Part shown: positions 1 to 64,000 of the stretch, in pieces
Layout: each line of letters opens with the position of its first letter
How positions within the stretch are numbered: position 1 is the stretch's first letter
Assembly (NCBI GenBank): GCA_013286465.1
Contig: JABDFR010000005.1
Span: forward strand, 1 to 64,000
Origin: Acidobacteriota bacterium
GTDB taxonomy: Bacteria > Acidobacteriota > Terriglobia > Acidiferrales > UBA7541
Direction of reading: 5' to 3'
Length of the DNA: 64,000 nucleotides
The notes under the pieces: model-generated
The model's database searches: none
What the model saw: the letters and a program-made list of their open reading frames with translations, nothing else
Told to the model about the DNA's origin: nothing
Position numbers and translations under genes: made by a program

Positions 1-2586
1 CGCCTTCGCCGGTATTGCTTCTTGCGCCGAGGCGATTCATGGCGATGGCGAGAGTGCGATGCGCTTCCGGGCTCAGCGCGCCGAGAGACATCGCTTGCGT
101 GCTGAAGCGGCGGAGGATTTCGGATTCGCTTTCCACTTCGTCGAGCGGGATGGCGTCGCTGGCGGTAAAATCCAAAAGATCGCGTACGGCCACTGGCTCC
201 CGCGATTCCGCCAGCGCTTCGTAAGCGTGATAATTTTCCGGCGTCGGCGCGCTGATATAGCGATGCATGCTGCGGACCAACGCCGGAGAACTGGAATGGC
301 GCTCGCCGGCGTGGCGAAAACGGTAGAGGCCGTCGTCGCGTAGATCGGAGGACGTTGTGGTGGGCGCGTAGGCGGCTTGGTGACGATCCAGGGCATCCTG
401 CAATAAATCTTCGAGTGACTTGCCGCTTAGTACTGCGCCTGCATCTTCGAAGAAAGTTTCGCGGACTTCTTCGTTTAGGCCGACGAGTTCGAAGAGCTGA
501 CTGTTGCGATAGCTCGCGATGGTGCAGATGCCCATGCGGGCTAGAACTTTGCGTAGGCCGGTTTCTACGGCTTCGCGGTAGCGGGCGCGCCCGCCGGGTT
601 TTAGATTTCCGGCGAACTCCAGCGCTAGATACGGTAGGACGGCGCTGGCTCCTGCGGCGATTAGCATGGCTAGGTGATGCGTTTCGATGACTTGGCCGGT
701 TTCGATTAGTAGCGGGATGTCGTAGGCGCCGGCGCGGACTTGGGATTTCCAGGCTGCGGCTACTGCTAGCAGGGCTGGTATCGCTGCTTTCGTCGCGCTG
801 ACTTGGCGATCGCTTAGCAGAATTATTTCTGGCGGATTCGTGCGGGAGTTGCTGATTTGTTCGCGGATTTTTTCTAGCGCGATTGCGGCTTGTTCTGCTC
901 CTGCGGCTGCTTCGTACGTGATGTCGATGCGTTGTACTCGGCCTTGATGCTCGGACTCGAGTGCGGCTAGTTGGCTTTCATCTAGTAGTGGGGAAGAAAT
1001 TGTGGCGGATCGGCCTAGATGAACTTCTAGGGACATGACGTGGCCTTCGCGTAATGGATCGATTGGGGGATTTGTTACTTGGGCGAAGCGCTGTTTGCAG
1101 TAATCCCAGATTGGCCGGCGCATGGCGGACATGAAAGCTGGAGCGGCGTCGTCGCCCATGCTCCAGACGGATTCTTTGGCTTCTTTGGCTAGAGATTCGA
1201 AGAGTAGGCGGAATTGGTCTTCGCTCCAGCCTAGCGCGGCTGCGGTTTTGCGTGGTTCTGGCGTTTGATTTTGTGGAACCGTGACGCGCTTCAGGCGTTT
1301 TGTCGCCGGCTTGCTTTCTTCGTTGTTTGGAGTTGCTAGTAGTTTTGCGATTTCTCTTTCGGTTAGGACTTTTTTGGCTTGCGTGTCTACTACTAGCATT
1401 TCGCCTGGGCCTAGGCGTTGACGGATGTGCACAGGCAGGAGTGCTTGTGCTACTGGGGCCCAATCTACCAGGCCTGCTTCGGAGCCTAGGATTACTAGGC
1501 CGTCCGTGGTGATGGTGTAACGGAGCGGGCGTAGACCGTTGCGATCTAGTTTTGCGCCTACGTAGCGGCCGTCGGTGAAGACTAGGGCGGCTGGGCCGTC
1601 CCAGGGTTCTTGCGTGATGGATTCTTGGCGTAGGAAACGGCGGACTGCGGGATCTAGATTGCGATTGGTTTCCCAGGCTGGCGGGACCATTCGCAGCATG
1701 GCTGCTGGGATTTTGTAGCCTTGATGCAGCGACATTTCTAGCGCGTTATCGAAACTGGCGGAATCGCTTACTTGCTCTTCGAGAGTGTGGAACCAACCGG
1801 CTGCGGCTAGCTTTTTGCGCGTGGATTCTTCGCGGGCTTTGGTCCAGCGGCGATTGGCGCTGATGGTGTTGATTTCGCCGTTGTGAGCGGCGTGGCGGAA
1901 GGGTTGCGCCATGGTCCAGCTTGGTTGCGTGTTGGTGGAATAACGCTGGTGGAAGATGGCGAAATTGGCGGTAAATTCTGGATGGCTTAGATCGGCGTAG
2001 AACTGGCGAAATTGGCGCGGGGTTAGGAGACCTTTGTAGACGATGGTGTGGGTGGAGAGCGAGCAGAAGTATGTGCCTGGCTCGCCTTGGGCTTCGACTT
2101 GCTTGCGGAAGAAATAGAGTTGGCGCTCGAGATCGGCGGCCGGTTGCTTGGCGGTGAAAAAACATTGGCGGATGGTTGGTTGCGTGGATAGGGCGCGGGC
2201 GCCTAGCGTGGCGGTTTCGATCGGGACTTCTCGCCAGCCTAGACATTGCAGACTGTTTTCTTGCGCTAGGGATTCGATGGCTTCGCGGGCTTTGGATTCT
2301 TTTTCTGGCGGTAGAAAAACCATGCCTACGCCGAAGATTTCTGGCAGGGTGATATTTTTTTCTTGGGCACGATTGCGGAAGAAATGCTTTGGGATTGGCA
2401 GGAGGAGGCCAGCGCCGTCGCCGCTCATGCCGTCGGAATCTACGCCGCCTCGGTGGGAGAGGCGCTCTAGGGCGGTTAGGGCTAATTGGATGATTTCGCG
2501 CGAGGGCTCGCTGGTGGGGCGGGCTATGAAGCCTACGCCGCAGGCATCATGATCCGAGCCTGGGTTGAGGGCGGCTTTGCGCATGT
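1..2586 (-). CDS. gltB: Glutamate synthase large subunit, N-terminal part (3' end lies outside the window)
   Basis: Not in the ORF track because it runs off the edge. Manual translation from ATG at 2586: MRKAALNPGSDHDACGVGFIARPTSEPS (class II amidotransferase, CGVGF), ending ...FSTQAMSLGALSPEAHRTLAIAMNRLGARSNTGEG, a characteristic GltB motif. Confidence 0.95.
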
Positions 2587-2752
2587 TACTTAACTAACCT
2601 AGCGGTCCGCGGTAAGTACAATCGAAAGACTTGATGCGTTGCATCAGTTTTTATGCGGTTGGGCGGGCGTCCAGCATGCTGGACGCTCCGTTATTGCGTT
2701 GTGTCGGTTATTGCGCGGGCATATGATGCGCGGCTTGGATGGGAGGATCGAG

Positions 2753-4501
2753 ATGCTACTTGGAATGGCGCGGGGTTGGGCTTGGCGCGTGGCGATTTAT
2801 TTTGCGGCGGTGATTGCAATTGGGATTTTTCCTTGCGGGGCCGCTTGGGGCAGTGGGCAGACGTTTGAGATTTCGTTTCCGGCTGCGGCGCAGGCGGGGC
2901 CAATTACCGGGCGCGTGTTTGTGGCGATTACCCGGCGTGGGGATTCGGAGCCGCGTTTGCAGATTGCTGGATGGCAGCGGTGTACGCCTCTTTTTGGCGT
3001 CGATGTGGAGCAGCTTAAGCCTGGGGATGGCGCTGTTATTGATGCGGGGACGCTTGGTTATCCCTTGCGTAGTTTGAAGGATTTGCCTGCTGGGGATTAT
3101 TACGTGCAGGCGATTGTGAATGTTTATACAGAATTTCATCGGAAGGGGACGCCGGTGATTTGGGCGCATAACGATCAGTGGGAGGGGCAACGGTTTAATC
3201 GTTCGCCTGGGAATTTAATTAGCGAGGTGCAGTTGGTGCATCTGGATCCGGCGGCTGGTTACTCGATCAAGCTTATAGCTGCGAAAGTGATTTCTGCTGT
3301 GGAGGTGCCCGCGGATACGGAGTGGGTGAAGCACATCAAGATCCAAAGCAAATTGCTTTCTGATTTTTGGGGGACGCCGATTTATTTGGGGGCGGTGGTT
3401 TTGCTGCCCAAGGGCTATGACAGTCATCCGGACGTGAAATATCCGGCGGTTTATGTGCAGGGGCATTTTAGTTTGAATCCGCCGTTTGCTTTCTCTACGG
3501 AGAATTTGCCGGAGAGTGACGCGCAGAGGATTGCGCGGGAGTCGCGCGGGACGGAACCGGCTTATGAATTTTATAAGTCTTGGAGTGCGGAGAAATTTCC
3601 TCGGATGATCGCGGTTAGCTTTCAGCATCCTACTCCATTTTTTGATGATTCTTATGCGGTGAATTCTGTGAATGACGGGCCTTATGGGGACGCGATCATG
3701 ACGGAATTGATTCCTTATATTGAGGCGCATTTCCGGACGATCGCGCAGCCTTATGGGCGTTTGCTTACTGGCGGATCTACCGGCGGTTGGGAGGCTATGG
3801 CTTTGCAAGTTTTTCATGCGGATTTTTTTGGCGGGAGTTGGGTTTTGTTTCCTGATCCTTTGGATTGGCACCGGTATGGGCTTACCGATATTTATGACGA
3901 CGAGAATGCGTTCTTGGTGCAGAAGGAACACCGGGAGCTCGATTCGAATTATGGGGATCATGAGTGGCAGGTGCCGGAGCGGTCGTTTGAACGCTCGCCG
4001 GATGGGCAATCGGAAAATACGGTGCGACAGGTTAGCCAACTTGAGGACGTGCTTGGCAGCAAGGGGCGATCGGCGCAGCAGTTGGAGGTGTTTGAGGCGG
4101 TGTTTAGTCCGATGGGGGCGGATGGATATCCCCGGCCGCTTTGGGATAAGCAGACTGGCGTGATCGATCATGAGGCGGCGAATTATTGGCGGACGCATGA
4201 TTACGATTTGCTGGATTACATGCAGCGGAATTGGGCTTCGCTGGGGCCGAAGCTGGCAGGGAAATTATACTTTGGTGTGGGGGATATGGATCATGGTTAT
4301 TTGAATTTGTCGGTTTATTTGATGGAGGATTTTTTGAAGGCTTCGAAGAATCCGCATGTGGAGGGAACTTTTGTTTATGGGCGGCCGATGAAGGGGCATG
4401 GTTGGCATGCGATGACGCAGGCGGAACAGATTAAGGTGATGGCGGATTTTGTTTCGGCACATGCGCCGGCGGGGGCGGATACGACGGGTTGGAAGTACTG
4501 A
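2753..4501 (+). CDS. Secreted alpha/beta-hydrolase, putative esterase (esterase D/enterochelin-esterase-like)
   Basis: ORF 2639-4501; a signal-peptide-like start fits ATG at 2753 (MLLGMARGWAWRVAIYFAAVIAIGIFPCGAAWG). GGSTGGWE nucleophile elbow, C-terminal KGHGWHAM histidine. Confidence 0.75.
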   Translation: MLLGMARGWAWRVAIYFAAVIAIGIFPCGAAWGSGQTFEISFPAAAQAGPITGRVFVAITRRGDSEPRLQIAGWQRCTPLFGVDVEQLKPGDGAVIDAGTLGYPLRSLKDLPAGDYYVQAIVNVYTEFHRKGTPVIWAHNDQWEGQRFNRSPGNLISEVQLVHLDPAAGYSIKLIAAKVISAVEVPADTEWVKHIKIQSKLLSDFWGTPIYLGAVVLLPKGYDSHPDVKYPAVYVQGHFSLNPPFAFSTENLPESDAQRIARESRGTEPAYEFYKSWSAEKFPRMIAVSFQHPTPFFDDSYAVNSVNDGPYGDAIMTELIPYIEAHFRTIAQPYGRLLTGGSTGGWEAMALQVFHADFFGGSWVLFPDPLDWHRYGLTDIYDDENAFLVQKEHRELDSNYGDHEWQVPERSFERSPDGQSENTVRQVSQLEDVLGSKGRSAQQLEVFEAVFSPMGADGYPRPLWDKQTGVIDHEAANYWRTHDYDLLDYMQRNWASLGPKLAGKLYFGVGDMDHGYLNLSVYLMEDFLKASKNPHVEGTFVYGRPMKGHGWHAMTQAEQIKVMADFVSAHAPAGADTTGWKY

Positions 4502-4557
4502 TCACTGGGGGGACTACTGTGGGATTTGATTCGGTTGGTTTTGTCGATGGAGTTCGA

Positions 4558-6279
4558 ATGCGGCTTGTGTCGTGGGCGATTTTTTTCGGCGCGATGATTT
4601 TGATTTTTGCTTTACCGGTCGACGCGCAAGTCGGCGGGCCTCGATTTGAGATTTCGTTTCCGGCTGCCGCGCACGCCGAGGCGATTACTGGGCGGGCGTT
4701 TGTGATGATTACGCGGGATGCGTCGCGCGAGCCGCGGCTACAGGTGGGGGATTGGGCGGACAGCGCGCCATTTTTCGGCGTGGATGTGGATTCGCTGAAG
4801 GCTGGTGAGCCGGCTGTTATTGATGCGGGGACGCTTGGGTATCCTTTGCGCAGTTTGAAGGATTTGCCCGCTGGGGATTATTACGTGCAGGGGTTGATGC
4901 AGATTTATACCGATTTTCACCGGGCCGATGGGCACGTGCTGTGGATGCACATGGATCAGTGGGAGGGGCAGCACTTTACTCGCTCGCCGGGGAATTTGAT
5001 TAGCGAGGTGCAGCGGATTCATCTGGATCCTGCGGCGGGGTACTCGGTGAAGTTGAGTTTGGCGAAAGTGATTCCGCCGATTGTGGTGCCGCCGGATACG
5101 GCTTGGGTTAAGCGCGTCAAGATTCAGAGTAAGTTGATGGGCGCGTTTTGGGGGCGGCCGATTTATTTCGGGGCTACGGTTTTGCTGCCTAAGGGCTACG
5201 ACGAACATCCGGGCGTTTCTTATCCGGTGGTTTATCTGCAGGGGCATTTTAGTTTGGCGGCGCCTTTTGGGTTTCAGACGGAGCCTTCCGAGGAAAGTGA
5301 TTTTCAGCGGATTGCTCGGGAAAATCGCGGGACGGAGACTGGGTATGAGTTTTATCAGGCTTGGAACTCGGAACATTTTCCTCGAATGGTTGTGGTTACG
5401 TTTCAGCATCCCACTCCTTACTTTGACGATTCTTATGCGATTAATTCTGCCAATGACGGGCCTGCCGGGGATGCGGTTATGACGGAGTTGATTCCTTATG
5501 TGGAGGAGCATTTCCGGATAATTCGCGAGCCTTGGGCTCGTTTGCTTACTGGGGGATCTACCGGCGGATGGGAATCGCTTTCTTTGATGGTGCATCATCC
5601 GGATTTTTTTGGCGGGACTTGGACTTTTTTTCCGGACCAGATTGATTTCCGGCGTTATGGGCTTTTGAATATTTATGAGGATGAGAATGCGTTTTTTGTG
5701 ACCAAGGAGCATACCGAGCAGAATTTGGTTTATGCGAATCATGAATGGTTTCAGCCGGAGCGGCCTTTTGAGCGGGCGCCGGATGGGCAGCCGGAGCGTT
5801 CGTTCCGGGATGTTAGCCAGTTGGAACTGGTGTTGGCGTCGCATGGGCGATCGGGACAGCAGGTGGGCGTATTCGACGCAACTTTTGGGCCTGTGGGGGA
5901 CGACGGTTATCCTCGCGGGCTTTGGGATAAGACGACCGGGAAGATTGATCGCGAAGTGGCACTTTATTATCGCGATCATGGATATGATTTGAGCAATTAT
6001 GTCGCTACACATTGGTCGGAGATTGGGAAGCAGTTGAATGGGAAGCTTTATTTGGGCGTTGGGGAAATGGATCATGGGTCTTTTAATTTGGCGGTGGGAT
6101 TGTTGCAGGATTTTTTGAAGACGTCGGAGAATCCTCATTATGAGGGGACGTTTGTGTTTGGCCGGCCTTTGAAGGGGCATGGTTGGCATCCGATGACTCA
6201 GGCGGAATTGATTCGGATGATGGGGAAATTCTTGGCGGAACATTCGCCTGGTGGGGCTTTGACGGCTTCGCAGTATTAG
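4558..6279 (+). CDS. Secreted alpha/beta-hydrolase, tandem paralogue of the preceding gene
   Basis: Colinear with 2753-4501 over its whole length (TLGYPLRSLKDLPAGDYYVQ, SPGNLISEVQ, GGSTGGWES, KGHGWHPMTQAE). Signal peptide MRLVSWAIFFGAMILIFALPVDAQ. Confidence 0.75.
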   Translation: MRLVSWAIFFGAMILIFALPVDAQVGGPRFEISFPAAAHAEAITGRAFVMITRDASREPRLQVGDWADSAPFFGVDVDSLKAGEPAVIDAGTLGYPLRSLKDLPAGDYYVQGLMQIYTDFHRADGHVLWMHMDQWEGQHFTRSPGNLISEVQRIHLDPAAGYSVKLSLAKVIPPIVVPPDTAWVKRVKIQSKLMGAFWGRPIYFGATVLLPKGYDEHPGVSYPVVYLQGHFSLAAPFGFQTEPSEESDFQRIARENRGTETGYEFYQAWNSEHFPRMVVVTFQHPTPYFDDSYAINSANDGPAGDAVMTELIPYVEEHFRIIREPWARLLTGGSTGGWESLSLMVHHPDFFGGTWTFFPDQIDFRRYGLLNIYEDENAFFVTKEHTEQNLVYANHEWFQPERPFERAPDGQPERSFRDVSQLELVLASHGRSGQQVGVFDATFGPVGDDGYPRGLWDKTTGKIDREVALYYRDHGYDLSNYVATHWSEIGKQLNGKLYLGVGEMDHGSFNLAVGLLQDFLKTSENPHYEGTFVFGRPLKGHGWHPMTQAELIRMMGKFLAEHSPGGALTASQY

Positions 6280-6329
6280 AGATTTTGCATACGTGGGGAT
6301 TTGGGTTGTGGCGCGATGTTGCACGAAGA

Positions 6330-6351
6330 GGCCCGGCATAAAGCGCGGGCC
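6330..6351. terminator. Hairpin between convergent genes, possible bidirectional terminator
   Basis: GGCCCG-(10 nt)-CGGGCC in the gap between convergent CDSs ending at 6279(+) and 6379(-). Confidence 0.4.
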
Positions 6352-6378
6352 CTACGTGGTTCGCCGTGATGCACGGCT

Positions 6379-8151
6379 TTACTTCACGAACGTTAGGCCG
6401 TGGGGGACCAGGTGCGGGACGACGTAGGCGTATAGCATCACTATTATTCCTACTAAGCTGCCTAACGCGATTGAGTGCCAGAAGACGAAGCGGAAAATTT
6501 GGCCTTCGTTGCCTACCTGTTCGGTTGCCGCTGTCGCTATCGTGATGGATTGCGCGTCTACCATTTTGCCCATCACGCCGCCGGCGCTGTTGGCAGCGCA
6601 CATTAGGATGGGGTCGATGCCTAATTGCTGCGAGGTGATTTTTTGTAGGCTGCCGAAAAGGGCGTTGGAGCTGGTGTCGCTTCCGGTTAGGGCTACTCCT
6701 AGCCAGCCTAGGAATGTGCCGAAGAACGGGTAGAACCAGCCGGTGCGCGTGAAGGCCAAGCCCAGGACTGCATCCAGGCCTGAGTATCTTGTTACGAATC
6801 CCAATCCCAGCATGAATGAGATGGCTACCATTGCTAGGCGCATTCTTACTAACGTGCGCCAGAAAATTTTCATTAGGGCGATGGGGGTTAGGCCTAATAG
6901 TAGGCCTGAGACTATTGCTGCCAGGAAGCAGCCGGTGCCTGTGGCTGATAGCCAATTGAAATCGTAACGCGCGGCTTCTGGAGTTGGCTTTGCTACTACT
7001 GGGGTGTTGCGCGAGATTTTATTGTGTAGATAGGGCCAGTCCCAGCCTGGGGCGCCTGGGCGGGGTTTGCCGTCGGCTTGGATTACTTTGAAGGCTGGGG
7101 TAGTGGCTTGGTTGATGGCTAGTTTTATTTTTGGTAGGCCCCAGAGTAGGACGAATATGGAGAGGATGGCGAAGGGCATCCAGGCTTTTAGTACTTTGCT
7201 GGCTGGGTATTTTTTTGCTGCTATGTAGCCGTCGTATTCCTTAGCGGGCCATTGGCCGCCCATGTCGTCGGTGACTTCTCCTGCGAGGGGCTTTGCTGCG
7301 GCTTGTGCTTCTTTTTCGTAATCGAAGCGCCAGATTTTTTTGGGCTTCCAGAAACGGAGGAAAATTATGGTTACGATTATGGAGACTACCGCGGCGGCTA
7401 TGTCTACTAGATTGCTGTCTACGTGATTGGCCCAGAAGAATTGGGTGAGGGCGAAACTTACGCCTACTACGATTATTGCTGGGAGGACTTCGAAGGTTTC
7501 CTGCCAGTTGACCATGGTGCGGACTAGCCAGAGAGGGACGATTACTGCGGTGAAGGGAAGGATGCGGCCTACCATGGCGCTTAAATCGGATTCGGGTAGG
7601 CCAGAGACTGCGGCTAGGGCGTGGACTGGGGTGCCGATGGCGCCCCAGGCTACGGGGGCGGTGTTGGCGATTAGATTTAGGGCGGCGGCGTGGAAGGGGC
7701 GGAAGCCGAGGCCGATCATGAAGGCGCCGGCGATTGCTACTGGGGCGCCGAAGCCTGCGGCGCCTTCGATGAATGCGCCGAAGCAGAAGGCCACTAGCAG
7801 GACTTGCAGGCGGCGGTCGGGGGTGATGCCGGCGATCGATTCTTTCATGATTTCGAATTGGCCGGTTTCTACGGAAATGTCGTAGAGGTAGACGGCGGCT
7901 AGGACGATCCACGCGATTTTTAGTACGCCGTAGGCTACACCGTAGGCGAAGGCTGATCCGGCTAGGGCTAGCGGCATGTGGAAGATCAGGATGCCTACCA
8001 GGATGGCGGTGGCGGCTGCGGCGATCGCACACCAGTGCGGCTTTACTCGCAGGCCTGCTAGTAGGGTGAAGAGGACGATGATTGGTAGGGCTGCTACTAA
8101 TGTGGAGAGCCACCAGTGGCCTAGAGGATCGTAGACTTGCGTCCAGTTCAT
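6379..8151 (-). CDS. L-lactate permease (LctP/LldP family)
   Basis: MNWTQVYDPLGHWWLSTLVAALPIIVLF..., GAFIEGAAGFGAPVAIAGAFMIGLGF, many hydrophobic segments; start at 8151 preferred over 8247. Confidence 0.9.
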   Translation of the reverse strand: MNWTQVYDPLGHWWLSTLVAALPIIVLFTLLAGLRVKPHWCAIAAAATAILVGILIFHMPLALAGSAFAYGVAYGVLKIAWIVLAAVYLYDISVETGQFEIMKESIAGITPDRRLQVLLVAFCFGAFIEGAAGFGAPVAIAGAFMIGLGFRPFHAAALNLIANTAPVAWGAIGTPVHALAAVSGLPESDLSAMVGRILPFTAVIVPLWLVRTMVNWQETFEVLPAIIVVGVSFALTQFFWANHVDSNLVDIAAAVVSIIVTIIFLRFWKPKKIWRFDYEKEAQAAAKPLAGEVTDDMGGQWPAKEYDGYIAAKKYPASKVLKAWMPFAILSIFVLLWGLPKIKLAINQATTPAFKVIQADGKPRPGAPGWDWPYLHNKISRNTPVVAKPTPEAARYDFNWLSATGTGCFLAAIVSGLLLGLTPIALMKIFWRTLVRMRLAMVAISFMLGLGFVTRYSGLDAVLGLAFTRTGWFYPFFGTFLGWLGVALTGSDTSSNALFGSLQKITSQQLGIDPILMCAANSAGGVMGKMVDAQSITIATAATEQVGNEGQIFRFVFWHSIALGSLVGIIVMLYAYVVPHLVPHGLTFVK

Positions 8152-8200
8152 GAGGGCTCCTTCAGGCGGCTGGGCCTGCGATTCGGGGCGCTGGGCGATT

Positions 8201-8229
8201 CGTATATATTTCGGAATGGAGAATGTCAA
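8201..8229 (-). promoter_or_regulatory. Predicted sigma70-type promoter of the lactate permease gene
   Basis: Minus strand TTGACA-(17 nt)-TATACG upstream of the start at 8151. Confidence 0.5.
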
Positions 8230-8358
8230 GTTAACAGACGGTTGCATTTTTCGGATGGCGGAGGACTTCGTGCGGTTAACGGATTGTGATTCGTGGCGTT
8301 TGCGAATGGATGAGGCGATGGCCGCGGGTATAATTCGGCGTTTTTCAGGGACGGTGAT

Positions 8359-10227
8359 ATGCGCGAATTAATTCGGCCGAAGAGTGGGCCTGCCGGGATT
8401 TTATTTTCGGCGTTTTGGTTTTTTGGGATTTTGGGTTTGTGCTTGGGGCTGCCGGATTTCGTTCGGGGCGCGCTTGCGTCGGGGGCTTCTTCGCGGACGG
8501 TGCTTACGCGCGGGGAATTATTTTCGACGAAGGCGCGTGGGAAGCCGGTTGACGATATGGCTGGATTTGCGATTCCGGCCGGGGCTGCGGCGGCTAGCCA
8601 AACGTTTGAGGGGTCGCTTACTTTGAATGATGTGAAGGCGAGCGGAAACTTCAGTGGGCTTGCGGACGTTTTCAAATTGATTCCTGCGATTGATTCGCCT
8701 TGGAAGCATTTGGCGCCGTTTCATTTTGAGTTTGTGCAATCGGGGAGTTATTTGATTCCGGCGCAGCAGGGGCTCGGGTTTGTGGCTAGCAGCCCGACCT
8801 GGAACTACATACTGGGGCCTGGGCGAGTTTGGGATGAGAGGAGTGATGGCGGATATACGCGGGCGGCTTTTCCCTTTGCTTTGGTGCAGCGGAATCAGAA
8901 TTGCGTGCATAACGGGGAGATGACATTTCTTTTTCGAAATGGTGGGGCGCCGAATATTTCGAATGTCTATTACCAGATCACGCAGGAAACCTGCTATCCG
9001 ATGAAATTTAATTTGTGGGGGGTGGTTTCGGCGACTTATACGGCTGGAGTTGTCACGGGTGCGGCGCGGATTCGCGCGAATCATGAGGCGGAATTGGCGC
9101 TGCGCGCTCCTACGAAGCCTTTTTCGGATTTGGCCAAGGATTTTCCGCATGCGGGGATCGACGTCGCGGCGTTTGCCGCGGCTTATAAGCATCCCGAGAA
9201 TGTGACCACCTTTGGACTGATGATTCATGGGACGAATTACGTTTCGGGGTGCCCGACGCGGTCTGGGGAATATGCGTTTTGTAGCGAGATGCGGGTGCCT
9301 TCTTACTCGATTGCGAAGTCGGCGTTTGCGGGCGTGGCTTTGATGAGGTTGGGGCAGCTTTATGGGGCGGACGTTTATGGATCGAAGATTCGGGATTTCA
9401 TTCCGGCTTCAGTGATCCGCGGGAAGTGGGACGCTACTACTTTTGGGAATGCTTCTGACATGGCTACCGGGAATTTCAATCTTGGCGATTATGAGGCTGA
9501 TGAAGACAGCCCGGTGAATGACACATTTTTGATTGCTGAGGCTTATGCGCCGAAATTAGCGGATGCTTTTGGTTTCAAGGATCATTCGGTGGCGCCGGGG
9601 ACGAAGTGGGTTTATCAGAGTGCGGCTACATTTATTTTGACGCAGGCTATGGATGCTTACTACCGCGGGCGCGGCGGGCGGGGGGATATTTTTTCGATGC
9701 TGCGCGATGATGTTTATGTGCCGCTGCATTTGAATGAGGGTGGATTGACTACCATTCGGACGGATGACAGCGCAGCGGGGGCGCCAGCTGGTTATTACGG
9801 GCTTTTTTTCAATCAGGATGATATTGCGAAGATTGGGAATTTTTTGAATACGAGCGGTGGGGTGATTGACGGGAAGCAGGTGGTTGAGCCGGGGCGGCTT
9901 TCGGAGGCGCTGTTTCGTTCGGCGAATGTTGATTCGGCTGGAGTGGCGATTTTGGGGCGCAAGGATGCTTCGCTGGTGGGGGCGGCTGCTGTGGAGAATA
10001 CGCGGCGGTACAGTCATGGATTTTGGGGGCGGAAGATTACTCGGGCGGAATTTCCTGAGTATTCTTGCGATTATTGGACTTCATTTATGTCGGGATATGG
10101 CGGGAATATTGTGATGCTTTTGCCGGATGGGGCGACGTATTACATTTTCAGCGATGGGATGGAATTTCCGTGGCAGGCGCCGGTGCGGGAAATTAATGAA
10201 TTGGCGCCGATGTGCAATGCCAACTAA
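8359..10227 (+). CDS. Secreted serine hydrolase (beta-lactamase class C/penicillin-binding-like)
   Basis: Hydrophobic N-terminus; [12 protein letters not shown] (SxxK) and C-terminal YSHGFWGRK...MSGYGGN. Confidence 0.75.
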
Positions 10228-11702
10228 AACTTGCGGGAATGCTCTTTGGCCCAGCGTTCTACTACTACTTTTTTGTCGGTGTAGAACTCTACCGAGTCGC
10301 GGCCTTGGCCGTGTAGATCGCCGAAGAAACTGTCCTTCCAGCCTGTGAATGGGAAGTACGCCATGGGGGCGGCTACGCCAATATTTATGCCTATATTTCC
10401 GGCTTGGGCTTCGTAGCGGAAGCGACGGGCGGCGGCGCCGCTGGAGGTGAAGAGCGAGGCTTGATTGCCGAACGGGCTGCTGTTGAGGATGGCTAGGGCT
10501 TCGTCCATGTCGCGGGCTGGAATCAGGCTTAGGACGGGGCCGAAAATTTCGGTGTGGGCTAGCTCGCTGGTTTGCGGCAGGCCTTCTAGGATTGTGGGGC
10601 GGATGAAATTACCTGATTCGCGATTGGTGATTTTGGCGTTGCGGCCGTCGACCAGGACTTTTGCGCCTTCTTTTGCGCCGCGGGCGATTAGATCTTCGAT
10701 TCTGGTTTTACTTTGCGGGGTGATTACCGGGCCCATCTGCACGTTTTGATCTTGGCCGTCTCCTACTCTTAGTTTGCTGGCGTTTTCGGCTATTGCGTCG
10801 CGGAAAGTTTTTTGGGCTTCGCCGATTGCTACTGCTACCGAGACGGCCAGGCACCTTTGGCCGGCGCATCCGAAGGCGCTGTCGCTGATGATTTGCGTGG
10901 CGGATTCCATGTCGGCGTCCGGGAGGATGAGAACTGGATTTTTTGCGCCGCCTTGGCATTGGGCGCGCTTGCCGTTGGCGCCGGCGCGGGCGTAGACATA
11001 TTTCGCGATTGGCGTGGAGCCTACGAAGCTGATGGCGCGAATTTTTGGGTGATCGAGTAACGCATCTACTACTGATTTGCCGCCGTTGACTAGGTTTAGG
11101 ACGCCTTTGGGAAAGCCGGCGCGCTGGAGTAGATCGAAGGCGTAGCGCATAGTGAGCGGGACGCGTTCGGATGGCTTCAGGATGAAAGTATTGCCGGTGG
11201 CTACGGCGTACGGAAGAAACCAGAACGGAATCATGCCGGGAAAATTGAATGGGGTGATTGCGGCTACTACGCCTAGCGGCTGGCGGATCATGGTTTCGTC
11301 GATGCCGCGGGCGACGTCTTCGAGATTGTAGCCTTGCATGAGGATGGGAATTCCGCAGGCTACTTCTACGTTTTCGATGGCGCGGCGCATTTCGCCTCTG
11401 GATTCGCCGAGGGTTTTTCCGTTTTCCTTTGTGATGATGCGGCAGATTTCGTCTAGATGGTCTTCTAGCAGCTGCTTTAATTTGAAGAGCGGTTGGATTC
11501 GCTCTTCCGGAGGGGTGCGGCGCCAATCGGGGAATGCAGAGGCTGCGGCTTCTACGGCTGAGGCTACATCCTGGGCGGTTGAGAGTGGGATTTCGGCTAG
11601 CGATTCCTGGGTGGCGGGATTGATTACTTTTTGCGATTCGGTGGCGGAACTTTTGGTCCACTGGCCGCCGATGTAATTTGAGATTGTTTCTGTGGCCGAC
11701 AT
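10224..11702 (-). CDS. mmsA: CoA-acylating methylmalonate-semialdehyde dehydrogenase
   Basis: ALDH with MMSDH features: [57 protein letters not shown]. Confidence 0.9.
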
Positions 11703-11778
11703 GATGGCTCCAGATTATGAAAGCGCTCGATGGCGCTTGCAGAGACTTCTTTATTTTCTCATGAAAACGACACGCTCA

Positions 11779-11810
11779 TAAGATGCTGGGCTGAAGCCCA
11801 CCGCTACGAA
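11779..11810. repeat. 32-nt dispersed repeat copy 1 (taagatgctgggctgaagcccaccgctacgaa)
   Basis: Exact match to 39826-39857; contains the perfect inverted repeat TGGGCT-GA-AGCCCA. Confidence 0.9.
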
Positions 11811-11825
11811 GGCAACGCCGCGCGA

Positions 11826-14800
11826 TTAGAAAATTACCTTTAGGCCGAGCTGAATTTCTCGGGCCGCGAAGGCGGCGGGGGACTGGCCGAATTGCGGGCT
11901 GCCTAGATCGCCGATCGGGTTGTAGAGGTTGACGCGATTGAACAGGTTGAATGCTTCGAAACGGAATTGGAGTTTCAGCGATTCGTAGACGTTGATGTCT
12001 TTGAAGACGCCTAGATCGACCGACGCGTAGCCGGGGCCGCGGAAGGCGTTGCGGCTGAGAGTGCCGTCTTGCGCCACCGGGACGCACGGAGTTCCGTCGA
12101 AAAATGGAACGATTCCGCCGGGACAGAAAACACTGATCGCCGGCGATGAAAGCGAAATGGCGGTGCGGACTTGCGACGGGCTGCCGAAAACGCCGGCGAC
12201 GAATTGCTGATTGTTGAAGCCGGAGGTTTTTAGATTTGCCGGAGCGTTGGGGCGATCGTATTGCAGGCCGTCCATGTTGAAATCGCAGCCTTGGAACCAG
12301 GCCAGGCCGCAGTTCACGTCGAAGGGGCGGCCGGATTGCAGGGCTAGCAGCGGATTCACTTTCCATCCGCCGAAAACTTGCTTCATTACACCTTCTTTTG
12401 GTCCCGGAACATCCCAGACGCCGGAGAGAGTGAAGCGGTTGCGGACATCGAATTCTGACGGGCCGCGATCGAGTTTCGGCTTGCTGATGTCCGCGACGCC
12501 GGTATAGAGCGCGGCGTAGGCGTTTACGTTGAAATAGTCGCCCAGATTTCCTTCGGTTACGTTGTCGAGAACTTTTCCGTAGGTGTAGTTGATGGTCCAC
12601 ATGAAACCGTGGCTGTAATTTTTGCGGAGTTGCACGTTCATGCCGTGATAGATGGAGTTGCCTTCGTTGGAAGTGTAGTACTCGTTGTTCCAGCCGGGAT
12701 TGAGGCGATTGATGGTGAAATCGCAATTGGTGGCGGGATTCTCGCAAACGTCGCCATCGAAGCGATTGTAATCTTCGCGGGTGTAATTGCCGACGCCGTG
12801 AGTGCCGACGTAATTGATGGTGAAGCCGTAGTCGCGGAAGAATTGATGTTGAATGCCGAAGAACCATTGTTCGGCGTAGGCGGATTTTAATTTTGGATCA
12901 GTGCCGTAGAGATTGATGTTGAGGCCTTGAATGCCGCCGTTGGCGAGGGCGGGTCCTTGGAAATCGGGGCTGGGTTGGAATGGGAATGTGTAATTGATGT
13001 TGGTGCCGAAGCCGAAGACGGGATCTTCGACGGCTCTGGCGGAATTGGGGGGATCGAAACGCGAGCCGTTGGACCAGAGATTGGAGAACGGCTCGTTGTA
13101 GGCGATGCCGAAACCGGCGCGAATGGCGGAAGTGCCGTGGCCGAAGGGATCCCACGCTATGCCGACGCGCGGGGCGAAATCATGCTTGTTTGTACTCCAG
13201 AGCTGACTGACTCGGCCGACCGTTGCGGTGGTCATCGCGGCGGGGAGACTGTCTCCTTGACCGAGGATGATGTTGTTTTGCAGGCCATTGACTTCGCTGG
13301 GTGTGCCGAAAATGCTGTAGCGGAGGCCTAGATTCACCGTTAGGCGCGAGGTGATTTTCCAGTCGTCTTGAACGAAGGCGGCCCATTGCGTCCAACGGAA
13401 ATGGCGCGGGGAATCGGTGAAATCGCCGAACGTTGGGCCGGGCTCGCGGCTTACGGTGGCGGAAATTAGATAAGGATCGTCGTTGGCGAAATTAAATTTG
13501 CTGTTGAATTCGTAGAAGGGATTGGCGAGCAGGCCGTAGTCGCTATTTTCCTGGACGCGGCGGACTTCGAAACCGAATTTGAGGCTGTGGCGGCCGGCGA
13601 TGTGGGTGAGGATGTCGTTGGCGGCGAAGGTGTTGAAAACGAAATGGCGGGGCTGAAAAACTTCGCCGCCGATGTTCACTGGGCCATCGTCGAAGAAGAG
13701 AGTGCCGAAATCTTCGGGAGAGAGGCCGTCGGCTTTGAGGGTTTGTGCGGTAATGGTGTTGGGATTCATGCCGAAGCCGAGGTTGCTGTTGTTTCTGGAA
13801 TAGGCGAAACGGAGATCGTTGAGAGTGGTGGAGGAAAATTCGTGGGTGTAGCCGAGGCTGAGGTCGGCGAAGAAGCCGGTTTGCGGAGAGGTGAAGCCGC
13901 GGATGTTGCCGCCGGATAGTTCTTCGCGACCGACGTCGCCGGAAGCGTACGTGGCGATCCAGCGGCCGTAAAGTTGATCGCGGGAAGTTAGATGGTGGTC
14001 GATGCGAATGCTGTATTGGTCGGCGTTATTGGGTTCGAGTTGCGAGGCGGCGGCGGTGCATTGATCGGGGACATTGGGATCGGGAGGGCCGACGGCGAGC
14101 GGACCGTCTGCGACGGGAAGCACGCTGCCGGTGGAGATTTCGGTGCCGGGCAAGCACGGTGGGGCGGGGAAATCTTTATAGAATTGCGCGGCAAAATTAT
14201 TGGGAAAATTGGTGATTACGAAATTGCGGAATTCCGGGGTTTCGGTGGTGAAAAGCGCGGGGGCGCCGTCTTTCAGGCGCGAGCCTTCGTAGTTTAGGAA
14301 GAAGAAAGTCTTGTCCTTGAAAATTGGGCCGCCGAGGGAAGCGCCGAATTGATTTTGCTGCAGCGGGGTTTTGCTTACGAAATCGAAAAAGTTGCGGGCG
14401 TTGAGCGCGGTGTTTCTGCCGGTGTAGAAAGCGTCGCCGTGAAATTTGTTGGTGCCGGACTTGGTGATGACGTTGACGATGGCGCCGTCATTGCGGCCGT
14501 ATTCGGCGGAAAAATTCAGGGTTTGGACTTGGACTTCCTGGATGGCGTCGAGAGAGGGGAAGATCAGCGGCGTGCCGCCGAGCCATTCGTTGTTGTTGGA
14601 GTTGCCATCGAGAATGAAATTATTGCCGCGGGGGGTGGAGCCGTTGGCGATGAAGCCGTCGTCGAAAGTGGTGGAGCTGGTGGGCGAGGAGACGTTGGAG
14701 ACGACCGGGGCGTTGGTGGCGGTTACGCCGGGCTCGAGGGTAATGAGCTGATAGACGTCGCGGCCGTTGAGGGGAAGATCGGTGACTTCGCGGGTGGTGA

Positions 14801-15221
14801 GAGTGTTTGCCAGGCGTCCTTCTTCGGTTTGAACGAGCGGGGCGTTGGTGGTTACTTCGATGGTTTCGGTGACGCTGCCGATTTGCAGGACTACGGTGAG
14901 GCTGTTGACGACATTGACGCTGACGACGAGATTGTCGCTGACCAGCGATTTGAATCCTTTTGCGTTGACGTTCATGCGATAGGTGCCGGGGGCTAGATGC
15001 GGGAGGCGGGCGTAGCCGATGTTGTCGGTGACTTCTTCGGCTTCGGTGCCGGTGCCTAGATCGGTGAGTTTCACCGTCGCACTGGGAACGGCGGCGCCTG
15101 AGGAATCCTTCACTGTGACGGCGATCGTGCCTTCGGTGAGCTGAGCGGATAGGGCGGCGCTTAGGCCGAGCAGCAGGCACATGCTCAAAACGAGCTTGAT
15201 GATCAGGTTGCGGTAGGACAT
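11826..15221 (-). CDS. TonB-dependent receptor with N-terminal carboxypeptidase-regulatory-like domain (Oar-like)
   Basis: EGTIAVTVKDSSGAAVPSATVKLTDLGTG..., plug region (LPLNGRDVYQLITLEPGVT, DGAIVNVITKSGTNKFHGDAFYTGRN), C-terminal barrel ending in F. Confidence 0.9.
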   Translation of the reverse strand: MSYRNLIIKLVLSMCLLLGLSAALSAQLTEGTIAVTVKDSSGAAVPSATVKLTDLGTGTEAEEVTDNIGYARLPHLAPGTYRMNVNAKGFKSLVSDNLVVSVNVVNSLTVVLQIGSVTETIEVTTNAPLVQTEEGRLANTLTTREVTDLPLNGRDVYQLITLEPGVTATNAPVVSNVSSPTSSTTFDDGFIANGSTPRGNNFILDGNSNNNEWLGGTPLIFPSLDAIQEVQVQTLNFSAEYGRNDGAIVNVITKSGTNKFHGDAFYTGRNTALNARNFFDFVSKTPLQQNQFGASLGGPIFKDKTFFFLNYEGSRLKDGAPALFTTETPEFRNFVITNFPNNFAAQFYKDFPAPPCLPGTEISTGSVLPVADGPLAVGPPDPNVPDQCTAAASQLEPNNADQYSIRIDHHLTSRDQLYGRWIATYASGDVGREELSGGNIRGFTSPQTGFFADLSLGYTHEFSSTTLNDLRFAYSRNNSNLGFGMNPNTITAQTLKADGLSPEDFGTLFFDDGPVNIGGEVFQPRHFVFNTFAANDILTHIAGRHSLKFGFEVRRVQENSDYGLLANPFYEFNSKFNFANDDPYLISATVSREPGPTFGDFTDSPRHFRWTQWAAFVQDDWKITSRLTVNLGLRYSIFGTPSEVNGLQNNIILGQGDSLPAAMTTATVGRVSQLWSTNKHDFAPRVGIAWDPFGHGTSAIRAGFGIAYNEPFSNLWSNGSRFDPPNSARAVEDPVFGFGTNINYTFPFQPSPDFQGPALANGGIQGLNINLYGTDPKLKSAYAEQWFFGIQHQFFRDYGFTINYVGTHGVGNYTREDYNRFDGDVCENPATNCDFTINRLNPGWNNEYYTSNEGNSIYHGMNVQLRKNYSHGFMWTINYTYGKVLDNVTEGNLGDYFNVNAYAALYTGVADISKPKLDRGPSEFDVRNRFTLSGVWDVPGPKEGVMKQVFGGWKVNPLLALQSGRPFDVNCGLAWFQGCDFNMDGLQYDRPNAPANLKTSGFNNQQFVAGVFGSPSQVRTAISLSSPAISVFCPGGIVPFFDGTPCVPVAQDGTLSRNAFRGPGYASVDLGVFKDINVYESLKLQFRFEAFNLFNRVNLYNPIGDLGSPQFGQSPAAFAAREIQLGLKVIF

Positions 15222-15304
15222 GAGGGCCTCCCTCACACTGTGCGATGAGATTGTCTGCGCGTGCTCAATCGAATCAGGGATCAAGGTGCTCCAGGTTTTT
15301 TCAA

Positions 15305-15333
15305 TGTCTACAGAAAGAATGTAAGGTTGTCAA
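15305..15333 (-). promoter_or_regulatory. Predicted promoter of the TonB receptor gene with the shared TTGACAACCTTnCAT motif
   Basis: Minus strand TTGACA-(17)-TAGACA; 11 consecutive identical bases (TTGACAACCTT) plus CAT and GTAGA shared with 16345-16373. Confidence 0.6.
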
Positions 15334-15373
15334 GCGGAATGATAACTGGCGGGCGATGAGGGTGGCGGAAACG

Positions 15374-16327
15374 TCAGAAAGTGGGAGGGGTGTTGACCCA
15401 GAGCAGGACGGTTTCGCGATCGCCGGAATTGAACCAGCGATGGCCGCGGGTGCTTTCGAACCAGAAGCTTTCGCCTTCGTGGAGGACGTGGCATTCGAGT
15501 TCGTCGAGCCAGATTTCGAGGGTGCCGTTGAGCATGTAGATGAATTCTTCGCCGTTGTGGGAATAGGCACCGTCGCTGCCGGAGCCTGGGGGCACGCGAA
15601 ACAGCATGGATTGGAGCATTTTTGTGCCGGTGGAGAGGAGTTCCATGGCGACGCCGGATTCGGTGCGTAGGAGCGGACGCATGGACGGCTTCATGATGGC
15701 GCTGGGCTTGTGAGGGAGATCGTAGAATTCGAGGACGGTGGTGTTGTAGACGTTGGCGAGGCGTTGCAGCGTGGCGACCGAGGGATTTGCTTGCGATAAC
15801 TCGATGGCGCTGAGGAATCCGCCGGAGATTTTGGCGCGGCGGGCGACTTCGGCTACGCCCAGACCGGAGCGCTTGCGAAGGGTGCGAAGTTTTTCGCCGA
15901 TGCTGGGCGTTTTCCCGGTGCGCGTCGGCGCTTTGCGGGAACGCGTTTCGTCGAGAACGCGCTTGATGCCGGGAACGCGCAATTGTTTTACGTCGCGCAG
16001 ATATTTAATGCGCTTCAGCAGCTCGAGAACTTCCGGACTGTAGAGGCGGAATCTTCCCTGGCTGCGGACCGGGGCGACCAGGCCTACGTTTTCCCATTGG
16101 CGCAATGTGGAAGGACTTATGCCGAGAATACGAGCGGTCTGTCCGACGGTGAGGAAGCCGGCGATCGAATTTCTGTTTTTGGAGCGGTTGGAATTGGAGG
16201 CGCGAACGCGCTTACGGCGTCCGGATGGAGTTTTTTTTTGCATGTGGCAGCGGGCGATGCTCTTTTCAATTTGCTCGTGAACGCCGCTGAGTTTGCGTGC
16301 GATCCGGCGCGAATCAATGGGTAACAT
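15374..16327 (-). CDS. Transcriptional regulator with MerR-type HTH, XRE-type HTH and cupin domains
   Basis: MerR: FLTVGQTARILGISPSTLRQWENVGLVAPVRSQGRFRLYSPEVLELLKRIKYLRD. XRE: IGEKLRTLRKRSGLGVAEVARRAKISGGFLSAIELSQANPSVATLQRLANVY. Cupin: SHNGEEFIYMLNGTLEIWLDELECHVLHEGESFWFESTRGHRWFN. Confidence 0.85.
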   Translation of the reverse strand: MLPIDSRRIARKLSGVHEQIEKSIARCHMQKKTPSGRRKRVRASNSNRSKNRNSIAGFLTVGQTARILGISPSTLRQWENVGLVAPVRSQGRFRLYSPEVLELLKRIKYLRDVKQLRVPGIKRVLDETRSRKAPTRTGKTPSIGEKLRTLRKRSGLGVAEVARRAKISGGFLSAIELSQANPSVATLQRLANVYNTTVLEFYDLPHKPSAIMKPSMRPLLRTESGVAMELLSTGTKMLQSMLFRVPPGSGSDGAYSHNGEEFIYMLNGTLEIWLDELECHVLHEGESFWFESTRGHRWFNSGDRETVLLWVNTPPTF

Positions 16328-16344
16328 ACGATAAATTAGGTTGA

Positions 16345-16373
16345 TTGACAACCTTGCATGTCATTGGTAGAGT
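16345..16373 (+). promoter_or_regulatory. Predicted promoter of the aminotransferase operon with the shared TTGACAACCTTnCAT motif
   Basis: TTGACA-(17)-TAGAGT upstream of ATG 16443; paired with 15305-15333. Also AGGTTG-ATTGA-CAACCT inverted repeat across the -35 box. Confidence 0.6.
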
Positions 16374-16442
16374 GCGCGAACGGCTAGGATTGTGCGCTTT
16401 GCTTCGCGCTGCTTTTCGGATTTCAGATTTTTCGGAGTTTTT

Positions 16443-17801
16443 ATGACAGTACCAACGATTGGAAAATTGTCTCCTGCGCAGGTGAAGGAATACACCACTC
16501 AGTTTACTTATGGGACTTGGCGGCGGCAGAAGGGTTGGTCGCCGCTGCAGGTGGTGGCTGCGGAGGGGTGCTTTTTCACGGATGTAAGCGGGAAGAAGTA
16601 TTTGGATTTTTCCGCGCAGTTGATGTGCGTGAATTTGGGGCATAAGAATCGCGCGGTGATTGAGGCGATTCAGCAGCAGGCTGAGAAATTGGCTTTTATT
16701 GGACCGGGGTATGCGACGGAAGTGCGGGCGGAATTGGCGCAATTGCTGACCGAAGTTTTGCCGCGTGGGTTGGCGAAATATTTTTTTACTACTTCCGGAA
16801 CCGAGGCGAATGAGGCGGCTTTCAAGATTGCGCGGATGTATACGGGGAAGACGAAGATAATTTCGCGGTACCGGTCGTATCACGGTTCGACGATGGGCTC
16901 GATTGCGGCTACCGGGGACCCGCGGCGTTGGGCGATGGAGCCTAGCGGAAAAATACCGGGGGTGATTTTTGCGCCGGAGGTGAATTGCTACAAATGTCCG
17001 ATTGGCCACACGTATCCCGGATGTGGGATTGCGTGCGCGGAATATGTGGAGCACATGATCGCGAACGAGAGCGACGTGGCGGCGGTGATTGTGGAGCCGG
17101 TGGTGGGGACGAATGGCGTGTTGGTGCCGCCGAAGGAATATATGCCGCGATTGCGGCAGATTTGCGACGCACATGGGGTGCTTTTGATAGCGGATGAAGT
17201 GATGACCGGGTGGTGCCGTACGGGAAAATGGTTTGCGATGGATCATTGGAACGTGGCGCCGGACATTCTTACTACGGCGAAGGGAATTACGAACGCGGCG
17301 ATTCCTTTGGGGCTTTGCGCAACGACCGAAAAGATTGCAGCGTATTTCGACGATCATTTCTTTTCGCATGGACATACCTATGAAGCGCATCCGATCACGC
17401 TCGCTCCGGGAATCGCGGCGATTCAGGAGATGAAGCGGTTGAAGCTGGCTGAGCGGGCTACCGAGATGGGCGCTTATCTTGGCGACAAATTGCGCGGGCT
17501 GATGCCGCGGCACCGCTCGATCGGCGAAGTGCGCGGGCTGGGATTATTTTGGGGCGTGGAGCTGGTGAAGAATCAGAAAAAGAAAAATCCTTTCAATACC
17601 GGCGAGGACAAAATTGCCGGCAAGCCGCTGATGGTGGATCGCGTGGCGGCGAAGATGATGGCGGCGGGAGTTTTTATTCAGGCTTGGATGAGCCATTTTG
17701 TGATCGCGCCTCCTTTGATTATTACGAAAGAGGAGATCGATCGCGGGGTGACGGCGCTGGATGAGGCGTTGGGGCTTGCCGATGCCGAGGTGGAGGCGTA
17801 G
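16443..17801 (+). CDS. Class III (PLP) aminotransferase, possibly beta-alanine/omega-amino acid:pyruvate type
   Basis: GPGYATEVRAELAQLL, FFTTSGTEANEAAFKIAR, RYRSYHGSTMGS, IADEVMTGWCRTGKWFAMDHWNVAPDILTTAKGITN. Confidence 0.85.
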   Translation: MTVPTIGKLSPAQVKEYTTQFTYGTWRRQKGWSPLQVVAAEGCFFTDVSGKKYLDFSAQLMCVNLGHKNRAVIEAIQQQAEKLAFIGPGYATEVRAELAQLLTEVLPRGLAKYFFTTSGTEANEAAFKIARMYTGKTKIISRYRSYHGSTMGSIAATGDPRRWAMEPSGKIPGVIFAPEVNCYKCPIGHTYPGCGIACAEYVEHMIANESDVAAVIVEPVVGTNGVLVPPKEYMPRLRQICDAHGVLLIADEVMTGWCRTGKWFAMDHWNVAPDILTTAKGITNAAIPLGLCATTEKIAAYFDDHFFSHGHTYEAHPITLAPGIAAIQEMKRLKLAERATEMGAYLGDKLRGLMPRHRSIGEVRGLGLFWGVELVKNQKKKNPFNTGEDKIAGKPLMVDRVAAKMMAAGVFIQAWMSHFVIAPPLIITKEEIDRGVTALDEALGLADAEVEA

Positions 17802-17833
17802 ATCGCGGTTCGCGATTTTCCGGAGGTGGTGCA

Positions 17834-19486
17834 GTGTGGCCTGTGTCGCGTCGGAAATTTCTGCATGGCTTGGGGGCGTTTGCCGCGCTGCCGCTTTTTC
17901 GTTCCGAAGAACCCGACCTGATCCTCTATAACGGCGATATTTGGACCGTTGATGAATCGCAGCCGCGGGCGCAGGCCGTTGCTATTATTGGCGGGAAATT
18001 CGCGGCCGTTGGATCGAATGACGAAGTGCTGCATCTGGCTTCGGCGCGTACGCGGAAGATCGATCTTGGATTGAAGTCTGTGCTGCCTGGATTTAATGAC
18101 GCGCATTCGCATCCTTGCGATTCGGGTGTCGAGCATCTTCGCAAAGTTGCTTGCGATTCCAATTCCATCGAGAAAATTCAGATGGCCTTGCACGAGCGGG
18201 CGCAGAAAACGCCGCCGGGGCAATGGGTGCTGGGATTTTTGTACGACGATGGGAAGACTCCGCGTCCGTTGAATATGCATGACCTGGATGCGGCGGTGCC
18301 GGATCATCCGGTGATCGTGCAGCATCGCGGCGGGCACGTGGCGTTCGTGAATTTCATGGCGCTGAAACTGGCGAACGTGGACGATCAGACGCCCGATCCT
18401 ACCGGCGGGCGCTTCGAACATGATTCCTCGGGACATTTGACTGGGTATGTTGGCGATGCCGCGGCGAAAATATTTTTCGCGTTGGTGCCGCAGACGAATA
18501 CACGCGAGGACTACCGGGCGGGCTCGGCCTTTATTTCGAAATTGTTCGCTAGCAAGGGTGTGACTTCGGCTTGCGATGCGGATGCCGATCCGGAATATGT
18601 GCAGGGTTATCAGGACGCGCGGGATAGCGGGGAATTGCGGATGCGCGTTTATTGCATTGTATCGGCGCATTCGCTCGAACGATTTATGGCCGCTGGAGTT
18701 CATACTGGCTTTGGCGATGATTGGGTGCGCATCGGTGGAGTGAAGCAGTATGCCGACGGCTCGATTTCGGAGCGCACTGCCTGGCTATCGCAACCTTATA
18801 TAGGGATCCCTGGAAATTACACCGGATTGCAGTTGACCACGCGCGAGAAACTTTACGAGGTGGGGAGCAAGGCACACGCGGCGGGTTGGCAATTGGCCAC
18901 GCATGCGAATGGGGATTTGGCGATCGACCGGATTCTGAGCGTTTACGAGCAGATTCAGAAAGAAAATCCGCGGAAAGATCCGCGATTCCGGATCGAGCAT
19001 TGCACGTTGTTGAATGATTCTTTGATTCAGCGGATGAAGGCCTTGAACGTGATTCCCGCGCCGTTTTCCTGCTACGTCTACTTTCATGGCGACGTAATGC
19101 ATTTTTATGGCGAGGAACGGACGAAGAACATGTTTCCGATGCGAAGTTTTCTGGATGCCGGGCTGCGGCCTACGGATTCTTCCGATTACACGGCAAGCCC
19201 TTCGGACCCGATGATGTGGCTGCAATCGCAGCTCACGCGGACGGACTTCAAGGGGCATTCGTGGGGATTGAATCAGCGGATCGGGATTGAAGAAGCGATT
19301 CGCTGCGGGACGGTGAATGGGGCTTACGCTTCGTTTGAGGAAGATATTAAGGGCTCGATCCGGCCGGGGCAGCTTGCAGATCTGGTGGTGCTGCAGAAGA
19401 ATCCTTTCAAGACGGAGCCTTCCGAACTTTTGAAAGTGCAAGTCGAGCGAACGATGGTTGGCGGCAAGTGGACGTATGAATCGTGA
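17834..19486 (+). CDS. Amidohydrolase (YtcJ-like, amidohydrolase_3) with twin-arginine-like N-terminus
   Basis: SRRKFLHGLGAFAAL; PGFNDAHSHP; GGVKQYADGSISERTAWL; SIRPGQLADLVVLQKNPF. Confidence 0.85.
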   Translation: MWPVSRRKFLHGLGAFAALPLFRSEEPDLILYNGDIWTVDESQPRAQAVAIIGGKFAAVGSNDEVLHLASARTRKIDLGLKSVLPGFNDAHSHPCDSGVEHLRKVACDSNSIEKIQMALHERAQKTPPGQWVLGFLYDDGKTPRPLNMHDLDAAVPDHPVIVQHRGGHVAFVNFMALKLANVDDQTPDPTGGRFEHDSSGHLTGYVGDAAAKIFFALVPQTNTREDYRAGSAFISKLFASKGVTSACDADADPEYVQGYQDARDSGELRMRVYCIVSAHSLERFMAAGVHTGFGDDWVRIGGVKQYADGSISERTAWLSQPYIGIPGNYTGLQLTTREKLYEVGSKAHAAGWQLATHANGDLAIDRILSVYEQIQKENPRKDPRFRIEHCTLLNDSLIQRMKALNVIPAPFSCYVYFHGDVMHFYGEERTKNMFPMRSFLDAGLRPTDSSDYTASPSDPMMWLQSQLTRTDFKGHSWGLNQRIGIEEAIRCGTVNGAYASFEEDIKGSIRPGQLADLVVLQKNPFKTEPSELLKVQVERTMVGGKWTYES

Positions 19487-19534
19487 CGCGGGTTTGCCGC
19501 TGCGGATCTGAACGAAATCACAACAAGGTGGCTC

Positions 19535-20665
19535 ATGAAAAGGCGTGAAATGCTGGGCGCGATGGCCGGACTTGCGTCGGTTGCGCCCGTGTTTTCTCGC
19601 AGTGGGTTCGATTTTTCTGACGCGCCGTCGCGCGGCATGGACGAGCCGATTTCCGTTCCATCGGAAGGTTGGATCACCGATGTGGATGGAATTGAAGTGG
19701 GGCATTTTACAGATACGCGGCGCCCCACTGGATGCACGGTAATTTTGTGCCGGGGCGGGGCGATTGGCGGGGCGGATGTGCCGGGTGGAAATCCCGGCTC
19801 GCGTTTGACGGATATGCTGCAGCCGATCCGGAATGCGGATGAGTCGGTGATCGTCGAAGCGGTGGTTTTGACGGGCGGCAGCGATTTTGGATTGGCTTCG
19901 GCTGGTGGAGTGGAACGATATCTTCGGGAAAGTTATATCGAGAAGCATAAATCGGAGGCGCATCCTGATCCGCATGTGCCGATTGTGCCGGCTGCGGTGA
20001 TTTTTGATTTGTATAAGGATCAGGATTGGACGATTGTTCCGACGGCGGAATCGGGATATGCGGCTTGCCAGGCTGCGGCTAAGGGAAAAGTTGCGGAAGG
20101 TTGCGTGGGGGCTGGTGCGGGTGCGGCGGTGGGGCATTGGGGCCGGCATCAGACGAAGTCGGGATTGGGGACGGCGAGTTTCAAAATTGGAGAGACGGGA
20201 ATTGTGGTTGGCGCGATTTGCGCGGTGAATGCGGTGGGCGATGTTTATGATCCGCGGACGGGAAAGCTGGTCGCGGGATCGCGCACGGCCGATGGAAAAA
20301 AGTTTGCGCCGATTATCGATCGGCTGCGCGCGGGCGAGGACGTGGTGCTTCCGCCTGCTGGGACGCATACTACGATTTCGTGCGTGGCGACGAATGCTAG
20401 TTTTGGCCCCGCAGCGATGGCGAAGATTGCGCAGATGGCTTCGGCAGCGCATGCGCGGGTGATTAATCCTTCTTGGGCGCCTGGGGATGGGGATACCGTG
20501 TTTGCGCTTTCTACTGGAACTTTGAAAACTCCGGTGGAGCATGGCGCGATTGGGGCGATTGCTGCTGAGGTTTTGAAAGAGGCGATACTTCGTGCGGTGG
20601 TGAATGCTACGGGGCGGCCTGGGATGCCGAGTTATCGCGATGTCTTAAATGGGCGGCTGGCGTAG
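19535..20665 (+). CDS. P1-family peptidase (DmpA/BapA/NylC-like autoprocessing aminopeptidase or amide hydrolase)
   Basis: WITDVDGIEVGHFTDTRRPTGCTVILC...GAIGGADVPGGNPGSR; GCVGAGAGAAVGHWG; candidate autoprocessing segment GTHTTISCVATNASF. Confidence 0.85.
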   Translation: MKRREMLGAMAGLASVAPVFSRSGFDFSDAPSRGMDEPISVPSEGWITDVDGIEVGHFTDTRRPTGCTVILCRGGAIGGADVPGGNPGSRLTDMLQPIRNADESVIVEAVVLTGGSDFGLASAGGVERYLRESYIEKHKSEAHPDPHVPIVPAAVIFDLYKDQDWTIVPTAESGYAACQAAAKGKVAEGCVGAGAGAAVGHWGRHQTKSGLGTASFKIGETGIVVGAICAVNAVGDVYDPRTGKLVAGSRTADGKKFAPIIDRLRAGEDVVLPPAGTHTTISCVATNASFGPAAMAKIAQMASAAHARVINPSWAPGDGDTVFALSTGTLKTPVEHGAIGAIAAEVLKEAILRAVVNATGRPGMPSYRDVLNGRLA

Positions 20666-20758
20666 GGCAATCTTCGGAGTTTCATTCCTGAGCGGATGCT
20701 GCTGGGGTACTATTCCGTCTGCTTGCTGCTTTTTTCGCCGGAAGTTGCGAGGTGCGGG

Positions 20759-22207
20759 ATGCGTTCTCTATTTCTTTTTGGATTTTTGCTTATTGCTACG
20801 ATTGCGGTGGCGCAGACGCAGAAGGCTCCGGACGTTGCGGAGTTTGTCAGCGTGGATGCGCCGGTGTTTGTTTTGAATCATGTGCGCGTGATTGATGGTT
20901 CTGGAGCGGCGGCTGTCGACGATCAGGCGGTGATCGTTTCCGGCGGAAAGATTCAGTGGATTGGGGCGGCTGGTTCGGCGCAGGCGCCGGCGGGCGCGCA
21001 GATATTGGATCGTACCGGTGACACCGTGATTCCCGGGATTGTTGGGATGCACGATCATCTTTATTACACGGATTCGATTTCGGTGCAGGTTGCCGGAGGA
21101 CGGATTGCCGAGCCGGGATTATTTGTGGCGGAAATTCCTTATACGGCGCCACGACTTTATTTGGCCGCGGGCGTGACGTCGATGCGCACTACCGGGAGCC
21201 TTGAGCCTTATACCGATTTGAAAATCAAGAGCCGGATTGATTCCGGTTTGATGCCTGGGCCTTGGATTGATGCTACGGCTCCTTATCTGGAAGGCGCGCC
21301 TACGATATTTGCACAGATGCATGAATTGACGGGGCCCGAGGATGCGAAACGTTCCGTGGATTATTGGGCGGCGGAGGGAATGACTTCTTATAAGGCGTAC
21401 ATGAACATTACTCGCGAGGAGCTTGGCGTGGCGATTTCGGAGGCGCATTCGCTGAAACTGAAATTGACTGGGCATCTTTGTTCGGTGACTTGGCCGGAGG
21501 CGGTGGCTTTGGGAATTGATGATTTTGAGCATGGGCCGGTTTTTAGCGATACGGAATTTGTCGCGGATAAGAAGCCGGATGTTTGTCCGCAGGGTGGCGT
21601 GGGGAGTTGGGCGAATCAGGAAATCGACGGAGCGGCGGTGACTGGGTTGATTCGCAATTTGGTGGCGCATCATGTGGCGGTCACTTCTACTTTGCCGGTG
21701 TTTGAGGCGAGCGCGCCGGGGCGGCCGAAATTGCAGACACGGACTTTGGAGGCGATGTCGGCGGAATCGGCGCAAAGTTATTTGACGGCGCGGGCGCGGG
21801 TGAGTTTGGATTCACAGATGACTTCCTTGATGCGCAAGGAGATGGACTTTGAAGTGGCGTTTGTGAAGGCTGGAGGATTGTTGCTGGGCGGTCCTGATCC
21901 TACTGGGAATGGCGGCGTGTTGCCGGGATTTGGGGATCAGCGGGAAATTGAATTGTTGGTGGAGGCGGGATTTTCTCCGGTGGAGGCGATTCGGATTGGG
22001 ACGGCGAACGGGGCTGCTTATCTTGGATTGAGCGATCGGATTGGGACTCTTGCTGCGGGCAGGCAGGCGGATTTGGTTTTGATTAAGGGCGATCCTTCTA
22101 AGAAGATTGAAGAGATTGAGAATGTGGAGACGGTTTTCAAGGCTGGGGTTGGTTACGATTCGAAGAAATTGATTGAGAGTGTGCGCGGGCAGGTGGGGAT
22201 TCGATAG
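20759..22207 (+). CDS. Secreted amidohydrolase (imidazolonepropionase/prolidase-like)
   Basis: Signal peptide MRSLFLFGFLLIATIAVAQ; VIPGIVGMHDHLYYTDS; LGLSDRIGTLAAGRQADLVLIKGDP. Confidence 0.8.
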   Translation: MRSLFLFGFLLIATIAVAQTQKAPDVAEFVSVDAPVFVLNHVRVIDGSGAAAVDDQAVIVSGGKIQWIGAAGSAQAPAGAQILDRTGDTVIPGIVGMHDHLYYTDSISVQVAGGRIAEPGLFVAEIPYTAPRLYLAAGVTSMRTTGSLEPYTDLKIKSRIDSGLMPGPWIDATAPYLEGAPTIFAQMHELTGPEDAKRSVDYWAAEGMTSYKAYMNITREELGVAISEAHSLKLKLTGHLCSVTWPEAVALGIDDFEHGPVFSDTEFVADKKPDVCPQGGVGSWANQEIDGAAVTGLIRNLVAHHVAVTSTLPVFEASAPGRPKLQTRTLEAMSAESAQSYLTARARVSLDSQMTSLMRKEMDFEVAFVKAGGLLLGGPDPTGNGGVLPGFGDQREIELLVEAGFSPVEAIRIGTANGAAYLGLSDRIGTLAAGRQADLVLIKGDPSKKIEEIENVETVFKAGVGYDSKKLIESVRGQVGIR

Positions 22208-22239
22208 GTTGGGGAATTTCAAGTCGGGTTATGCGGGCA

Positions 22240-22283
22240 GGCGCGTCAATTGCTTTGCGATCGCAGTGCGATTGACCGGCGCC
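22240..22283. repeat. Nested hairpin/cruciform downstream of the amidohydrolase gene
   Basis: GGCGC-GTCAAT ... ATTGAC-(CG)-GCGCC enclosing the 10-bp palindrome TGCGATCGCA. Confidence 0.55.
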
Positions 22284-22443
22284 CCCTACGCTAGAAAAGG
22301 CCAAGGCTTCGGAGAATTAAGGGTTCAGATTTGACGGTTCCCGCCACAGGGTTCTCAGCAATATCCAAATAAGACATCACCGGGAATTGGGCGCGTGCAT
22401 CAAACGAATGCGCTGTACATTAGATTATGCCGGCGGTGAGGGT

Positions 22444-24462
22444 ATGAGCGTCGTGCGACCGGAATTGCGTTCTGCTTACAGGAGCTTGGGGCGAATGGCG
22501 GAAGAGCGAGCGAACGATAGCAGGCAGCGTGTGGTGGTGGAGCACGTTTCGCCGGAGATCGATTGCGGGCGGTTTGCCATCAAGCGTGTGATTGGGGAGA
22601 CGGTGGTGGTGGAAGCGGCGGTCTTCGCCGATGGGCACGATCAGGTCGTGTGCCAGATTTGGTACTGGCAGGATAAAAATAAACTGCAATACGCGCCGAT
22701 GACGGCGCTGGGCAACGATTTGTGGCGCGGCGAATTTCGCATCGATAATCTGGGGCGATATTTTTACATCGTGGAGGGATGGATCGATCGCTTTCAGACT
22801 TGGCATCTGGAATTGGCGAAGAGGATTGCTGCGGGCCAGGACGTGGGCGTCGAGTTGGTGATTGGGGCGGGATTGATTGACGAGGCTGCTGGGCTGGCGG
22901 GGCGCGAGGACGCCGCGTATTTGCGCGAGTGGGCGAAGAGGCTGCAAGCGGCTAAGGACAAGCCGGAGGGCGCGACCATCGCATTTGAAGAAAAATCTTT
23001 GGGAATTATGCAGCGAAATCCCGTGCATCATCTGGGCGCGAGCTATGCGAAAGAATTGAGTGTTACGGCGGATCGCGAGAAGGCGCGCTTCTCTACGTGG
23101 TACGAAGTGTTTCCGCGATCGTGCGCGGTTGAGGCGGGGAAGCACGGTACGTTCCGCGATTGCGAGACATGGTTGCCGTATATCGCGGGGATGGGATTTG
23201 ATGTGGTTTATTTGCCGCCGGTGCATCCGATCGGGCGCGCGTTTCGGAAGGGAAAAAATAATTCGATCGAGCCGTTGCGGGACGATGTGGGAAGTCCGTG
23301 GGCTATTGGGGCGATCGACGGCGGCCATACTGGTGTTCACTCCGAACTTGGCAGCCTGGAAGATTTCAAGCATTTCGTTTCGGCGGCTGCGAAGAATGGC
23401 CTTGAAGTGGCGCTAGATATCGCGTTTCAGTGCTCGCCGGACCATCCGTGGGTGCGCGAGCATTCGGAATGGTTTCGCAAACGGCCGGATGGGACGATTC
23501 AATATGCGGAAAATCCGCCGAAGAAGTATCAGGATATTTATCCGCTGGACTTTGAGAGTGCGAACTATCGGAAGTTGTGGGAGGGATTGAAAGGCGTTTT
23601 TGATTTTTGGATTGCGCAGGGCGTGCGGATTTTTCGTGTGGATAATCCGCACACCAAGCCATTTGCTTTTTGGGAATGGGCGATTGCGGAGATCAAGGCG
23701 AAACATCCCGATGTGATTTTGCTGGCGGAGGCATTTACGCGGCCCCACGTGATGCAGCGGCTGGCAAAGCTTGGTTTTTCGCAGTCCTATACTTATTTTA
23801 CTTGGCGGAATACGAAGCAGGAGCTTACCGAATATTTCACCGAGCTCACGCAGACGGAGGCGCGCGAATATTTTCGCCCGAATCTTTGGCCGAATACGCC
23901 GGACATTTTGCCGGAGTACTTGCAGCTTGGTGGACGGCCGGCGTTTATGGCGCGATTCATTCTGGCGGCTACGCTGGGGGCTAGCTACGGAATTTATGGG
24001 CCGGCGTTTGAGCTTTGCGAAAATGCGCCGATGGAGCCTGGCAGTGAAGAATATCTGAATTCGGAAAAATATGAATTGAAGCGCCGCGATTTGGACTCGC
24101 CGGTGAGTTTGAAAGATTTAATCACGCGGGTGAATGCGATCCGCAAGAGCAGCCCGGCGCTGCAGAAAAATCTCAATCTTCACTTTCATGATTGCGAGAA
24201 TACGTCGATTATCTGCTATAGCAAGGCGAGCGATGATCTTTCGGACGTGATTCTGGTGATCGTGAATCTGGATAGTTTTCAGAAGCAGGGGGGAATGGTG
24301 CAGTTGGACCTTGCGGCGATTGGGATTGACGCCGCACGGCCGTTCCAAGTTCACGATTTGCTTGCAGAAGCCGAGTATACGTGGCAGGGGGCGCGGAATT
24401 TTGTTGAGCTGACGCCGGAAATTCGTCCGGCGCACATTTTGCGCGTGGTCCAGCAAGTCTAA
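22444..24462 (+). CDS. glgE: Alpha-1,4-glucan:maltose-1-phosphate maltosyltransferase
   Basis: VVVEHVSPEIDCGRFAIKRVIGE; FSTWYEVFPRS; VVYLPPVHPIGRAFRKGKNN; ALDIAFQCSPDHPWVREHSEWFRKRPDGTIQYAENPPKKYQDIYPLDFE. Track ORF begins at 22387. Confidence 0.93.
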   Translation: MSVVRPELRSAYRSLGRMAEERANDSRQRVVVEHVSPEIDCGRFAIKRVIGETVVVEAAVFADGHDQVVCQIWYWQDKNKLQYAPMTALGNDLWRGEFRIDNLGRYFYIVEGWIDRFQTWHLELAKRIAAGQDVGVELVIGAGLIDEAAGLAGREDAAYLREWAKRLQAAKDKPEGATIAFEEKSLGIMQRNPVHHLGASYAKELSVTADREKARFSTWYEVFPRSCAVEAGKHGTFRDCETWLPYIAGMGFDVVYLPPVHPIGRAFRKGKNNSIEPLRDDVGSPWAIGAIDGGHTGVHSELGSLEDFKHFVSAAAKNGLEVALDIAFQCSPDHPWVREHSEWFRKRPDGTIQYAENPPKKYQDIYPLDFESANYRKLWEGLKGVFDFWIAQGVRIFRVDNPHTKPFAFWEWAIAEIKAKHPDVILLAEAFTRPHVMQRLAKLGFSQSYTYFTWRNTKQELTEYFTELTQTEAREYFRPNLWPNTPDILPEYLQLGGRPAFMARFILAATLGASYGIYGPAFELCENAPMEPGSEEYLNSEKYELKRRDLDSPVSLKDLITRVNAIRKSSPALQKNLNLHFHDCENTSIICYSKASDDLSDVILVIVNLDSFQKQGGMVQLDLAAIGIDAARPFQVHDLLAEAEYTWQGARNFVELTPEIRPAHILRVVQQV

Positions 24463-24506
24463 GCCGAGATAAATTTCAAGCAGCTTAAGATACGGAGAAA
24501 AGCGAA

Positions 24507-27500
24507 GTGGCGAAAAAGCCCGGCAGCGCGTCCGATCCGCTGTGGTTCAAAGACGCCATTATTTATGAGTTGCACGTGAAGGCATTCAAGGACAGTAACG
24601 GCGATGGTATCGGCGATTTTCCCGGACTCCTGACGAAAATGGATTATTTGCAGGATCTGGGGGTTACTTGCCTGTGGCTTTTGCCGTTTTTCCCCTCGCC
24701 GCTCCGGGATGATGGCTACGACATTGCGGATTATCTGGACGTTCATCCGATGTACGGGACGATCGACGATTTTCGCGCGTTTTTGAATGCGGCTCACGAT
24801 CGCGGCCTGCAGGTGATGATCGAGTTGGTGGTGAATCACACTTCGGATCAGCATCCGTGGTTTCAGCGGGCGCGCCAGGCGCCGCGCGGCTCGCCCGAGC
24901 GGGATTTTTACGTTTGGAGCGATACCGAGGATAAATACAAAGGTGTTCGAATTATTTTTTCGGATACCGAGCGGTCCAACTGGACTTGGGATCCGGTGGC
25001 CAAGCAGTTTTTCTGGCATCGATTTTTCTCGCATCAGCCGGATTTGAATTACGACAATCCGAAAGTGATCGAAGAAATTGTGAAAGTGATGCGCTTTTGG
25101 CTGGATATGGGCGTCGACGCGCTGCGCATCGATGCGATTCCTTATCTGGTGGAGCGCGACGGGACGAGTTGCGAGAATCTACCGGAAACGCACGCGGCGA
25201 TCAAAACTTTGCGGCGCGAGATTGATGCCAATTATTCGGGGCGCGTGCTGCTGGCCGAAGCGAATCAGTGGCCTACCGACGTGCGTCCTTATTTCGGCGA
25301 TGGCGATGAGTGCCACATGGCCTTTCATTTTCCCGTGATGCCGCGGATTTACATGGCGCTGCGGCAGGAAGACCGGCTGCCGATCACCGACATCATCGCG
25401 CAGACGCCGAGCATTCCGGACACGTGCCAGTGGGGACTGTTTCTGCGCAATCACGACGAATTGACGCTCGAAATGGTGACGAACGACGAGCGCGATTACA
25501 TGTATATCGCCTACAGCGCCGATCCGCGAATGCGCGTGAATCTCGGAATTCGGCGGAGGCTGGCGCCGCTGGTCGACAACAATCGCCGGCGCATCGAGCT
25601 GCTGAATAGTTTGCTGCTTTCGTTTCCTGGAACTCCGATTCTTTATTACGGCGACGAAATTGGGATGGGCGACAACATTTATCTTGGCGATCGCAATGGC
25701 GTGCGCACGCCGATGCAATGGAACGCGGACCGCAACGCTGGATTTTCTGCTGCGACGCCGGCGCGCTTGTATAGCCCGGTGATCATGGATCCGGTTTGGG
25801 GATACGAAGCGATCAATGTGGAGGCGCAGCAGGGCGATCCGTCATCGCTTTTGAACTGGATGCGCAACATGATCGCGCTGCGAAAATTGTTCAGCGTGTT
25901 CGGGCGGGGCGCGATCGAGTTTTTTGATCCTGCGAATCGCAAGGTGCTGGCTTATTTGCGGACGTATCGCGGCGAAACAATTCTTTGCGTCGCCAATCTT
26001 TCGCGGTTCGCGCAGCCGGTGGATCTCGATTTGTCGAAATTGGAAGGCATGGTGCCGGTGGAGATGCTTGGCTACGTCGAATTTCCGCCGATCGAGCGGC
26101 AGCCTTATCGAATGACGCTGGCGCCTTACAGCTTCTTGTGGTTGGAACTTCAGCCGCGGGCGGGCGCATCGGACTCTGCGGATTCCGGACTTTCCGAACA
26201 GGCGCCGTTGAATGTCACCGCGGGTTGGGAGGCGATTTGCGAGGGGATGGGCCGGCAGCGGTTGGAGAGCGTGAATCTGTCGGAATATCTTCCGAAGCAA
26301 CGTTGGTTTGCGGCGAAATCGAAGCGCATCAAGGCCACGCGGATTGTAAATTGGGCTGTGCTGGATGCGCCACATTCGGCGTTGATTGTCGTGGAAGTGC
26401 AATTCGATGCGGGGGAGCCGTCGCTGTATGTGGTGCCGCTGGCAATGGCTTTCGGGGATGAAGCGAATGAGTTGCGGCGGACCACGCCGAACGCGATTGT
26501 CGCGTCCACGATTTCGGCGAAAGTGCCCGGCGTTTTGTATGACGGAGCTTTCGATGACAGCGTTTGCCTCGAGCTGCTCTCGCTGATCCAAAATTCGCGC
26601 GAGGTGCGTGCGCGGCACGGTGTTGTGCGCGGCGTGCGAGGCAAAGCTTTCGACCAGATTCTGGGATCGGCGGGCATGCCGCTGCCGGTGCGCCGCGTGT
26701 CGGTGGAGCAGAGCAATTCTTCTTTTATTTTTGGCGACCGGTTCATCTTGAAATTATTCCGGCACGTGGAGCCGGGCGTGAATCCCGACGCGGAGATGGG
26801 CCGCTACCTCACCGAGAAAACAGAATTTGAGCGCACGCCGCCGTTCGCCGGATCCATCGAGCTGAAAACTTCACCGGATTCGGAACCAGTGACGCTGGCG
26901 ATGCTGCAGGGATTAGTGGCGAATGAAGGCGACGGTTGGAAATGGACGGTCGAAGAGTTGGACCGCTATTTCGAAACTTGCGCGCCGCTGAAGTTTCCGG
27001 AGAACGCGAGCGCGGAGCTGGCGAATCCGCTGGCGCTTTCGGAGCGGCTCGTTTCGCAAATGGCGAAGGATCACGTGGGCATCTATCTCGATGCTGCAGC
27101 CACGCTGGGGCGGCGCACCGCTGAAATGCATTTGGCGCTGGCTTCGCGTTCGGACGATTCGGACTTTTCGCCGGAGCCTTTGACTGCTGAAAATTTCCAG
27201 AATGTGCTTCTGGAATTTCACCAGCATGCTTCGCAGGTTCTCGATGTGCTCAAAGAGCGCGTTTCGTATTTGCCGGACGAAGTGGTTGAACTCGCGGCAT
27301 CCGTGCTCAGCCGGCGGCGGCGAATTCTGGATCATTTCACTACGATGCAAGCCAAAGGGTTTCAAGCGCAGCGGACTCGAATTCACGGCGACTATCACCT
27401 GGGCCAGGTGCTGCGCGTGAAGACGGATTTTGAGATTCTGGATTTTGAGGGCGAGCCGGCGCGCTCGCTGGCTTATCGTCGGGCCAAACAATCGCCGTTG

Positions 27501-27824
27501 AAGGATGTGGCGGGGATGCTGCGCTCGTTTAGTTATGCTGCGTACGCCAGTTTGATCAACTATACGACGCGGCATCCTGAAGATGTCTCGCGGCTCGAGC
27601 CGTGGGCCCAACTTTGGGAGCATTCGGCCGCCGCCGCATTTTTGCGCGCGTATCGGGAAACGGCACAGGGAGCGGCGTTTCTGCCGGCCGACATTGCCGA
27701 TTTTAAAGAACTGCTGGAAATCTTTCTCTTGGACAAAGCGCTGTACGAAGTTTTATATGAATTAAACGCGCGTCCGGCTTGGGTGCGCATCCCGCTGATG
27801 GGAATTATGTCGCTGCCCCTATGA
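24507..27824 (+). CDS. treS: Fused trehalose synthase (TreS)-maltokinase
   Basis: N-terminal GH13 TreS ([29 protein letters not shown]); C-terminal kinase half ([67 protein letters not shown]). Confidence 0.95.
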
Positions 27825-27852
27825 ACGAAAAATGTGGCTAGAGGGTTGAACG

Positions 27853-29109
27853 GTGGAAGTGGAACCGATCCCGGAACAAGCACAGGAAAAGATCGAGCAA
27901 GTGGCAAGCGCCGATTTGGTGATCGGCGTTCTCGCGGACATCGATCTAAAAAGCCTGGCGACTGTCTGCGACTCGCTGCGAGCGCTTCCTGGATCTCCGC
28001 GAATTGCGATTTTGCGGGATGATCACACGGTTGATCCGGCCGCGGTGAAATCAGACAGCGGATATTCCGGCAGCGCTGACGGCAGCCCATCGGCTTTCGT
28101 GATTCCTTGGCCGCTCTCGCAGCCAAATGGGTCGGGCGCACCAATTTTGAGCATTCCAGCGGCGTATCAGTCGGTTTTTGCAGCGTGCGAGAAATTTGAG
28201 GCGCGCGCTTGTTGCGTGATCGCGTCGAAGCTCGAGACCACCTCGGTGGAATGGATCCGGCAAATGGCGCTGCCACTGCTGGAAGAAGATGCCGATCTGG
28301 TGGTTCCGTATTATGCGCGGCATAAATTCGAAGGATTGATCAATAGCAGCATCGTTGCGCCGCTGACGCGCTGCCTCTACGGGAAGCGAATTCATAATCC
28401 GATGGGGCCGGATCTGGGAATCTCGCAGCGGCTATTTCAGAAGATGGCTGGCGGCGATCGGAATGTGAATCGCGTTCATCCGCTGGCTTCGCTTACACCT
28501 ACCGCGCTCTGCGAGAATTTGCTCGTTTGCGAAGTGTACGTGGGGGCGCGCGTTTACCCGCCCACGGATTGGACCAATATCAGTTCGATCGTGTCGCAGG
28601 TTTTGAGTCCTATTTTTTCGGACATGGAGCGCAACGCTGCTTGCTGGCAGAGAATGCGCGCTTCTAGTTCTGTGCCTGCGATCGGCGATCCGATTATTGT
28701 GTCGCAAGACTCGGGAACGGTTGACATCAGCCGCATGGTCGAGTCGTTTCATCTCGGCAATCGCGACTTGCAGGAAATTTGGGGATTGGTACTGCCGCCA
28801 TCGTCGCTGGTGGAATTGAGGAAGCTGGCGCGCTTGCCGGTGGAGGAATTTCGCATGCCGGACGATTTGTGGGTGCGCATCGTCTACGATTTTGCGCTGG
28901 CGCATCGTCTGCGAACCATCAATCGCGATCACTTATTGAAATCTATGACGCCGCTATATCTCGGCTGGGTCGCGTCGTACGCGCGCGACTTGGAGAATGG
29001 CGGCGGCTTGGCATTGGAACAACGGCTCGAACGTTTATCGGCGGCGTATGAATCCGGCAAGCCTTACTTAGTTTCGCGATGGCGCTGGCCGGACCGGTTC
29101 AATCCGTAA
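27853..29109 (+). CDS. Putative GT-A-fold glycosyltransferase (GT2/mannosylglycerate-synthase-like)
   Basis: EEDADLVVPYYARHKFEGLINSSIVAPLTRCLYGKRIHNPMGPDLGISQRLFQKM; directly follows treS-mak. Confidence 0.55.
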   Translation: MEVEPIPEQAQEKIEQVASADLVIGVLADIDLKSLATVCDSLRALPGSPRIAILRDDHTVDPAAVKSDSGYSGSADGSPSAFVIPWPLSQPNGSGAPILSIPAAYQSVFAACEKFEARACCVIASKLETTSVEWIRQMALPLLEEDADLVVPYYARHKFEGLINSSIVAPLTRCLYGKRIHNPMGPDLGISQRLFQKMAGGDRNVNRVHPLASLTPTALCENLLVCEVYVGARVYPPTDWTNISSIVSQVLSPIFSDMERNAACWQRMRASSSVPAIGDPIIVSQDSGTVDISRMVESFHLGNRDLQEIWGLVLPPSSLVELRKLARLPVEEFRMPDDLWVRIVYDFALAHRLRTINRDHLLKSMTPLYLGWVASYARDLENGGGLALEQRLERLSAAYESGKPYLVSRWRWPDRFNP

Positions 29110-29137
29110 TTTTGTGTGACGCATAACGGAGGCGATT

Positions 29138-29842
29138 ATGTGGCAACAAATTAAGGAAGCCCTGGCTCAATCTACGGCGCGGTTTTTGACGCGCTTCGCG
29201 GATTTGCTGCCCGGGACGGCGGCGCTGATTCTGGCGGTGCTGGTGTCGATTGTCGTGGGAATTATTCTTGCGGCGATCGTGCGGCGATTGCTGATGAGCA
29301 TGAAGTTCGATCAACGGCTGAGCCACTGGGGATTTCCTTCGCTCTCGGAATGGTCGCCATCGAGCAGCCCGACGCTGCTGGTGTCGCGAGCGATTGCGCT
29401 GTTGGTGATTGTTGCGGGTTTTTTGATCGGCCTCGCGGCGTTTGATGCGGAGTGGACTTCGCTGCTAGCTCGCAGCGTGTTCGCTTATATTCCGAATCTG
29501 ATCGGCGCGGCGCTGGTGCTTTTGTTCGGGACGATTGTGGCGCGGTTTATTGCGCGGGGAGTGTTGATCGGCGCGGTGAATTTAAATCTGCATTACGCGC
29601 GGCTTTTGAGTATTGGAGTGAAGTGGCTGGTGATTGTGCTTGCGGTAGCTATGGCGCTGGAGCATTTGCGAATTGCGCCGGGAATTGTCGAGCTGGCTTT
29701 CGGAATTCTTTTTGGTGGAATTGTTTTCGCGCTGGCGCTGGCCGTCGGGCTTGGTTCGAAGGATTTGGTTTCGAAATCGCTGGAGCGGGATGCTCACAAA
29801 GTGTCGAGCGAGAATATTGAGGAGCCGTTCCGGCACGTTTAG
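29138..29842 (+). CDS. Conserved TM-helix protein related to small mechanosensitive channel-like proteins (no obvious MscS beta domain)
   Basis: Four or more hydrophobic helices; FGILFGGIVFALALAVGLGSKDLVSK. Confidence 0.65.
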   Translation: MWQQIKEALAQSTARFLTRFADLLPGTAALILAVLVSIVVGIILAAIVRRLLMSMKFDQRLSHWGFPSLSEWSPSSSPTLLVSRAIALLVIVAGFLIGLAAFDAEWTSLLARSVFAYIPNLIGAALVLLFGTIVARFIARGVLIGAVNLNLHYARLLSIGVKWLVIVLAVAMALEHLRIAPGIVELAFGILFGGIVFALALAVGLGSKDLVSKSLERDAHKVSSENIEEPFRHV

Positions 29843-29973
29843 GCGAACCAGACAGAAGCGCCAGAGCGGATGGGATCGATTTCGCTCGGCGATGCGGGAA
29901 AACCGAGAATGCGGGCCGCGGAGTAAGGCTAGTCGTTTCTGAGGCAGCAAATGGCCGGCGACGGGGTGGCTAT

Positions 29974-30924
29974 ATGACAGCTCAGCGGAAGCTATCACAT
30001 GCAAAAGCAGACATCGCGTATCGCGAATTAGGGAAGACGGGAGAGAGAGTTTCATGTATCGGTCTTGGCGGGTATCACTTGGGATTGCCGCGAGTGGAGG
30101 AAGCGGATGCCATCAAGATTTTTCATGCAGCAGTGGATCGCGGGATCAATTTTTCCGATAACTCGTGGGATTACAACGAAGGAGAAAGCGAGCGGCGTGT
30201 CGGGAAGGCTTTGAAGGGCCGCCGGGATAAAGTTTTCGTGATGACCAAATTCGATGGGCGCACGCGGGAGTCGGCGCTGCAGCAATTGGATGAATCGCTT
30301 GAGCGGCTTGGGACCGATCATGTCGATTTGTGGCAGTTTCACGAAAATATTCGTTTGGAGGATCCCGACCGCTTTTTCGCCGAGGGCGGCGCTTGCGAAG
30401 CGATGCTGGAGGCGAAGAAATCCGGGAAGGTGCGCAACTTCGGCTTTACCGGACACAAAGATCCGAGCGTGCATCTGCGAATGCTGGAGTTGGCCGGGAA
30501 AAACAAATTCGAGTTCGATACTGTGCAGATGCCTTTGAACGTCATGGACGCGCACTTTCGCAGTTTTGGGAAAGAAGTTTTGCCGGTGCTGGTGAAGCGC
30601 GGAATTGGCGTGCTGGGAATGAAGCCGATGGGAGACGGAAACCTGCTCAAGAGCAAGAAAGTGAGCGCGCTCGAATGTCTGCACTACGCACTCAGCCTCC
30701 CGACTTCAGTGGTGATCACGGGAATCGACAGCCTGCGGATTCTGGAGCAAGCGTTCGAGGCCGTGAGAACGCTTTCTTCCGTAACTCAACGCGAACTCGC
30801 GGCAATATTGAAAAAGACCAAGTCGGCGGCTTCGAAAGGTGAGTTTGAGCCTTTCAAAACCACCGCGCAGTTCGATTCCACTGCCGCGCATCCCGAGTGG
30901 CTCGGTTCCAGCCAGCAGAATTAA
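29974..30924 (+). CDS. Aldo/keto reductase
   Basis: YRELGKTGERVSCIGLGGYHLG; GINFSDNSWDYNEGESERRVGKAL; LERLGTDHVDLWQFH. Confidence 0.88.
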   Translation: MTAQRKLSHAKADIAYRELGKTGERVSCIGLGGYHLGLPRVEEADAIKIFHAAVDRGINFSDNSWDYNEGESERRVGKALKGRRDKVFVMTKFDGRTRESALQQLDESLERLGTDHVDLWQFHENIRLEDPDRFFAEGGACEAMLEAKKSGKVRNFGFTGHKDPSVHLRMLELAGKNKFEFDTVQMPLNVMDAHFRSFGKEVLPVLVKRGIGVLGMKPMGDGNLLKSKKVSALECLHYALSLPTSVVITGIDSLRILEQAFEAVRTLSSVTQRELAAILKKTKSAASKGEFEPFKTTAQFDSTAAHPEWLGSSQQN

Positions 30925-30938
30925 TTTTCCGGAATAAT

Positions 30939-33900
30939 TCAGAATACTCTGTGAAGCCGCAGATCGATTCCGTAGCCGCCGTTTTGATCGCGGAGAACTG
31001 TGACGGAGACGCGCTTGTTGAGGTCGTAGCGCAGCTGGACCGTTTGACTCTGCGTCGACGTTACGTTTGTGCTGAAGGTGAGCAGCAAACTTCCTGTTAC
31101 GCGCTCTTGAACGGCGATTTGCGCGCCTGGATCTCCCTGGCTGTTGGTCGCCAGCGGATCAATCGTCAATTGCGAAATTCCGGTCAGATTTTCGAGTTTG
31201 CCTGTTACCTGCCCGCTTACGCCTTGCGCCAACACCGATTCGGCCCCCATGGCGGCAGATTGCGACGGCGCCGATGCGGCTTCGGCGGTGGTGTTGCCGA
31301 AAGCCAGCAGGTGGATGATGTCGGCGGAGGCGAGTGCGGGATCCGATGTGTAATTGATGCGCAGACGATCCACAGGGCCGGTCAAATTCAGCGTCACGTT
31401 GTATTGCTCGATCGTCGTGGTCATATAGATATTCATGACTGGATCGGTGCGAACGGGATTGGCAAATTCGATGGTGCCGTTCTGCACCTCGAAACGCTTG
31501 CTCAGGAAGAAAACTTCGCCACCATTCAGCGCGATGCGGCCGAGAATAACCGGTTGGGCAAGAGTCCCGGTGAGATTTAGGTTTGCGGTGCCGCCCATGC
31601 TTAGCTTGCTGCTTTTTAGGCTGATGTCTTCCGCGGATTGAATCGCGAGGCTTAACTTCATATTGCTTTCGAGCGGGGATTGCGGGGCGCCCGTGGAATC
31701 GTGCGAGAAATTGGCGGCGAAATTAGCGAGATCGAAGGCTTGCGTGAAGGAAAGGCTGTTCACGAGGACGCGGCCGGTGAGAGTGGAGTTGCTGGGGCTC
31801 CCTTGAAGATTCATTTGTCCGCTCAAAATCGAGCGGAGACCGGCGGGGTAACGAATGCGGACGGTTTGCGCGTTCAGGTGAAGATTGAAATTGGATTGGC
31901 GTGCGAGATCGATGAAGCCGGTTGCTGAAACAGTTCCGCCACCGGCGGTTCCGGAAAAATTCACGATGTCGGCGCGATTTCCGGAGAGATTGATTTTGGC
32001 GTTTAGTCCTTCGATTCCCACGGGGAGAGCCTGCGTGGTGAAAACTGCATTCTTGATTTCGAACTGACCCTGCATGTTTGGCTGCGAGGCGCTTCCCTCG
32101 CTGTGAATGTGAATCTCCATTTGTCCGGACGACCGAACATCCGGGGCGAATTGCTGGAGGACGGCTAAATCCACCGTGCCATCGGCTACGAGCGCGTAAG
32201 CGGCTCGGCTTTTCAGCGGGATCGTTCCGCCGAAAGTTAGATTTGTGCCGGTGCCTTGGATTTGCGAGGGCGCAATCGTCACGGTTCCGTTTCGATAGTC
32301 GGCGTGAAGCGGTCTCGAAAGTGCCAATTGAGCACTCGCATAGGTAATGTTCAGTGAGGGAATTTCTAGATGCGCTTCGATTTGCTCTGGAGTTTCGAGC
32401 GGGCCTTTGAGAGTGAGGTGAATTTCGGTTTGGCCGGCGAGCTTGGATGCCTGCGTGGGGAAAAAATTGGCGGCGATTGCGGCCACCGGAAGCGCGTGGA
32501 CGTCGAGAGTGGCTGTTGTGTACCAGTTGCCGGTTAGCGCGATGTCGCCTTTTGCTTCGACGGATCCTTGTTCGATGATGGAGTGCACGTCGATGTTGGC
32601 GTGCTGATTGGCGACGCTTAGCTTGGCGACGATATTGGAAATGGTGTGGCCTTGCGTTTGCAATTGCGGCGCGGTGAAACTTGCTTCGAGTTGCGGATTG
32701 CTGATCGTTCCGCTACCGGTCACCGAGACGTCCGCGGCGCCTTGAATGGCGGCTCGTTTTTGCAGCGTGTCGATTTTGTCGAGCTGGATCGCGCCGCTGT
32801 GGAGTTTCACGTCATATTGCTGCGTCGCCAGCCTGTAATTGCCTTCCGCCGAAATTATTCCTGCGGGGATTTGCAATTTCAGATTTGAGTGGATCGCGCC
32901 CGCGTGGGATTCGGCGTTCACTGCCAAACTCTCGATCTCTTCGTTCCATGCAGTGGCTTTCGTGAGCGTGATGGAGGTGGTGCCGTCGGGAGCGGCCCGT
33001 GTGCCTTTGACGGAGATTTTGCCCGACAGCGTGCCGCTGACCGGATAGTGTACGTGCGCAATTTCTTGCGCAGTGGCTGTGGGCATGTTGGCCACCGAGG
33101 CTTGCAGTTCGATCGGGCTGGTTGCTTCGAGCGACCAATCGTTCAGTCCGGCTTTGCCGCTGAAATTAATTTGTTCGTTGCCGGTGGCCTTGAGCGAGCC
33201 AGCTTGAATAATTAGTTCAGACGGATTGGCGTTCACGTTGAGCGCAAGCGATTGCCAGTGGCTTGCGTCAATAGCGAAATTCTGGGCGTTGAGCTTGCCT
33301 TGAATGTGGGGATCTTTTGCGGTGCCCGCGACATGCGCATTCAACGTTGCGCTGCCGGTGAGATCCGGAATTTTTGTGGCAGGGGACGACGGCTGCAACG
33401 CGCTTTGCAGCATGGTGGCCATCAAAGTTACTTCGCGCAGATCGGCGGTGCTGGCTTCGACGTCCAGCGCGGAATTGCCTCGACGACGGGAGCTCAGAGT
33501 CCCATTGATGATTAATTTCGTGTTGGATGTCTGTAGATGGGAATCTGTGAAGACGATTGTGTTCTTCGGAGCGTTGTAGTCGGCTTGCACGAAGCCGTTC
33601 ACCGGTATGCCTTGAGGCGTTACGGATTGCCCCTGGCTGGATATTGCCAGCCGCGCGCGGGCGACAATGTTGTCGATCGAGCCTACCCATGCTGCGCGCA
33701 CGTCGAGATCGGAAGTCCCTTCGAAGGGAATTTGCCGAACGTCGCGCGGAGCGAGAGCGCCGCTGGCTATCGCGAGAGATACGCCTTTTAAAGATGCATC
33801 GAGGCGCGACATCGAATTCGGAGCGCCCACATTTTGCATTTGCCAGTTGGCTCGAGCGCGTCCGCCGAGAATGTTTGCAGCCAGATTTTGCACTCGCAGC

Positions 33901-34904
33901 GTCGCGTCCTTCAGGTCGTAGCTGGCGCTTACTTGCGTGGCGTCAATGGATTGCTGATCAGTGCGCACTTTGAGCTTGCCGCTGCTTGCCTGGCCTTGCA
34001 GGTTCAGTGTTGCAAGGAAGGAGCGCTGCTGATTCGGTTGATAGCCGAGTTTGCCGCTTAGCGCGACATTCCCAATCGGCAGCGACGACAAACGCAGCGC
34101 TTTTGCCAACTCGCCAGTTTCGATATTTCCTTCGTAGGTGCCGTCGATATTTGGGTTCGCGTAATCGCTCATCTGAGCTTTTACGGCAATTCGCGATCCT
34201 GCGGTCGTGATTTGCAGCGGAGTGAGCGAGAGGCCTGCACGTGTGGCTGTAAATTGGAGTTGCAATGCATGCTCGATGGCCTTGAATTGCGCGCCAGAGA
34301 TGCGGCCATTTTCGTAGGAGAGCGATCCCTTATATTCGGCGGCGAGGTGGCTATAGGCGGCGTCGAATTTCAGGCCTTGCAGATCGGCGTCGAGAGGAAT
34401 TTGAGCGTCGTTGTAGTCCAGTTCGCCGGAGCGAATCGCGAGCTCCCCGATCTCAAGATCGAATATCGCGCTGGGTCCATTGCTCCTGGGCCCGCTGGTT
34501 GGAGTTGGCAAATTGCTGCGGCCCTGGGAATCGATTCGCAGATGAACGACGGGCCGGTCGAGCGCCAACTTCCTAAGCTCGAATTTTCCATGCAACAGCG
34601 GGGCGAATCGCAGGCCGACTTCCAGACGAGATGCGCGCGCAAGGACCCCCTCGTTTGCATCCGGCGCTTCGCTGCCATGAACCACAATATTATTCAGATC
34701 GACGCCAAGGTGCGTCCAATGGGTTTCGATTGATTCGATGTCAACGCGCACGCCGGCGCGCGCGAGGGCTTGTCGGCTGATTTCTGTACGCAGGTAGTTT
34801 CGGAACGCGGCAGTGTTCGCCACTACGAGACAGATGAGAATCAGGCAAACGATCAGCGATGTGATGCCGATTAGAATATTTCGGAGAATGCGTTTCTTGC
34901 TCAA
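30939..34904 (-). CDS. tamB: Translocation/assembly module TamB-like protein (DUF490 C-terminus)
   Basis: 1321 aa, N-terminal TM anchor, long repetitive beta-rich region, C-terminal GEVFFLSKRFEVQNGTIEFANPVRTDPVMNIYMTTTIEQYNVTLNLTGPVDRLRINYTSDPALASADIIHLLAFG. Confidence 0.85.
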   Translation of the reverse strand: MSKKRILRNILIGITSLIVCLILICLVVANTAAFRNYLRTEISRQALARAGVRVDIESIETHWTHLGVDLNNIVVHGSEAPDANEGVLARASRLEVGLRFAPLLHGKFELRKLALDRPVVHLRIDSQGRSNLPTPTSGPRSNGPSAIFDLEIGELAIRSGELDYNDAQIPLDADLQGLKFDAAYSHLAAEYKGSLSYENGRISGAQFKAIEHALQLQFTATRAGLSLTPLQITTAGSRIAVKAQMSDYANPNIDGTYEGNIETGELAKALRLSSLPIGNVALSGKLGYQPNQQRSFLATLNLQGQASSGKLKVRTDQQSIDATQVSASYDLKDATLRVQNLAANILGGRARANWQMQNVGAPNSMSRLDASLKGVSLAIASGALAPRDVRQIPFEGTSDLDVRAAWVGSIDNIVARARLAISSQGQSVTPQGIPVNGFVQADYNAPKNTIVFTDSHLQTSNTKLIINGTLSSRRRGNSALDVEASTADLREVTLMATMLQSALQPSSPATKIPDLTGSATLNAHVAGTAKDPHIQGKLNAQNFAIDASHWQSLALNVNANPSELIIQAGSLKATGNEQINFSGKAGLNDWSLEATSPIELQASVANMPTATAQEIAHVHYPVSGTLSGKISVKGTRAAPDGTTSITLTKATAWNEEIESLAVNAESHAGAIHSNLKLQIPAGIISAEGNYRLATQQYDVKLHSGAIQLDKIDTLQKRAAIQGAADVSVTGSGTISNPQLEASFTAPQLQTQGHTISNIVAKLSVANQHANIDVHSIIEQGSVEAKGDIALTGNWYTTATLDVHALPVAAIAANFFPTQASKLAGQTEIHLTLKGPLETPEQIEAHLEIPSLNITYASAQLALSRPLHADYRNGTVTIAPSQIQGTGTNLTFGGTIPLKSRAAYALVADGTVDLAVLQQFAPDVRSSGQMEIHIHSEGSASQPNMQGQFEIKNAVFTTQALPVGIEGLNAKINLSGNRADIVNFSGTAGGGTVSATGFIDLARQSNFNLHLNAQTVRIRYPAGLRSILSGQMNLQGSPSNSTLTGRVLVNSLSFTQAFDLANFAANFSHDSTGAPQSPLESNMKLSLAIQSAEDISLKSSKLSMGGTANLNLTGTLAQPVILGRIALNGGEVFFLSKRFEVQNGTIEFANPVRTDPVMNIYMTTTIEQYNVTLNLTGPVDRLRINYTSDPALASADIIHLLAFGNTTAEAASAPSQSAAMGAESVLAQGVSGQVTGKLENLTGISQLTIDPLATNSQGDPGAQIAVQERVTGSLLLTFSTNVTSTQSQTVQLRYDLNKRVSVTVLRDQNGGYGIDLRLHRVF

Positions 34905-34923
34905 TTCTCACCGCCGCTGGGAA

Positions 34924-37884
34924 TCAAAACGATTGCCCCAATGTTACGAAATATTGCGCCGAGTTCACTCCTGGCACATTTGTGATTCGGTAGCCTACGT
35001 CGAATCTTACTGGCCCGACGGGCGTTTGATAGCGCAGGCCGATGCCGACGGAGTGCGTGAAATCATTGGTGAACTGACGGAAATTAATATTGCTGTAAAC
35101 GTTGCCACCATCGTAGAAAATCGCGCCGCCGAGTCCTTGCTTGAGAGGAATCGGAAAGCGCGCTTCGGAATTCACGATGAAGAGCATATTTCCGCCGACC
35201 GGCACGGCTATGAGCACGCACGTCACGGGATTTGTCGGGTCGGTGCAGACGGCTACCGGCCGCTGAGGTCCCGCGCCATTGATCGGAAATCCGCGGAGCG
35301 AGTCGGCGCCGCCGGAGAAAAAGCGCTCGCTGAGCGGAACATCGCTGTTTCCGAAAGGCTCGGCGAGGCCGAGACGGAGATTGGTGGCCCAGACGAGCCA
35401 CGGCCTCACCGGTACATAAAAAGAAGTTTGCCCGAGAAAGCGCACGAAATTGGCGCTGGCACCCAGTGCTTTTGATGTGACGCTGAAATCAATGGTCTGA
35501 TAAACGCCTTTATGCGCATCGAGCGGCTTGTCGCGCGTATCGCGAATATATTGTCCGTCAAAGGTCGAGAGGCGGACATGTTGGTCTTGCGGGAGCACCA
35601 GGCCGGGAATCAGAATGTTGTAGAGGTCGGTGCGTTGAAAGGTGTAGCGCGCTACGAAGCGCTTGGTGTGCTTAGCGTTCAGCGCTTTTTCCGCCTGAAT
35701 GGACGCGCGGCCGAGATCCGCGGTGTAGATCGGATTTTCTGTGGTGCGTTCGCCAGAAACGCTCAGTAGCGCGCTCCATGAGGAACCGTTGAAATGCGGG
35801 TCGGCATAGGTGAAGAAGACGCGCTGATCGAGGCGCGAAAGCACGGTGCCGATCGTGGCGGTTTCCGCCTGGCCACGCAGATTGTGGCGCGAGAAATCGA
35901 AAAGAAACCGCGGGCCGACATAACTTTTTTGGCTCACTGTAAATTTATTGCCGAGGCTGACGGGCGGAATGCCAGGAACGGCGACCGTGTTCACTGGCAG
36001 GTTTCCGTCTCTGGGAATAATTTCGATACCGCCTCCGATGTCCATTGAATTAAATGGCGCTTCGTGGACTTTGATGAGCACTTCCTCTTGGGTTTGATCC
36101 ACAATCGGGCGCAAAGGCTTTATGCTGGCCCAATCGAAAATGCCCAGGCCGTAAAGATCGCTTTCGGACTGCAAGAACTTGCCTTCGCTTAGCGGCCGCC
36201 CCGGCTGGATCCCGCTGGCGATTTTTCGAACAAACTTAGGCTTGGTGTGATTCGCGCCGAGTAGAACTACTTCGGAAATATTTGCGCCGGGACCTTCCTC
36301 AATCGTGTAAATAACATTTACTTTGTGTGGATCGTCGGGAGTTGGGCTGGCGGCCGAGCGGACGTTGGCATTCAGGTACCCGAGATCGAGATAAGTCGCC
36401 AGCAGGCGGTTGCGGTCGGCCTCGAGAAGCTTTGGCGAAAAAATCTGACCGGGCTTCAGGCGCAGAGCGCGCTTTTTGGAAAGAGCGGCTTCCGATTGCG
36501 TTGTGTTTCCTACGATCTCTAAGGAGGCGACGCGATCTTGAGCGCCTTCCTTGATCAAAAAGGTGACGTCCACCTCGGGCTTAAAATCTTCCACTTTGGG
36601 TTCGATCGCGACGCTTTGGAATCCCTGGTCCTTATATAGCTGCGTCAGCGCCGCGACACTATTCTTCACTAATTGCTCGCTGTAACTTCCATTCGAGAAA
36701 AGGAAAGCTTTTTTCAGAAGGACGTGCGATTTGAGCTCGCGGTCGGAAATATTTTGATTGCCGTCAAAATAGATGCCTTTGAGCTGATGTTTCGCGCCGA
36801 GACTGACTTCATAAACTACGCTCACCACATCGCCTTGCTTGTCCATGCGTGAGTCGGCAGTGGCGTCGAAATAGCCTTTCTTTTGAAAATAAGCTTTCAG
36901 ATTCGATTCGCCTTCGTCGACGAGATCTTGATCGACGGCATCTTCCTCATAGATGGGAATGAGTTTCTGCAAATTTCGTCGGGAGAGCTTTGCGCCTGCC
37001 ACCCGGACGGAAACTTTTGGCCCGGGAGTGACGGCGAGCGTGACATCCACGGTATTAGAGGCCGCGTCGTATTGCGGTGGATTCAGCCGGATGGCTGGAG
37101 CAAGTTGATCCTGCTTTCGCAAATACTTGCGGACATATTGGATCGATTTGGTGACACGCGGCTCGGAATAATACTGACCGGGCTTGAGAGAGACGCGCTT
37201 GAGCTTCGCCCATAAGCCGCGCAGAGCGGATTGCACGTCGGCGGTCTGCTGCTCCGTGAGACCTTTGAATTCGAGAGTGCGAATTTTCGCCTGCCGTTTG
37301 AGCTGGCAGCGAAAAATCAGATTGACGATGCGATGATTTTCGTCGCGACGGGCTTCCGGCGTGACTTCAGCCGCATAAAATCCACGGGAATGTAAGTATT
37401 CGAGCAGGCCCTTCTGGCCTTGCGCCGCCAGTTCCGGGACGTAGGGCGATTGTTCGGGAATATTTACAGCTTGGAGCAGTTCGGTGTAGGGAAAGCGAGT
37501 TCCGGTTCCTTGAAAATCGATCATGCCGACGTAATCCGCCGGCTGAAGAATAAAAAGGACGCGAAGGCCGTCCTGTTCGGGCTCGAGGCTGACTTGCACT
37601 TGCGTGAAGAGCTTCGTTTGCTGAAGGGCCTCGACACTTTCGTGCATGGCCTCGGCTGAAAAAGGTTTTCCTGCCTGCTGCTGAATTAGGCGGCGCAGAT
37701 CCTGAACATTTACGTCCGGTCGAACAGCAATTTCAACACTCGAAACCTGTTGCCCTTCGAAACCTGCAGTGGCCGGTTGCGTTTGCTGCGCCCCGAGCGG
37801 CGCGCTGATGAATAGGAAAACGAGCAGAAGCGCGAGCGCGGCCAAACACGATCGAGCGCAGATTGAGTTCCGCAGCGACCTCAC
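34924..37884 (-). CDS. BamA/TamA-family outer-membrane assembly protein (POTRA repeats and surface-antigen barrel)
   Basis: Multiple POTRA-like repeats; C-terminal FFSGGADSLRGFPINGAGP, GLGGAIFYDGGNVYSN, SVGIGLRYQTPVGPVRFDVGYRI, terminal F. Confidence 0.88.
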   Translation of the reverse strand: MRSLRNSICARSCLAALALLLVFLFISAPLGAQQTQPATAGFEGQQVSSVEIAVRPDVNVQDLRRLIQQQAGKPFSAEAMHESVEALQQTKLFTQVQVSLEPEQDGLRVLFILQPADYVGMIDFQGTGTRFPYTELLQAVNIPEQSPYVPELAAQGQKGLLEYLHSRGFYAAEVTPEARRDENHRIVNLIFRCQLKRQAKIRTLEFKGLTEQQTADVQSALRGLWAKLKRVSLKPGQYYSEPRVTKSIQYVRKYLRKQDQLAPAIRLNPPQYDAASNTVDVTLAVTPGPKVSVRVAGAKLSRRNLQKLIPIYEEDAVDQDLVDEGESNLKAYFQKKGYFDATADSRMDKQGDVVSVVYEVSLGAKHQLKGIYFDGNQNISDRELKSHVLLKKAFLFSNGSYSEQLVKNSVAALTQLYKDQGFQSVAIEPKVEDFKPEVDVTFLIKEGAQDRVASLEIVGNTTQSEAALSKKRALRLKPGQIFSPKLLEADRNRLLATYLDLGYLNANVRSAASPTPDDPHKVNVIYTIEEGPGANISEVVLLGANHTKPKFVRKIASGIQPGRPLSEGKFLQSESDLYGLGIFDWASIKPLRPIVDQTQEEVLIKVHEAPFNSMDIGGGIEIIPRDGNLPVNTVAVPGIPPVSLGNKFTVSQKSYVGPRFLFDFSRHNLRGQAETATIGTVLSRLDQRVFFTYADPHFNGSSWSALLSVSGERTTENPIYTADLGRASIQAEKALNAKHTKRFVARYTFQRTDLYNILIPGLVLPQDQHVRLSTFDGQYIRDTRDKPLDAHKGVYQTIDFSVTSKALGASANFVRFLGQTSFYVPVRPWLVWATNLRLGLAEPFGNSDVPLSERFFSGGADSLRGFPINGAGPQRPVAVCTDPTNPVTCVLIAVPVGGNMLFIVNSEARFPIPLKQGLGGAIFYDGGNVYSNINFRQFTNDFTHSVGIGLRYQTPVGPVRFDVGYRITNVPGVNSAQYFVTLGQSF

Positions 37885-38738
37885 TGCGGCCTCATTTCGC
37901 TGGCGAGCATTTCGATCGCCCGATCGGTTTCAGCACCGATGAGCAGGATTACGTTGGCGGTATAAATCCACAGCATCAAAACAATGAAGCCGCCCAGCGT
38001 TCCATAAACTCGCGGGTAAGCGGTGAAATGGCGGAAGTAGAGATTGAAGCCGGCCGAGGACGCGACGAGCGTCAGCACAACGAACGCAGTGCCGGGAGTG
38101 AGCCAACGCCAGCGTCGCCGCGCATCAGGCAGCACGAAATTTATCAAATCAACGGCGAGGCATAACACGACCAGCGTAAATATCCAGCGGCAAAATTCCC
38201 ACGCGGGCCGCGACGGAATCCATCGACCGAATTCGTGCGCCGACCATTCATATCCCCAGTGCCCGAACGCCGCGAGACCGAAACAGCCCAGCGCAAAAGC
38301 CATAGACAGCAGAGCGACGGACGCGGCCATCACATGCTTGCGCCAGAAAGAACGCGAATCGTGGCCGGAATAAACGACGCTCAACGATTCCATGAGGCTG
38401 ACGAAACCGGACGAAGCACTCCACAGCGCCGTGATCAACCCGAAAGAGAAAAACCCGGTGGAATAATCGACCAGGCCGAGAATGGTCGAAAAAACCAGAT
38501 GCTGCGAATCGACGGGAAGATAGGTGACGATCCAAGTGGCAAACGGTTTCCAAAGCAGCGTGGACGGCAGCCAACCCACTAACATGGCCAGCACCAGGCA
38601 AAATGGAAGGAACGAGAGCGAAAAGAAAAAGGAAATTTCCGCCGCCAAATCGAAGCAGTTGTCGGACTGAATCCGTTGCCAGATCCGGCCGAGAATATCG
38701 GATGGCGAATGTGTGAGCGTCAAGCGAAGAGTGCCCAT
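37881..38738 (-). CDS. YihY/BrkB-family inner-membrane protein
   Basis: FFSLSFLPFCLVLAMLVGWLP; GLITALWSASSGFVSLMESLSVVY; multiple TM; 4-bp overlap with the TamA-like gene. Confidence 0.85.
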   Translation of the reverse strand: MGTLRLTLTHSPSDILGRIWQRIQSDNCFDLAAEISFFFSLSFLPFCLVLAMLVGWLPSTLLWKPFATWIVTYLPVDSQHLVFSTILGLVDYSTGFFSFGLITALWSASSGFVSLMESLSVVYSGHDSRSFWRKHVMAASVALLSMAFALGCFGLAAFGHWGYEWSAHEFGRWIPSRPAWEFCRWIFTLVVLCLAVDLINFVLPDARRRWRWLTPGTAFVVLTLVASSAGFNLYFRHFTAYPRVYGTLGGFIVLMLWIYTANVILLIGAETDRAIEMLASEMRPQ

Positions 38739-38949
38739 TTTTTATGAATTAGCGAGCAGCCGGCCTAGCGGATTGCGCGCGACGCGGGCCGGAGAGGGCG
38801 CTCGCCAATCTGTGAAAAGCCGTCTGGGCGAACCGTCGTTTGCGCGAGGGCTCGGAACCGAAATAGAAATTAGTTTCGCCGAACCCAGTATGACAGGTAA
38901 TCAGGTGTCTCTGGTATGGCGTCGAGGGCGGAACTTTTGCCGCGGCATA

Positions 38950-39765
38950 TCATCCCGTCTTCCTCAGTTTCCTGGGCTTGGACGAGGCTCCCGATTTTTT
39001 CTCGGCGGCCAGGCTCTTTTTCAGCGCCGACATCAGATCGATGACCGGCGCGAGCTGCCGGGCTTTTTCCGTTTTCGGAGCGGGCTTGCCTTTGCGCTTG
39101 CTGGCAATCAGTTCTTCCACTCGTTTTGAATATTCATCGTGAAATTGCTCGGGGCGGAATGGTTTCAGCAGGGATTTCGCGAATTGCTCGGCCAGGCCGA
39201 TCTCCTGTTTCTTTAAATTCGTAACCTTGGTTTTGCCGTAGCCCTGTGCTTCGCGGATTTCGTTGGGATAATAAATTGTGTGCAGGATCAGACCGTTTTG
39301 ATAGGACCGCACGATTACCGTGCGCTCGCGTTGGTGCAGGGTGAGTTTGGCGATTGCCGCGAGGTTCATGTCTTCCATCGCTTTGAGAAGCAGCGCGTAG
39401 GCGCGTTGCCCGGCCTCTTCCGGCACCGAGAAATAGGAAGTTTCGAAATAAATGGGATCGACTTCGGCGAGCTTTACGAATTGAAGGATTTCCATGGCCG
39501 TCGAGGAATGCGGTTGCAGTTCTTTCAGCTCGGCCGGCTCGACGAGGACATACTTGTCTTTCTCGACTTCGTAGCCCAGTGCGATCTCATCGCGCGAGAC
39601 TACTTCTTCATCGTAGGGGCAATAGAGCTGCTGATGCACACGATGGCCGCATTTTCGATGGATTTCGTGAAATGCGATGTGAGAGTAGCGTGCGGCAGGG
39701 AATAAACGAATCGGCACGGATATCAGGCCGAACGAAATATAACCTTTCCAAGCGCTGTTTGGCAT
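38950..39765 (-). CDS. ku: Prokaryotic Ku (non-homologous end joining)
   Basis: MPNSAWKGYISFGLISVPIRLFPAARY; ALGYEVEKDKYVLVEPAELKEL; YFSVPEEAGQRAYALLLKAM; LTLHQRERTVIVR. Confidence 0.93.
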   Translation of the reverse strand: MPNSAWKGYISFGLISVPIRLFPAARYSHIAFHEIHRKCGHRVHQQLYCPYDEEVVSRDEIALGYEVEKDKYVLVEPAELKELQPHSSTAMEILQFVKLAEVDPIYFETSYFSVPEEAGQRAYALLLKAMEDMNLAAIAKLTLHQRERTVIVRSYQNGLILHTIYYPNEIREAQGYGKTKVTNLKKQEIGLAEQFAKSLLKPFRPEQFHDEYSKRVEELIASKRKGKPAPKTEKARQLAPVIDLMSALKKSLAAEKKSGASSKPRKLRKTG

Positions 39766-39825
39766 GTTTGCCTCCACGTTGCGGTGAATGATTGCCAAAA
39801 AAATGGCCGCGTGCCATTTGATGCT

Positions 39826-39857
39826 TAAGATGCTGGGCTGAAGCCCACCGCTACGAA
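39826..39857. repeat. 32-nt dispersed repeat copy 2
   Basis: Exact match to 11779-11810. Confidence 0.9.
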
Positions 39858-39864
39858 AGTTTCT

Positions 39865-41361
39865 CTAACGGCCTGTCACGGCGGTCAGTTCGCTAAGCCG
39901 GTGCAGCGCGCGATCGTCGAAAGCTGCTTCGGTGATGCGCCATCGCCAATTTCCGCGTGAATGCCCCGGCACGTTCATGCGCGCTTCACTGCCGAGGCCA
40001 AAAACATCCTGCAGCGGAATCACGGCGAATTGCGCGACCGAGGAAAGAACGGCAGTGATGAAATGCCAGTGGATTTCTTTCTCAGAAGAAACGCGCAGTT
40101 GCAGATAAGCGCGAGCGCAGGCGCGTTCAGACTTTGCGCTACTGCCATTTTTCCGCAGGCTGTTCCACCAGCCGCAAACGGTGTCGTTATCGTGCGTTCC
40201 GGTAAAGGCGACTGAATTGATTTGGTAATTGTGCGGGCGGTGCGGCGAATCTTTGCCATCGAATGCGAATTGCAGAACGGTCATTCCGGGAAATGCGAAT
40301 TCGCGGCGCACCGCTTCCACTTCCGGAGTGATGACTCCCAAATTTTCCGCGACGAACGGCAGGCGGCCCAACGCGCGTCGAGCTGCGGCAAACATTCGTG
40401 CACCCGGGGCCTTTATCCAGTGCCCATTTTGAGCCGTTCGCGCGCGAGCCGGAACTTCCCAGAATGCGATGAAGCCCCGGAAGTGATCGATGCGGGCCAT
40501 ATCAACGAGATCGAGCGTGGCGCGAAACCGATCGATCCACAGACGGAAGCCGCTTTCGGCGATCGCGCCCCAGTGGTAGACCGGATTGCCCCAAAGCTGT
40601 CCGGTGCGGCTGAAATAGTCGGGAGGAACGCCGCCGACATGGCGCGGCTCGCCGCGCGAATCGAGGTCGAAAAATTCCGGATGCGCCCAGACGTCCGCGC
40701 TATCGCGCTCGACATAAAACGGAATGTCGCCGAAAATCGCGATGTGATTCTTGGCGGAAGATTTTCTTAGTAGCGACCATTGCCGGAAAAATTCGAATTG
40801 CACGAACTTCTGAAAACGTATTTCGTCATCCGAAGGTTTCGTGCGCGGATCGAAATGCGTCCATCGCTTTCCGCCATTTGCGGATTTCAGAGCCATGAAG
40901 CGCGCAAAGGGTTCGAGCCAGGCTGCGCTGCGGCGCTCGAAGGCGCGAAATTCGCGTGCCGGCGAGAATCCGGCGAAGGCGCGACGCAACAGGCCATGCT
41001 TGTAAGGAGTCACGTTCTCGAAATCAACGCGCGAGTTCGGGAATCGCGGCGTATGGCGCAGATCTTTCGCGGAGAGGTAGCCATTTTCGACCAGCAATTC
41101 CGGGCTGATCAGAAGCGGATTGCCCGCAAATGAAGAAACGCTTTGGTAGGGCGAGCCGCTGAGGCGAGTCGGACCGAGCGGAAGGACTTGCCAAATTTTC
41201 TGTCCGCCGGCGACTAATTGCTCCACGAATCGATGAGCGGATGGCCCGAAATCTCCGATGCCGAAGCGGCTGGGAAGCGAAGTTGGGTGCAGCAGTATTC
41301 CGCTCGATCGCCGCAATCCGTTGATCTCGGGTTTTGTCATGCTCTGCGTTCCACTGGTCAT
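39865..41361 (-). CDS. malQ: 4-alpha-glucanotransferase (amylomaltase)
   Basis: SSGILLHPTSLPSRFGIGDFGPSAHRFVEQL; PLGPTRLSGSPYQSVSSFAGNP; RIDHFRGFIAFWEVPA; AENLGVITPEVEAVR; GTHDNDTVCGWW. Confidence 0.93.
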   Translation of the reverse strand: MTSGTQSMTKPEINGLRRSSGILLHPTSLPSRFGIGDFGPSAHRFVEQLVAGGQKIWQVLPLGPTRLSGSPYQSVSSFAGNPLLISPELLVENGYLSAKDLRHTPRFPNSRVDFENVTPYKHGLLRRAFAGFSPAREFRAFERRSAAWLEPFARFMALKSANGGKRWTHFDPRTKPSDDEIRFQKFVQFEFFRQWSLLRKSSAKNHIAIFGDIPFYVERDSADVWAHPEFFDLDSRGEPRHVGGVPPDYFSRTGQLWGNPVYHWGAIAESGFRLWIDRFRATLDLVDMARIDHFRGFIAFWEVPARARTAQNGHWIKAPGARMFAAARRALGRLPFVAENLGVITPEVEAVRREFAFPGMTVLQFAFDGKDSPHRPHNYQINSVAFTGTHDNDTVCGWWNSLRKNGSSAKSERACARAYLQLRVSSEKEIHWHFITAVLSSVAQFAVIPLQDVFGLGSEARMNVPGHSRGNWRWRITEAAFDDRALHRLSELTAVTGR

Positions 41362-41424
41362 GCACTACGGGCTGATTATAAGTCGCGTAGACTCGAAACT
41401 ACGATTCGGCTGCGCGGCCTGTCG

Positions 41425-43620
41425 CTACGTCTGTTCGACGAGCGCCGGCTCGATCGGCATCGCGGCGTTTTCGTGATCGCCATCCGATCGTTCCAACAGC
41501 AAAACCAGAAAAGTGTGAGACGACGCGGTGATCGTTTCGCCGGGCTGAAAATGTTTGCCGCTCGGGCCGCCGTCGCGTTGGCTCGAGTCGAGCAAGAGCT
41601 TCCATCTTTTCGCACCGGCAGAAGAAGGCAGAATAAAAGGTGTGTCGGCCGGCCCGCCGTTCAACAGCAGAAAAATCACGGCGTCCCAGTTTTCAATTTC
41701 CGGAGGCATGGGGCGGGCCCGGCCATCGATCATCATCCCAAAGCGTTGATTCGCCGCATTGTTCCAGTCTTCCTGCGTCATCTCGCGGCCGCTGGGCGTA
41801 ATCCAGGTGACATCGCGGACGCCAACGGAGTCATTGCGCGCGCCGCTCAAAAATCTCGTTTTCCGCAGCACCGCATAGGTATTCCGCAGCGCGGTAAGCC
41901 GCCGCACAAAATCGATCAGCGGACGATTCTGGGCTGCGAGACTCCAGTCCACCCAACTCGTTTCATTATCCTGGCAGTAAGCGTTGTTGTTGCCGTGCTG
42001 CGTGCGTCCGAACTCGTCGCCGGCCAGCATCATCGGCGTTCCTTGCGATAATAAAAGCGTTGCGAGCATGTTGCGCATCTGCCGCAGCCGCAGCTCTTGA
42101 ATTGCCGGATCGTCTGTCGGCCCTTCCACGCCATAATTGAACGAGTGATTGTCGGAAGTTCCGTCTTTGTTGCTTTCGCCGTTGGCCTCGTTGTGCTTCT
42201 CGTTGTAGGAAACGAGATCGGCCAGCGTAAATCCATCGTGCGCGGTCACAAAATTCACCGAAGCCCATGGTTTTCGCCCATGCTTATCAAAAATATCTCC
42301 GGAAGCGCAGAGGCGCGGAGCCAGCGCCGCCGGACTCGCGCTTCCTTTCCAGAATCCGCGCACGGTGTCGCGAAATTTATCGTTCCACTCGGCCCAACCC
42401 GGCGGAAATGCGCCCACCTGATAGCCGCTTGGCCCAAGATCCCACGGCTCAGCAATCAGCTTCACGCTGCCCAGCACCGGATCCTGGCCACAGGCTTTCA
42501 GAAAGCCGCTTTGCGTGTTGAAACCATCGGGTTCGCGCGCCAAAATCGTGCCGAGATCAAACCGGAATCCATCCACCTGCGTTTCTTCCACCCAATAGCG
42601 CAAGCTATCGGTGACCATCTGAATCACACGCGGATGCGAAAGATTCACCGTGTTTCCCGTGCCGGTATCATTGACGTAGTGCCGCCGTGAATCAGGGACC
42701 AGGCGGTAGTAGCTGGCGTTGTCGATTCCCTTGAAGCAGAGCGTGGGCCCAAACTCGTTGCCTTCCGCAGTATGGTTGTAGACCACATCCAAAATCACTT
42801 CGATCCCGGCGTCATGAAAGCGCGCGGTCATCTCCTTGAACTCGTGCAAGGCTCGATTCGGCTCCGCAGCGTAGCTCGGATCGGGCGCAAAGAAGGCGAT
42901 GGTGTTGTATCCCCAATAATTAGTCAGATTTTTTTCGAGCAAGTAGCGATCGTTCACAAACGCATACACCGGCATCAATTCGATCGAAGTGACGCCCAGC
43001 GATTTGATATGCGCGATCACTTCGCGGCTCGCCAATCCGGAAAATGTGCCGCGGCGCTTGCGAGGCACGCTGCGCAGCGAGTGCGTATAGCCCCGTACGT
43101 GCAGCTCATAAATAATCGTCCGTTCCCAAGGCACCGGATGGCGGCGGGTGTGCACGCGCCAGCGGAAGCTGGTATCCACCACCATGCATTTGGGAACGAA
43201 CTGCGCACTGTCCCTTTCATCGAAGGATAGATCGCCGTTCGCGGCGCCAATCGTGTAGCCGAAGCAGGCATCGTCCCATTTCAACCGGCCGACGTGAGAG
43301 CGCGCATACGGATCGAGCAACAATTTATTGGGATTAAAGCGATGGCCCTCTTCGGGAGCATACGGCCCATGCACGCGAAAGCCGTAGACCGTGCCCGGAC
43401 CGACGCCCTGGAGATAGCCGTGCCAAATTTCGTCGGTAAATTCGGGCAGATCAACGCGCTTGAGCTCGTGTTCACCGGTGGAATCGAAAAGGCAAAGCTC
43501 CACACGCGTAGCATTCGCCGAAAAAACCGCGAAGTTCGTACCCGCACCATCCCAAGTGGCGCCGCGCGGATGCGGGCTGCCCGCGCGCGCGACTGCCGCA
43601 GTCAGATCACTGGTAGCCAT
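41425..43620 (-). CDS. glgX: Glycogen debranching enzyme (GH13, GlgX/isoamylase type)
   Basis: GSPHPRGATWDGAGTNFAVFSANATRVELCLF; EVILDVVYNHTAEGNEFGPTLCFKGIDNASYYRL; VDGFRFDLGTILAREP. Start 43620 or 43653. Confidence 0.93.
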   Translation of the reverse strand: MATSDLTAAVARAGSPHPRGATWDGAGTNFAVFSANATRVELCLFDSTGEHELKRVDLPEFTDEIWHGYLQGVGPGTVYGFRVHGPYAPEEGHRFNPNKLLLDPYARSHVGRLKWDDACFGYTIGAANGDLSFDERDSAQFVPKCMVVDTSFRWRVHTRRHPVPWERTIIYELHVRGYTHSLRSVPRKRRGTFSGLASREVIAHIKSLGVTSIELMPVYAFVNDRYLLEKNLTNYWGYNTIAFFAPDPSYAAEPNRALHEFKEMTARFHDAGIEVILDVVYNHTAEGNEFGPTLCFKGIDNASYYRLVPDSRRHYVNDTGTGNTVNLSHPRVIQMVTDSLRYWVEETQVDGFRFDLGTILAREPDGFNTQSGFLKACGQDPVLGSVKLIAEPWDLGPSGYQVGAFPPGWAEWNDKFRDTVRGFWKGSASPAALAPRLCASGDIFDKHGRKPWASVNFVTAHDGFTLADLVSYNEKHNEANGESNKDGTSDNHSFNYGVEGPTDDPAIQELRLRQMRNMLATLLLSQGTPMMLAGDEFGRTQHGNNNAYCQDNETSWVDWSLAAQNRPLIDFVRRLTALRNTYAVLRKTRFLSGARNDSVGVRDVTWITPSGREMTQEDWNNAANQRFGMMIDGRARPMPPEIENWDAVIFLLLNGGPADTPFILPSSAGAKRWKLLLDSSQRDGGPSGKHFQPGETITASSHTFLVLLLERSDGDHENAAMPIEPALVEQT

Positions 43621-43841
43621 GAGCTCCGAGACGCTTTTCCCAAAAATTTTCATGAAGCCTTTCCGGGATGCGAATTTTGCCACGACCGGCAAAACTGTCG
43701 AATACCGCGAAGACCTTAGAGATGATATGGCGCAACTGCTATTTTTTTGGCTCAACTCCGAAGGTATTGGAGATGAGCCGAGCCCTGAACGTGAGCTGCG
43801 GCTCGAGCTAATCGCCGCCAAAAATCGATGATGTCTCGCGA

Positions 43842-44120
43842 TCAGGCCTTGCGAGCGAGTTCGCCGTTGGGGAATTCGAGCGATTCGCTGACGGTAACGT
43901 CAGCGGCGCGAAGACGTTTCACGGTCAGCTCCTCGACCTCGAAGGATTTGAATTTGGCATTCTCGACGGAGAGCCGCCGGATCGCCAATCGCCCGATGGC
44001 CAGTGCTCCGACGGCCAGAGCGCCGATTGCAAACGCACCAACCGCGACCGCGCCGATTGCCGTGGCCGTTATGGCCACGCCGCGAAGCGCCAGCTTCTGT
44101 GACTTGTTTCGCTCCCACAT
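43842..44120 (-). CDS. Small protein with regular 5-residue repeats (beta-helix-like)
   Basis: AIGAV AVGAF AIGAL AVGAL AIGRL AIRRL SVENA KFKSF EVEEL TVKRL RAADV. Confidence 0.6.
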   Translation of the reverse strand: MWERNKSQKLALRGVAITATAIGAVAVGAFAIGALAVGALAIGRLAIRRLSVENAKFKSFEVEELTVKRLRAADVTVSESLEFPNGELARKA

Positions 44121-44185
44121 TGAAATTGCCTCCTAGCGACACCGCGCGACTCGACCGTTCGCAATGGCCGTCTGCGCGCTGAAAG

Positions 44186-45646
44186 TCAATGATTGCTCGA
44201 TGCTGCGCTCTGCCGCAGCACCACCTGCGATGAATCTTTGAGCTCGGTAACGATCAAGAATCTGCGCGATGGCGCGCCCGCCGGCGCATCCGCGGCGAGA
44301 GTTTTCAGTGGACCGATTGCTTGCGCGATTCCTGCTCCATCGGGATTCGTCTTCAGCACGCTTAGCGGTTCGAGTTTTCCGAAAGGCGCTTGGGCGGATT
44401 CCGCGAGGTACACCTGGTATTGCTTTTTGGGCGACAGCCCTCGCGCTGCAATTTGAACTAGATCGAGGAAGCCGAGAGAGTTCACCGCGACGGTTGCTTG
44501 CGCGTCGGGCAACGCGGAGCCCGCGGCCTCGAGCGTGAGGCGCGCGGTATTGCCGGCGTCGCCGAGCGGCGCTAGATTTTCCGTGCCCGCTCCGTTCGGA
44601 ACAGCGTTCGGCACATAGACCAGCGCTTGAGAAGTCTGGCCGATCGGAATGCTGGCGATCACTTGATTGCTGAGCGTGTCGATGGCCACAGCCTGCACGC
44701 TGTTTTCCAGCGCCACGTAAATTCGCGAGCCATCGCCGGATGGCCAGAGTCCGTGCGGCAATTCGCCTACAGGAATGGTGGCCACAAGTTCGGGAGTGGC
44801 GCCGCGGCGAAATACTTTCACAACACCCAAGCCGCCAATCGTGACGTAGGCGAATTTGCCGTTGCGATTGTTCGCGAAATTCACGTGATTGGTGATCGGC
44901 CCGGTCTCGAGCAGGGCCGTTTGTGCGAATGGCGGCTTGGCGCTAAAGACCTGCACTTTGCCGGCATCTTTCAGGGTGATCCAGACTTCATCATTCTCCG
45001 GACTCACGGCAATGTTGGGGCAGAAAGGGCTGGCCTGCGCCAGGCGCTTGATAATTTGATGCGACGCCACATCAACGACGTCGAGTTCGGGAGTAAAGCT
45101 GGAGCAAACGAACCCGTAGCGGCCGTCCGTTCCGAACATCGTCATACCCGGACCGTTGGCCAAAGTAATGCGGCGGACTTCCTTCATCTGCCCGAGGTCA
45201 ATTACGGAAATAAAATCTTCGCCGCGCACGGTAACCCAGAGTTCGCTGCCGCTCGGCGTGAAAAATGCTTCATGCGGCGAACGGCCAACGTAAACGACGC
45301 CTCTGACAGCGTTGGTTGCGGTGTCGATGATCGTGACCGAATTCGAAGCGATCGAAACTACGGCGAGTGTTTTTCCATCCGGAGAATAGCCGAGACCATG
45401 GACCAGCAGTTGGCCCTTGTAGAGCGGGCTTAACGCGCCGGGCACTGGATCGCCAAGACGGATCACGCCGAGCAATTTGTTGGATGCAGGATCGATCACT
45501 GAAACGGTGTTTGACGTCTGATTGGCCGCGTAAACGCGATCGCGGGCGGATACGGGTATGTCTGCGCGTCCCCAGGGCGCTTGCTGCGCGCATGCGCAGG
45601 CCGGACCAATCAAGCAAAAGAATGCCAGGCCATAAATTCGCTTCAT
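44186..45646 (-). CDS. Secreted YVTN-type beta-propeller protein
   Basis: Repeats such as RVYAANQTSNTVSVIDPASNKLLGVIRLG and LAVVSIASNSVTIIDTATNAVRGVVYVG; signal peptide MKRIYGLAFFCLIGPACACAQ. Confidence 0.8.
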   Translation of the reverse strand: MKRIYGLAFFCLIGPACACAQQAPWGRADIPVSARDRVYAANQTSNTVSVIDPASNKLLGVIRLGDPVPGALSPLYKGQLLVHGLGYSPDGKTLAVVSIASNSVTIIDTATNAVRGVVYVGRSPHEAFFTPSGSELWVTVRGEDFISVIDLGQMKEVRRITLANGPGMTMFGTDGRYGFVCSSFTPELDVVDVASHQIIKRLAQASPFCPNIAVSPENDEVWITLKDAGKVQVFSAKPPFAQTALLETGPITNHVNFANNRNGKFAYVTIGGLGVVKVFRRGATPELVATIPVGELPHGLWPSGDGSRIYVALENSVQAVAIDTLSNQVIASIPIGQTSQALVYVPNAVPNGAGTENLAPLGDAGNTARLTLEAAGSALPDAQATVAVNSLGFLDLVQIAARGLSPKKQYQVYLAESAQAPFGKLEPLSVLKTNPDGAGIAQAIGPLKTLAADAPAGAPSRRFLIVTELKDSSQVVLRQSAASSNH

Positions 45647-45648
45647 AA

Positions 45649-46062
45649 TTACCGCTCCTCAGGACCGCTTCGCGCGGCGGCAGGCTTCTCCTGCGGTGAG
45701 CCGGGCCCGTGCTGCTTCAACCACAGCTGCATCAACTGAATTTCGGATTGTTGATCGGTGACTATTTCTTGCGCCAGCCGGCGCATTTGCGGATCTTTGC
45801 CATAGAGGAGTTGCGTCTTGGCCATTTCGATAGCTGCCTGATGATGCGCAAGCATCAGACGGACAAAATCCATGTCGCTGCTTCCGGACGGTTGAACCGA
45901 CGCCATTGTGGCATGCATTTTGTCCATGGCGCTCATCAGCGCGGACCAGTCGGGTCCGGGCGCAGTCTTCTGGCCGTTGACGAGAGAGTCTCGCCGCGAA
46001 GACGCGGCCGTAATGACGGGAATCAAAATCACCAGAACTAAGAATCGCTTTGTGATTTTCAA
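45649..46062 (-). CDS. DUF305-family secreted protein, probable TTG start
   Basis: SDMDFVRLMLAHHQAAIEMAKTQLLYGKDPQMRRLAQEIVTDQQSEIQLMQLWL; TTG at 46062 preceded by GGAGGGGGAAGA and followed by a signal peptide (LKITKRFLVLVILIPVITAASS). Confidence 0.8.
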   Translation of the reverse strand: MKITKRFLVLVILIPVITAASSRRDSLVNGQKTAPGPDWSALMSAMDKMHATMASVQPSGSSDMDFVRLMLAHHQAAIEMAKTQLLYGKDPQMRRLAQEIVTDQQSEIQLMQLWLKQHGPGSPQEKPAAARSGPEER

Positions 46063-46174
46063 TCTTCCCCCTCCATTGCGTCGCACGTTCTGGGTTCGTC
46101 CATTCGCGCGCCGGAATATTAGTGAGACGAAGCCGCCTTGGGAGACGAAACAGTCCAGCGAGTGCAAATTGTAA

Positions 46175-46194
46175 CGCGGCGGCAGGCCGCCGCG
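46175..46194. repeat. GC-rich hairpin CGCGGCGG-CAGG-CCGCCGCG
   Basis: Perfect 8-bp stem with 4-nt loop in the marR/DUF305 divergent gap. Confidence 0.6.
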
Positions 46195-46262
46195 CAGCCT
46201 ATGGGTACGCACGCCCGCGGCTGGAGCGGGAATTTGAGCGGCATCGGACGGCAAAATACGTC

Positions 46263-46291
46263 TTGACAATAGTCGTTATAACGAGTATTAT
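46263..46291 (+). promoter_or_regulatory. Consensus-like sigma70 promoter with palindromic operator candidate, marR
   Basis: TTGACA-(17)-TATTAT; spacer holds the palindrome TCGTTATAACGA (46273-46284). Confidence 0.75.
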
Positions 46292-46297
46292 CGGATC

Positions 46298-46762
46298 ATG
46301 AAGAAGATCGGAGCAGCGGAGAAGCAACGGCACCCCGGCCCGTCTCCCGAAGAAGCAGCCTTGCTCGATCTGCTGCGCACGACGGACATCCTTTCCCGCG
46401 GCCTGCTGCAAGTGCTCAAGCCCGAAGATCTTTCCGGGACGCAATACAACGTCCTCCGAATTCTTCGCGGGGCTCCCGAGGGGCTGGCTTGCGGCGAAAT
46501 CGCCAACCGCATGATCACGCGCGATCCGGACGTCACCCGGCTGCTCGATCGTCTCGAAAAGCGCGGCTTGATCTCGCGGTGCCGTGAAACGAAGGACCGC
46601 CGCACGGTCATGACGCGAATCACTCCGGCAGGCTTGAAGTTATTGGCCAATCTCGACGAACCGGTGCAGTCCGCGCACCGCAGGCAGTTAGGTCACCTGG
46701 GACCGAAGCGGTTGCGAGCGTTAGCGGAACTCTTGCATATCGCCCGCAGTCGCGAGAATTAA
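46298..46762 (+). CDS. MarR-family transcriptional regulator
   Basis: LSGTQYNVLRILRGAPEGLACGEIANRMITRDPDVTRLLDRLEKRGLISRCRETKDRRTVMTRITPAGLKLL. Confidence 0.88.
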   Translation: MKKIGAAEKQRHPGPSPEEAALLDLLRTTDILSRGLLQVLKPEDLSGTQYNVLRILRGAPEGLACGEIANRMITRDPDVTRLLDRLEKRGLISRCRETKDRRTVMTRITPAGLKLLANLDEPVQSAHRRQLGHLGPKRLRALAELLHIARSREN

Positions 46763-46846
46763 TTTGGACCCATTATTTGTTGCAACGACTATCGGGATAA
46801 CGCATCTAATCCCGAGATACGAAGTGCCAATCGAAAGGAGACTTAC

Positions 46847-47404
46847 ATGAGCGCACAAGCAACACCGCAGACCGCAACATCCACCTGGAACATCGATCCC
46901 GTGCATTCCGCCGCGGAATTCAAAGTGAAACATATGATGATTTCCAACGTGAAGGGCCACTTTACCGGCCTAAAAGGTGTCCTCACTCTGGACGAAAACG
47001 ACGTGACGAAATCCCGGGTGGAAGGCACGATCGACGTGTCTACGATTACCACTCGCGAGCCGCAGCGCGACGCCCATCTCAGGAGCGCCGAATTTTTCGA
47101 TGTGGAGAAATTTCCCACTATGTCTTTCCAATCCAAGTTGATCACCCGTGAAGGCGATGGCGAACTGGTCGTAAGCGGTGACCTCATCATTCACGGCGTC
47201 ACGCGCGAGGTTGAATTTACGGTCGAAGGGCCGACGCCCCCGGGAAAAGATCCGTGGGGAAATACGCGCCTGGGCGCCTCGGCAACCACCAAGATCAGCC
47301 GCAAGGATTTCGGCTTGAACTATAACGCCGCGCTAGAAACTGGCGGTATTCTGATCGGCGACGAGGTCACCATCACGGTAGAAGTCGAATTCGTAAAGGC
47401 GTAA
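46847..47404 (+). CDS. YceI-family protein
   Basis: STWNIDPVHSAAEFKVKHMMISNVKGHFTGLKGVLTLDE; FFDVEKFPTMSFQSKLI; LIIHGVTREVEFTVEG. Confidence 0.93.
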   Translation: MSAQATPQTATSTWNIDPVHSAAEFKVKHMMISNVKGHFTGLKGVLTLDENDVTKSRVEGTIDVSTITTREPQRDAHLRSAEFFDVEKFPTMSFQSKLITREGDGELVVSGDLIIHGVTREVEFTVEGPTPPGKDPWGNTRLGASATTKISRKDFGLNYNAALETGGILIGDEVTITVEVEFVKA

Positions 47405-47419
47405 AGCTCGCCGAGCGAT

Positions 47420-47446
47420 GTAGCACAGGCACTCCTGCCTGTGCAC
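47420..47446 (+). repeat. 27-nt palindromic dispersed element, intergenic copy (gtagcacaggcactcctgcctgtgcac)
   Basis: 26/27 identical to the minus-strand sequence of 1427-1453 inside gltB. Confidence 0.85.
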
Positions 47447-47529
47447 GATGCCGGCAAAAGCATCTAGTAGAACGCATCTCAGCCGGCGATTCGACTCTTG
47501 CAATCTCGCCGCGCTCGAAAGGAAACACA

Positions 47530-48435
47530 ATGTCTCTAAGACCAGTTAAGAAGATTTTGCAAACACAACCAACTCTCGAAGGCGCGGGCGTAAAACTGCA
47601 ACGCGCCTTCGGTTTCGGCAAAACCAAGGATTTCGATCCGTTCTTGCTACTGGACGATTTCCGCAACGAGAATCCAGCAGATTACATCGCCGGCTTTCCC
47701 TGGCATCCGCATCGCGGCATCGAGACCATTACCTACGTGCTCGCCGGTTCCGTCGAACACGGCGATAGCCTCGGCAACAAAGGCAAAATGACCGCCGGCG
47801 ACGTGCAATGGATGACCGCCGGCAGCGGCATCCTTCATCAGGAAATGCCCAAGGGCGATCCCAACGGCCGCATGCACGGCTTTCAACTCTGGGCCAATCT
47901 CCCGGCCGCGCTCAAGATGACCGATCCGCGCTATCAAGACATCCCGGCCAAAGAGATCCCCGAAGTCACCGACGATGACGGCACGAAGGTCCGCGTAATT
48001 TGCGGCGATTTTTGGGGAAAGAAGGGCCCGGTAGAAGGCGTGGCCGCTGATCCGAGCTACTTGGATGTTTCGGTAGCGCCGGGCCAGCGCAAGCGCCTCA
48101 AAATCGAAACCACGCGCAACGCCTTCGCCTATGTCTTCGCAGGTTCGGGAACATTCCGCGATTCCTCGGAACCGCGCGCGGTGCTCACGGAATCAGGCAT
48201 CGATCCCAATGCCGCGCCCGTCTATGACGTCAACAATCATTCGCTGGTGCTCTTCGATCGCGGCGATGAAATCAGCGTCCAGTCCGGCGATGAAGGAATT
48301 CGCTTCCTGCTGGTCTCGGGCAAACCGATCGAAGAGCCGGTCGCCTGGTACGGTCCGATCGTAATGAACACGCAGGAGCAGATCCGCCAAGCCATGGCCG
48401 ATCTGCAAACCGGCGAGTTCATCAAGCATCGTTAA
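47530..48435 (+). CDS. Pirin-family protein
   Basis: DPFLLLDDFRNENPADYIAGFPWHPHRGIETITYVLAGSVEHGDSLGNKGKMTAGDVQWMTAGSGILHQEMP. Confidence 0.93.
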   Translation: MSLRPVKKILQTQPTLEGAGVKLQRAFGFGKTKDFDPFLLLDDFRNENPADYIAGFPWHPHRGIETITYVLAGSVEHGDSLGNKGKMTAGDVQWMTAGSGILHQEMPKGDPNGRMHGFQLWANLPAALKMTDPRYQDIPAKEIPEVTDDDGTKVRVICGDFWGKKGPVEGVAADPSYLDVSVAPGQRKRLKIETTRNAFAYVFAGSGTFRDSSEPRAVLTESGIDPNAAPVYDVNNHSLVLFDRGDEISVQSGDEGIRFLLVSGKPIEEPVAWYGPIVMNTQEQIRQAMADLQTGEFIKHR

Positions 48436-48448
48436 GCCGCAGCCCCTC

Positions 48449-48486
48449 GCGGATTAGCGCGCCGGATGTATAGCGCGCTGATCCGC
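48449..48486. terminator. 14-bp-stem hairpin downstream of pirin
   Basis: GCGGATTAGCGCGC-(10 nt)-GCGCGCTGATCCGC, one imperfect pair. Confidence 0.4.
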
Positions 48487-48509
48487 ATTACAATCCATCG
48501 CCATCCTTC

Positions 48510-50069
48510 ATGAAACCGCCATGCGATGAAGCCGTCATTCGTTCGGCGAACGCCGGTGCTCGGTGCACGCAGCAAGCCGAGCGCTGGATCCTCGCAGCCA
48601 CCATTCTCGGATCGAGCATGGCCTTCATCGATAGCACGGTCGTCAATGTAGCCCTGCCCGCCCTGCAAGCAGATCTGCACGCCACCGTCATCGGCGTGCA
48701 ATGGGTGGTCGAGTCGTACGGCTTATTCCTCGGTGCCTTGATTCTGGTTGGCGGCTCTTTCGGCGATATGTTCGGACGCCGCGCCACATTTCTCATCGGC
48801 GTCGGAGTCTTCGCGGCTGCTTCGATAGCGTGCGGATTCGCCGCCAACATCCAGCAACTGGTGATCGCCCGCAGCCTTCAAGGCATCGGAGCTGCATTTC
48901 TCGTCCCCGGCAGCCTTTCGATCATCAGCGCGAATTTTGACGAAGCAACTCGCGGCCAGGCGATCGGAACCTGGTCTGGCTTCACCGCGATGACCACCGC
49001 GATAGGGCCGGTTCTCGGCGGCTGGCTGATCGAGCACGCCTCATGGCGCTGGGCGTTCTTTATTAATGTTCCCATCGCGGCGATGGTGATTCTGATCTCG
49101 CTCCGTCATATTCCCGAAAGCCGCAATCCAGCGGGCACGAGCGTGGATTGGCTCGGCGCGGCGATCGCCACGCTCGGATTAGCGGGCGTGGTTTATAGCC
49201 TCATTGAATCGACGAACCGCGGTTGGAGCGATCCGCCGGTTTTCGGAAGCTTGATCGTGGGCGGAGCTTGCCTGGTTGGATTTGCATTCGTAGAGGCTCG
49301 GCTAAATTCACCCATGGTTCCACTGGCGCTGTTCCGTTCCCGCGGTTTCAGCGGGGCGAACCTGCTCACTTTTTTTCTGTATGCCGCTATGGGGATTTTC
49401 TTTTTCCTTTTTCCGCTGAACCTGATCCAGGTGCAGGGATATTCGACGACCGCAACCGGCGCGGCCGCGCTTCCGTTCATCTTTCTAATGTTCCTGCTTT
49501 CGCGATGGTCTGGCGGTTTGGTGGCGCGTTACGGCGCGAGAATGCCGCTCATTGTTGGGCCGCTAATCGCGGCAATCGGCTTCGCGATGTTTGCGGCGCC
49601 GGGAGCGGGAGTGAATTATTGGAAAGGATTTTTCCCGGCGTTCCTGGTGCTCGGATTCGGATTTGCGATTAGCGTGGCTCCTCTGACTACCGTGGTGATG
49701 GACGCGGTCGACCAGGAACGCGCGGGCACCGCGTCAGGCATCAACAACGCGGTGGCGCGTGTCGCCGGCGTGCTGGCCATCGCGATTCTTGGAATTGTGA
49801 TGGTGAAATTGTTTAGCTCGAGTCTGGATCGCAGTCTCGGAGCCGGCCAGATCGCGCCGGGCATTTTCGATTACATTCGATCGAACGAGATCAAGCTCGC
49901 GGGAATGGATGTGCCCTCGGGCCTAGACGCCGATACAGCCGCGCTGGTCCGCGCATCAATTTCCCATGCGTTTGTGTTTGGATTCCGGACGATCATGCTG
50001 ATCTGCGCAGGCTTGTCGGTCGCGAGTTCCGCGACTGCAGCGCTGATGATTCCCGGTAAAGCTCGTTAA
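48510..50069 (+). CDS. MFS transporter, DHA2-like drug:H+ antiporter (14 TM type)
   Basis: ILGSSMAFIDSTVVNVALPALQADL; GGSFGDMFGRRATFLIGVGVF; GPVLGGWLIEHASWRWAFFINVPI. Confidence 0.9.
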   Translation: MKPPCDEAVIRSANAGARCTQQAERWILAATILGSSMAFIDSTVVNVALPALQADLHATVIGVQWVVESYGLFLGALILVGGSFGDMFGRRATFLIGVGVFAAASIACGFAANIQQLVIARSLQGIGAAFLVPGSLSIISANFDEATRGQAIGTWSGFTAMTTAIGPVLGGWLIEHASWRWAFFINVPIAAMVILISLRHIPESRNPAGTSVDWLGAAIATLGLAGVVYSLIESTNRGWSDPPVFGSLIVGGACLVGFAFVEARLNSPMVPLALFRSRGFSGANLLTFFLYAAMGIFFFLFPLNLIQVQGYSTTATGAAALPFIFLMFLLSRWSGGLVARYGARMPLIVGPLIAAIGFAMFAAPGAGVNYWKGFFPAFLVLGFGFAISVAPLTTVVMDAVDQERAGTASGINNAVARVAGVLAIAILGIVMVKLFSSSLDRSLGAGQIAPGIFDYIRSNEIKLAGMDVPSGLDADTAALVRASISHAFVFGFRTIMLICAGLSVASSATAALMIPGKAR

Positions 50070-50101
50070 GCCACGCACGACTTTCTGAAAATTCCTCGTT
50101 C

Positions 50102-51529
50102 TTAGACATCGACTACTTTTCCCGGATTCATTCGGTTGTCAGGATCCAGCGCTCGCTTGATGGTGCGCATGATTTCCACGGCGTGTCCATGTTCGTCCTT
50201 CAGATATTTCATTTTCCCGGAGCCGATGCCGTGTTCCCCGGTGCAAGTGCCGGACATGCGCAGAGCTCGCTCCACCACTCGCTGCGAAAAACGAGCCGCT
50301 TCCTCGAGTTCCGATTTATTTTTGGGGTCGATCATGCACAGCACGTGAAAATTTCCGTCGCCTACATGGCCAACGATCGTCGCCGGGAACGAAAAATTGG
50401 CGAGATCGCTTTTCGTTTCCGTAATGCATTCAGCGAGGCGCGAAATTGGCACGCAGACGTCCGTAGAAAGAACTTCGGCGCCCGGGCGCAGCGCTCGCGA
50501 TGCGAAATAAGCGTTATGCCGCGCGCTCCAGAGCTGCTCCATGTCTTCCAGATTCGTTTTCCATTGAAAACCCTGCCCGCCGTGCTCGGCCGCGATGGTC
50601 TGCACAAGCTCGGCCTGTTCCCGCACATCGCGACTATTCATCCCGTGAAATTCAAAAAATAAAGTAGGGAGCACCGCAAGGTCGATTTTCGAATAACGAT
50701 TGATGGCATCGATTTGTTTCTCATCTAGAAATTCGATGCGCGCGAGCCCGACGCCTAATTGAATGCTTTCGATCACGGTTTCGACGGCGCCGCGTATGCT
50801 TTCGAACGAACAGATCGCCACGGAAACAGCTTCGGGCAAGGGATGCAGCCGCAGAGTCACTTCGGTGAGAACGCCAAGCGTTCCTTCCGAGCCTACAAAA
50901 AGATGCGTGAGATCGTAGCCCGCGGCGGATTTGCGCGCGCGCGTGCCGGTGTGAATTACAGAGCCGTCTGCGAGCACCACCGTCAGGCCCAAAACATTTT
51001 CGCTCATGGTGCCATAGCGCACGGCCGTAGTTCCGGAAGCGCGAGTGCTGGCCATGCCGCCGAGCGTAGCGTCGGCGCCGGGATCGACGAAAAAAGTTAG
51101 CCCGGTATTGTTGAGTGCTGCAACGAGCTGTTTGCGAGTGACGCCGGCCTCGACCGTGGCATCGCAATCTTCGGCGCTCACGCGCAGCACTTTGTTCATC
51201 TCGCGAAGATCGATTGTGATGCCGCCGTGCAGCGCGTTCACGTGGCCTTCAACGGATGTGCCTGCGCCGAATGGAATCACAGGAATGTGGTGCCGCGCGC
51301 TGATTTTCAGAATTTCGCTCACTTCCGCGGTGCTGCGCGGAAAGCAGACGATGTCCGGTGATGCGTGCAAATGGTAGGACTCGCCGTGGCTATGATGCTC
51401 GCGCTGCACTTCGGAAGTGGTAGCGCGCGCGCCGAGAAGCGCTTGGAGATCCGCGAGAGCGGCCTCCACAATTTTGACGTTGACCGATGAAGTCGAACCG
51501 AGTGCCATAGGGATAGCTGCCAGCGTCAA
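50102..51529 (-). CDS. FAD-linked oxidase (D-lactate dehydrogenase/glycolate oxidase GlcD family)
   Basis: IPVIPFGAGTSVEGHVNALHGGITIDL; GGMASTRASGTTAVRYGTM; HVGDGNFHVLCMID; GTCTGEHGIGSGKMKYL. Confidence 0.9.
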   Translation of the reverse strand: MTLAAIPMALGSTSSVNVKIVEAALADLQALLGARATTSEVQREHHSHGESYHLHASPDIVCFPRSTAEVSEILKISARHHIPVIPFGAGTSVEGHVNALHGGITIDLREMNKVLRVSAEDCDATVEAGVTRKQLVAALNNTGLTFFVDPGADATLGGMASTRASGTTAVRYGTMSENVLGLTVVLADGSVIHTGTRARKSAAGYDLTHLFVGSEGTLGVLTEVTLRLHPLPEAVSVAICSFESIRGAVETVIESIQLGVGLARIEFLDEKQIDAINRYSKIDLAVLPTLFFEFHGMNSRDVREQAELVQTIAAEHGGQGFQWKTNLEDMEQLWSARHNAYFASRALRPGAEVLSTDVCVPISRLAECITETKSDLANFSFPATIVGHVGDGNFHVLCMIDPKNKSELEEAARFSQRVVERALRMSGTCTGEHGIGSGKMKYLKDEHGHAVEIMRTIKRALDPDNRMNPGKVVDV

Positions 51530-51587
51530 AATAGTAATAAATGATGCGAGGGATTGCTCAGAAATTCACACGAAACCGTCGAAGCCG

Positions 51588-54050
51588 CTATTCCTCGGGA
51601 AGTACCGGCAGCACCATCATACTCACCGTGGAAGGATCATCGCGCAGCTTCAGATACAAGAGCGTGCCGTTAGGACGCGGCACATTGAGACTCCCGTCTA
51701 CGAAGCCCGCAGGCACCGGGACCGTGAGTTTGAATTCGGGATCGGAGGCGACCGAATCAATCAAAAATAAATTCGCGCCGCTCAATTTGCATTGCTGGTC
51801 CGGTTTGTCCGGGCAGCGAATCTCCTTGAGAGACGGAACGCGCACGAGGTTCGCAAGCGGCGTCCAGTCGCCCTTGTTACCATCCGCATCTACGGGACGA
51901 AATCGCAGCGGCCCGAATGCCGACGCTCCAAAACTCTTCGTGGGATCTAAAATCGCGAGCGCCGTCTGAGAATCCTGCAGGAGCAAATTGCCGTCAGCCT
52001 CGCTGAGCAAAATGTGAAACGATTCATCCGCAGTGGCCACTTCAATTTTCTCGCTGTGCGAAAGCCTCTCCGGAACCTCCGTCTTCACAAAAAACGAGAG
52101 CCGTCCTCCCTGCGCAAGCTCGTCCTCGCTGCCGAAGCGAATCGCCGAAAGCTGCGGCCCTCGCTGAACACTTTTGCTCAGCAGCGCGACCTTGGGGCGA
52201 GGCGGCGCGACGGTCGATTGCACGTCGAGTACTCGTCCATCCCGCAGCGTAACGCGCGCCGTTAATTTTTCCTCCGGTTGCAGCGCGTTCGTAGGCGAAT
52301 TGTTCAACGCCGCCAGTCGCAATTCGTCTTTCTGGTCGGCGCGCGTCAATTTTGCGGGGATGAAGTGGATTCCATTCAATTCGAAGCTGTCCACTTCATC
52401 AAGCCGCGTTCCCTTCAGCACGCCCTGCTGGTCGCCAGCGTTAATCGTGAAACGCTCGAGCCGCGCCACCTCCGAATACGCGCGCAGATCGAATTCGTCA
52501 GGCTCCGCCAAGCCATACTGCTTCACTTTTACTTTCACGATACCCGCAGTCTGATCCTTAAGCGGAAGTTGCAGTTCGAGCTCGTCGGCCTTGGCGGGTT
52601 TCCACGAAGTTTTCAGCTCTTCGCCGCCCGCCGCGACCACGCTGATTTTCTCGACGCACGCCGCAGCCGACGACTCCAAGTGAATCGATTCGTCGCGGCC
52701 GACAATCACCGCGTTGCGCTCGGCCGGCGGAATCACCCACTTGGTCGAATGAGCCGAACTCAACTTAAAACGTGGGCCTTCAAAAGACTCGAAGCCCCAA
52801 TGCCCGCTGAGCGTTCCTGTCTCTTCTTGATCGAGTTGGCCGGCGTGAAGCGCGCGTGTATCGATAACGAATCCGTCGCGCGCCGCGTCTGCCGCAGCCG
52901 GAAGATCGATGGCCGCTCCGGATTTGCTCTCCACATGAAGAACAAAATCGTGCGCGATGTCGCTGGCGAAGACCAGCGGCGCGCCTTCCACGGCAAGCAC
53001 CAGCGGCGATTTTTGCAAGCAAGCCACCGCATCGGTATTCCGCGCCCGCAACGGAGGCAATTGCGCGGCCTCCACCGGCGGCAGACCCACCACCAGCACG
53101 GATTTCGGCTTGTTGAACGAAGGCGGATTGTTCAAACGAAGATTCAATTCCTGCTGCTTCGGCTGCGCCAGCGCCGGTATATATTGATATTCCGCCGTGT
53201 GGAGCGTGCTCAGAATGCGCACGAGATCCACCACCGCGCCCACATACGCGCTGTAAAACCCGCCCCCGGCGATCGAAGTGCCGCTCATCGCGCCGATGAA
53301 ATCAGACGACGGCCCGGAAGTGAGAGCGTTGACCATCGATTGGCTGTGGCCGTCGTCTAGCACGAGTTGATCGCTATTCTGCGATAGGCACGGCGCTTGT
53401 TGCTCCACCGGCTTATCGAAACATTTGGGGTCGAGTTTGACGTTCAGCGCGCGAGCCAGCAGCACCGAGCGTTCCTGAAGTTCTTTCGGATCGGTCTCCG
53501 ACGTTTCCTTCACTCCACTCAAGTATTTGTCGAGCCGCAGGCGATCCAGGCTCGCCTGATTCAGATCCTGCGACGCGCGCACGAATGTCCCGGGCTTGCC
53601 GCGCACCGCCCCGCGCAGAGTACTGAAATCGCCGCCAGTCTCTGGTGCGAGAAAAAGCAGCGCTTGTTGCGCGTCAGCCGGAACCGTGACGATGATTCCT
53701 TCCTGGCGCACTTGGCGATTCCAAGTTTCGGCGCGGGTGAACCAGTTATCCGGCGGCGGATTTGTGGAGCCGCGAAGAAACGCGACGATCAGCAGATAGC
53801 GAACCGACTGGTTCTCAGGAAAATCCGGATGGATCCACAGCCGGTCGCCGGGCTGCAGGTTTGGCACGTCCGCGATCGGCAACATCTTGCCGCCCCGCGT
53901 GACAGTGATCTCCAGGCGAGGCCCGGTTAAATCGAATGCAGCAGCATCTGCTCGAGCGATTCCTGATGCAAGAAGCAGCAGTGTGAAAAGCGCGAAGACT
54001 GCTGGGAAAAAATTGCGGACTGCTGAAAAACGAAAGCCGCTAGACCCCAT
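51588..54050 (-). CDS. Large secreted/exported protein of unknown function
   Basis: 820-aa uninterrupted ORF, signal peptide-like N-terminus (FFPAVFALFTLLLLASGIARADA); no family recognised by eye. Confidence 0.75.
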   Translation of the reverse strand: MGSSGFRFSAVRNFFPAVFALFTLLLLASGIARADAAAFDLTGPRLEITVTRGGKMLPIADVPNLQPGDRLWIHPDFPENQSVRYLLIVAFLRGSTNPPPDNWFTRAETWNRQVRQEGIIVTVPADAQQALLFLAPETGGDFSTLRGAVRGKPGTFVRASQDLNQASLDRLRLDKYLSGVKETSETDPKELQERSVLLARALNVKLDPKCFDKPVEQQAPCLSQNSDQLVLDDGHSQSMVNALTSGPSSDFIGAMSGTSIAGGGFYSAYVGAVVDLVRILSTLHTAEYQYIPALAQPKQQELNLRLNNPPSFNKPKSVLVVGLPPVEAAQLPPLRARNTDAVACLQKSPLVLAVEGAPLVFASDIAHDFVLHVESKSGAAIDLPAAADAARDGFVIDTRALHAGQLDQEETGTLSGHWGFESFEGPRFKLSSAHSTKWVIPPAERNAVIVGRDESIHLESSAAACVEKISVVAAGGEELKTSWKPAKADELELQLPLKDQTAGIVKVKVKQYGLAEPDEFDLRAYSEVARLERFTINAGDQQGVLKGTRLDEVDSFELNGIHFIPAKLTRADQKDELRLAALNNSPTNALQPEEKLTARVTLRDGRVLDVQSTVAPPRPKVALLSKSVQRGPQLSAIRFGSEDELAQGGRLSFFVKTEVPERLSHSEKIEVATADESFHILLSEADGNLLLQDSQTALAILDPTKSFGASAFGPLRFRPVDADGNKGDWTPLANLVRVPSLKEIRCPDKPDQQCKLSGANLFLIDSVASDPEFKLTVPVPAGFVDGSLNVPRPNGTLLYLKLRDDPSTVSMMVLPVLPEE

Positions 54051-54205
54051 TTCTGATTTGCTCCTGGGGCCGGGATGAATATGGTACTAAATCCAAAACG
54101 CACTCGGCTAACGATATACCGATTCAATTGCTAAGAATGTTCCCCAATTCGAAACTGCCAGCTGCGGATCAGCAGCGATCTCATCATCGGGAGTTGACAG
54201 CTGGA

Positions 54206-54865
54206 TTATTGGGGCAAAATCGGAAAGCCGAGCTTTTGCAATTCTCCGCGTAAGTGTTCGACGGACTGATAACGAATTCCGCGAATTCCTGCCGCGCGGG
54301 CCTGCTGCAAATTTTCCTCGCGGTCATCGATGAAAAGGGTTTCCTGCGGCGGCATTCCGAGCGCTTTAATACAAGCCTGATAGATTTCTGGCTCCGGTTT
54401 TGCACTCCGTGCTTCCGCGGAAAAAACTTGATGGTCGAAATGCCTGATCCATGTGAAATTGTTTCGCATGTGCGCGATCATATCCACCGGCATGTTAGAG
54501 AGAATTGCGGTTTTGTAGCCCCCCGAATGGATTCGCTCGAGCCAGCGAACCATCGGCTCATTGATCTCACTCCACTGATCCATATCTAGCTGGCGCACGT
54601 GTGCGATTGTTTTCGCATCGATTTTCACGCCGGATTGGGCGGCGAATTTGTGCCAGTATTCAGTTGGAGGCAGGTCGCCGCGATCATACGGTGCTCGCGT
54701 TGATTGATAGATCGGGAGGAATGTTTTCGGATCGATTTTGAAAATCGAGGCCATGCGCTCTAGGGCCTCCGTTGTGGGCTGATGGCAGAGGACTTCGCCG
54801 TAGTCCAGAATTACTGCTCGGATTTTTGGAGGGTTGGTTGGTGTGAGTTGATTCTCTCTGGCCAT
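54206..54865 (-). CDS. HAD-superfamily hydrolase (HAD-IA)
   Basis: AVILDYGEVLCH; YKTAILSNMPVDM; AKPEPEIYQACIKALGMPPQETLFIDDREENLQQARAAGI. Confidence 0.88.
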   Translation of the reverse strand: MARENQLTPTNPPKIRAVILDYGEVLCHQPTTEALERMASIFKIDPKTFLPIYQSTRAPYDRGDLPPTEYWHKFAAQSGVKIDAKTIAHVRQLDMDQWSEINEPMVRWLERIHSGGYKTAILSNMPVDMIAHMRNNFTWIRHFDHQVFSAEARSAKPEPEIYQACIKALGMPPQETLFIDDREENLQQARAAGIRGIRYQSVEHLRGELQKLGFPILPQ

Positions 54866-54923
54866 TTATTCGTTCTTTCTCGATGCTGATTTAGTGAAAT
54901 CGATTCGCGCACTGGCTTCACAG

Positions 54924-55027
54924 TAGGGGAGGGTTCTTTAGGCCCTCCCGGTTTCCGTGACGAGCGAAACGTAAAAGGCTGTGGCAAGAGAGCCGAACGG
55001 AAGGAGGGTCTAAAGCACCCTCCCCTA
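54924..55027. mobile_element. MITE-like element, 104 bp with 25-bp terminal inverted repeats
   Basis: Left TIR taggggagggttctttaggccctcc (54924-54948); reverse complement of right TIR taggggagggtgctttagaccctcc (55003-55027); 23/25 identical; TA at both ends. Confidence 0.65.
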
Positions 55028-55522
55028 TTCGGACTCCAGCGCCAGATTTTCCTTTGTCAGATTTAGATATTCTTGCAGGACGCTCACTACCAACTCGTGA
55101 TCTTCGCGCTGAGGCAGGCCTGACACCGTAATAGTGCCTATACAGCCCGTGCCGGCCAGCAGGATTGGAAAGCAGCCACCGTGCGGCGCGTAATCTTTCA
55201 GATCGAGGCCGGTTTTCGATTGCAGCGTGGCTTGATTGCGTTGATGCGTCAGGCCGATCGCGTAGGAACTTCGGTGGTAGCGTTGGACTACGTTGCGTTT
55301 GCGGCGAATCCAATCGAGATTGTCCGGCGTCGTTCCCGGCATCGCGTAGGCGAACAGCGGATGACCGAGGAGCTGAATATCAATGGCTACCGCGGCGCCA
55401 CGTTTTTCGGCCGCGGCTTTTAGCGCTGATCCAATGGCCCAGGCCGCTTCGGCGTCAAAAGTTTTGAATTGCAGCCGCTTTTCTTGCAGCGCGATTTTTT
55501 CGAGATCGCTATCGATACTCAT
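55025..55522 (-). CDS. UPF0303/heme-degrading-domain (GlcG-HbpS-like) protein
   Basis: GSALKAAAEKRGAAVAIDIQLLGHPLFAYAMPGTTPDNLDWIRRKRNVVQRYHRSSYAIG; HGGCFPILLAGTGCIGTITVSGLPQREDHELV. Confidence 0.85.
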   Translation of the reverse strand: MSIDSDLEKIALQEKRLQFKTFDAEAAWAIGSALKAAAEKRGAAVAIDIQLLGHPLFAYAMPGTTPDNLDWIRRKRNVVQRYHRSSYAIGLTHQRNQATLQSKTGLDLKDYAPHGGCFPILLAGTGCIGTITVSGLPQREDHELVVSVLQEYLNLTKENLALESE

Positions 55523-55534
55523 AAAAGTTTCGTC

Positions 55535-56599
55535 TCATTTAAGTTGAATGAATGGCATTTCGGCGCGAGCTGCGGCGCTTTTGATCGCGGCTTCGATCAC
55601 GGTAATCACGGAAAACGCATCCTGAGGAGTTACCGGATTTGGCCCGCCGGCGCTTATGGCGTCGCGGATTCCTTCGTAATAGGCGAGGTAGTTTCCGGGA
55701 ATATTCGGCACCTGCCGCGTTTCGAAACCATCGTCGCGTCTTGTAATCAATGTTCCCATCTGCGGATCGTTCCCCCAGCCCGGGCTGCCGGGTATCTCGC
55801 CGCGCTTCAGCGATTCTTCCTGAGTGTCCATGCCGAATTTGGTGTAACTGCCGAGCGCGCCGTGAACCGTGAAGCGCGGAGTTTCCGCGGCGACGAGCGA
55901 CGCGCCGTGAAGAATCACGCGGCTGCGGCCGTAGCGGAGGATCACGTGGAAGTAGTCCGTGGTTTGCCCCAACGGGCGTTGCACTTCCAGGTCCGCGTAA
56001 ATTCCGTCAGGCAGTCCGAAAAGTTGCATGGCCTGATCAACCAAATGCGGGCCAAGATCGAACCAAAGACCGCCGCCGGGAACAGGCTGCTCGCGCCAGC
56101 GCTGACGTGGTTCGGGGCGATAGCGGTCATAGTGAGATTCGAAGTGGACGACGTCGCCGAGCGCGTTATCCGCGAGCAATTTCCGCAGCGTCAAGAAGTC
56201 GGCGTCCCAGCGCCGGTTCTGGAATACTGATAGCAATCGTCGGCGGCTCGCAGCCAGTGCGACCAACTGCGCTGCTTCGGCGACCGTGTTCGTGAACGGC
56301 TTGTCGACGACTACGTGCTTCTCTTCGTCCAGAGCTTTGCGCGCCAGATCGAAGTGCGTGGGATTCGGCGTGGCGATCACGATCAAATCAATTTCCGGAA
56401 GCGCGAAGGCGTCCTCGGGCTTCGCCAACACGGTCGCGTCCCAGTCTTTTTTTACTTTTGCAGCATCGCTCGAAACGATGTGAGTGAGTTGCAGCCCGGG
56501 CACACGGGCGAGCAGCGGCGCGTGGAAGGTTTTGCCGGCGAATCCGTAGCCGAGAAGAGCGACTTTCAGCGGTGGAGTGTTTTTTAACGGGTCAGGCAC
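55535..56599 (-). CDS. Gfo/Idh/MocA-family oxidoreductase
   Basis: LKVALLGYGFAGKTFHAPLLARVPGLQLTHIVSS; IDLIVIATPNPTHFDLARKALDEEKHVVVDKPFTNT; WFDLGPHLVDQAMQLFG. Confidence 0.92.
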   Translation of the reverse strand: MPDPLKNTPPLKVALLGYGFAGKTFHAPLLARVPGLQLTHIVSSDAAKVKKDWDATVLAKPEDAFALPEIDLIVIATPNPTHFDLARKALDEEKHVVVDKPFTNTVAEAAQLVALAASRRRLLSVFQNRRWDADFLTLRKLLADNALGDVVHFESHYDRYRPEPRQRWREQPVPGGGLWFDLGPHLVDQAMQLFGLPDGIYADLEVQRPLGQTTDYFHVILRYGRSRVILHGASLVAAETPRFTVHGALGSYTKFGMDTQEESLKRGEIPGSPGWGNDPQMGTLITRRDDGFETRQVPNIPGNYLAYYEGIRDAISAGGPNPVTPQDAFSVITVIEAAIKSAAARAEMPFIQLK

Positions 56600-56731
56600 G
56601 TCGCAATCTCCTTAGTCCGCGAACCCGCGGACGAGCCTGAAAGTTCTTGCTTCGCCGATACCCATTCTCTATTCTCAAGCCGCGCGTGAGCACCGGCCGT
56701 GGTGCAACATTCTACTTGAGGTGGAATCCAC

Positions 56732-59395
56732 TTGCCTCGAATCTCCTCGATTTTTCGCCCCGCAGCATTTTTTGGCCTTAACTTTCTGATGATCGCTATC
56801 GGTCTGTTGATTCCGAAGGTCGCCGCGGGTCAATCTTCGTCGCGTGTGCTCGAAGCGAAATGGGAATTTCGCGCCGTCAGCGATACAGATCACGCAGACG
56901 TGAAAGAATGGCACGCGGCGCAGGTGCCGGGAGTAGTTCAGACGGATTTGCTGCGCGCGGGATTGATTCCCGATCCCTTTTATCAGGATAACGACACGCG
57001 GCTGCAGTGGATTGGCCTGACCGACTGGGAGTACCGCACGACTTTTCAGGCCGATGCTGCGACGATTGCCCACGAGCACGTCGACTTGGTTTTTGAGGGA
57101 CTCGATACCTACGCGGACGTTTACGTAAACGATCAAGTTGTGCTTCACGCCGATAATATGTTCCGGCACTGGCGCGTGCCGGCAAAAGCGCTGCTGAAAG
57201 CTGGGCCGAATACGCTGCGCGTCGCCTTTCATTCGCCAATTACTTCCATGATCCCGAAAGTGAAGGCGCTGCCGTACATATTGCCGTCCGTCACTTCGCA
57301 CAATACAGGGAACGAAGAGAACATCGCGACCGCGCCTTATACGCGCAAGGCTGCCTACCAGTACGGCTGGGATTGGGGCCCGCGTTATGTCTCCGTAGGA
57401 ATTTGGCAGCCGATCCGTCTCGAAACTTGGGATTCTCTGCGCATCGAGAGTTTTCACGTTCAGCAGCAAAGAGTGGGGGCCGATGCCGCGCAGCTTAACG
57501 CCCAACTCGAAATTGAAGCGAGCCGGAGTGCAGCGATCAGCGTCGAGATCAACTATGCGGAGCTTTCGGGAACCGCACTCCCGCCGGTGCGACAGACCGT
57601 GCAAGTGGATCCCGGAATCAATCGCATCAGCGTTCCGATTCGCGTAGCGAATCCGAAATTGTGGTATCCCGTCGGGTATGGGGCGCAGAACCGCTATCGC
57701 TTTGCGGCCACGGTGCGGAGTGGGCGTGATGTTGCCGCTGAGGCATCTCTAAAAACCGGATTGCGATCGATCGAGTTGCGCCGGGAAGCGACGAAGACCG
57801 GGAAGAGTTTCGAGTTCGTCGTGAACGGCATCGCCGTCTTCGCCAAAGGCGCGGACGTGATTCCATTCGATAGCTTCCCGAATCGCGTCACGCCGGAAAA
57901 TCACCGGCAGATTCTGGAGGCGGCGCGCGACGCCCATATGAATATGGTCCGCGAATGGGGCGGCGGTTACTACGAATCGGATGATTTCTTCGACATTTGC
58001 GACGAGCTGGGCATCATGGTTTGGCAGGAATTCATGTTCGGCGGCGATATGGTTCCAGGCGGCGCGGATTTTCAAAATAGTGTGAAGCAGGAAGCCATCG
58101 ATCAAGTCACGCGGCTGAGTGATCACCCGAGTGTCGTCTTGTGGTGCGGCAATAATGAGATTGAAACCGGCTGGGTGCACTGGGACGACCGGAAGAATTT
58201 TCAGGCGTCGATCTCACCGAGTGTTCGCGATCAGGTTTGGCAAGACTATGTGGTCCTGTTCCATGGAATTCTTCCGGGAGTCGTCAGTCTTTATGGCAAT
58301 TCGGTTCCGTACTGGCCGAGTTCGCCGAGCGCGAATTTCGAGGATCCGCCCGACAGCCAGACCAACGGCGACATGCATTACTGGCAGGTGTGGCATGCGC
58401 TGGCGCCCATCGAGGAATACACGCACCAATTTCCGCGATTCATGTCCGAGTACGGATTCCAATCTTTCCCAGAGATGCGCACGATCCGCACGTTTGCGAA
58501 GCCCGAAGATATGGATATCCGCTCCGCGACCATGCAGGACCACCAGAAAAATCACGGCGGAAACGAGCGCATTCTCAGCTACATGCTGCGCTGGTATCCG
58601 GAGCCCAAGGATTTCGCATCGTTCGTATATCTGAGCCAGGTGTTGCAGGCGGAGGCTATTAAAGTCGGCGCCGAGCACTTGCGGCGGCAGCGGCCGAATA
58701 CCATGGGATCGCTTTATTGGCAGTTGAATGATTGCTGGCCGGTCGCCTCCTGGGCCAGCATCGATTATTACGGGCGCTGGAAGGCGCTGCAGTATTACGC
58801 GCGGCGATTTTATGATGACGTGATCGTCTCGCCCGTCGCGCATGACGGCAAAGTGGAAGTGTACGTGGTGTCGGACAAGCTCCAGCCCGTCAGCGGCCAG
58901 ATACGCGCACGGCTACTAGATTTTTCCGGGAAGTTCTTAACGGAGAAAACTCAGGATGTTCAGGTGCCGGCGCAATCGAGCGCCGTCTATCTCACGCTAG
59001 ATCAAAAAGAGCTGCTGGCGAACGCCGATCCGAAGAAAAGCTTCCTGGTTTTTGATTTAGAGATTGGCGGGCAAAGAGTTTCGCGGAATTTATTTTTCTT
59101 TGACACGATGCACAATCTCGATTTACCAGAAACAGTGCATGTAGACGCATCGCTCGAGAATTCGGGCGGGGCCTACGCCATCACGTTGCGCTCGCCGGTA
59201 CTCGCGCGGAGCGTTTACGTCTCGTTCGGCGATTTGGACGTGCAGACTTCAGACAATTATTTCGACTTGCTACCAGGCGAGCCGGTACTGGTGAAATTGA
59301 AGACCCCGGCCTCCGTATCGGTCGATCAACTGCGCAGCTCGATGCAGGTAGTATCGCTGACGGACGCGTTTCCAGCGGCCCCAACGATGCACTAG
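56732..59395 (+). CDS. Beta-mannosidase (glycoside hydrolase family 2)
   Basis: AAQVPGVVQTDLLRAGLIPDPFYQDNDTRLQWIGLTDWEYRTTF; NMVREWGGGYYESDDFFDICDELGIMVWQEFMFGGDMVP; LWCGNNEIETGW; MSEYGFQSFPEMRTI. Confidence 0.9.
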   Translation: MPRISSIFRPAAFFGLNFLMIAIGLLIPKVAAGQSSSRVLEAKWEFRAVSDTDHADVKEWHAAQVPGVVQTDLLRAGLIPDPFYQDNDTRLQWIGLTDWEYRTTFQADAATIAHEHVDLVFEGLDTYADVYVNDQVVLHADNMFRHWRVPAKALLKAGPNTLRVAFHSPITSMIPKVKALPYILPSVTSHNTGNEENIATAPYTRKAAYQYGWDWGPRYVSVGIWQPIRLETWDSLRIESFHVQQQRVGADAAQLNAQLEIEASRSAAISVEINYAELSGTALPPVRQTVQVDPGINRISVPIRVANPKLWYPVGYGAQNRYRFAATVRSGRDVAAEASLKTGLRSIELRREATKTGKSFEFVVNGIAVFAKGADVIPFDSFPNRVTPENHRQILEAARDAHMNMVREWGGGYYESDDFFDICDELGIMVWQEFMFGGDMVPGGADFQNSVKQEAIDQVTRLSDHPSVVLWCGNNEIETGWVHWDDRKNFQASISPSVRDQVWQDYVVLFHGILPGVVSLYGNSVPYWPSSPSANFEDPPDSQTNGDMHYWQVWHALAPIEEYTHQFPRFMSEYGFQSFPEMRTIRTFAKPEDMDIRSATMQDHQKNHGGNERILSYMLRWYPEPKDFASFVYLSQVLQAEAIKVGAEHLRRQRPNTMGSLYWQLNDCWPVASWASIDYYGRWKALQYYARRFYDDVIVSPVAHDGKVEVYVVSDKLQPVSGQIRARLLDFSGKFLTEKTQDVQVPAQSSAVYLTLDQKELLANADPKKSFLVFDLEIGGQRVSRNLFFFDTMHNLDLPETVHVDASLENSGGAYAITLRSPVLARSVYVSFGDLDVQTSDNYFDLLPGEPVLVKLKTPASVSVDQLRSSMQVVSLTDAFPAAPTMH

Positions 59396-59638
59396 AGAAG
59401 CCTGCTGGTGCGCCACCGGCCCGAGGCGGCAGCGCTTCAATGCCCTCGACCGTCCGCAGATATCCGAATCAGAAATCGTTGTCCGTCATCAAAGAGCGGG
59501 TGTCTTTCTGACAGTGATGCTACGTTGGGCAAATCTTTGCCTTATATTCGCCAATGTGGAGCCACGGCGGCGATGCCCACGGGCAAAGATTTCCGCCGCA
59601 GAGGTCGTGCGAGCGGGCACCGAAATGTGCTACAACGG

Positions 59639-59655
59639 CGGACACCGAATGTCCG
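59639..59655. promoter_or_regulatory. Inverted repeat CGGACA-ccgaa-TGTCCG upstream of the RND operon
   Basis: Perfect 6-5-6 inverted repeat about 110 bp upstream of the adaptor start. Confidence 0.35.
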
Positions 59656-59767
59656 TCGGCCTCAACTGGCGAGGGGTGTCTCGGAGCCGAGAATAAGCAT
59701 GGCCGGATTATTCGGGCGCGCAAATCCGTAAATAAATCAGTGCGTGGCGCGCGCAGCCGGGGGAAAA

Positions 59768-60970
59768 ATGCATACCCTTTCGAAATACAAATTCTGGATC
59801 GGCGGGGCAATTTGCCTGATTGTCGTCGGCGTGTTTGTGGAAGTGTTGCGGCCGAAGCACGTCGCCGGCGGAGGGCCGGGGACGCCGGACGTGCAAGTTG
59901 TACAAGTCGAGCAGAGGGATGTTCCGATTTATGGCGAGTGGATCGGCACGCTGGACGGCTACACGAACGCCGACGTAAGAGCGCAGGTCGCGGGCTACCT
60001 GGTGAAGCAAGGCTACCAGGAAGGCGCATTCGTCAAAGCCGGCCAACTTCTTTTTCAGATCGATCCGCGCCCCTTCCAGGCGGCGCTAGATCAAGCCCAG
60101 GGACAACTGGCACAGGCGACGGCGCAACTCGCGAACGCGAAGGCCGTGCAACGGCGCACCGAACTCGATGTCAACCGCTACACGCCTTTGGCGCGCGAGC
60201 AAGCCGCAAGCCAACAGGATTTGGACAACGCGGTACAGAACGACCTGGCCGCAAAGGCCACGGTGGCCACGGCTGACGCGCAAATCAAGACCGCTGCAGC
60301 GGCTGTCGAAACAGCAAAAATTAATCTCGATTTCACGCGTTTAGTCGCGCCGATTGACGGCATCGCCGGCCAGGCTCAACTCCAGGTCGGCGCGCTGGTC
60401 AATCCAAGCAGCGGGCCGGTAACTTCCGTTTCTACCGTCGATCCTATCAAAGTTTATTTCACCGTCAGCGAACCTCAGTACCTGGCCTGGCGAAAACGTT
60501 TCCCGACAGACTCGACACGGGAAGCGGCGGATAAGAATCTACGTCTGATATTGATCTTGGCCGATGGCTCAACCTATCCACAAGACGGCACGTTCTTCTT
60601 CGCGGACCGCCAAGTAAACATAAGTACGGGAGCGATTCGAATTGCGGGACTATTCCAAAATCCCGGAAATATTCTGAGGCCCGGTGGCTACGGAAAAGTG
60701 CGCGCAGTAATCCGTACGCAGAAGGACGCGTTACTAGTTCCCCAGCGCGCCGTCTCGGAGTTACAAGGCGGCTACCAAGTGGCGGTAGTCGATGGCGAAG
60801 ACAAAGTAAGCATTCGAACCGTCAATGTCGGCGATCGCGTCGGCAATCAGTGGGTGATTGCCGACGGATTGAAGGTTGGCGAGCGCGTGGTAGCCGAAGG
60901 CATTCAAAAAGTCCGTCCGGGAATGCAGGTAAACCCCAAGCCATTCGCGATGGCAGCTCCGGGGAAATAA
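59768..60970 (+). CDS. RND efflux periplasmic adaptor (MexA/AcrA family)
   Basis: DVPIYGEWIGTLDGYTNADVRAQVAGYLVKQGYQEGAFVKAGQLLFQIDPRPFQAALDQAQGQLAQA; LDFTRLVAPIDGIAG. Confidence 0.92.
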   Translation: MHTLSKYKFWIGGAICLIVVGVFVEVLRPKHVAGGGPGTPDVQVVQVEQRDVPIYGEWIGTLDGYTNADVRAQVAGYLVKQGYQEGAFVKAGQLLFQIDPRPFQAALDQAQGQLAQATAQLANAKAVQRRTELDVNRYTPLAREQAASQQDLDNAVQNDLAAKATVATADAQIKTAAAAVETAKINLDFTRLVAPIDGIAGQAQLQVGALVNPSSGPVTSVSTVDPIKVYFTVSEPQYLAWRKRFPTDSTREAADKNLRLILILADGSTYPQDGTFFFADRQVNISTGAIRIAGLFQNPGNILRPGGYGKVRAVIRTQKDALLVPQRAVSELQGGYQVAVVDGEDKVSIRTVNVGDRVGNQWVIADGLKVGERVVAEGIQKVRPGMQVNPKPFAMAAPGK

Positions 60971-60974
60971 TTCC

Positions 60975-63900
60975 ATGTCAAAATTCTTTATCAATCGCCC
61001 CATCGTGGCCATGGTGATTTCCATCGTCCTGGTGATCGTAGGATCGCTCACCATTTTGAGCTTGCCCGTCGCGCAGTTCCCCAACATCGCGCCCCCCGAA
61101 ATTCAAGTGATCGCCACTTACGTGGGCGCGGATGCGCTAACTCTCGAGCAGTCGGTTGCCACTCCGATTGAGCAGCAGATGAACGGCGTGGACAACATGA
61201 ATTACATGTATTCGTTGAACGCCACGGGCAACTCCAGCACCAGCTTGATCGTCGACTTCGATCAAAAAACCGATCCGAACACCGATTATATTCTGGCGCA
61301 AAGCCGCGAGACGCTGGCGGCGTCGCAGCTTCCCATCGACGTGACCAATTACGGAGTCTTGGTTCGCAAGTCGGTCACCGCGCCGCTCATGTTGATCGCC
61401 ATCTACTCGCCGCACGGAACCTACGACGCGAAGTTTCTGGCCAACTATGCCTACATCAATATCGCCGACCCGGTTTTGCGTTCGCCGGGAATCGGCAACG
61501 TGCAGGTTTTCGGCGCTGGGCAGTACGCGATGCGTTTGTGGGTGAGGCCGGACAACCTCGCGAAACTGGGCATCACCGTCACGGAAATTGTCAGCGCCAT
61601 TCAAGCGCAGAACACCGTGAATCCGGCCGGAAAGGCGGGAGGCGAACCGGCGCCAAAGGGCACGGAATTTACCTACTCGGTTCTAGCGCAAGGCCGGCTC
61701 ACGTCGCCCGAGGAATTCGGCGAGATCGTAGTGCGCGAGACGCCCGACGGCGGAATTGTGCGAGTGCGTGATGTCGCCCGCATCGAGCTGGGTTCCCAGG
61801 ACTATACCGTCGCGGGACTCTTTAATGGAAAGCCCAGCGCCGTCATTGCCACTTACCAACTGCCGGGGTCGAACGCGGTAGATGCTGCCGCCGGCGTCAA
61901 GAAGCTCATGGCGCAGATGAAGGATAGCTTTCCGCAAGACCTGGAATTCGCCGTCGCACTGGACACCACGCGCGCAGTCACGGAAGGCATCAAGGAAATC
62001 GTAGAAACACTATTGATCGCCCTCGGTCTTGTAATTCTGGTGGTGTACCTCTTCCTGCAGGGCTGGCGCGCCACGCTGATTCCGTTGCTGGCCGTGCCCG
62101 TCTCGCTCATCGGCACGTTCATACTCTTTCCCGTTCTCGGTTTTTCGATCAATACGCTGTCTCTATTCGGTTTGGTGCTGGCCATAGGCCTCGTGGTCGA
62201 CGATGCCATCGTGGTGGTCGAGGGCGTGGAACGGCACATCGAGGAAGGAATGACGCCGAAGGACGCGGCGTTGCGAGCCATGGAGGAGCTTTCCGGACCG
62301 GTAGTTGGTATCGCTCTGGTTCTCTCCGCGGTATTCGTGCCCACCGCTTTCATTCCTGGAATTACCGGCAAGCTCTATCAGCAATTCGCGGTGAGCATCG
62401 CGATCTCCGTTCTGCTTTCGGCGTTTAACGCGCTCACGCTCAGCCCGGCGCTTGCGGCATTGCTGCTGAAGCCGAAGCAGCCGAGCAAGGGACTGCTGCG
62501 AAAATTCTTTGATTGGTTCAATCGCGTGTTCGAGAGAACCACGGAAGGCTATGTACGCTGGAGCGCGGTTCTAGTTCGCAAGACGGTGGTCGTGCTGGTG
62601 CTGCTTGTGGTCGTCAGCGTGGCGGCCGGCTTTTTTGCCAGTCGGATTCCTTCGAGCTTCCTCCCGGATGAAGATCAAGGCTACGCCTACGTGAACCTGC
62701 AACTGCCGAACGGCGCTTCGTTGGAACGCACCACGGCGGTCACTGAAGAGGTCGATAAAATCCTGATCAACACGCCGGGAGTCGAGCACGTTACGACCTT
62801 CGTCGGCTTCAGTTTGCTTAGCTTTGTGCGCACCAGTTACAACTCCACCTTTTTTGTGACCTTCAAGCCGTGGGGCGAACGCACGACGCGAGTCGAGCAG
62901 TTTCAGACGCTCAAGGCGCATCTGAACCAGCAGTTGAGCAAGTTACCCGCTGCGGTGACCTTTGCTTTTTCCCCGCCCGCCATTCCCGGCGTCGGCACCG
63001 CGGGCGGATTTACGTTCATCCTAGAGGACCGTTCGGGTGCCGATCTTCAATACCTCGCGAAAAACTTAAACACTTTTCTTGAGGCGGTGCGAAAACGGCC
63101 GGAGATCGCCAGCGTCAGCACTACTTTTCTCGCCAGTGTGCCTCAGCAATTTGTGAACGTGGATCGCGACAAGGTGCTCAAGCAGGGCGTCGCACTCAAC
63201 GATGTCTACCGCACCGTGCAGGCCTTCATGGGCGGTTTGTTCATTAATTATTTCAATCGCTTCGGCCGCCAGTGGCAGGTGTACATCGAAGCGGAAGCCG
63301 ACGACCGCGCCAACGCCGAAAATGTCGGGCAGTTTTATGTCCGCAACAGTAAGGGAGAAAGTGTTCCTCTCTCCACGCTCACCACGGTAACGCCGCGCCT
63401 CGGTCCGGAATTTACCTTGCGCTTCAACGAATATCGTTCCGCGCAGATCAACGGAAGCGCCGCGCCGGGCTACAGCGCGGATCAGGCGACCGCGGCGCTC
63501 GAAGACGTTTTTAAGCAGACCATGCCGCGCGAGATGGGCTTCGATTACTCGGGCATCTCCTTCCAAGAGCAGAAAGCGCGGCAGGGTGTGCCGCCGTCGG
63601 TGATTTTCGGGCTTTCGCTCTTGTTCGTGTTTCTGATTCTGGCGGCGTTGTATGAAAGCTGGACGCTGCCGTTTAGCGTGCTGCTCAGCACCCCCGTGGC
63701 GATCTTCGGAGCGTTTGGAGTTCTTCTATTGCGACGCTGGCTGGTCAGCGTGTTTTTCCCGCCCTATCTGAATCAGATCGAGACCGATATCTATTCGCAG
63801 ATCGGACTGGTGATGCTGATTGGATTGGCCGCTAAGAACGCCATTTTGATCGTTGAGTTCGCCAAGGATCAGTACGACTCGGGAAAACCGCTGGCAGACT

Positions 63901-64000
63901 CGGCGCTCGAAGGAGCCAGGCTGCGTCTACGGCCGATTTTGATGACGTCGTTTGCGTTCATCCTCGGCTGCGTGCCGCTGTGGATCGCTACCGGCGCGGG
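60975..64000 (+). CDS. RND multidrug efflux permease (HAE1, MexB/AcrB family), truncated by window end
   Basis: Manual translation from ATG 60975: MSKFFINRPIVAMVISIVLVIVGSLTILSLPVAQFPNIAPPEIQVIATYVGADALTLEQSVATPIEQQMNGVDNMNYM; GLVLAIGLVVDDAIVVVE. Absent from ORF track because it has no stop in the window. Confidence 0.95.
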   Translation, partial: MSKFFINRPIVAMVISIVLVIVGSLTILSLPVAQFPNIAPPEIQVIATYVGADALTLEQSVATPIEQQMNGVDNMNYMYSLNATGNSSTSLIVDFDQKTDPNTDYILAQSRETLAASQLPIDVTNYGVLVRKSVTAPLMLIAIYSPHGTYDAKFLANYAYINIADPVLRSPGIGNVQVFGAGQYAMRLWVRPDNLAKLGITVTEIVSAIQAQNTVNPAGKAGGEPAPKGTEFTYSVLAQGRLTSPEEFGEIVVRETPDGGIVRVRDVARIELGSQDYTVAGLFNGKPSAVIATYQLPGSNAVDAAAGVKKLMAQMKDSFPQDLEFAVALDTTRAVTEGIKEIVETLLIALGLVILVVYLFLQGWRATLIPLLAVPVSLIGTFILFPVLGFSINTLSLFGLVLAIGLVVDDAIVVVEGVERHIEEGMTPKDAALRAMEELSGPVVGIALVLSAVFVPTAFIPGITGKLYQQFAVSIAISVLLSAFNALTLSPALAALLLKPKQPSKGLLRKFFDWFNRVFERTTEGYVRWSAVLVRKTVVVLVLLVVVSVAAGFFASRIPSSFLPDEDQGYAYVNLQLPNGASLERTTAVTEEVDKILINTPGVEHVTTFVGFSLLSFVRTSYNSTFFVTFKPWGERTTRVEQFQTLKAHLNQQLSKLPAAVTFAFSPPAIPGVGTAGGFTFILEDRSGADLQYLAKNLNTFLEAVRKRPEIASVSTTFLASVPQQFVNVDRDKVLKQGVALNDVYRTVQAFMGGLFINYFNRFGRQWQVYIEAEADDRANAENVGQFYVRNSKGESVPLSTLTTVTPRLGPEFTLRFNEYRSAQINGSAAPGYSADQATAALEDVFKQTMPREMGFDYSGISFQEQKARQGVPPSVIFGLSLLFVFLILAALYESWTLPFSVLLSTPVAIFGAFGVLLLRRWLVSVFFPPYLNQIETDIYSQIGLVMLIGLAAKNAILIVEFAKDQYDSGKPLADSALEGARLRLRPILMTSFAFILGCVPLWIATGA

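Follow-up and report, generated by a model that had tools for sequence, protein, structure and literature searches.

Does a single regulator with two predicted DNA-binding domains control the genes on both of its sides in the genome of this soil acidobacterium, and if so, through which DNA element? In the 64,000-nucleotide stretch of DNA analysed here (the window), the gene of a MerR-XRE-cupin protein is located between a TonB-dependent receptor gene and an aminotransferase operon, and an earlier note on this DNA had claimed that the regulator links uptake to catabolism through an operator shared by the two promoters.

The promoter pair and its shared element

The receptor promoter lies on the minus strand at 15305–15333 (−35 TTGACA at 15333–15328 and −10 TAGACA at 15310–15305), and the promoter of the aminotransferase operon lies on the plus strand at 16345–16373 (−35 TTGACA and −10 TAGAGT). 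Both were present at the coordinates and on the strands at which they had been quoted, each with a 17-bp spacer; GTAGA was confirmed in register in both, as was the outward direction of the pair relative to the regulator gene. The candidate operator copies, TTACATTCTTTCTGTAGACAT (15304–15324, minus strand) and TTGCATGTCATTGGTAGAGTG (16354–16374, plus strand), overlap the spacer and −10 of the receptor and aminotransferase promoters, respectively, the former in a register common to relatives.

A genome search, as proposed in the earlier note, located the shared motif at this locus and not at many unrelated promoters. Exact matches to TTGACAACCTTNCAT were found only twice in the organism's own assembly, one 5′ of the TonB receptor (15333→15319, minus strand) and the other 5′ of the aminotransferase (16345→16359, plus strand), while the reversed control pattern gave no match in the same 3,014,771 bases; the count may be too low, as this assembly is 66% complete. 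With up to three mismatches, TTGACANCCNTNCATNNNTNNNGTAGA retrieved the two window sites and one three-mismatch site from the own genome, and a similar pattern with at most one mismatch retrieved the two window sites and one one-mismatch site from 89 family genomes.

The shared letters might reflect merely two good sigma-70 promoters without any operator, and TTGACA and the TAGAnn −10 do account for part of the match. The two spacers agree at 10 of 17 positions (binomial P about 0.003), a level that 2% of 300 control TTGACA-17-TA pairs also reached; the likeness of the spacers alone is thus only moderately unusual and suggestive at best. Stripped of the −35 and −10, the window spacers stood out only in register; in a free scan, they were inconspicuous. 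The case for a shared element is carried by its uniqueness in the genome and its conservation in relatives.

The regulator protein and its gene start

The regulator gene occupies 15374–16243 on the minus strand and encodes 289 aa from the ATG at 16243, with MerR_1, HTH_3 and Cupin_2 domains assigned from Pfam, alignment and a structural model. MerR_1 (PF13411) scored 62 bits against a cut-off of 21.6, and HTH_3 and Cupin_2 also exceeded their Pfam cut-offs, giving a Cro/C1-type HTH followed by a cupin, a fold also present in the model. The AlphaFold model (mean pLDDT 78) comprises a flexible N-terminus, a MerR winged HTH (wHTH), an XRE helical domain and a beta-barrel cupin; its pTM of 0.44 means that the relative placement of these domains is not reliable. 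The long dimer coiled coil of MerR proteins is absent from this model. The NCBIfam PuuR model aligned to residues 143–318, and the PuuR equivalog NF007408 reached 65.7 bits, which is below its curated cut-off of 211.

The reading frame is also open further 5′, to 16330 and 16351. A promoter-like site for the regulator gene detected by consensus scan (TTGTCA-17-TATGTT, 16351→16323, minus strand) overlaps the −35 of the aminotransferase promoter and would start transcription downstream of the ATG at 16330, inside the long frame, which makes the ATG at 16243 likelier; homology in most relatives begins only near or after this codon. The protein therefore probably begins at 16243 (289 aa) rather than at 16330 or 16351. 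From the overlap of its putative promoter with the right-hand site, we infer that the regulator is autoregulated.

Sites in close relatives

The regulator tree resolved two clades, with support of 100/99 for the window clade (10 rows) and of 93/96 for the paralogue clade (42 rows), and proteins from Rubrobacter and Acidaminobacter with the same three domains fell outside both. Thirteen further window-clade members were examined (L033, L034, L035, L111, L127, L071–L075 and L146–L148), where L127 and L146–L148 were assigned by identity and not placed on the tree. Sites were present in nine of the 13 loci, so that the footprint of the corresponding gaps bore out the expected conservation; a search of the relatives' loci found no clear operator in L071, L072 or L147, and the L075 locus is cut off upstream.

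The regulators of L073 and L074 are each 64% identical to that of the window. In L073, TTGACAACCATACATGTTTCTAGTAGAAC lies 5′ of the aminotransferase gene, and in L074, TTGACAACCATATATGTTTCTAGTAGAAC and TTGACAACCATACATGTTTGTAGTAGAAG lie 5′ of an aminotransferase and a receptor gene, respectively. Both window promoters match the L073/L074 promoters at 21 of 29 positions, more than any other place in the window (18 at most), and the window spacer letters agree with those of L073 and L074 at 11 of 17 positions. In L073, the aminotransferase gene is followed on its strand by those of the receptor and two FAD enzymes, and a single operator was detected; the receptor genes of L074 and the window form units of their own, each with an operator copy. 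The aminotransferases of L073 and L074 are only 32–35% identical to that of the window, indicating that the operator goes with the regulator and not with the target gene.

L146, L147 and L148 were found after the matrix had been fixed and thus provided a forward test of site prediction, which resulted in two successes (L148 and L146) and one failure (L147). In L148, which belongs to another family of the phylum, TTGACAAGATTGCAGGATTCCTGTAGAAA was predicted between the regulator and receptor genes in exactly the register of the window, with a score of 17.9 against 3.7 for the next best position in the locus. Three sites were obtained in L146, including those at the receptor promoter and an amidohydrolase promoter. 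With a matrix built only from the other close relatives, no more than two positions in the window scored above the aminotransferase site.

The agreement of 11 of 17 spacer letters with L073 and L074 speaks against two sigma-70 promoters that are alike simply as promoters, as do the restriction of the exact 14-base match to two places 1 kb apart in the genome and the occurrence of the core outside this promoter register in the paralogues and Rubrobacter described below. We accordingly regard that explanation as very unlikely, and a shared operator remains the preferred reading.

Sites of the paralogues and of Rubrobacter

The own genome encodes a second copy of the regulator, which belongs to the paralogue clade (L044, G000:C22, 4688–5571); in this locus and in about 42 family genomes, the paralogue gene is divergent from a TonB receptor gene. 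GATTATAGTAAGGTT is nearly invariant in this clade, and almost every genome that has it contains a single copy: a search allowing one mismatch located it at 44 places in 43 of the 89 family genomes, and 41 of these places were within 200 bp of a paralogue regulator gene by coordinate comparison. TTGACA-17-TA stands just upstream in all 42 fully read paralogue sites, with varying spacer letters, and the conserved operator covers the start site, 3′ of the −10. Matches to TTGACAACCTT in the paralogue promoters of L037 and L040 were dropped and not counted as support, because the spacer is unconstrained in these promoters, whose conserved element is located 3′ of the −10. One genome contains a second exact GATTATAGTAAGGTT (G048:C40:28942–28956) about 15 kb from a window-type regulator, which suggests overlapping operator use between the two clades. 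The paralogue operon of L049 comprises a GSA-aminomutase-like aminotransferase, an amino-acid permease, an aldehyde dehydrogenase and a second aminotransferase.

The Rubrobacter relatives carry TTGCATGTTTATAGTAGCCTT-type sites. When a matrix was built from Rubrobacter alone, the receptor and aminotransferase sites of the window ranked 3rd and 29th, respectively, of 127,960 positions, and a matrix built from the paralogues alone failed to pick out the window sites (ranks 863 and 279); the claim therefore rests on the closer relatives and Rubrobacter. The window sites are degenerate with respect to the family-wide consensus. Among the Rubrobacter homologues (L076–L080 and L083), several have the regulator gene divergent from a gene judged alanine dehydrogenase-like by its sequence; TTGCAYGTTTATTGTAGCCTTGTTATAAGG is conserved in the promoter region, and an aminotransferase and an S9 peptidase are encoded nearby.

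Shape and placement of the operator

Alignment of the sites of all clades gave a core operator of about 21 bp, TTRCAnnnTTATwGTARRGTT. The earlier note had taken ACAACCTT as the operator; the shared element proved to be real, but its conserved core is rather TTRCAT...GTARR in the spacer and −10, since TTGACA is the −35 and ACAACC is common to only a subset of the relatives (L073 and L074). The candidate core is better written TTRCA-N9-GTAR, a form that recurs in Rubrobacter and, as GATTATAGTAAGGTT, in the paralogue clade.

The sites of the relatives consist of an imperfect direct repeat with a 19-bp period, TARGGTT-N12-TARGGTT (within-site agreement of 0.60 at offset 19 versus 0.11–0.35 at other offsets); in the window sites, the repeat is weak, with two to three of seven positions matching. 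In the paralogues, the left repeat also serves as the −10 and the right repeat covers the start site, while in the window, L073, L074 and L148 it is the right half of the site that serves as the −10; the operators of these four loci are consequently shifted 5′ against the promoter by about two helical turns. The spacer was 17 bp in all promoters examined, namely both window promoters, those of L073, L074 and L148, and 42 of 42 paralogue promoters. We tentatively raise the possibility, itself rather doubtful, that the MerR-XRE-cupin proteins constitute a separate cross-phylum family with a tandem 19-bp operator, perhaps contacted by the two HTHs on successive repeats, which has shifted by about two helical turns between clades.

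A perfect palindrome, AGGTTG-N5-CAACCT, covers the divergent −35 elements at 16338–16354, and its 6-bp arms and PsdR-like geometry (TTAAG-N5-CTTAA in the PsdR operator; PMC10965056) would suit a true operator of the XRE-cupin style, with the match at the receptor promoter as a half-site. However, the palindrome is absent at the receptor promoter, where, as in L073 and L074, only one arm occurs, and a scan of the regulator gaps of other close relatives did not find it. We consider this explanation very unlikely, and the non-palindromic core is retained as the candidate operator.

Genes of the two arms and their likely pathway

On the minus strand, the left arm contains the Oar-like TonB-dependent receptor (11826–15221; CarboxypepD_reg and OMP_b-brl_4 in Pfam) and, downstream of it on the same strand, a CoA-acylating methylmalonate-semialdehyde dehydrogenase (MMSDH; 10224–11702; NCBIfam TIGR01722, 570 bits against a cut-off of 448.5), which extends the set of putatively regulated genes in the earlier note by a gene behind the receptor. 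A 622-aa open frame (8359–10227) is convergent with the MMSDH gene, their ends overlapping by 4 bases, and had no match in Pfam or NCBIfam. On the plus strand, Pfam assigned a class III aminotransferase (16443–17801), an amidohydrolase (Amidohydro_3, 17834–19486), a peptidase of family S58 (DmpA/BapA/NylC-like, 19535–20665) and a further amidohydrolase (Amidohydro_1, 20696–22207), with which the right arm probably ends. S58 genes are also found near the regulator in L075 and L148.

The window aminotransferase is 71% identical to one adjoining the regulator orthologue of L071, which also adjoins PreA, dihydropyrimidinase, an NCS1 permease and MMSDH (L071 2065–10346). PreA and dihydropyrimidinase, both reductive pyrimidine genes, scored above cut-off, and this cluster, which has no clear operator, likely represents a pyrimidine-to-beta-alanine pathway. 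In L073, the one tested of the two FAD enzymes was a spermidine dehydrogenase (E 9.9e-117). Overall, the neighbours (MMSDH, S58 peptidase and aminotransferase in the window, and pyrimidine genes and spermidine dehydrogenase in relatives) suggest the catabolism of beta- or omega-amino acids or polyamines; counted against the beta/omega-amino-acid assignment, the best solved relative of the aminotransferase is taurine:2-oxoglutarate aminotransferase (6jix), which acts on taurine.

Proposed mode of control

With the motif corrected, the link drawn in the earlier note between uptake and catabolism under one regulator is well supported by comparison. The MerR-XRE-cupin protein is probably a local, pathway-specific repressor that acts through both window operators until its cupin domain binds a metabolite. 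It would bind the two copies of the roughly 21-bp operator (TTRCAT-N8-GTAGA) over the spacer and −10 of both promoters and, when no inducer is present, would block RNA polymerase at the receptor/MMSDH unit and at the aminotransferase/amidohydrolase/S58-peptidase unit, probably along with its own overlapping promoter. Binding of a pathway metabolite by the cupin, probably a beta- or omega-amino acid (e.g., beta-alanine) or a polyamine-derived one, would release the regulator from DNA, and uptake and breakdown would then start together. Binding, repression rather than activation, the ligand and the substrate are in each case what we infer from the comparisons. Candidate operators in the own genome were found only at the units neighbouring the regulator. 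XRE-cupin proteins of Pseudomonas repress neighbouring metabolic genes by binding core promoters (promoter occlusion) and are proposed to come off the DNA once a pathway metabolite is sensed by the cupin (PMC7901475).

The same protein and sites could also serve activation, with the MerR domain bending the spacer and aiding the polymerase as in MerR and SoxR, given that a MerR HTH is present and the window sites lie between the −35 and −10. MerR-type activation involves promoter spacers of 19–20 bp, whereas 17-bp spacers were found throughout; together with sites over the spacer and −10 or the start site, these fit occlusion and not MerR-type activation. Activators rarely act from a position over the start site such as that of the paralogue operator, 3′ of the −10, and the regulator model does not have the long MerR dimer coiled coil. 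Activation is thus an unlikely alternative to the repression proposed here.

Comparison with known systems

Many of the TonB receptors encoded by Acidobacteria have no known substrate, and few regulators of this phylum have been characterised. A conserved, rare operator that can be read from sequence links such receptors with catabolic genes and thereby hints at their substrates, and it offers a testable candidate for a two-HTH cupin class for which a search of open papers gave no earlier description, although one may exist.

As in the XRE-cupin repressors PuuR, PauR, PsdR and ErfA, a Cro/C1 HTH is joined to a cupin, the gene adjoins its predicted target operons, the targets concern uptake and catabolism of amines, amino acids or peptides, and the sites lie in core promoters. 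Unlike these proteins, the window regulator has an extra N-terminal MerR HTH, and its relatives' sites are direct repeats with a 19-bp period, in contrast to the palindromic sites reported for PsdR and PauR (PMC7901475, PMC10965056). With the MerR family, it shares the N-terminal MerR_1 wHTH (HspR-, CarH- or GlnR-like) and a site between the −35 and −10; it differs from this family in lacking the long coiled-coil dimer helix and the 19–20-bp spacer, and in having its cupin sensor behind a second HTH. BauR, BarR of Sulfolobus and RutR, which act in beta-alanine or polyamine use, are likely similar in metabolic role, but belong to unrelated protein families. BarR, for example, is Lrp-like (PMC4977709). 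The added MerR domain and the non-palindromic conserved site make the regulator a variant of the XRE-cupin local repressors and not a plain member, and the locus represents a convincing further example of an established type of local metabolic control rather than a new principle.
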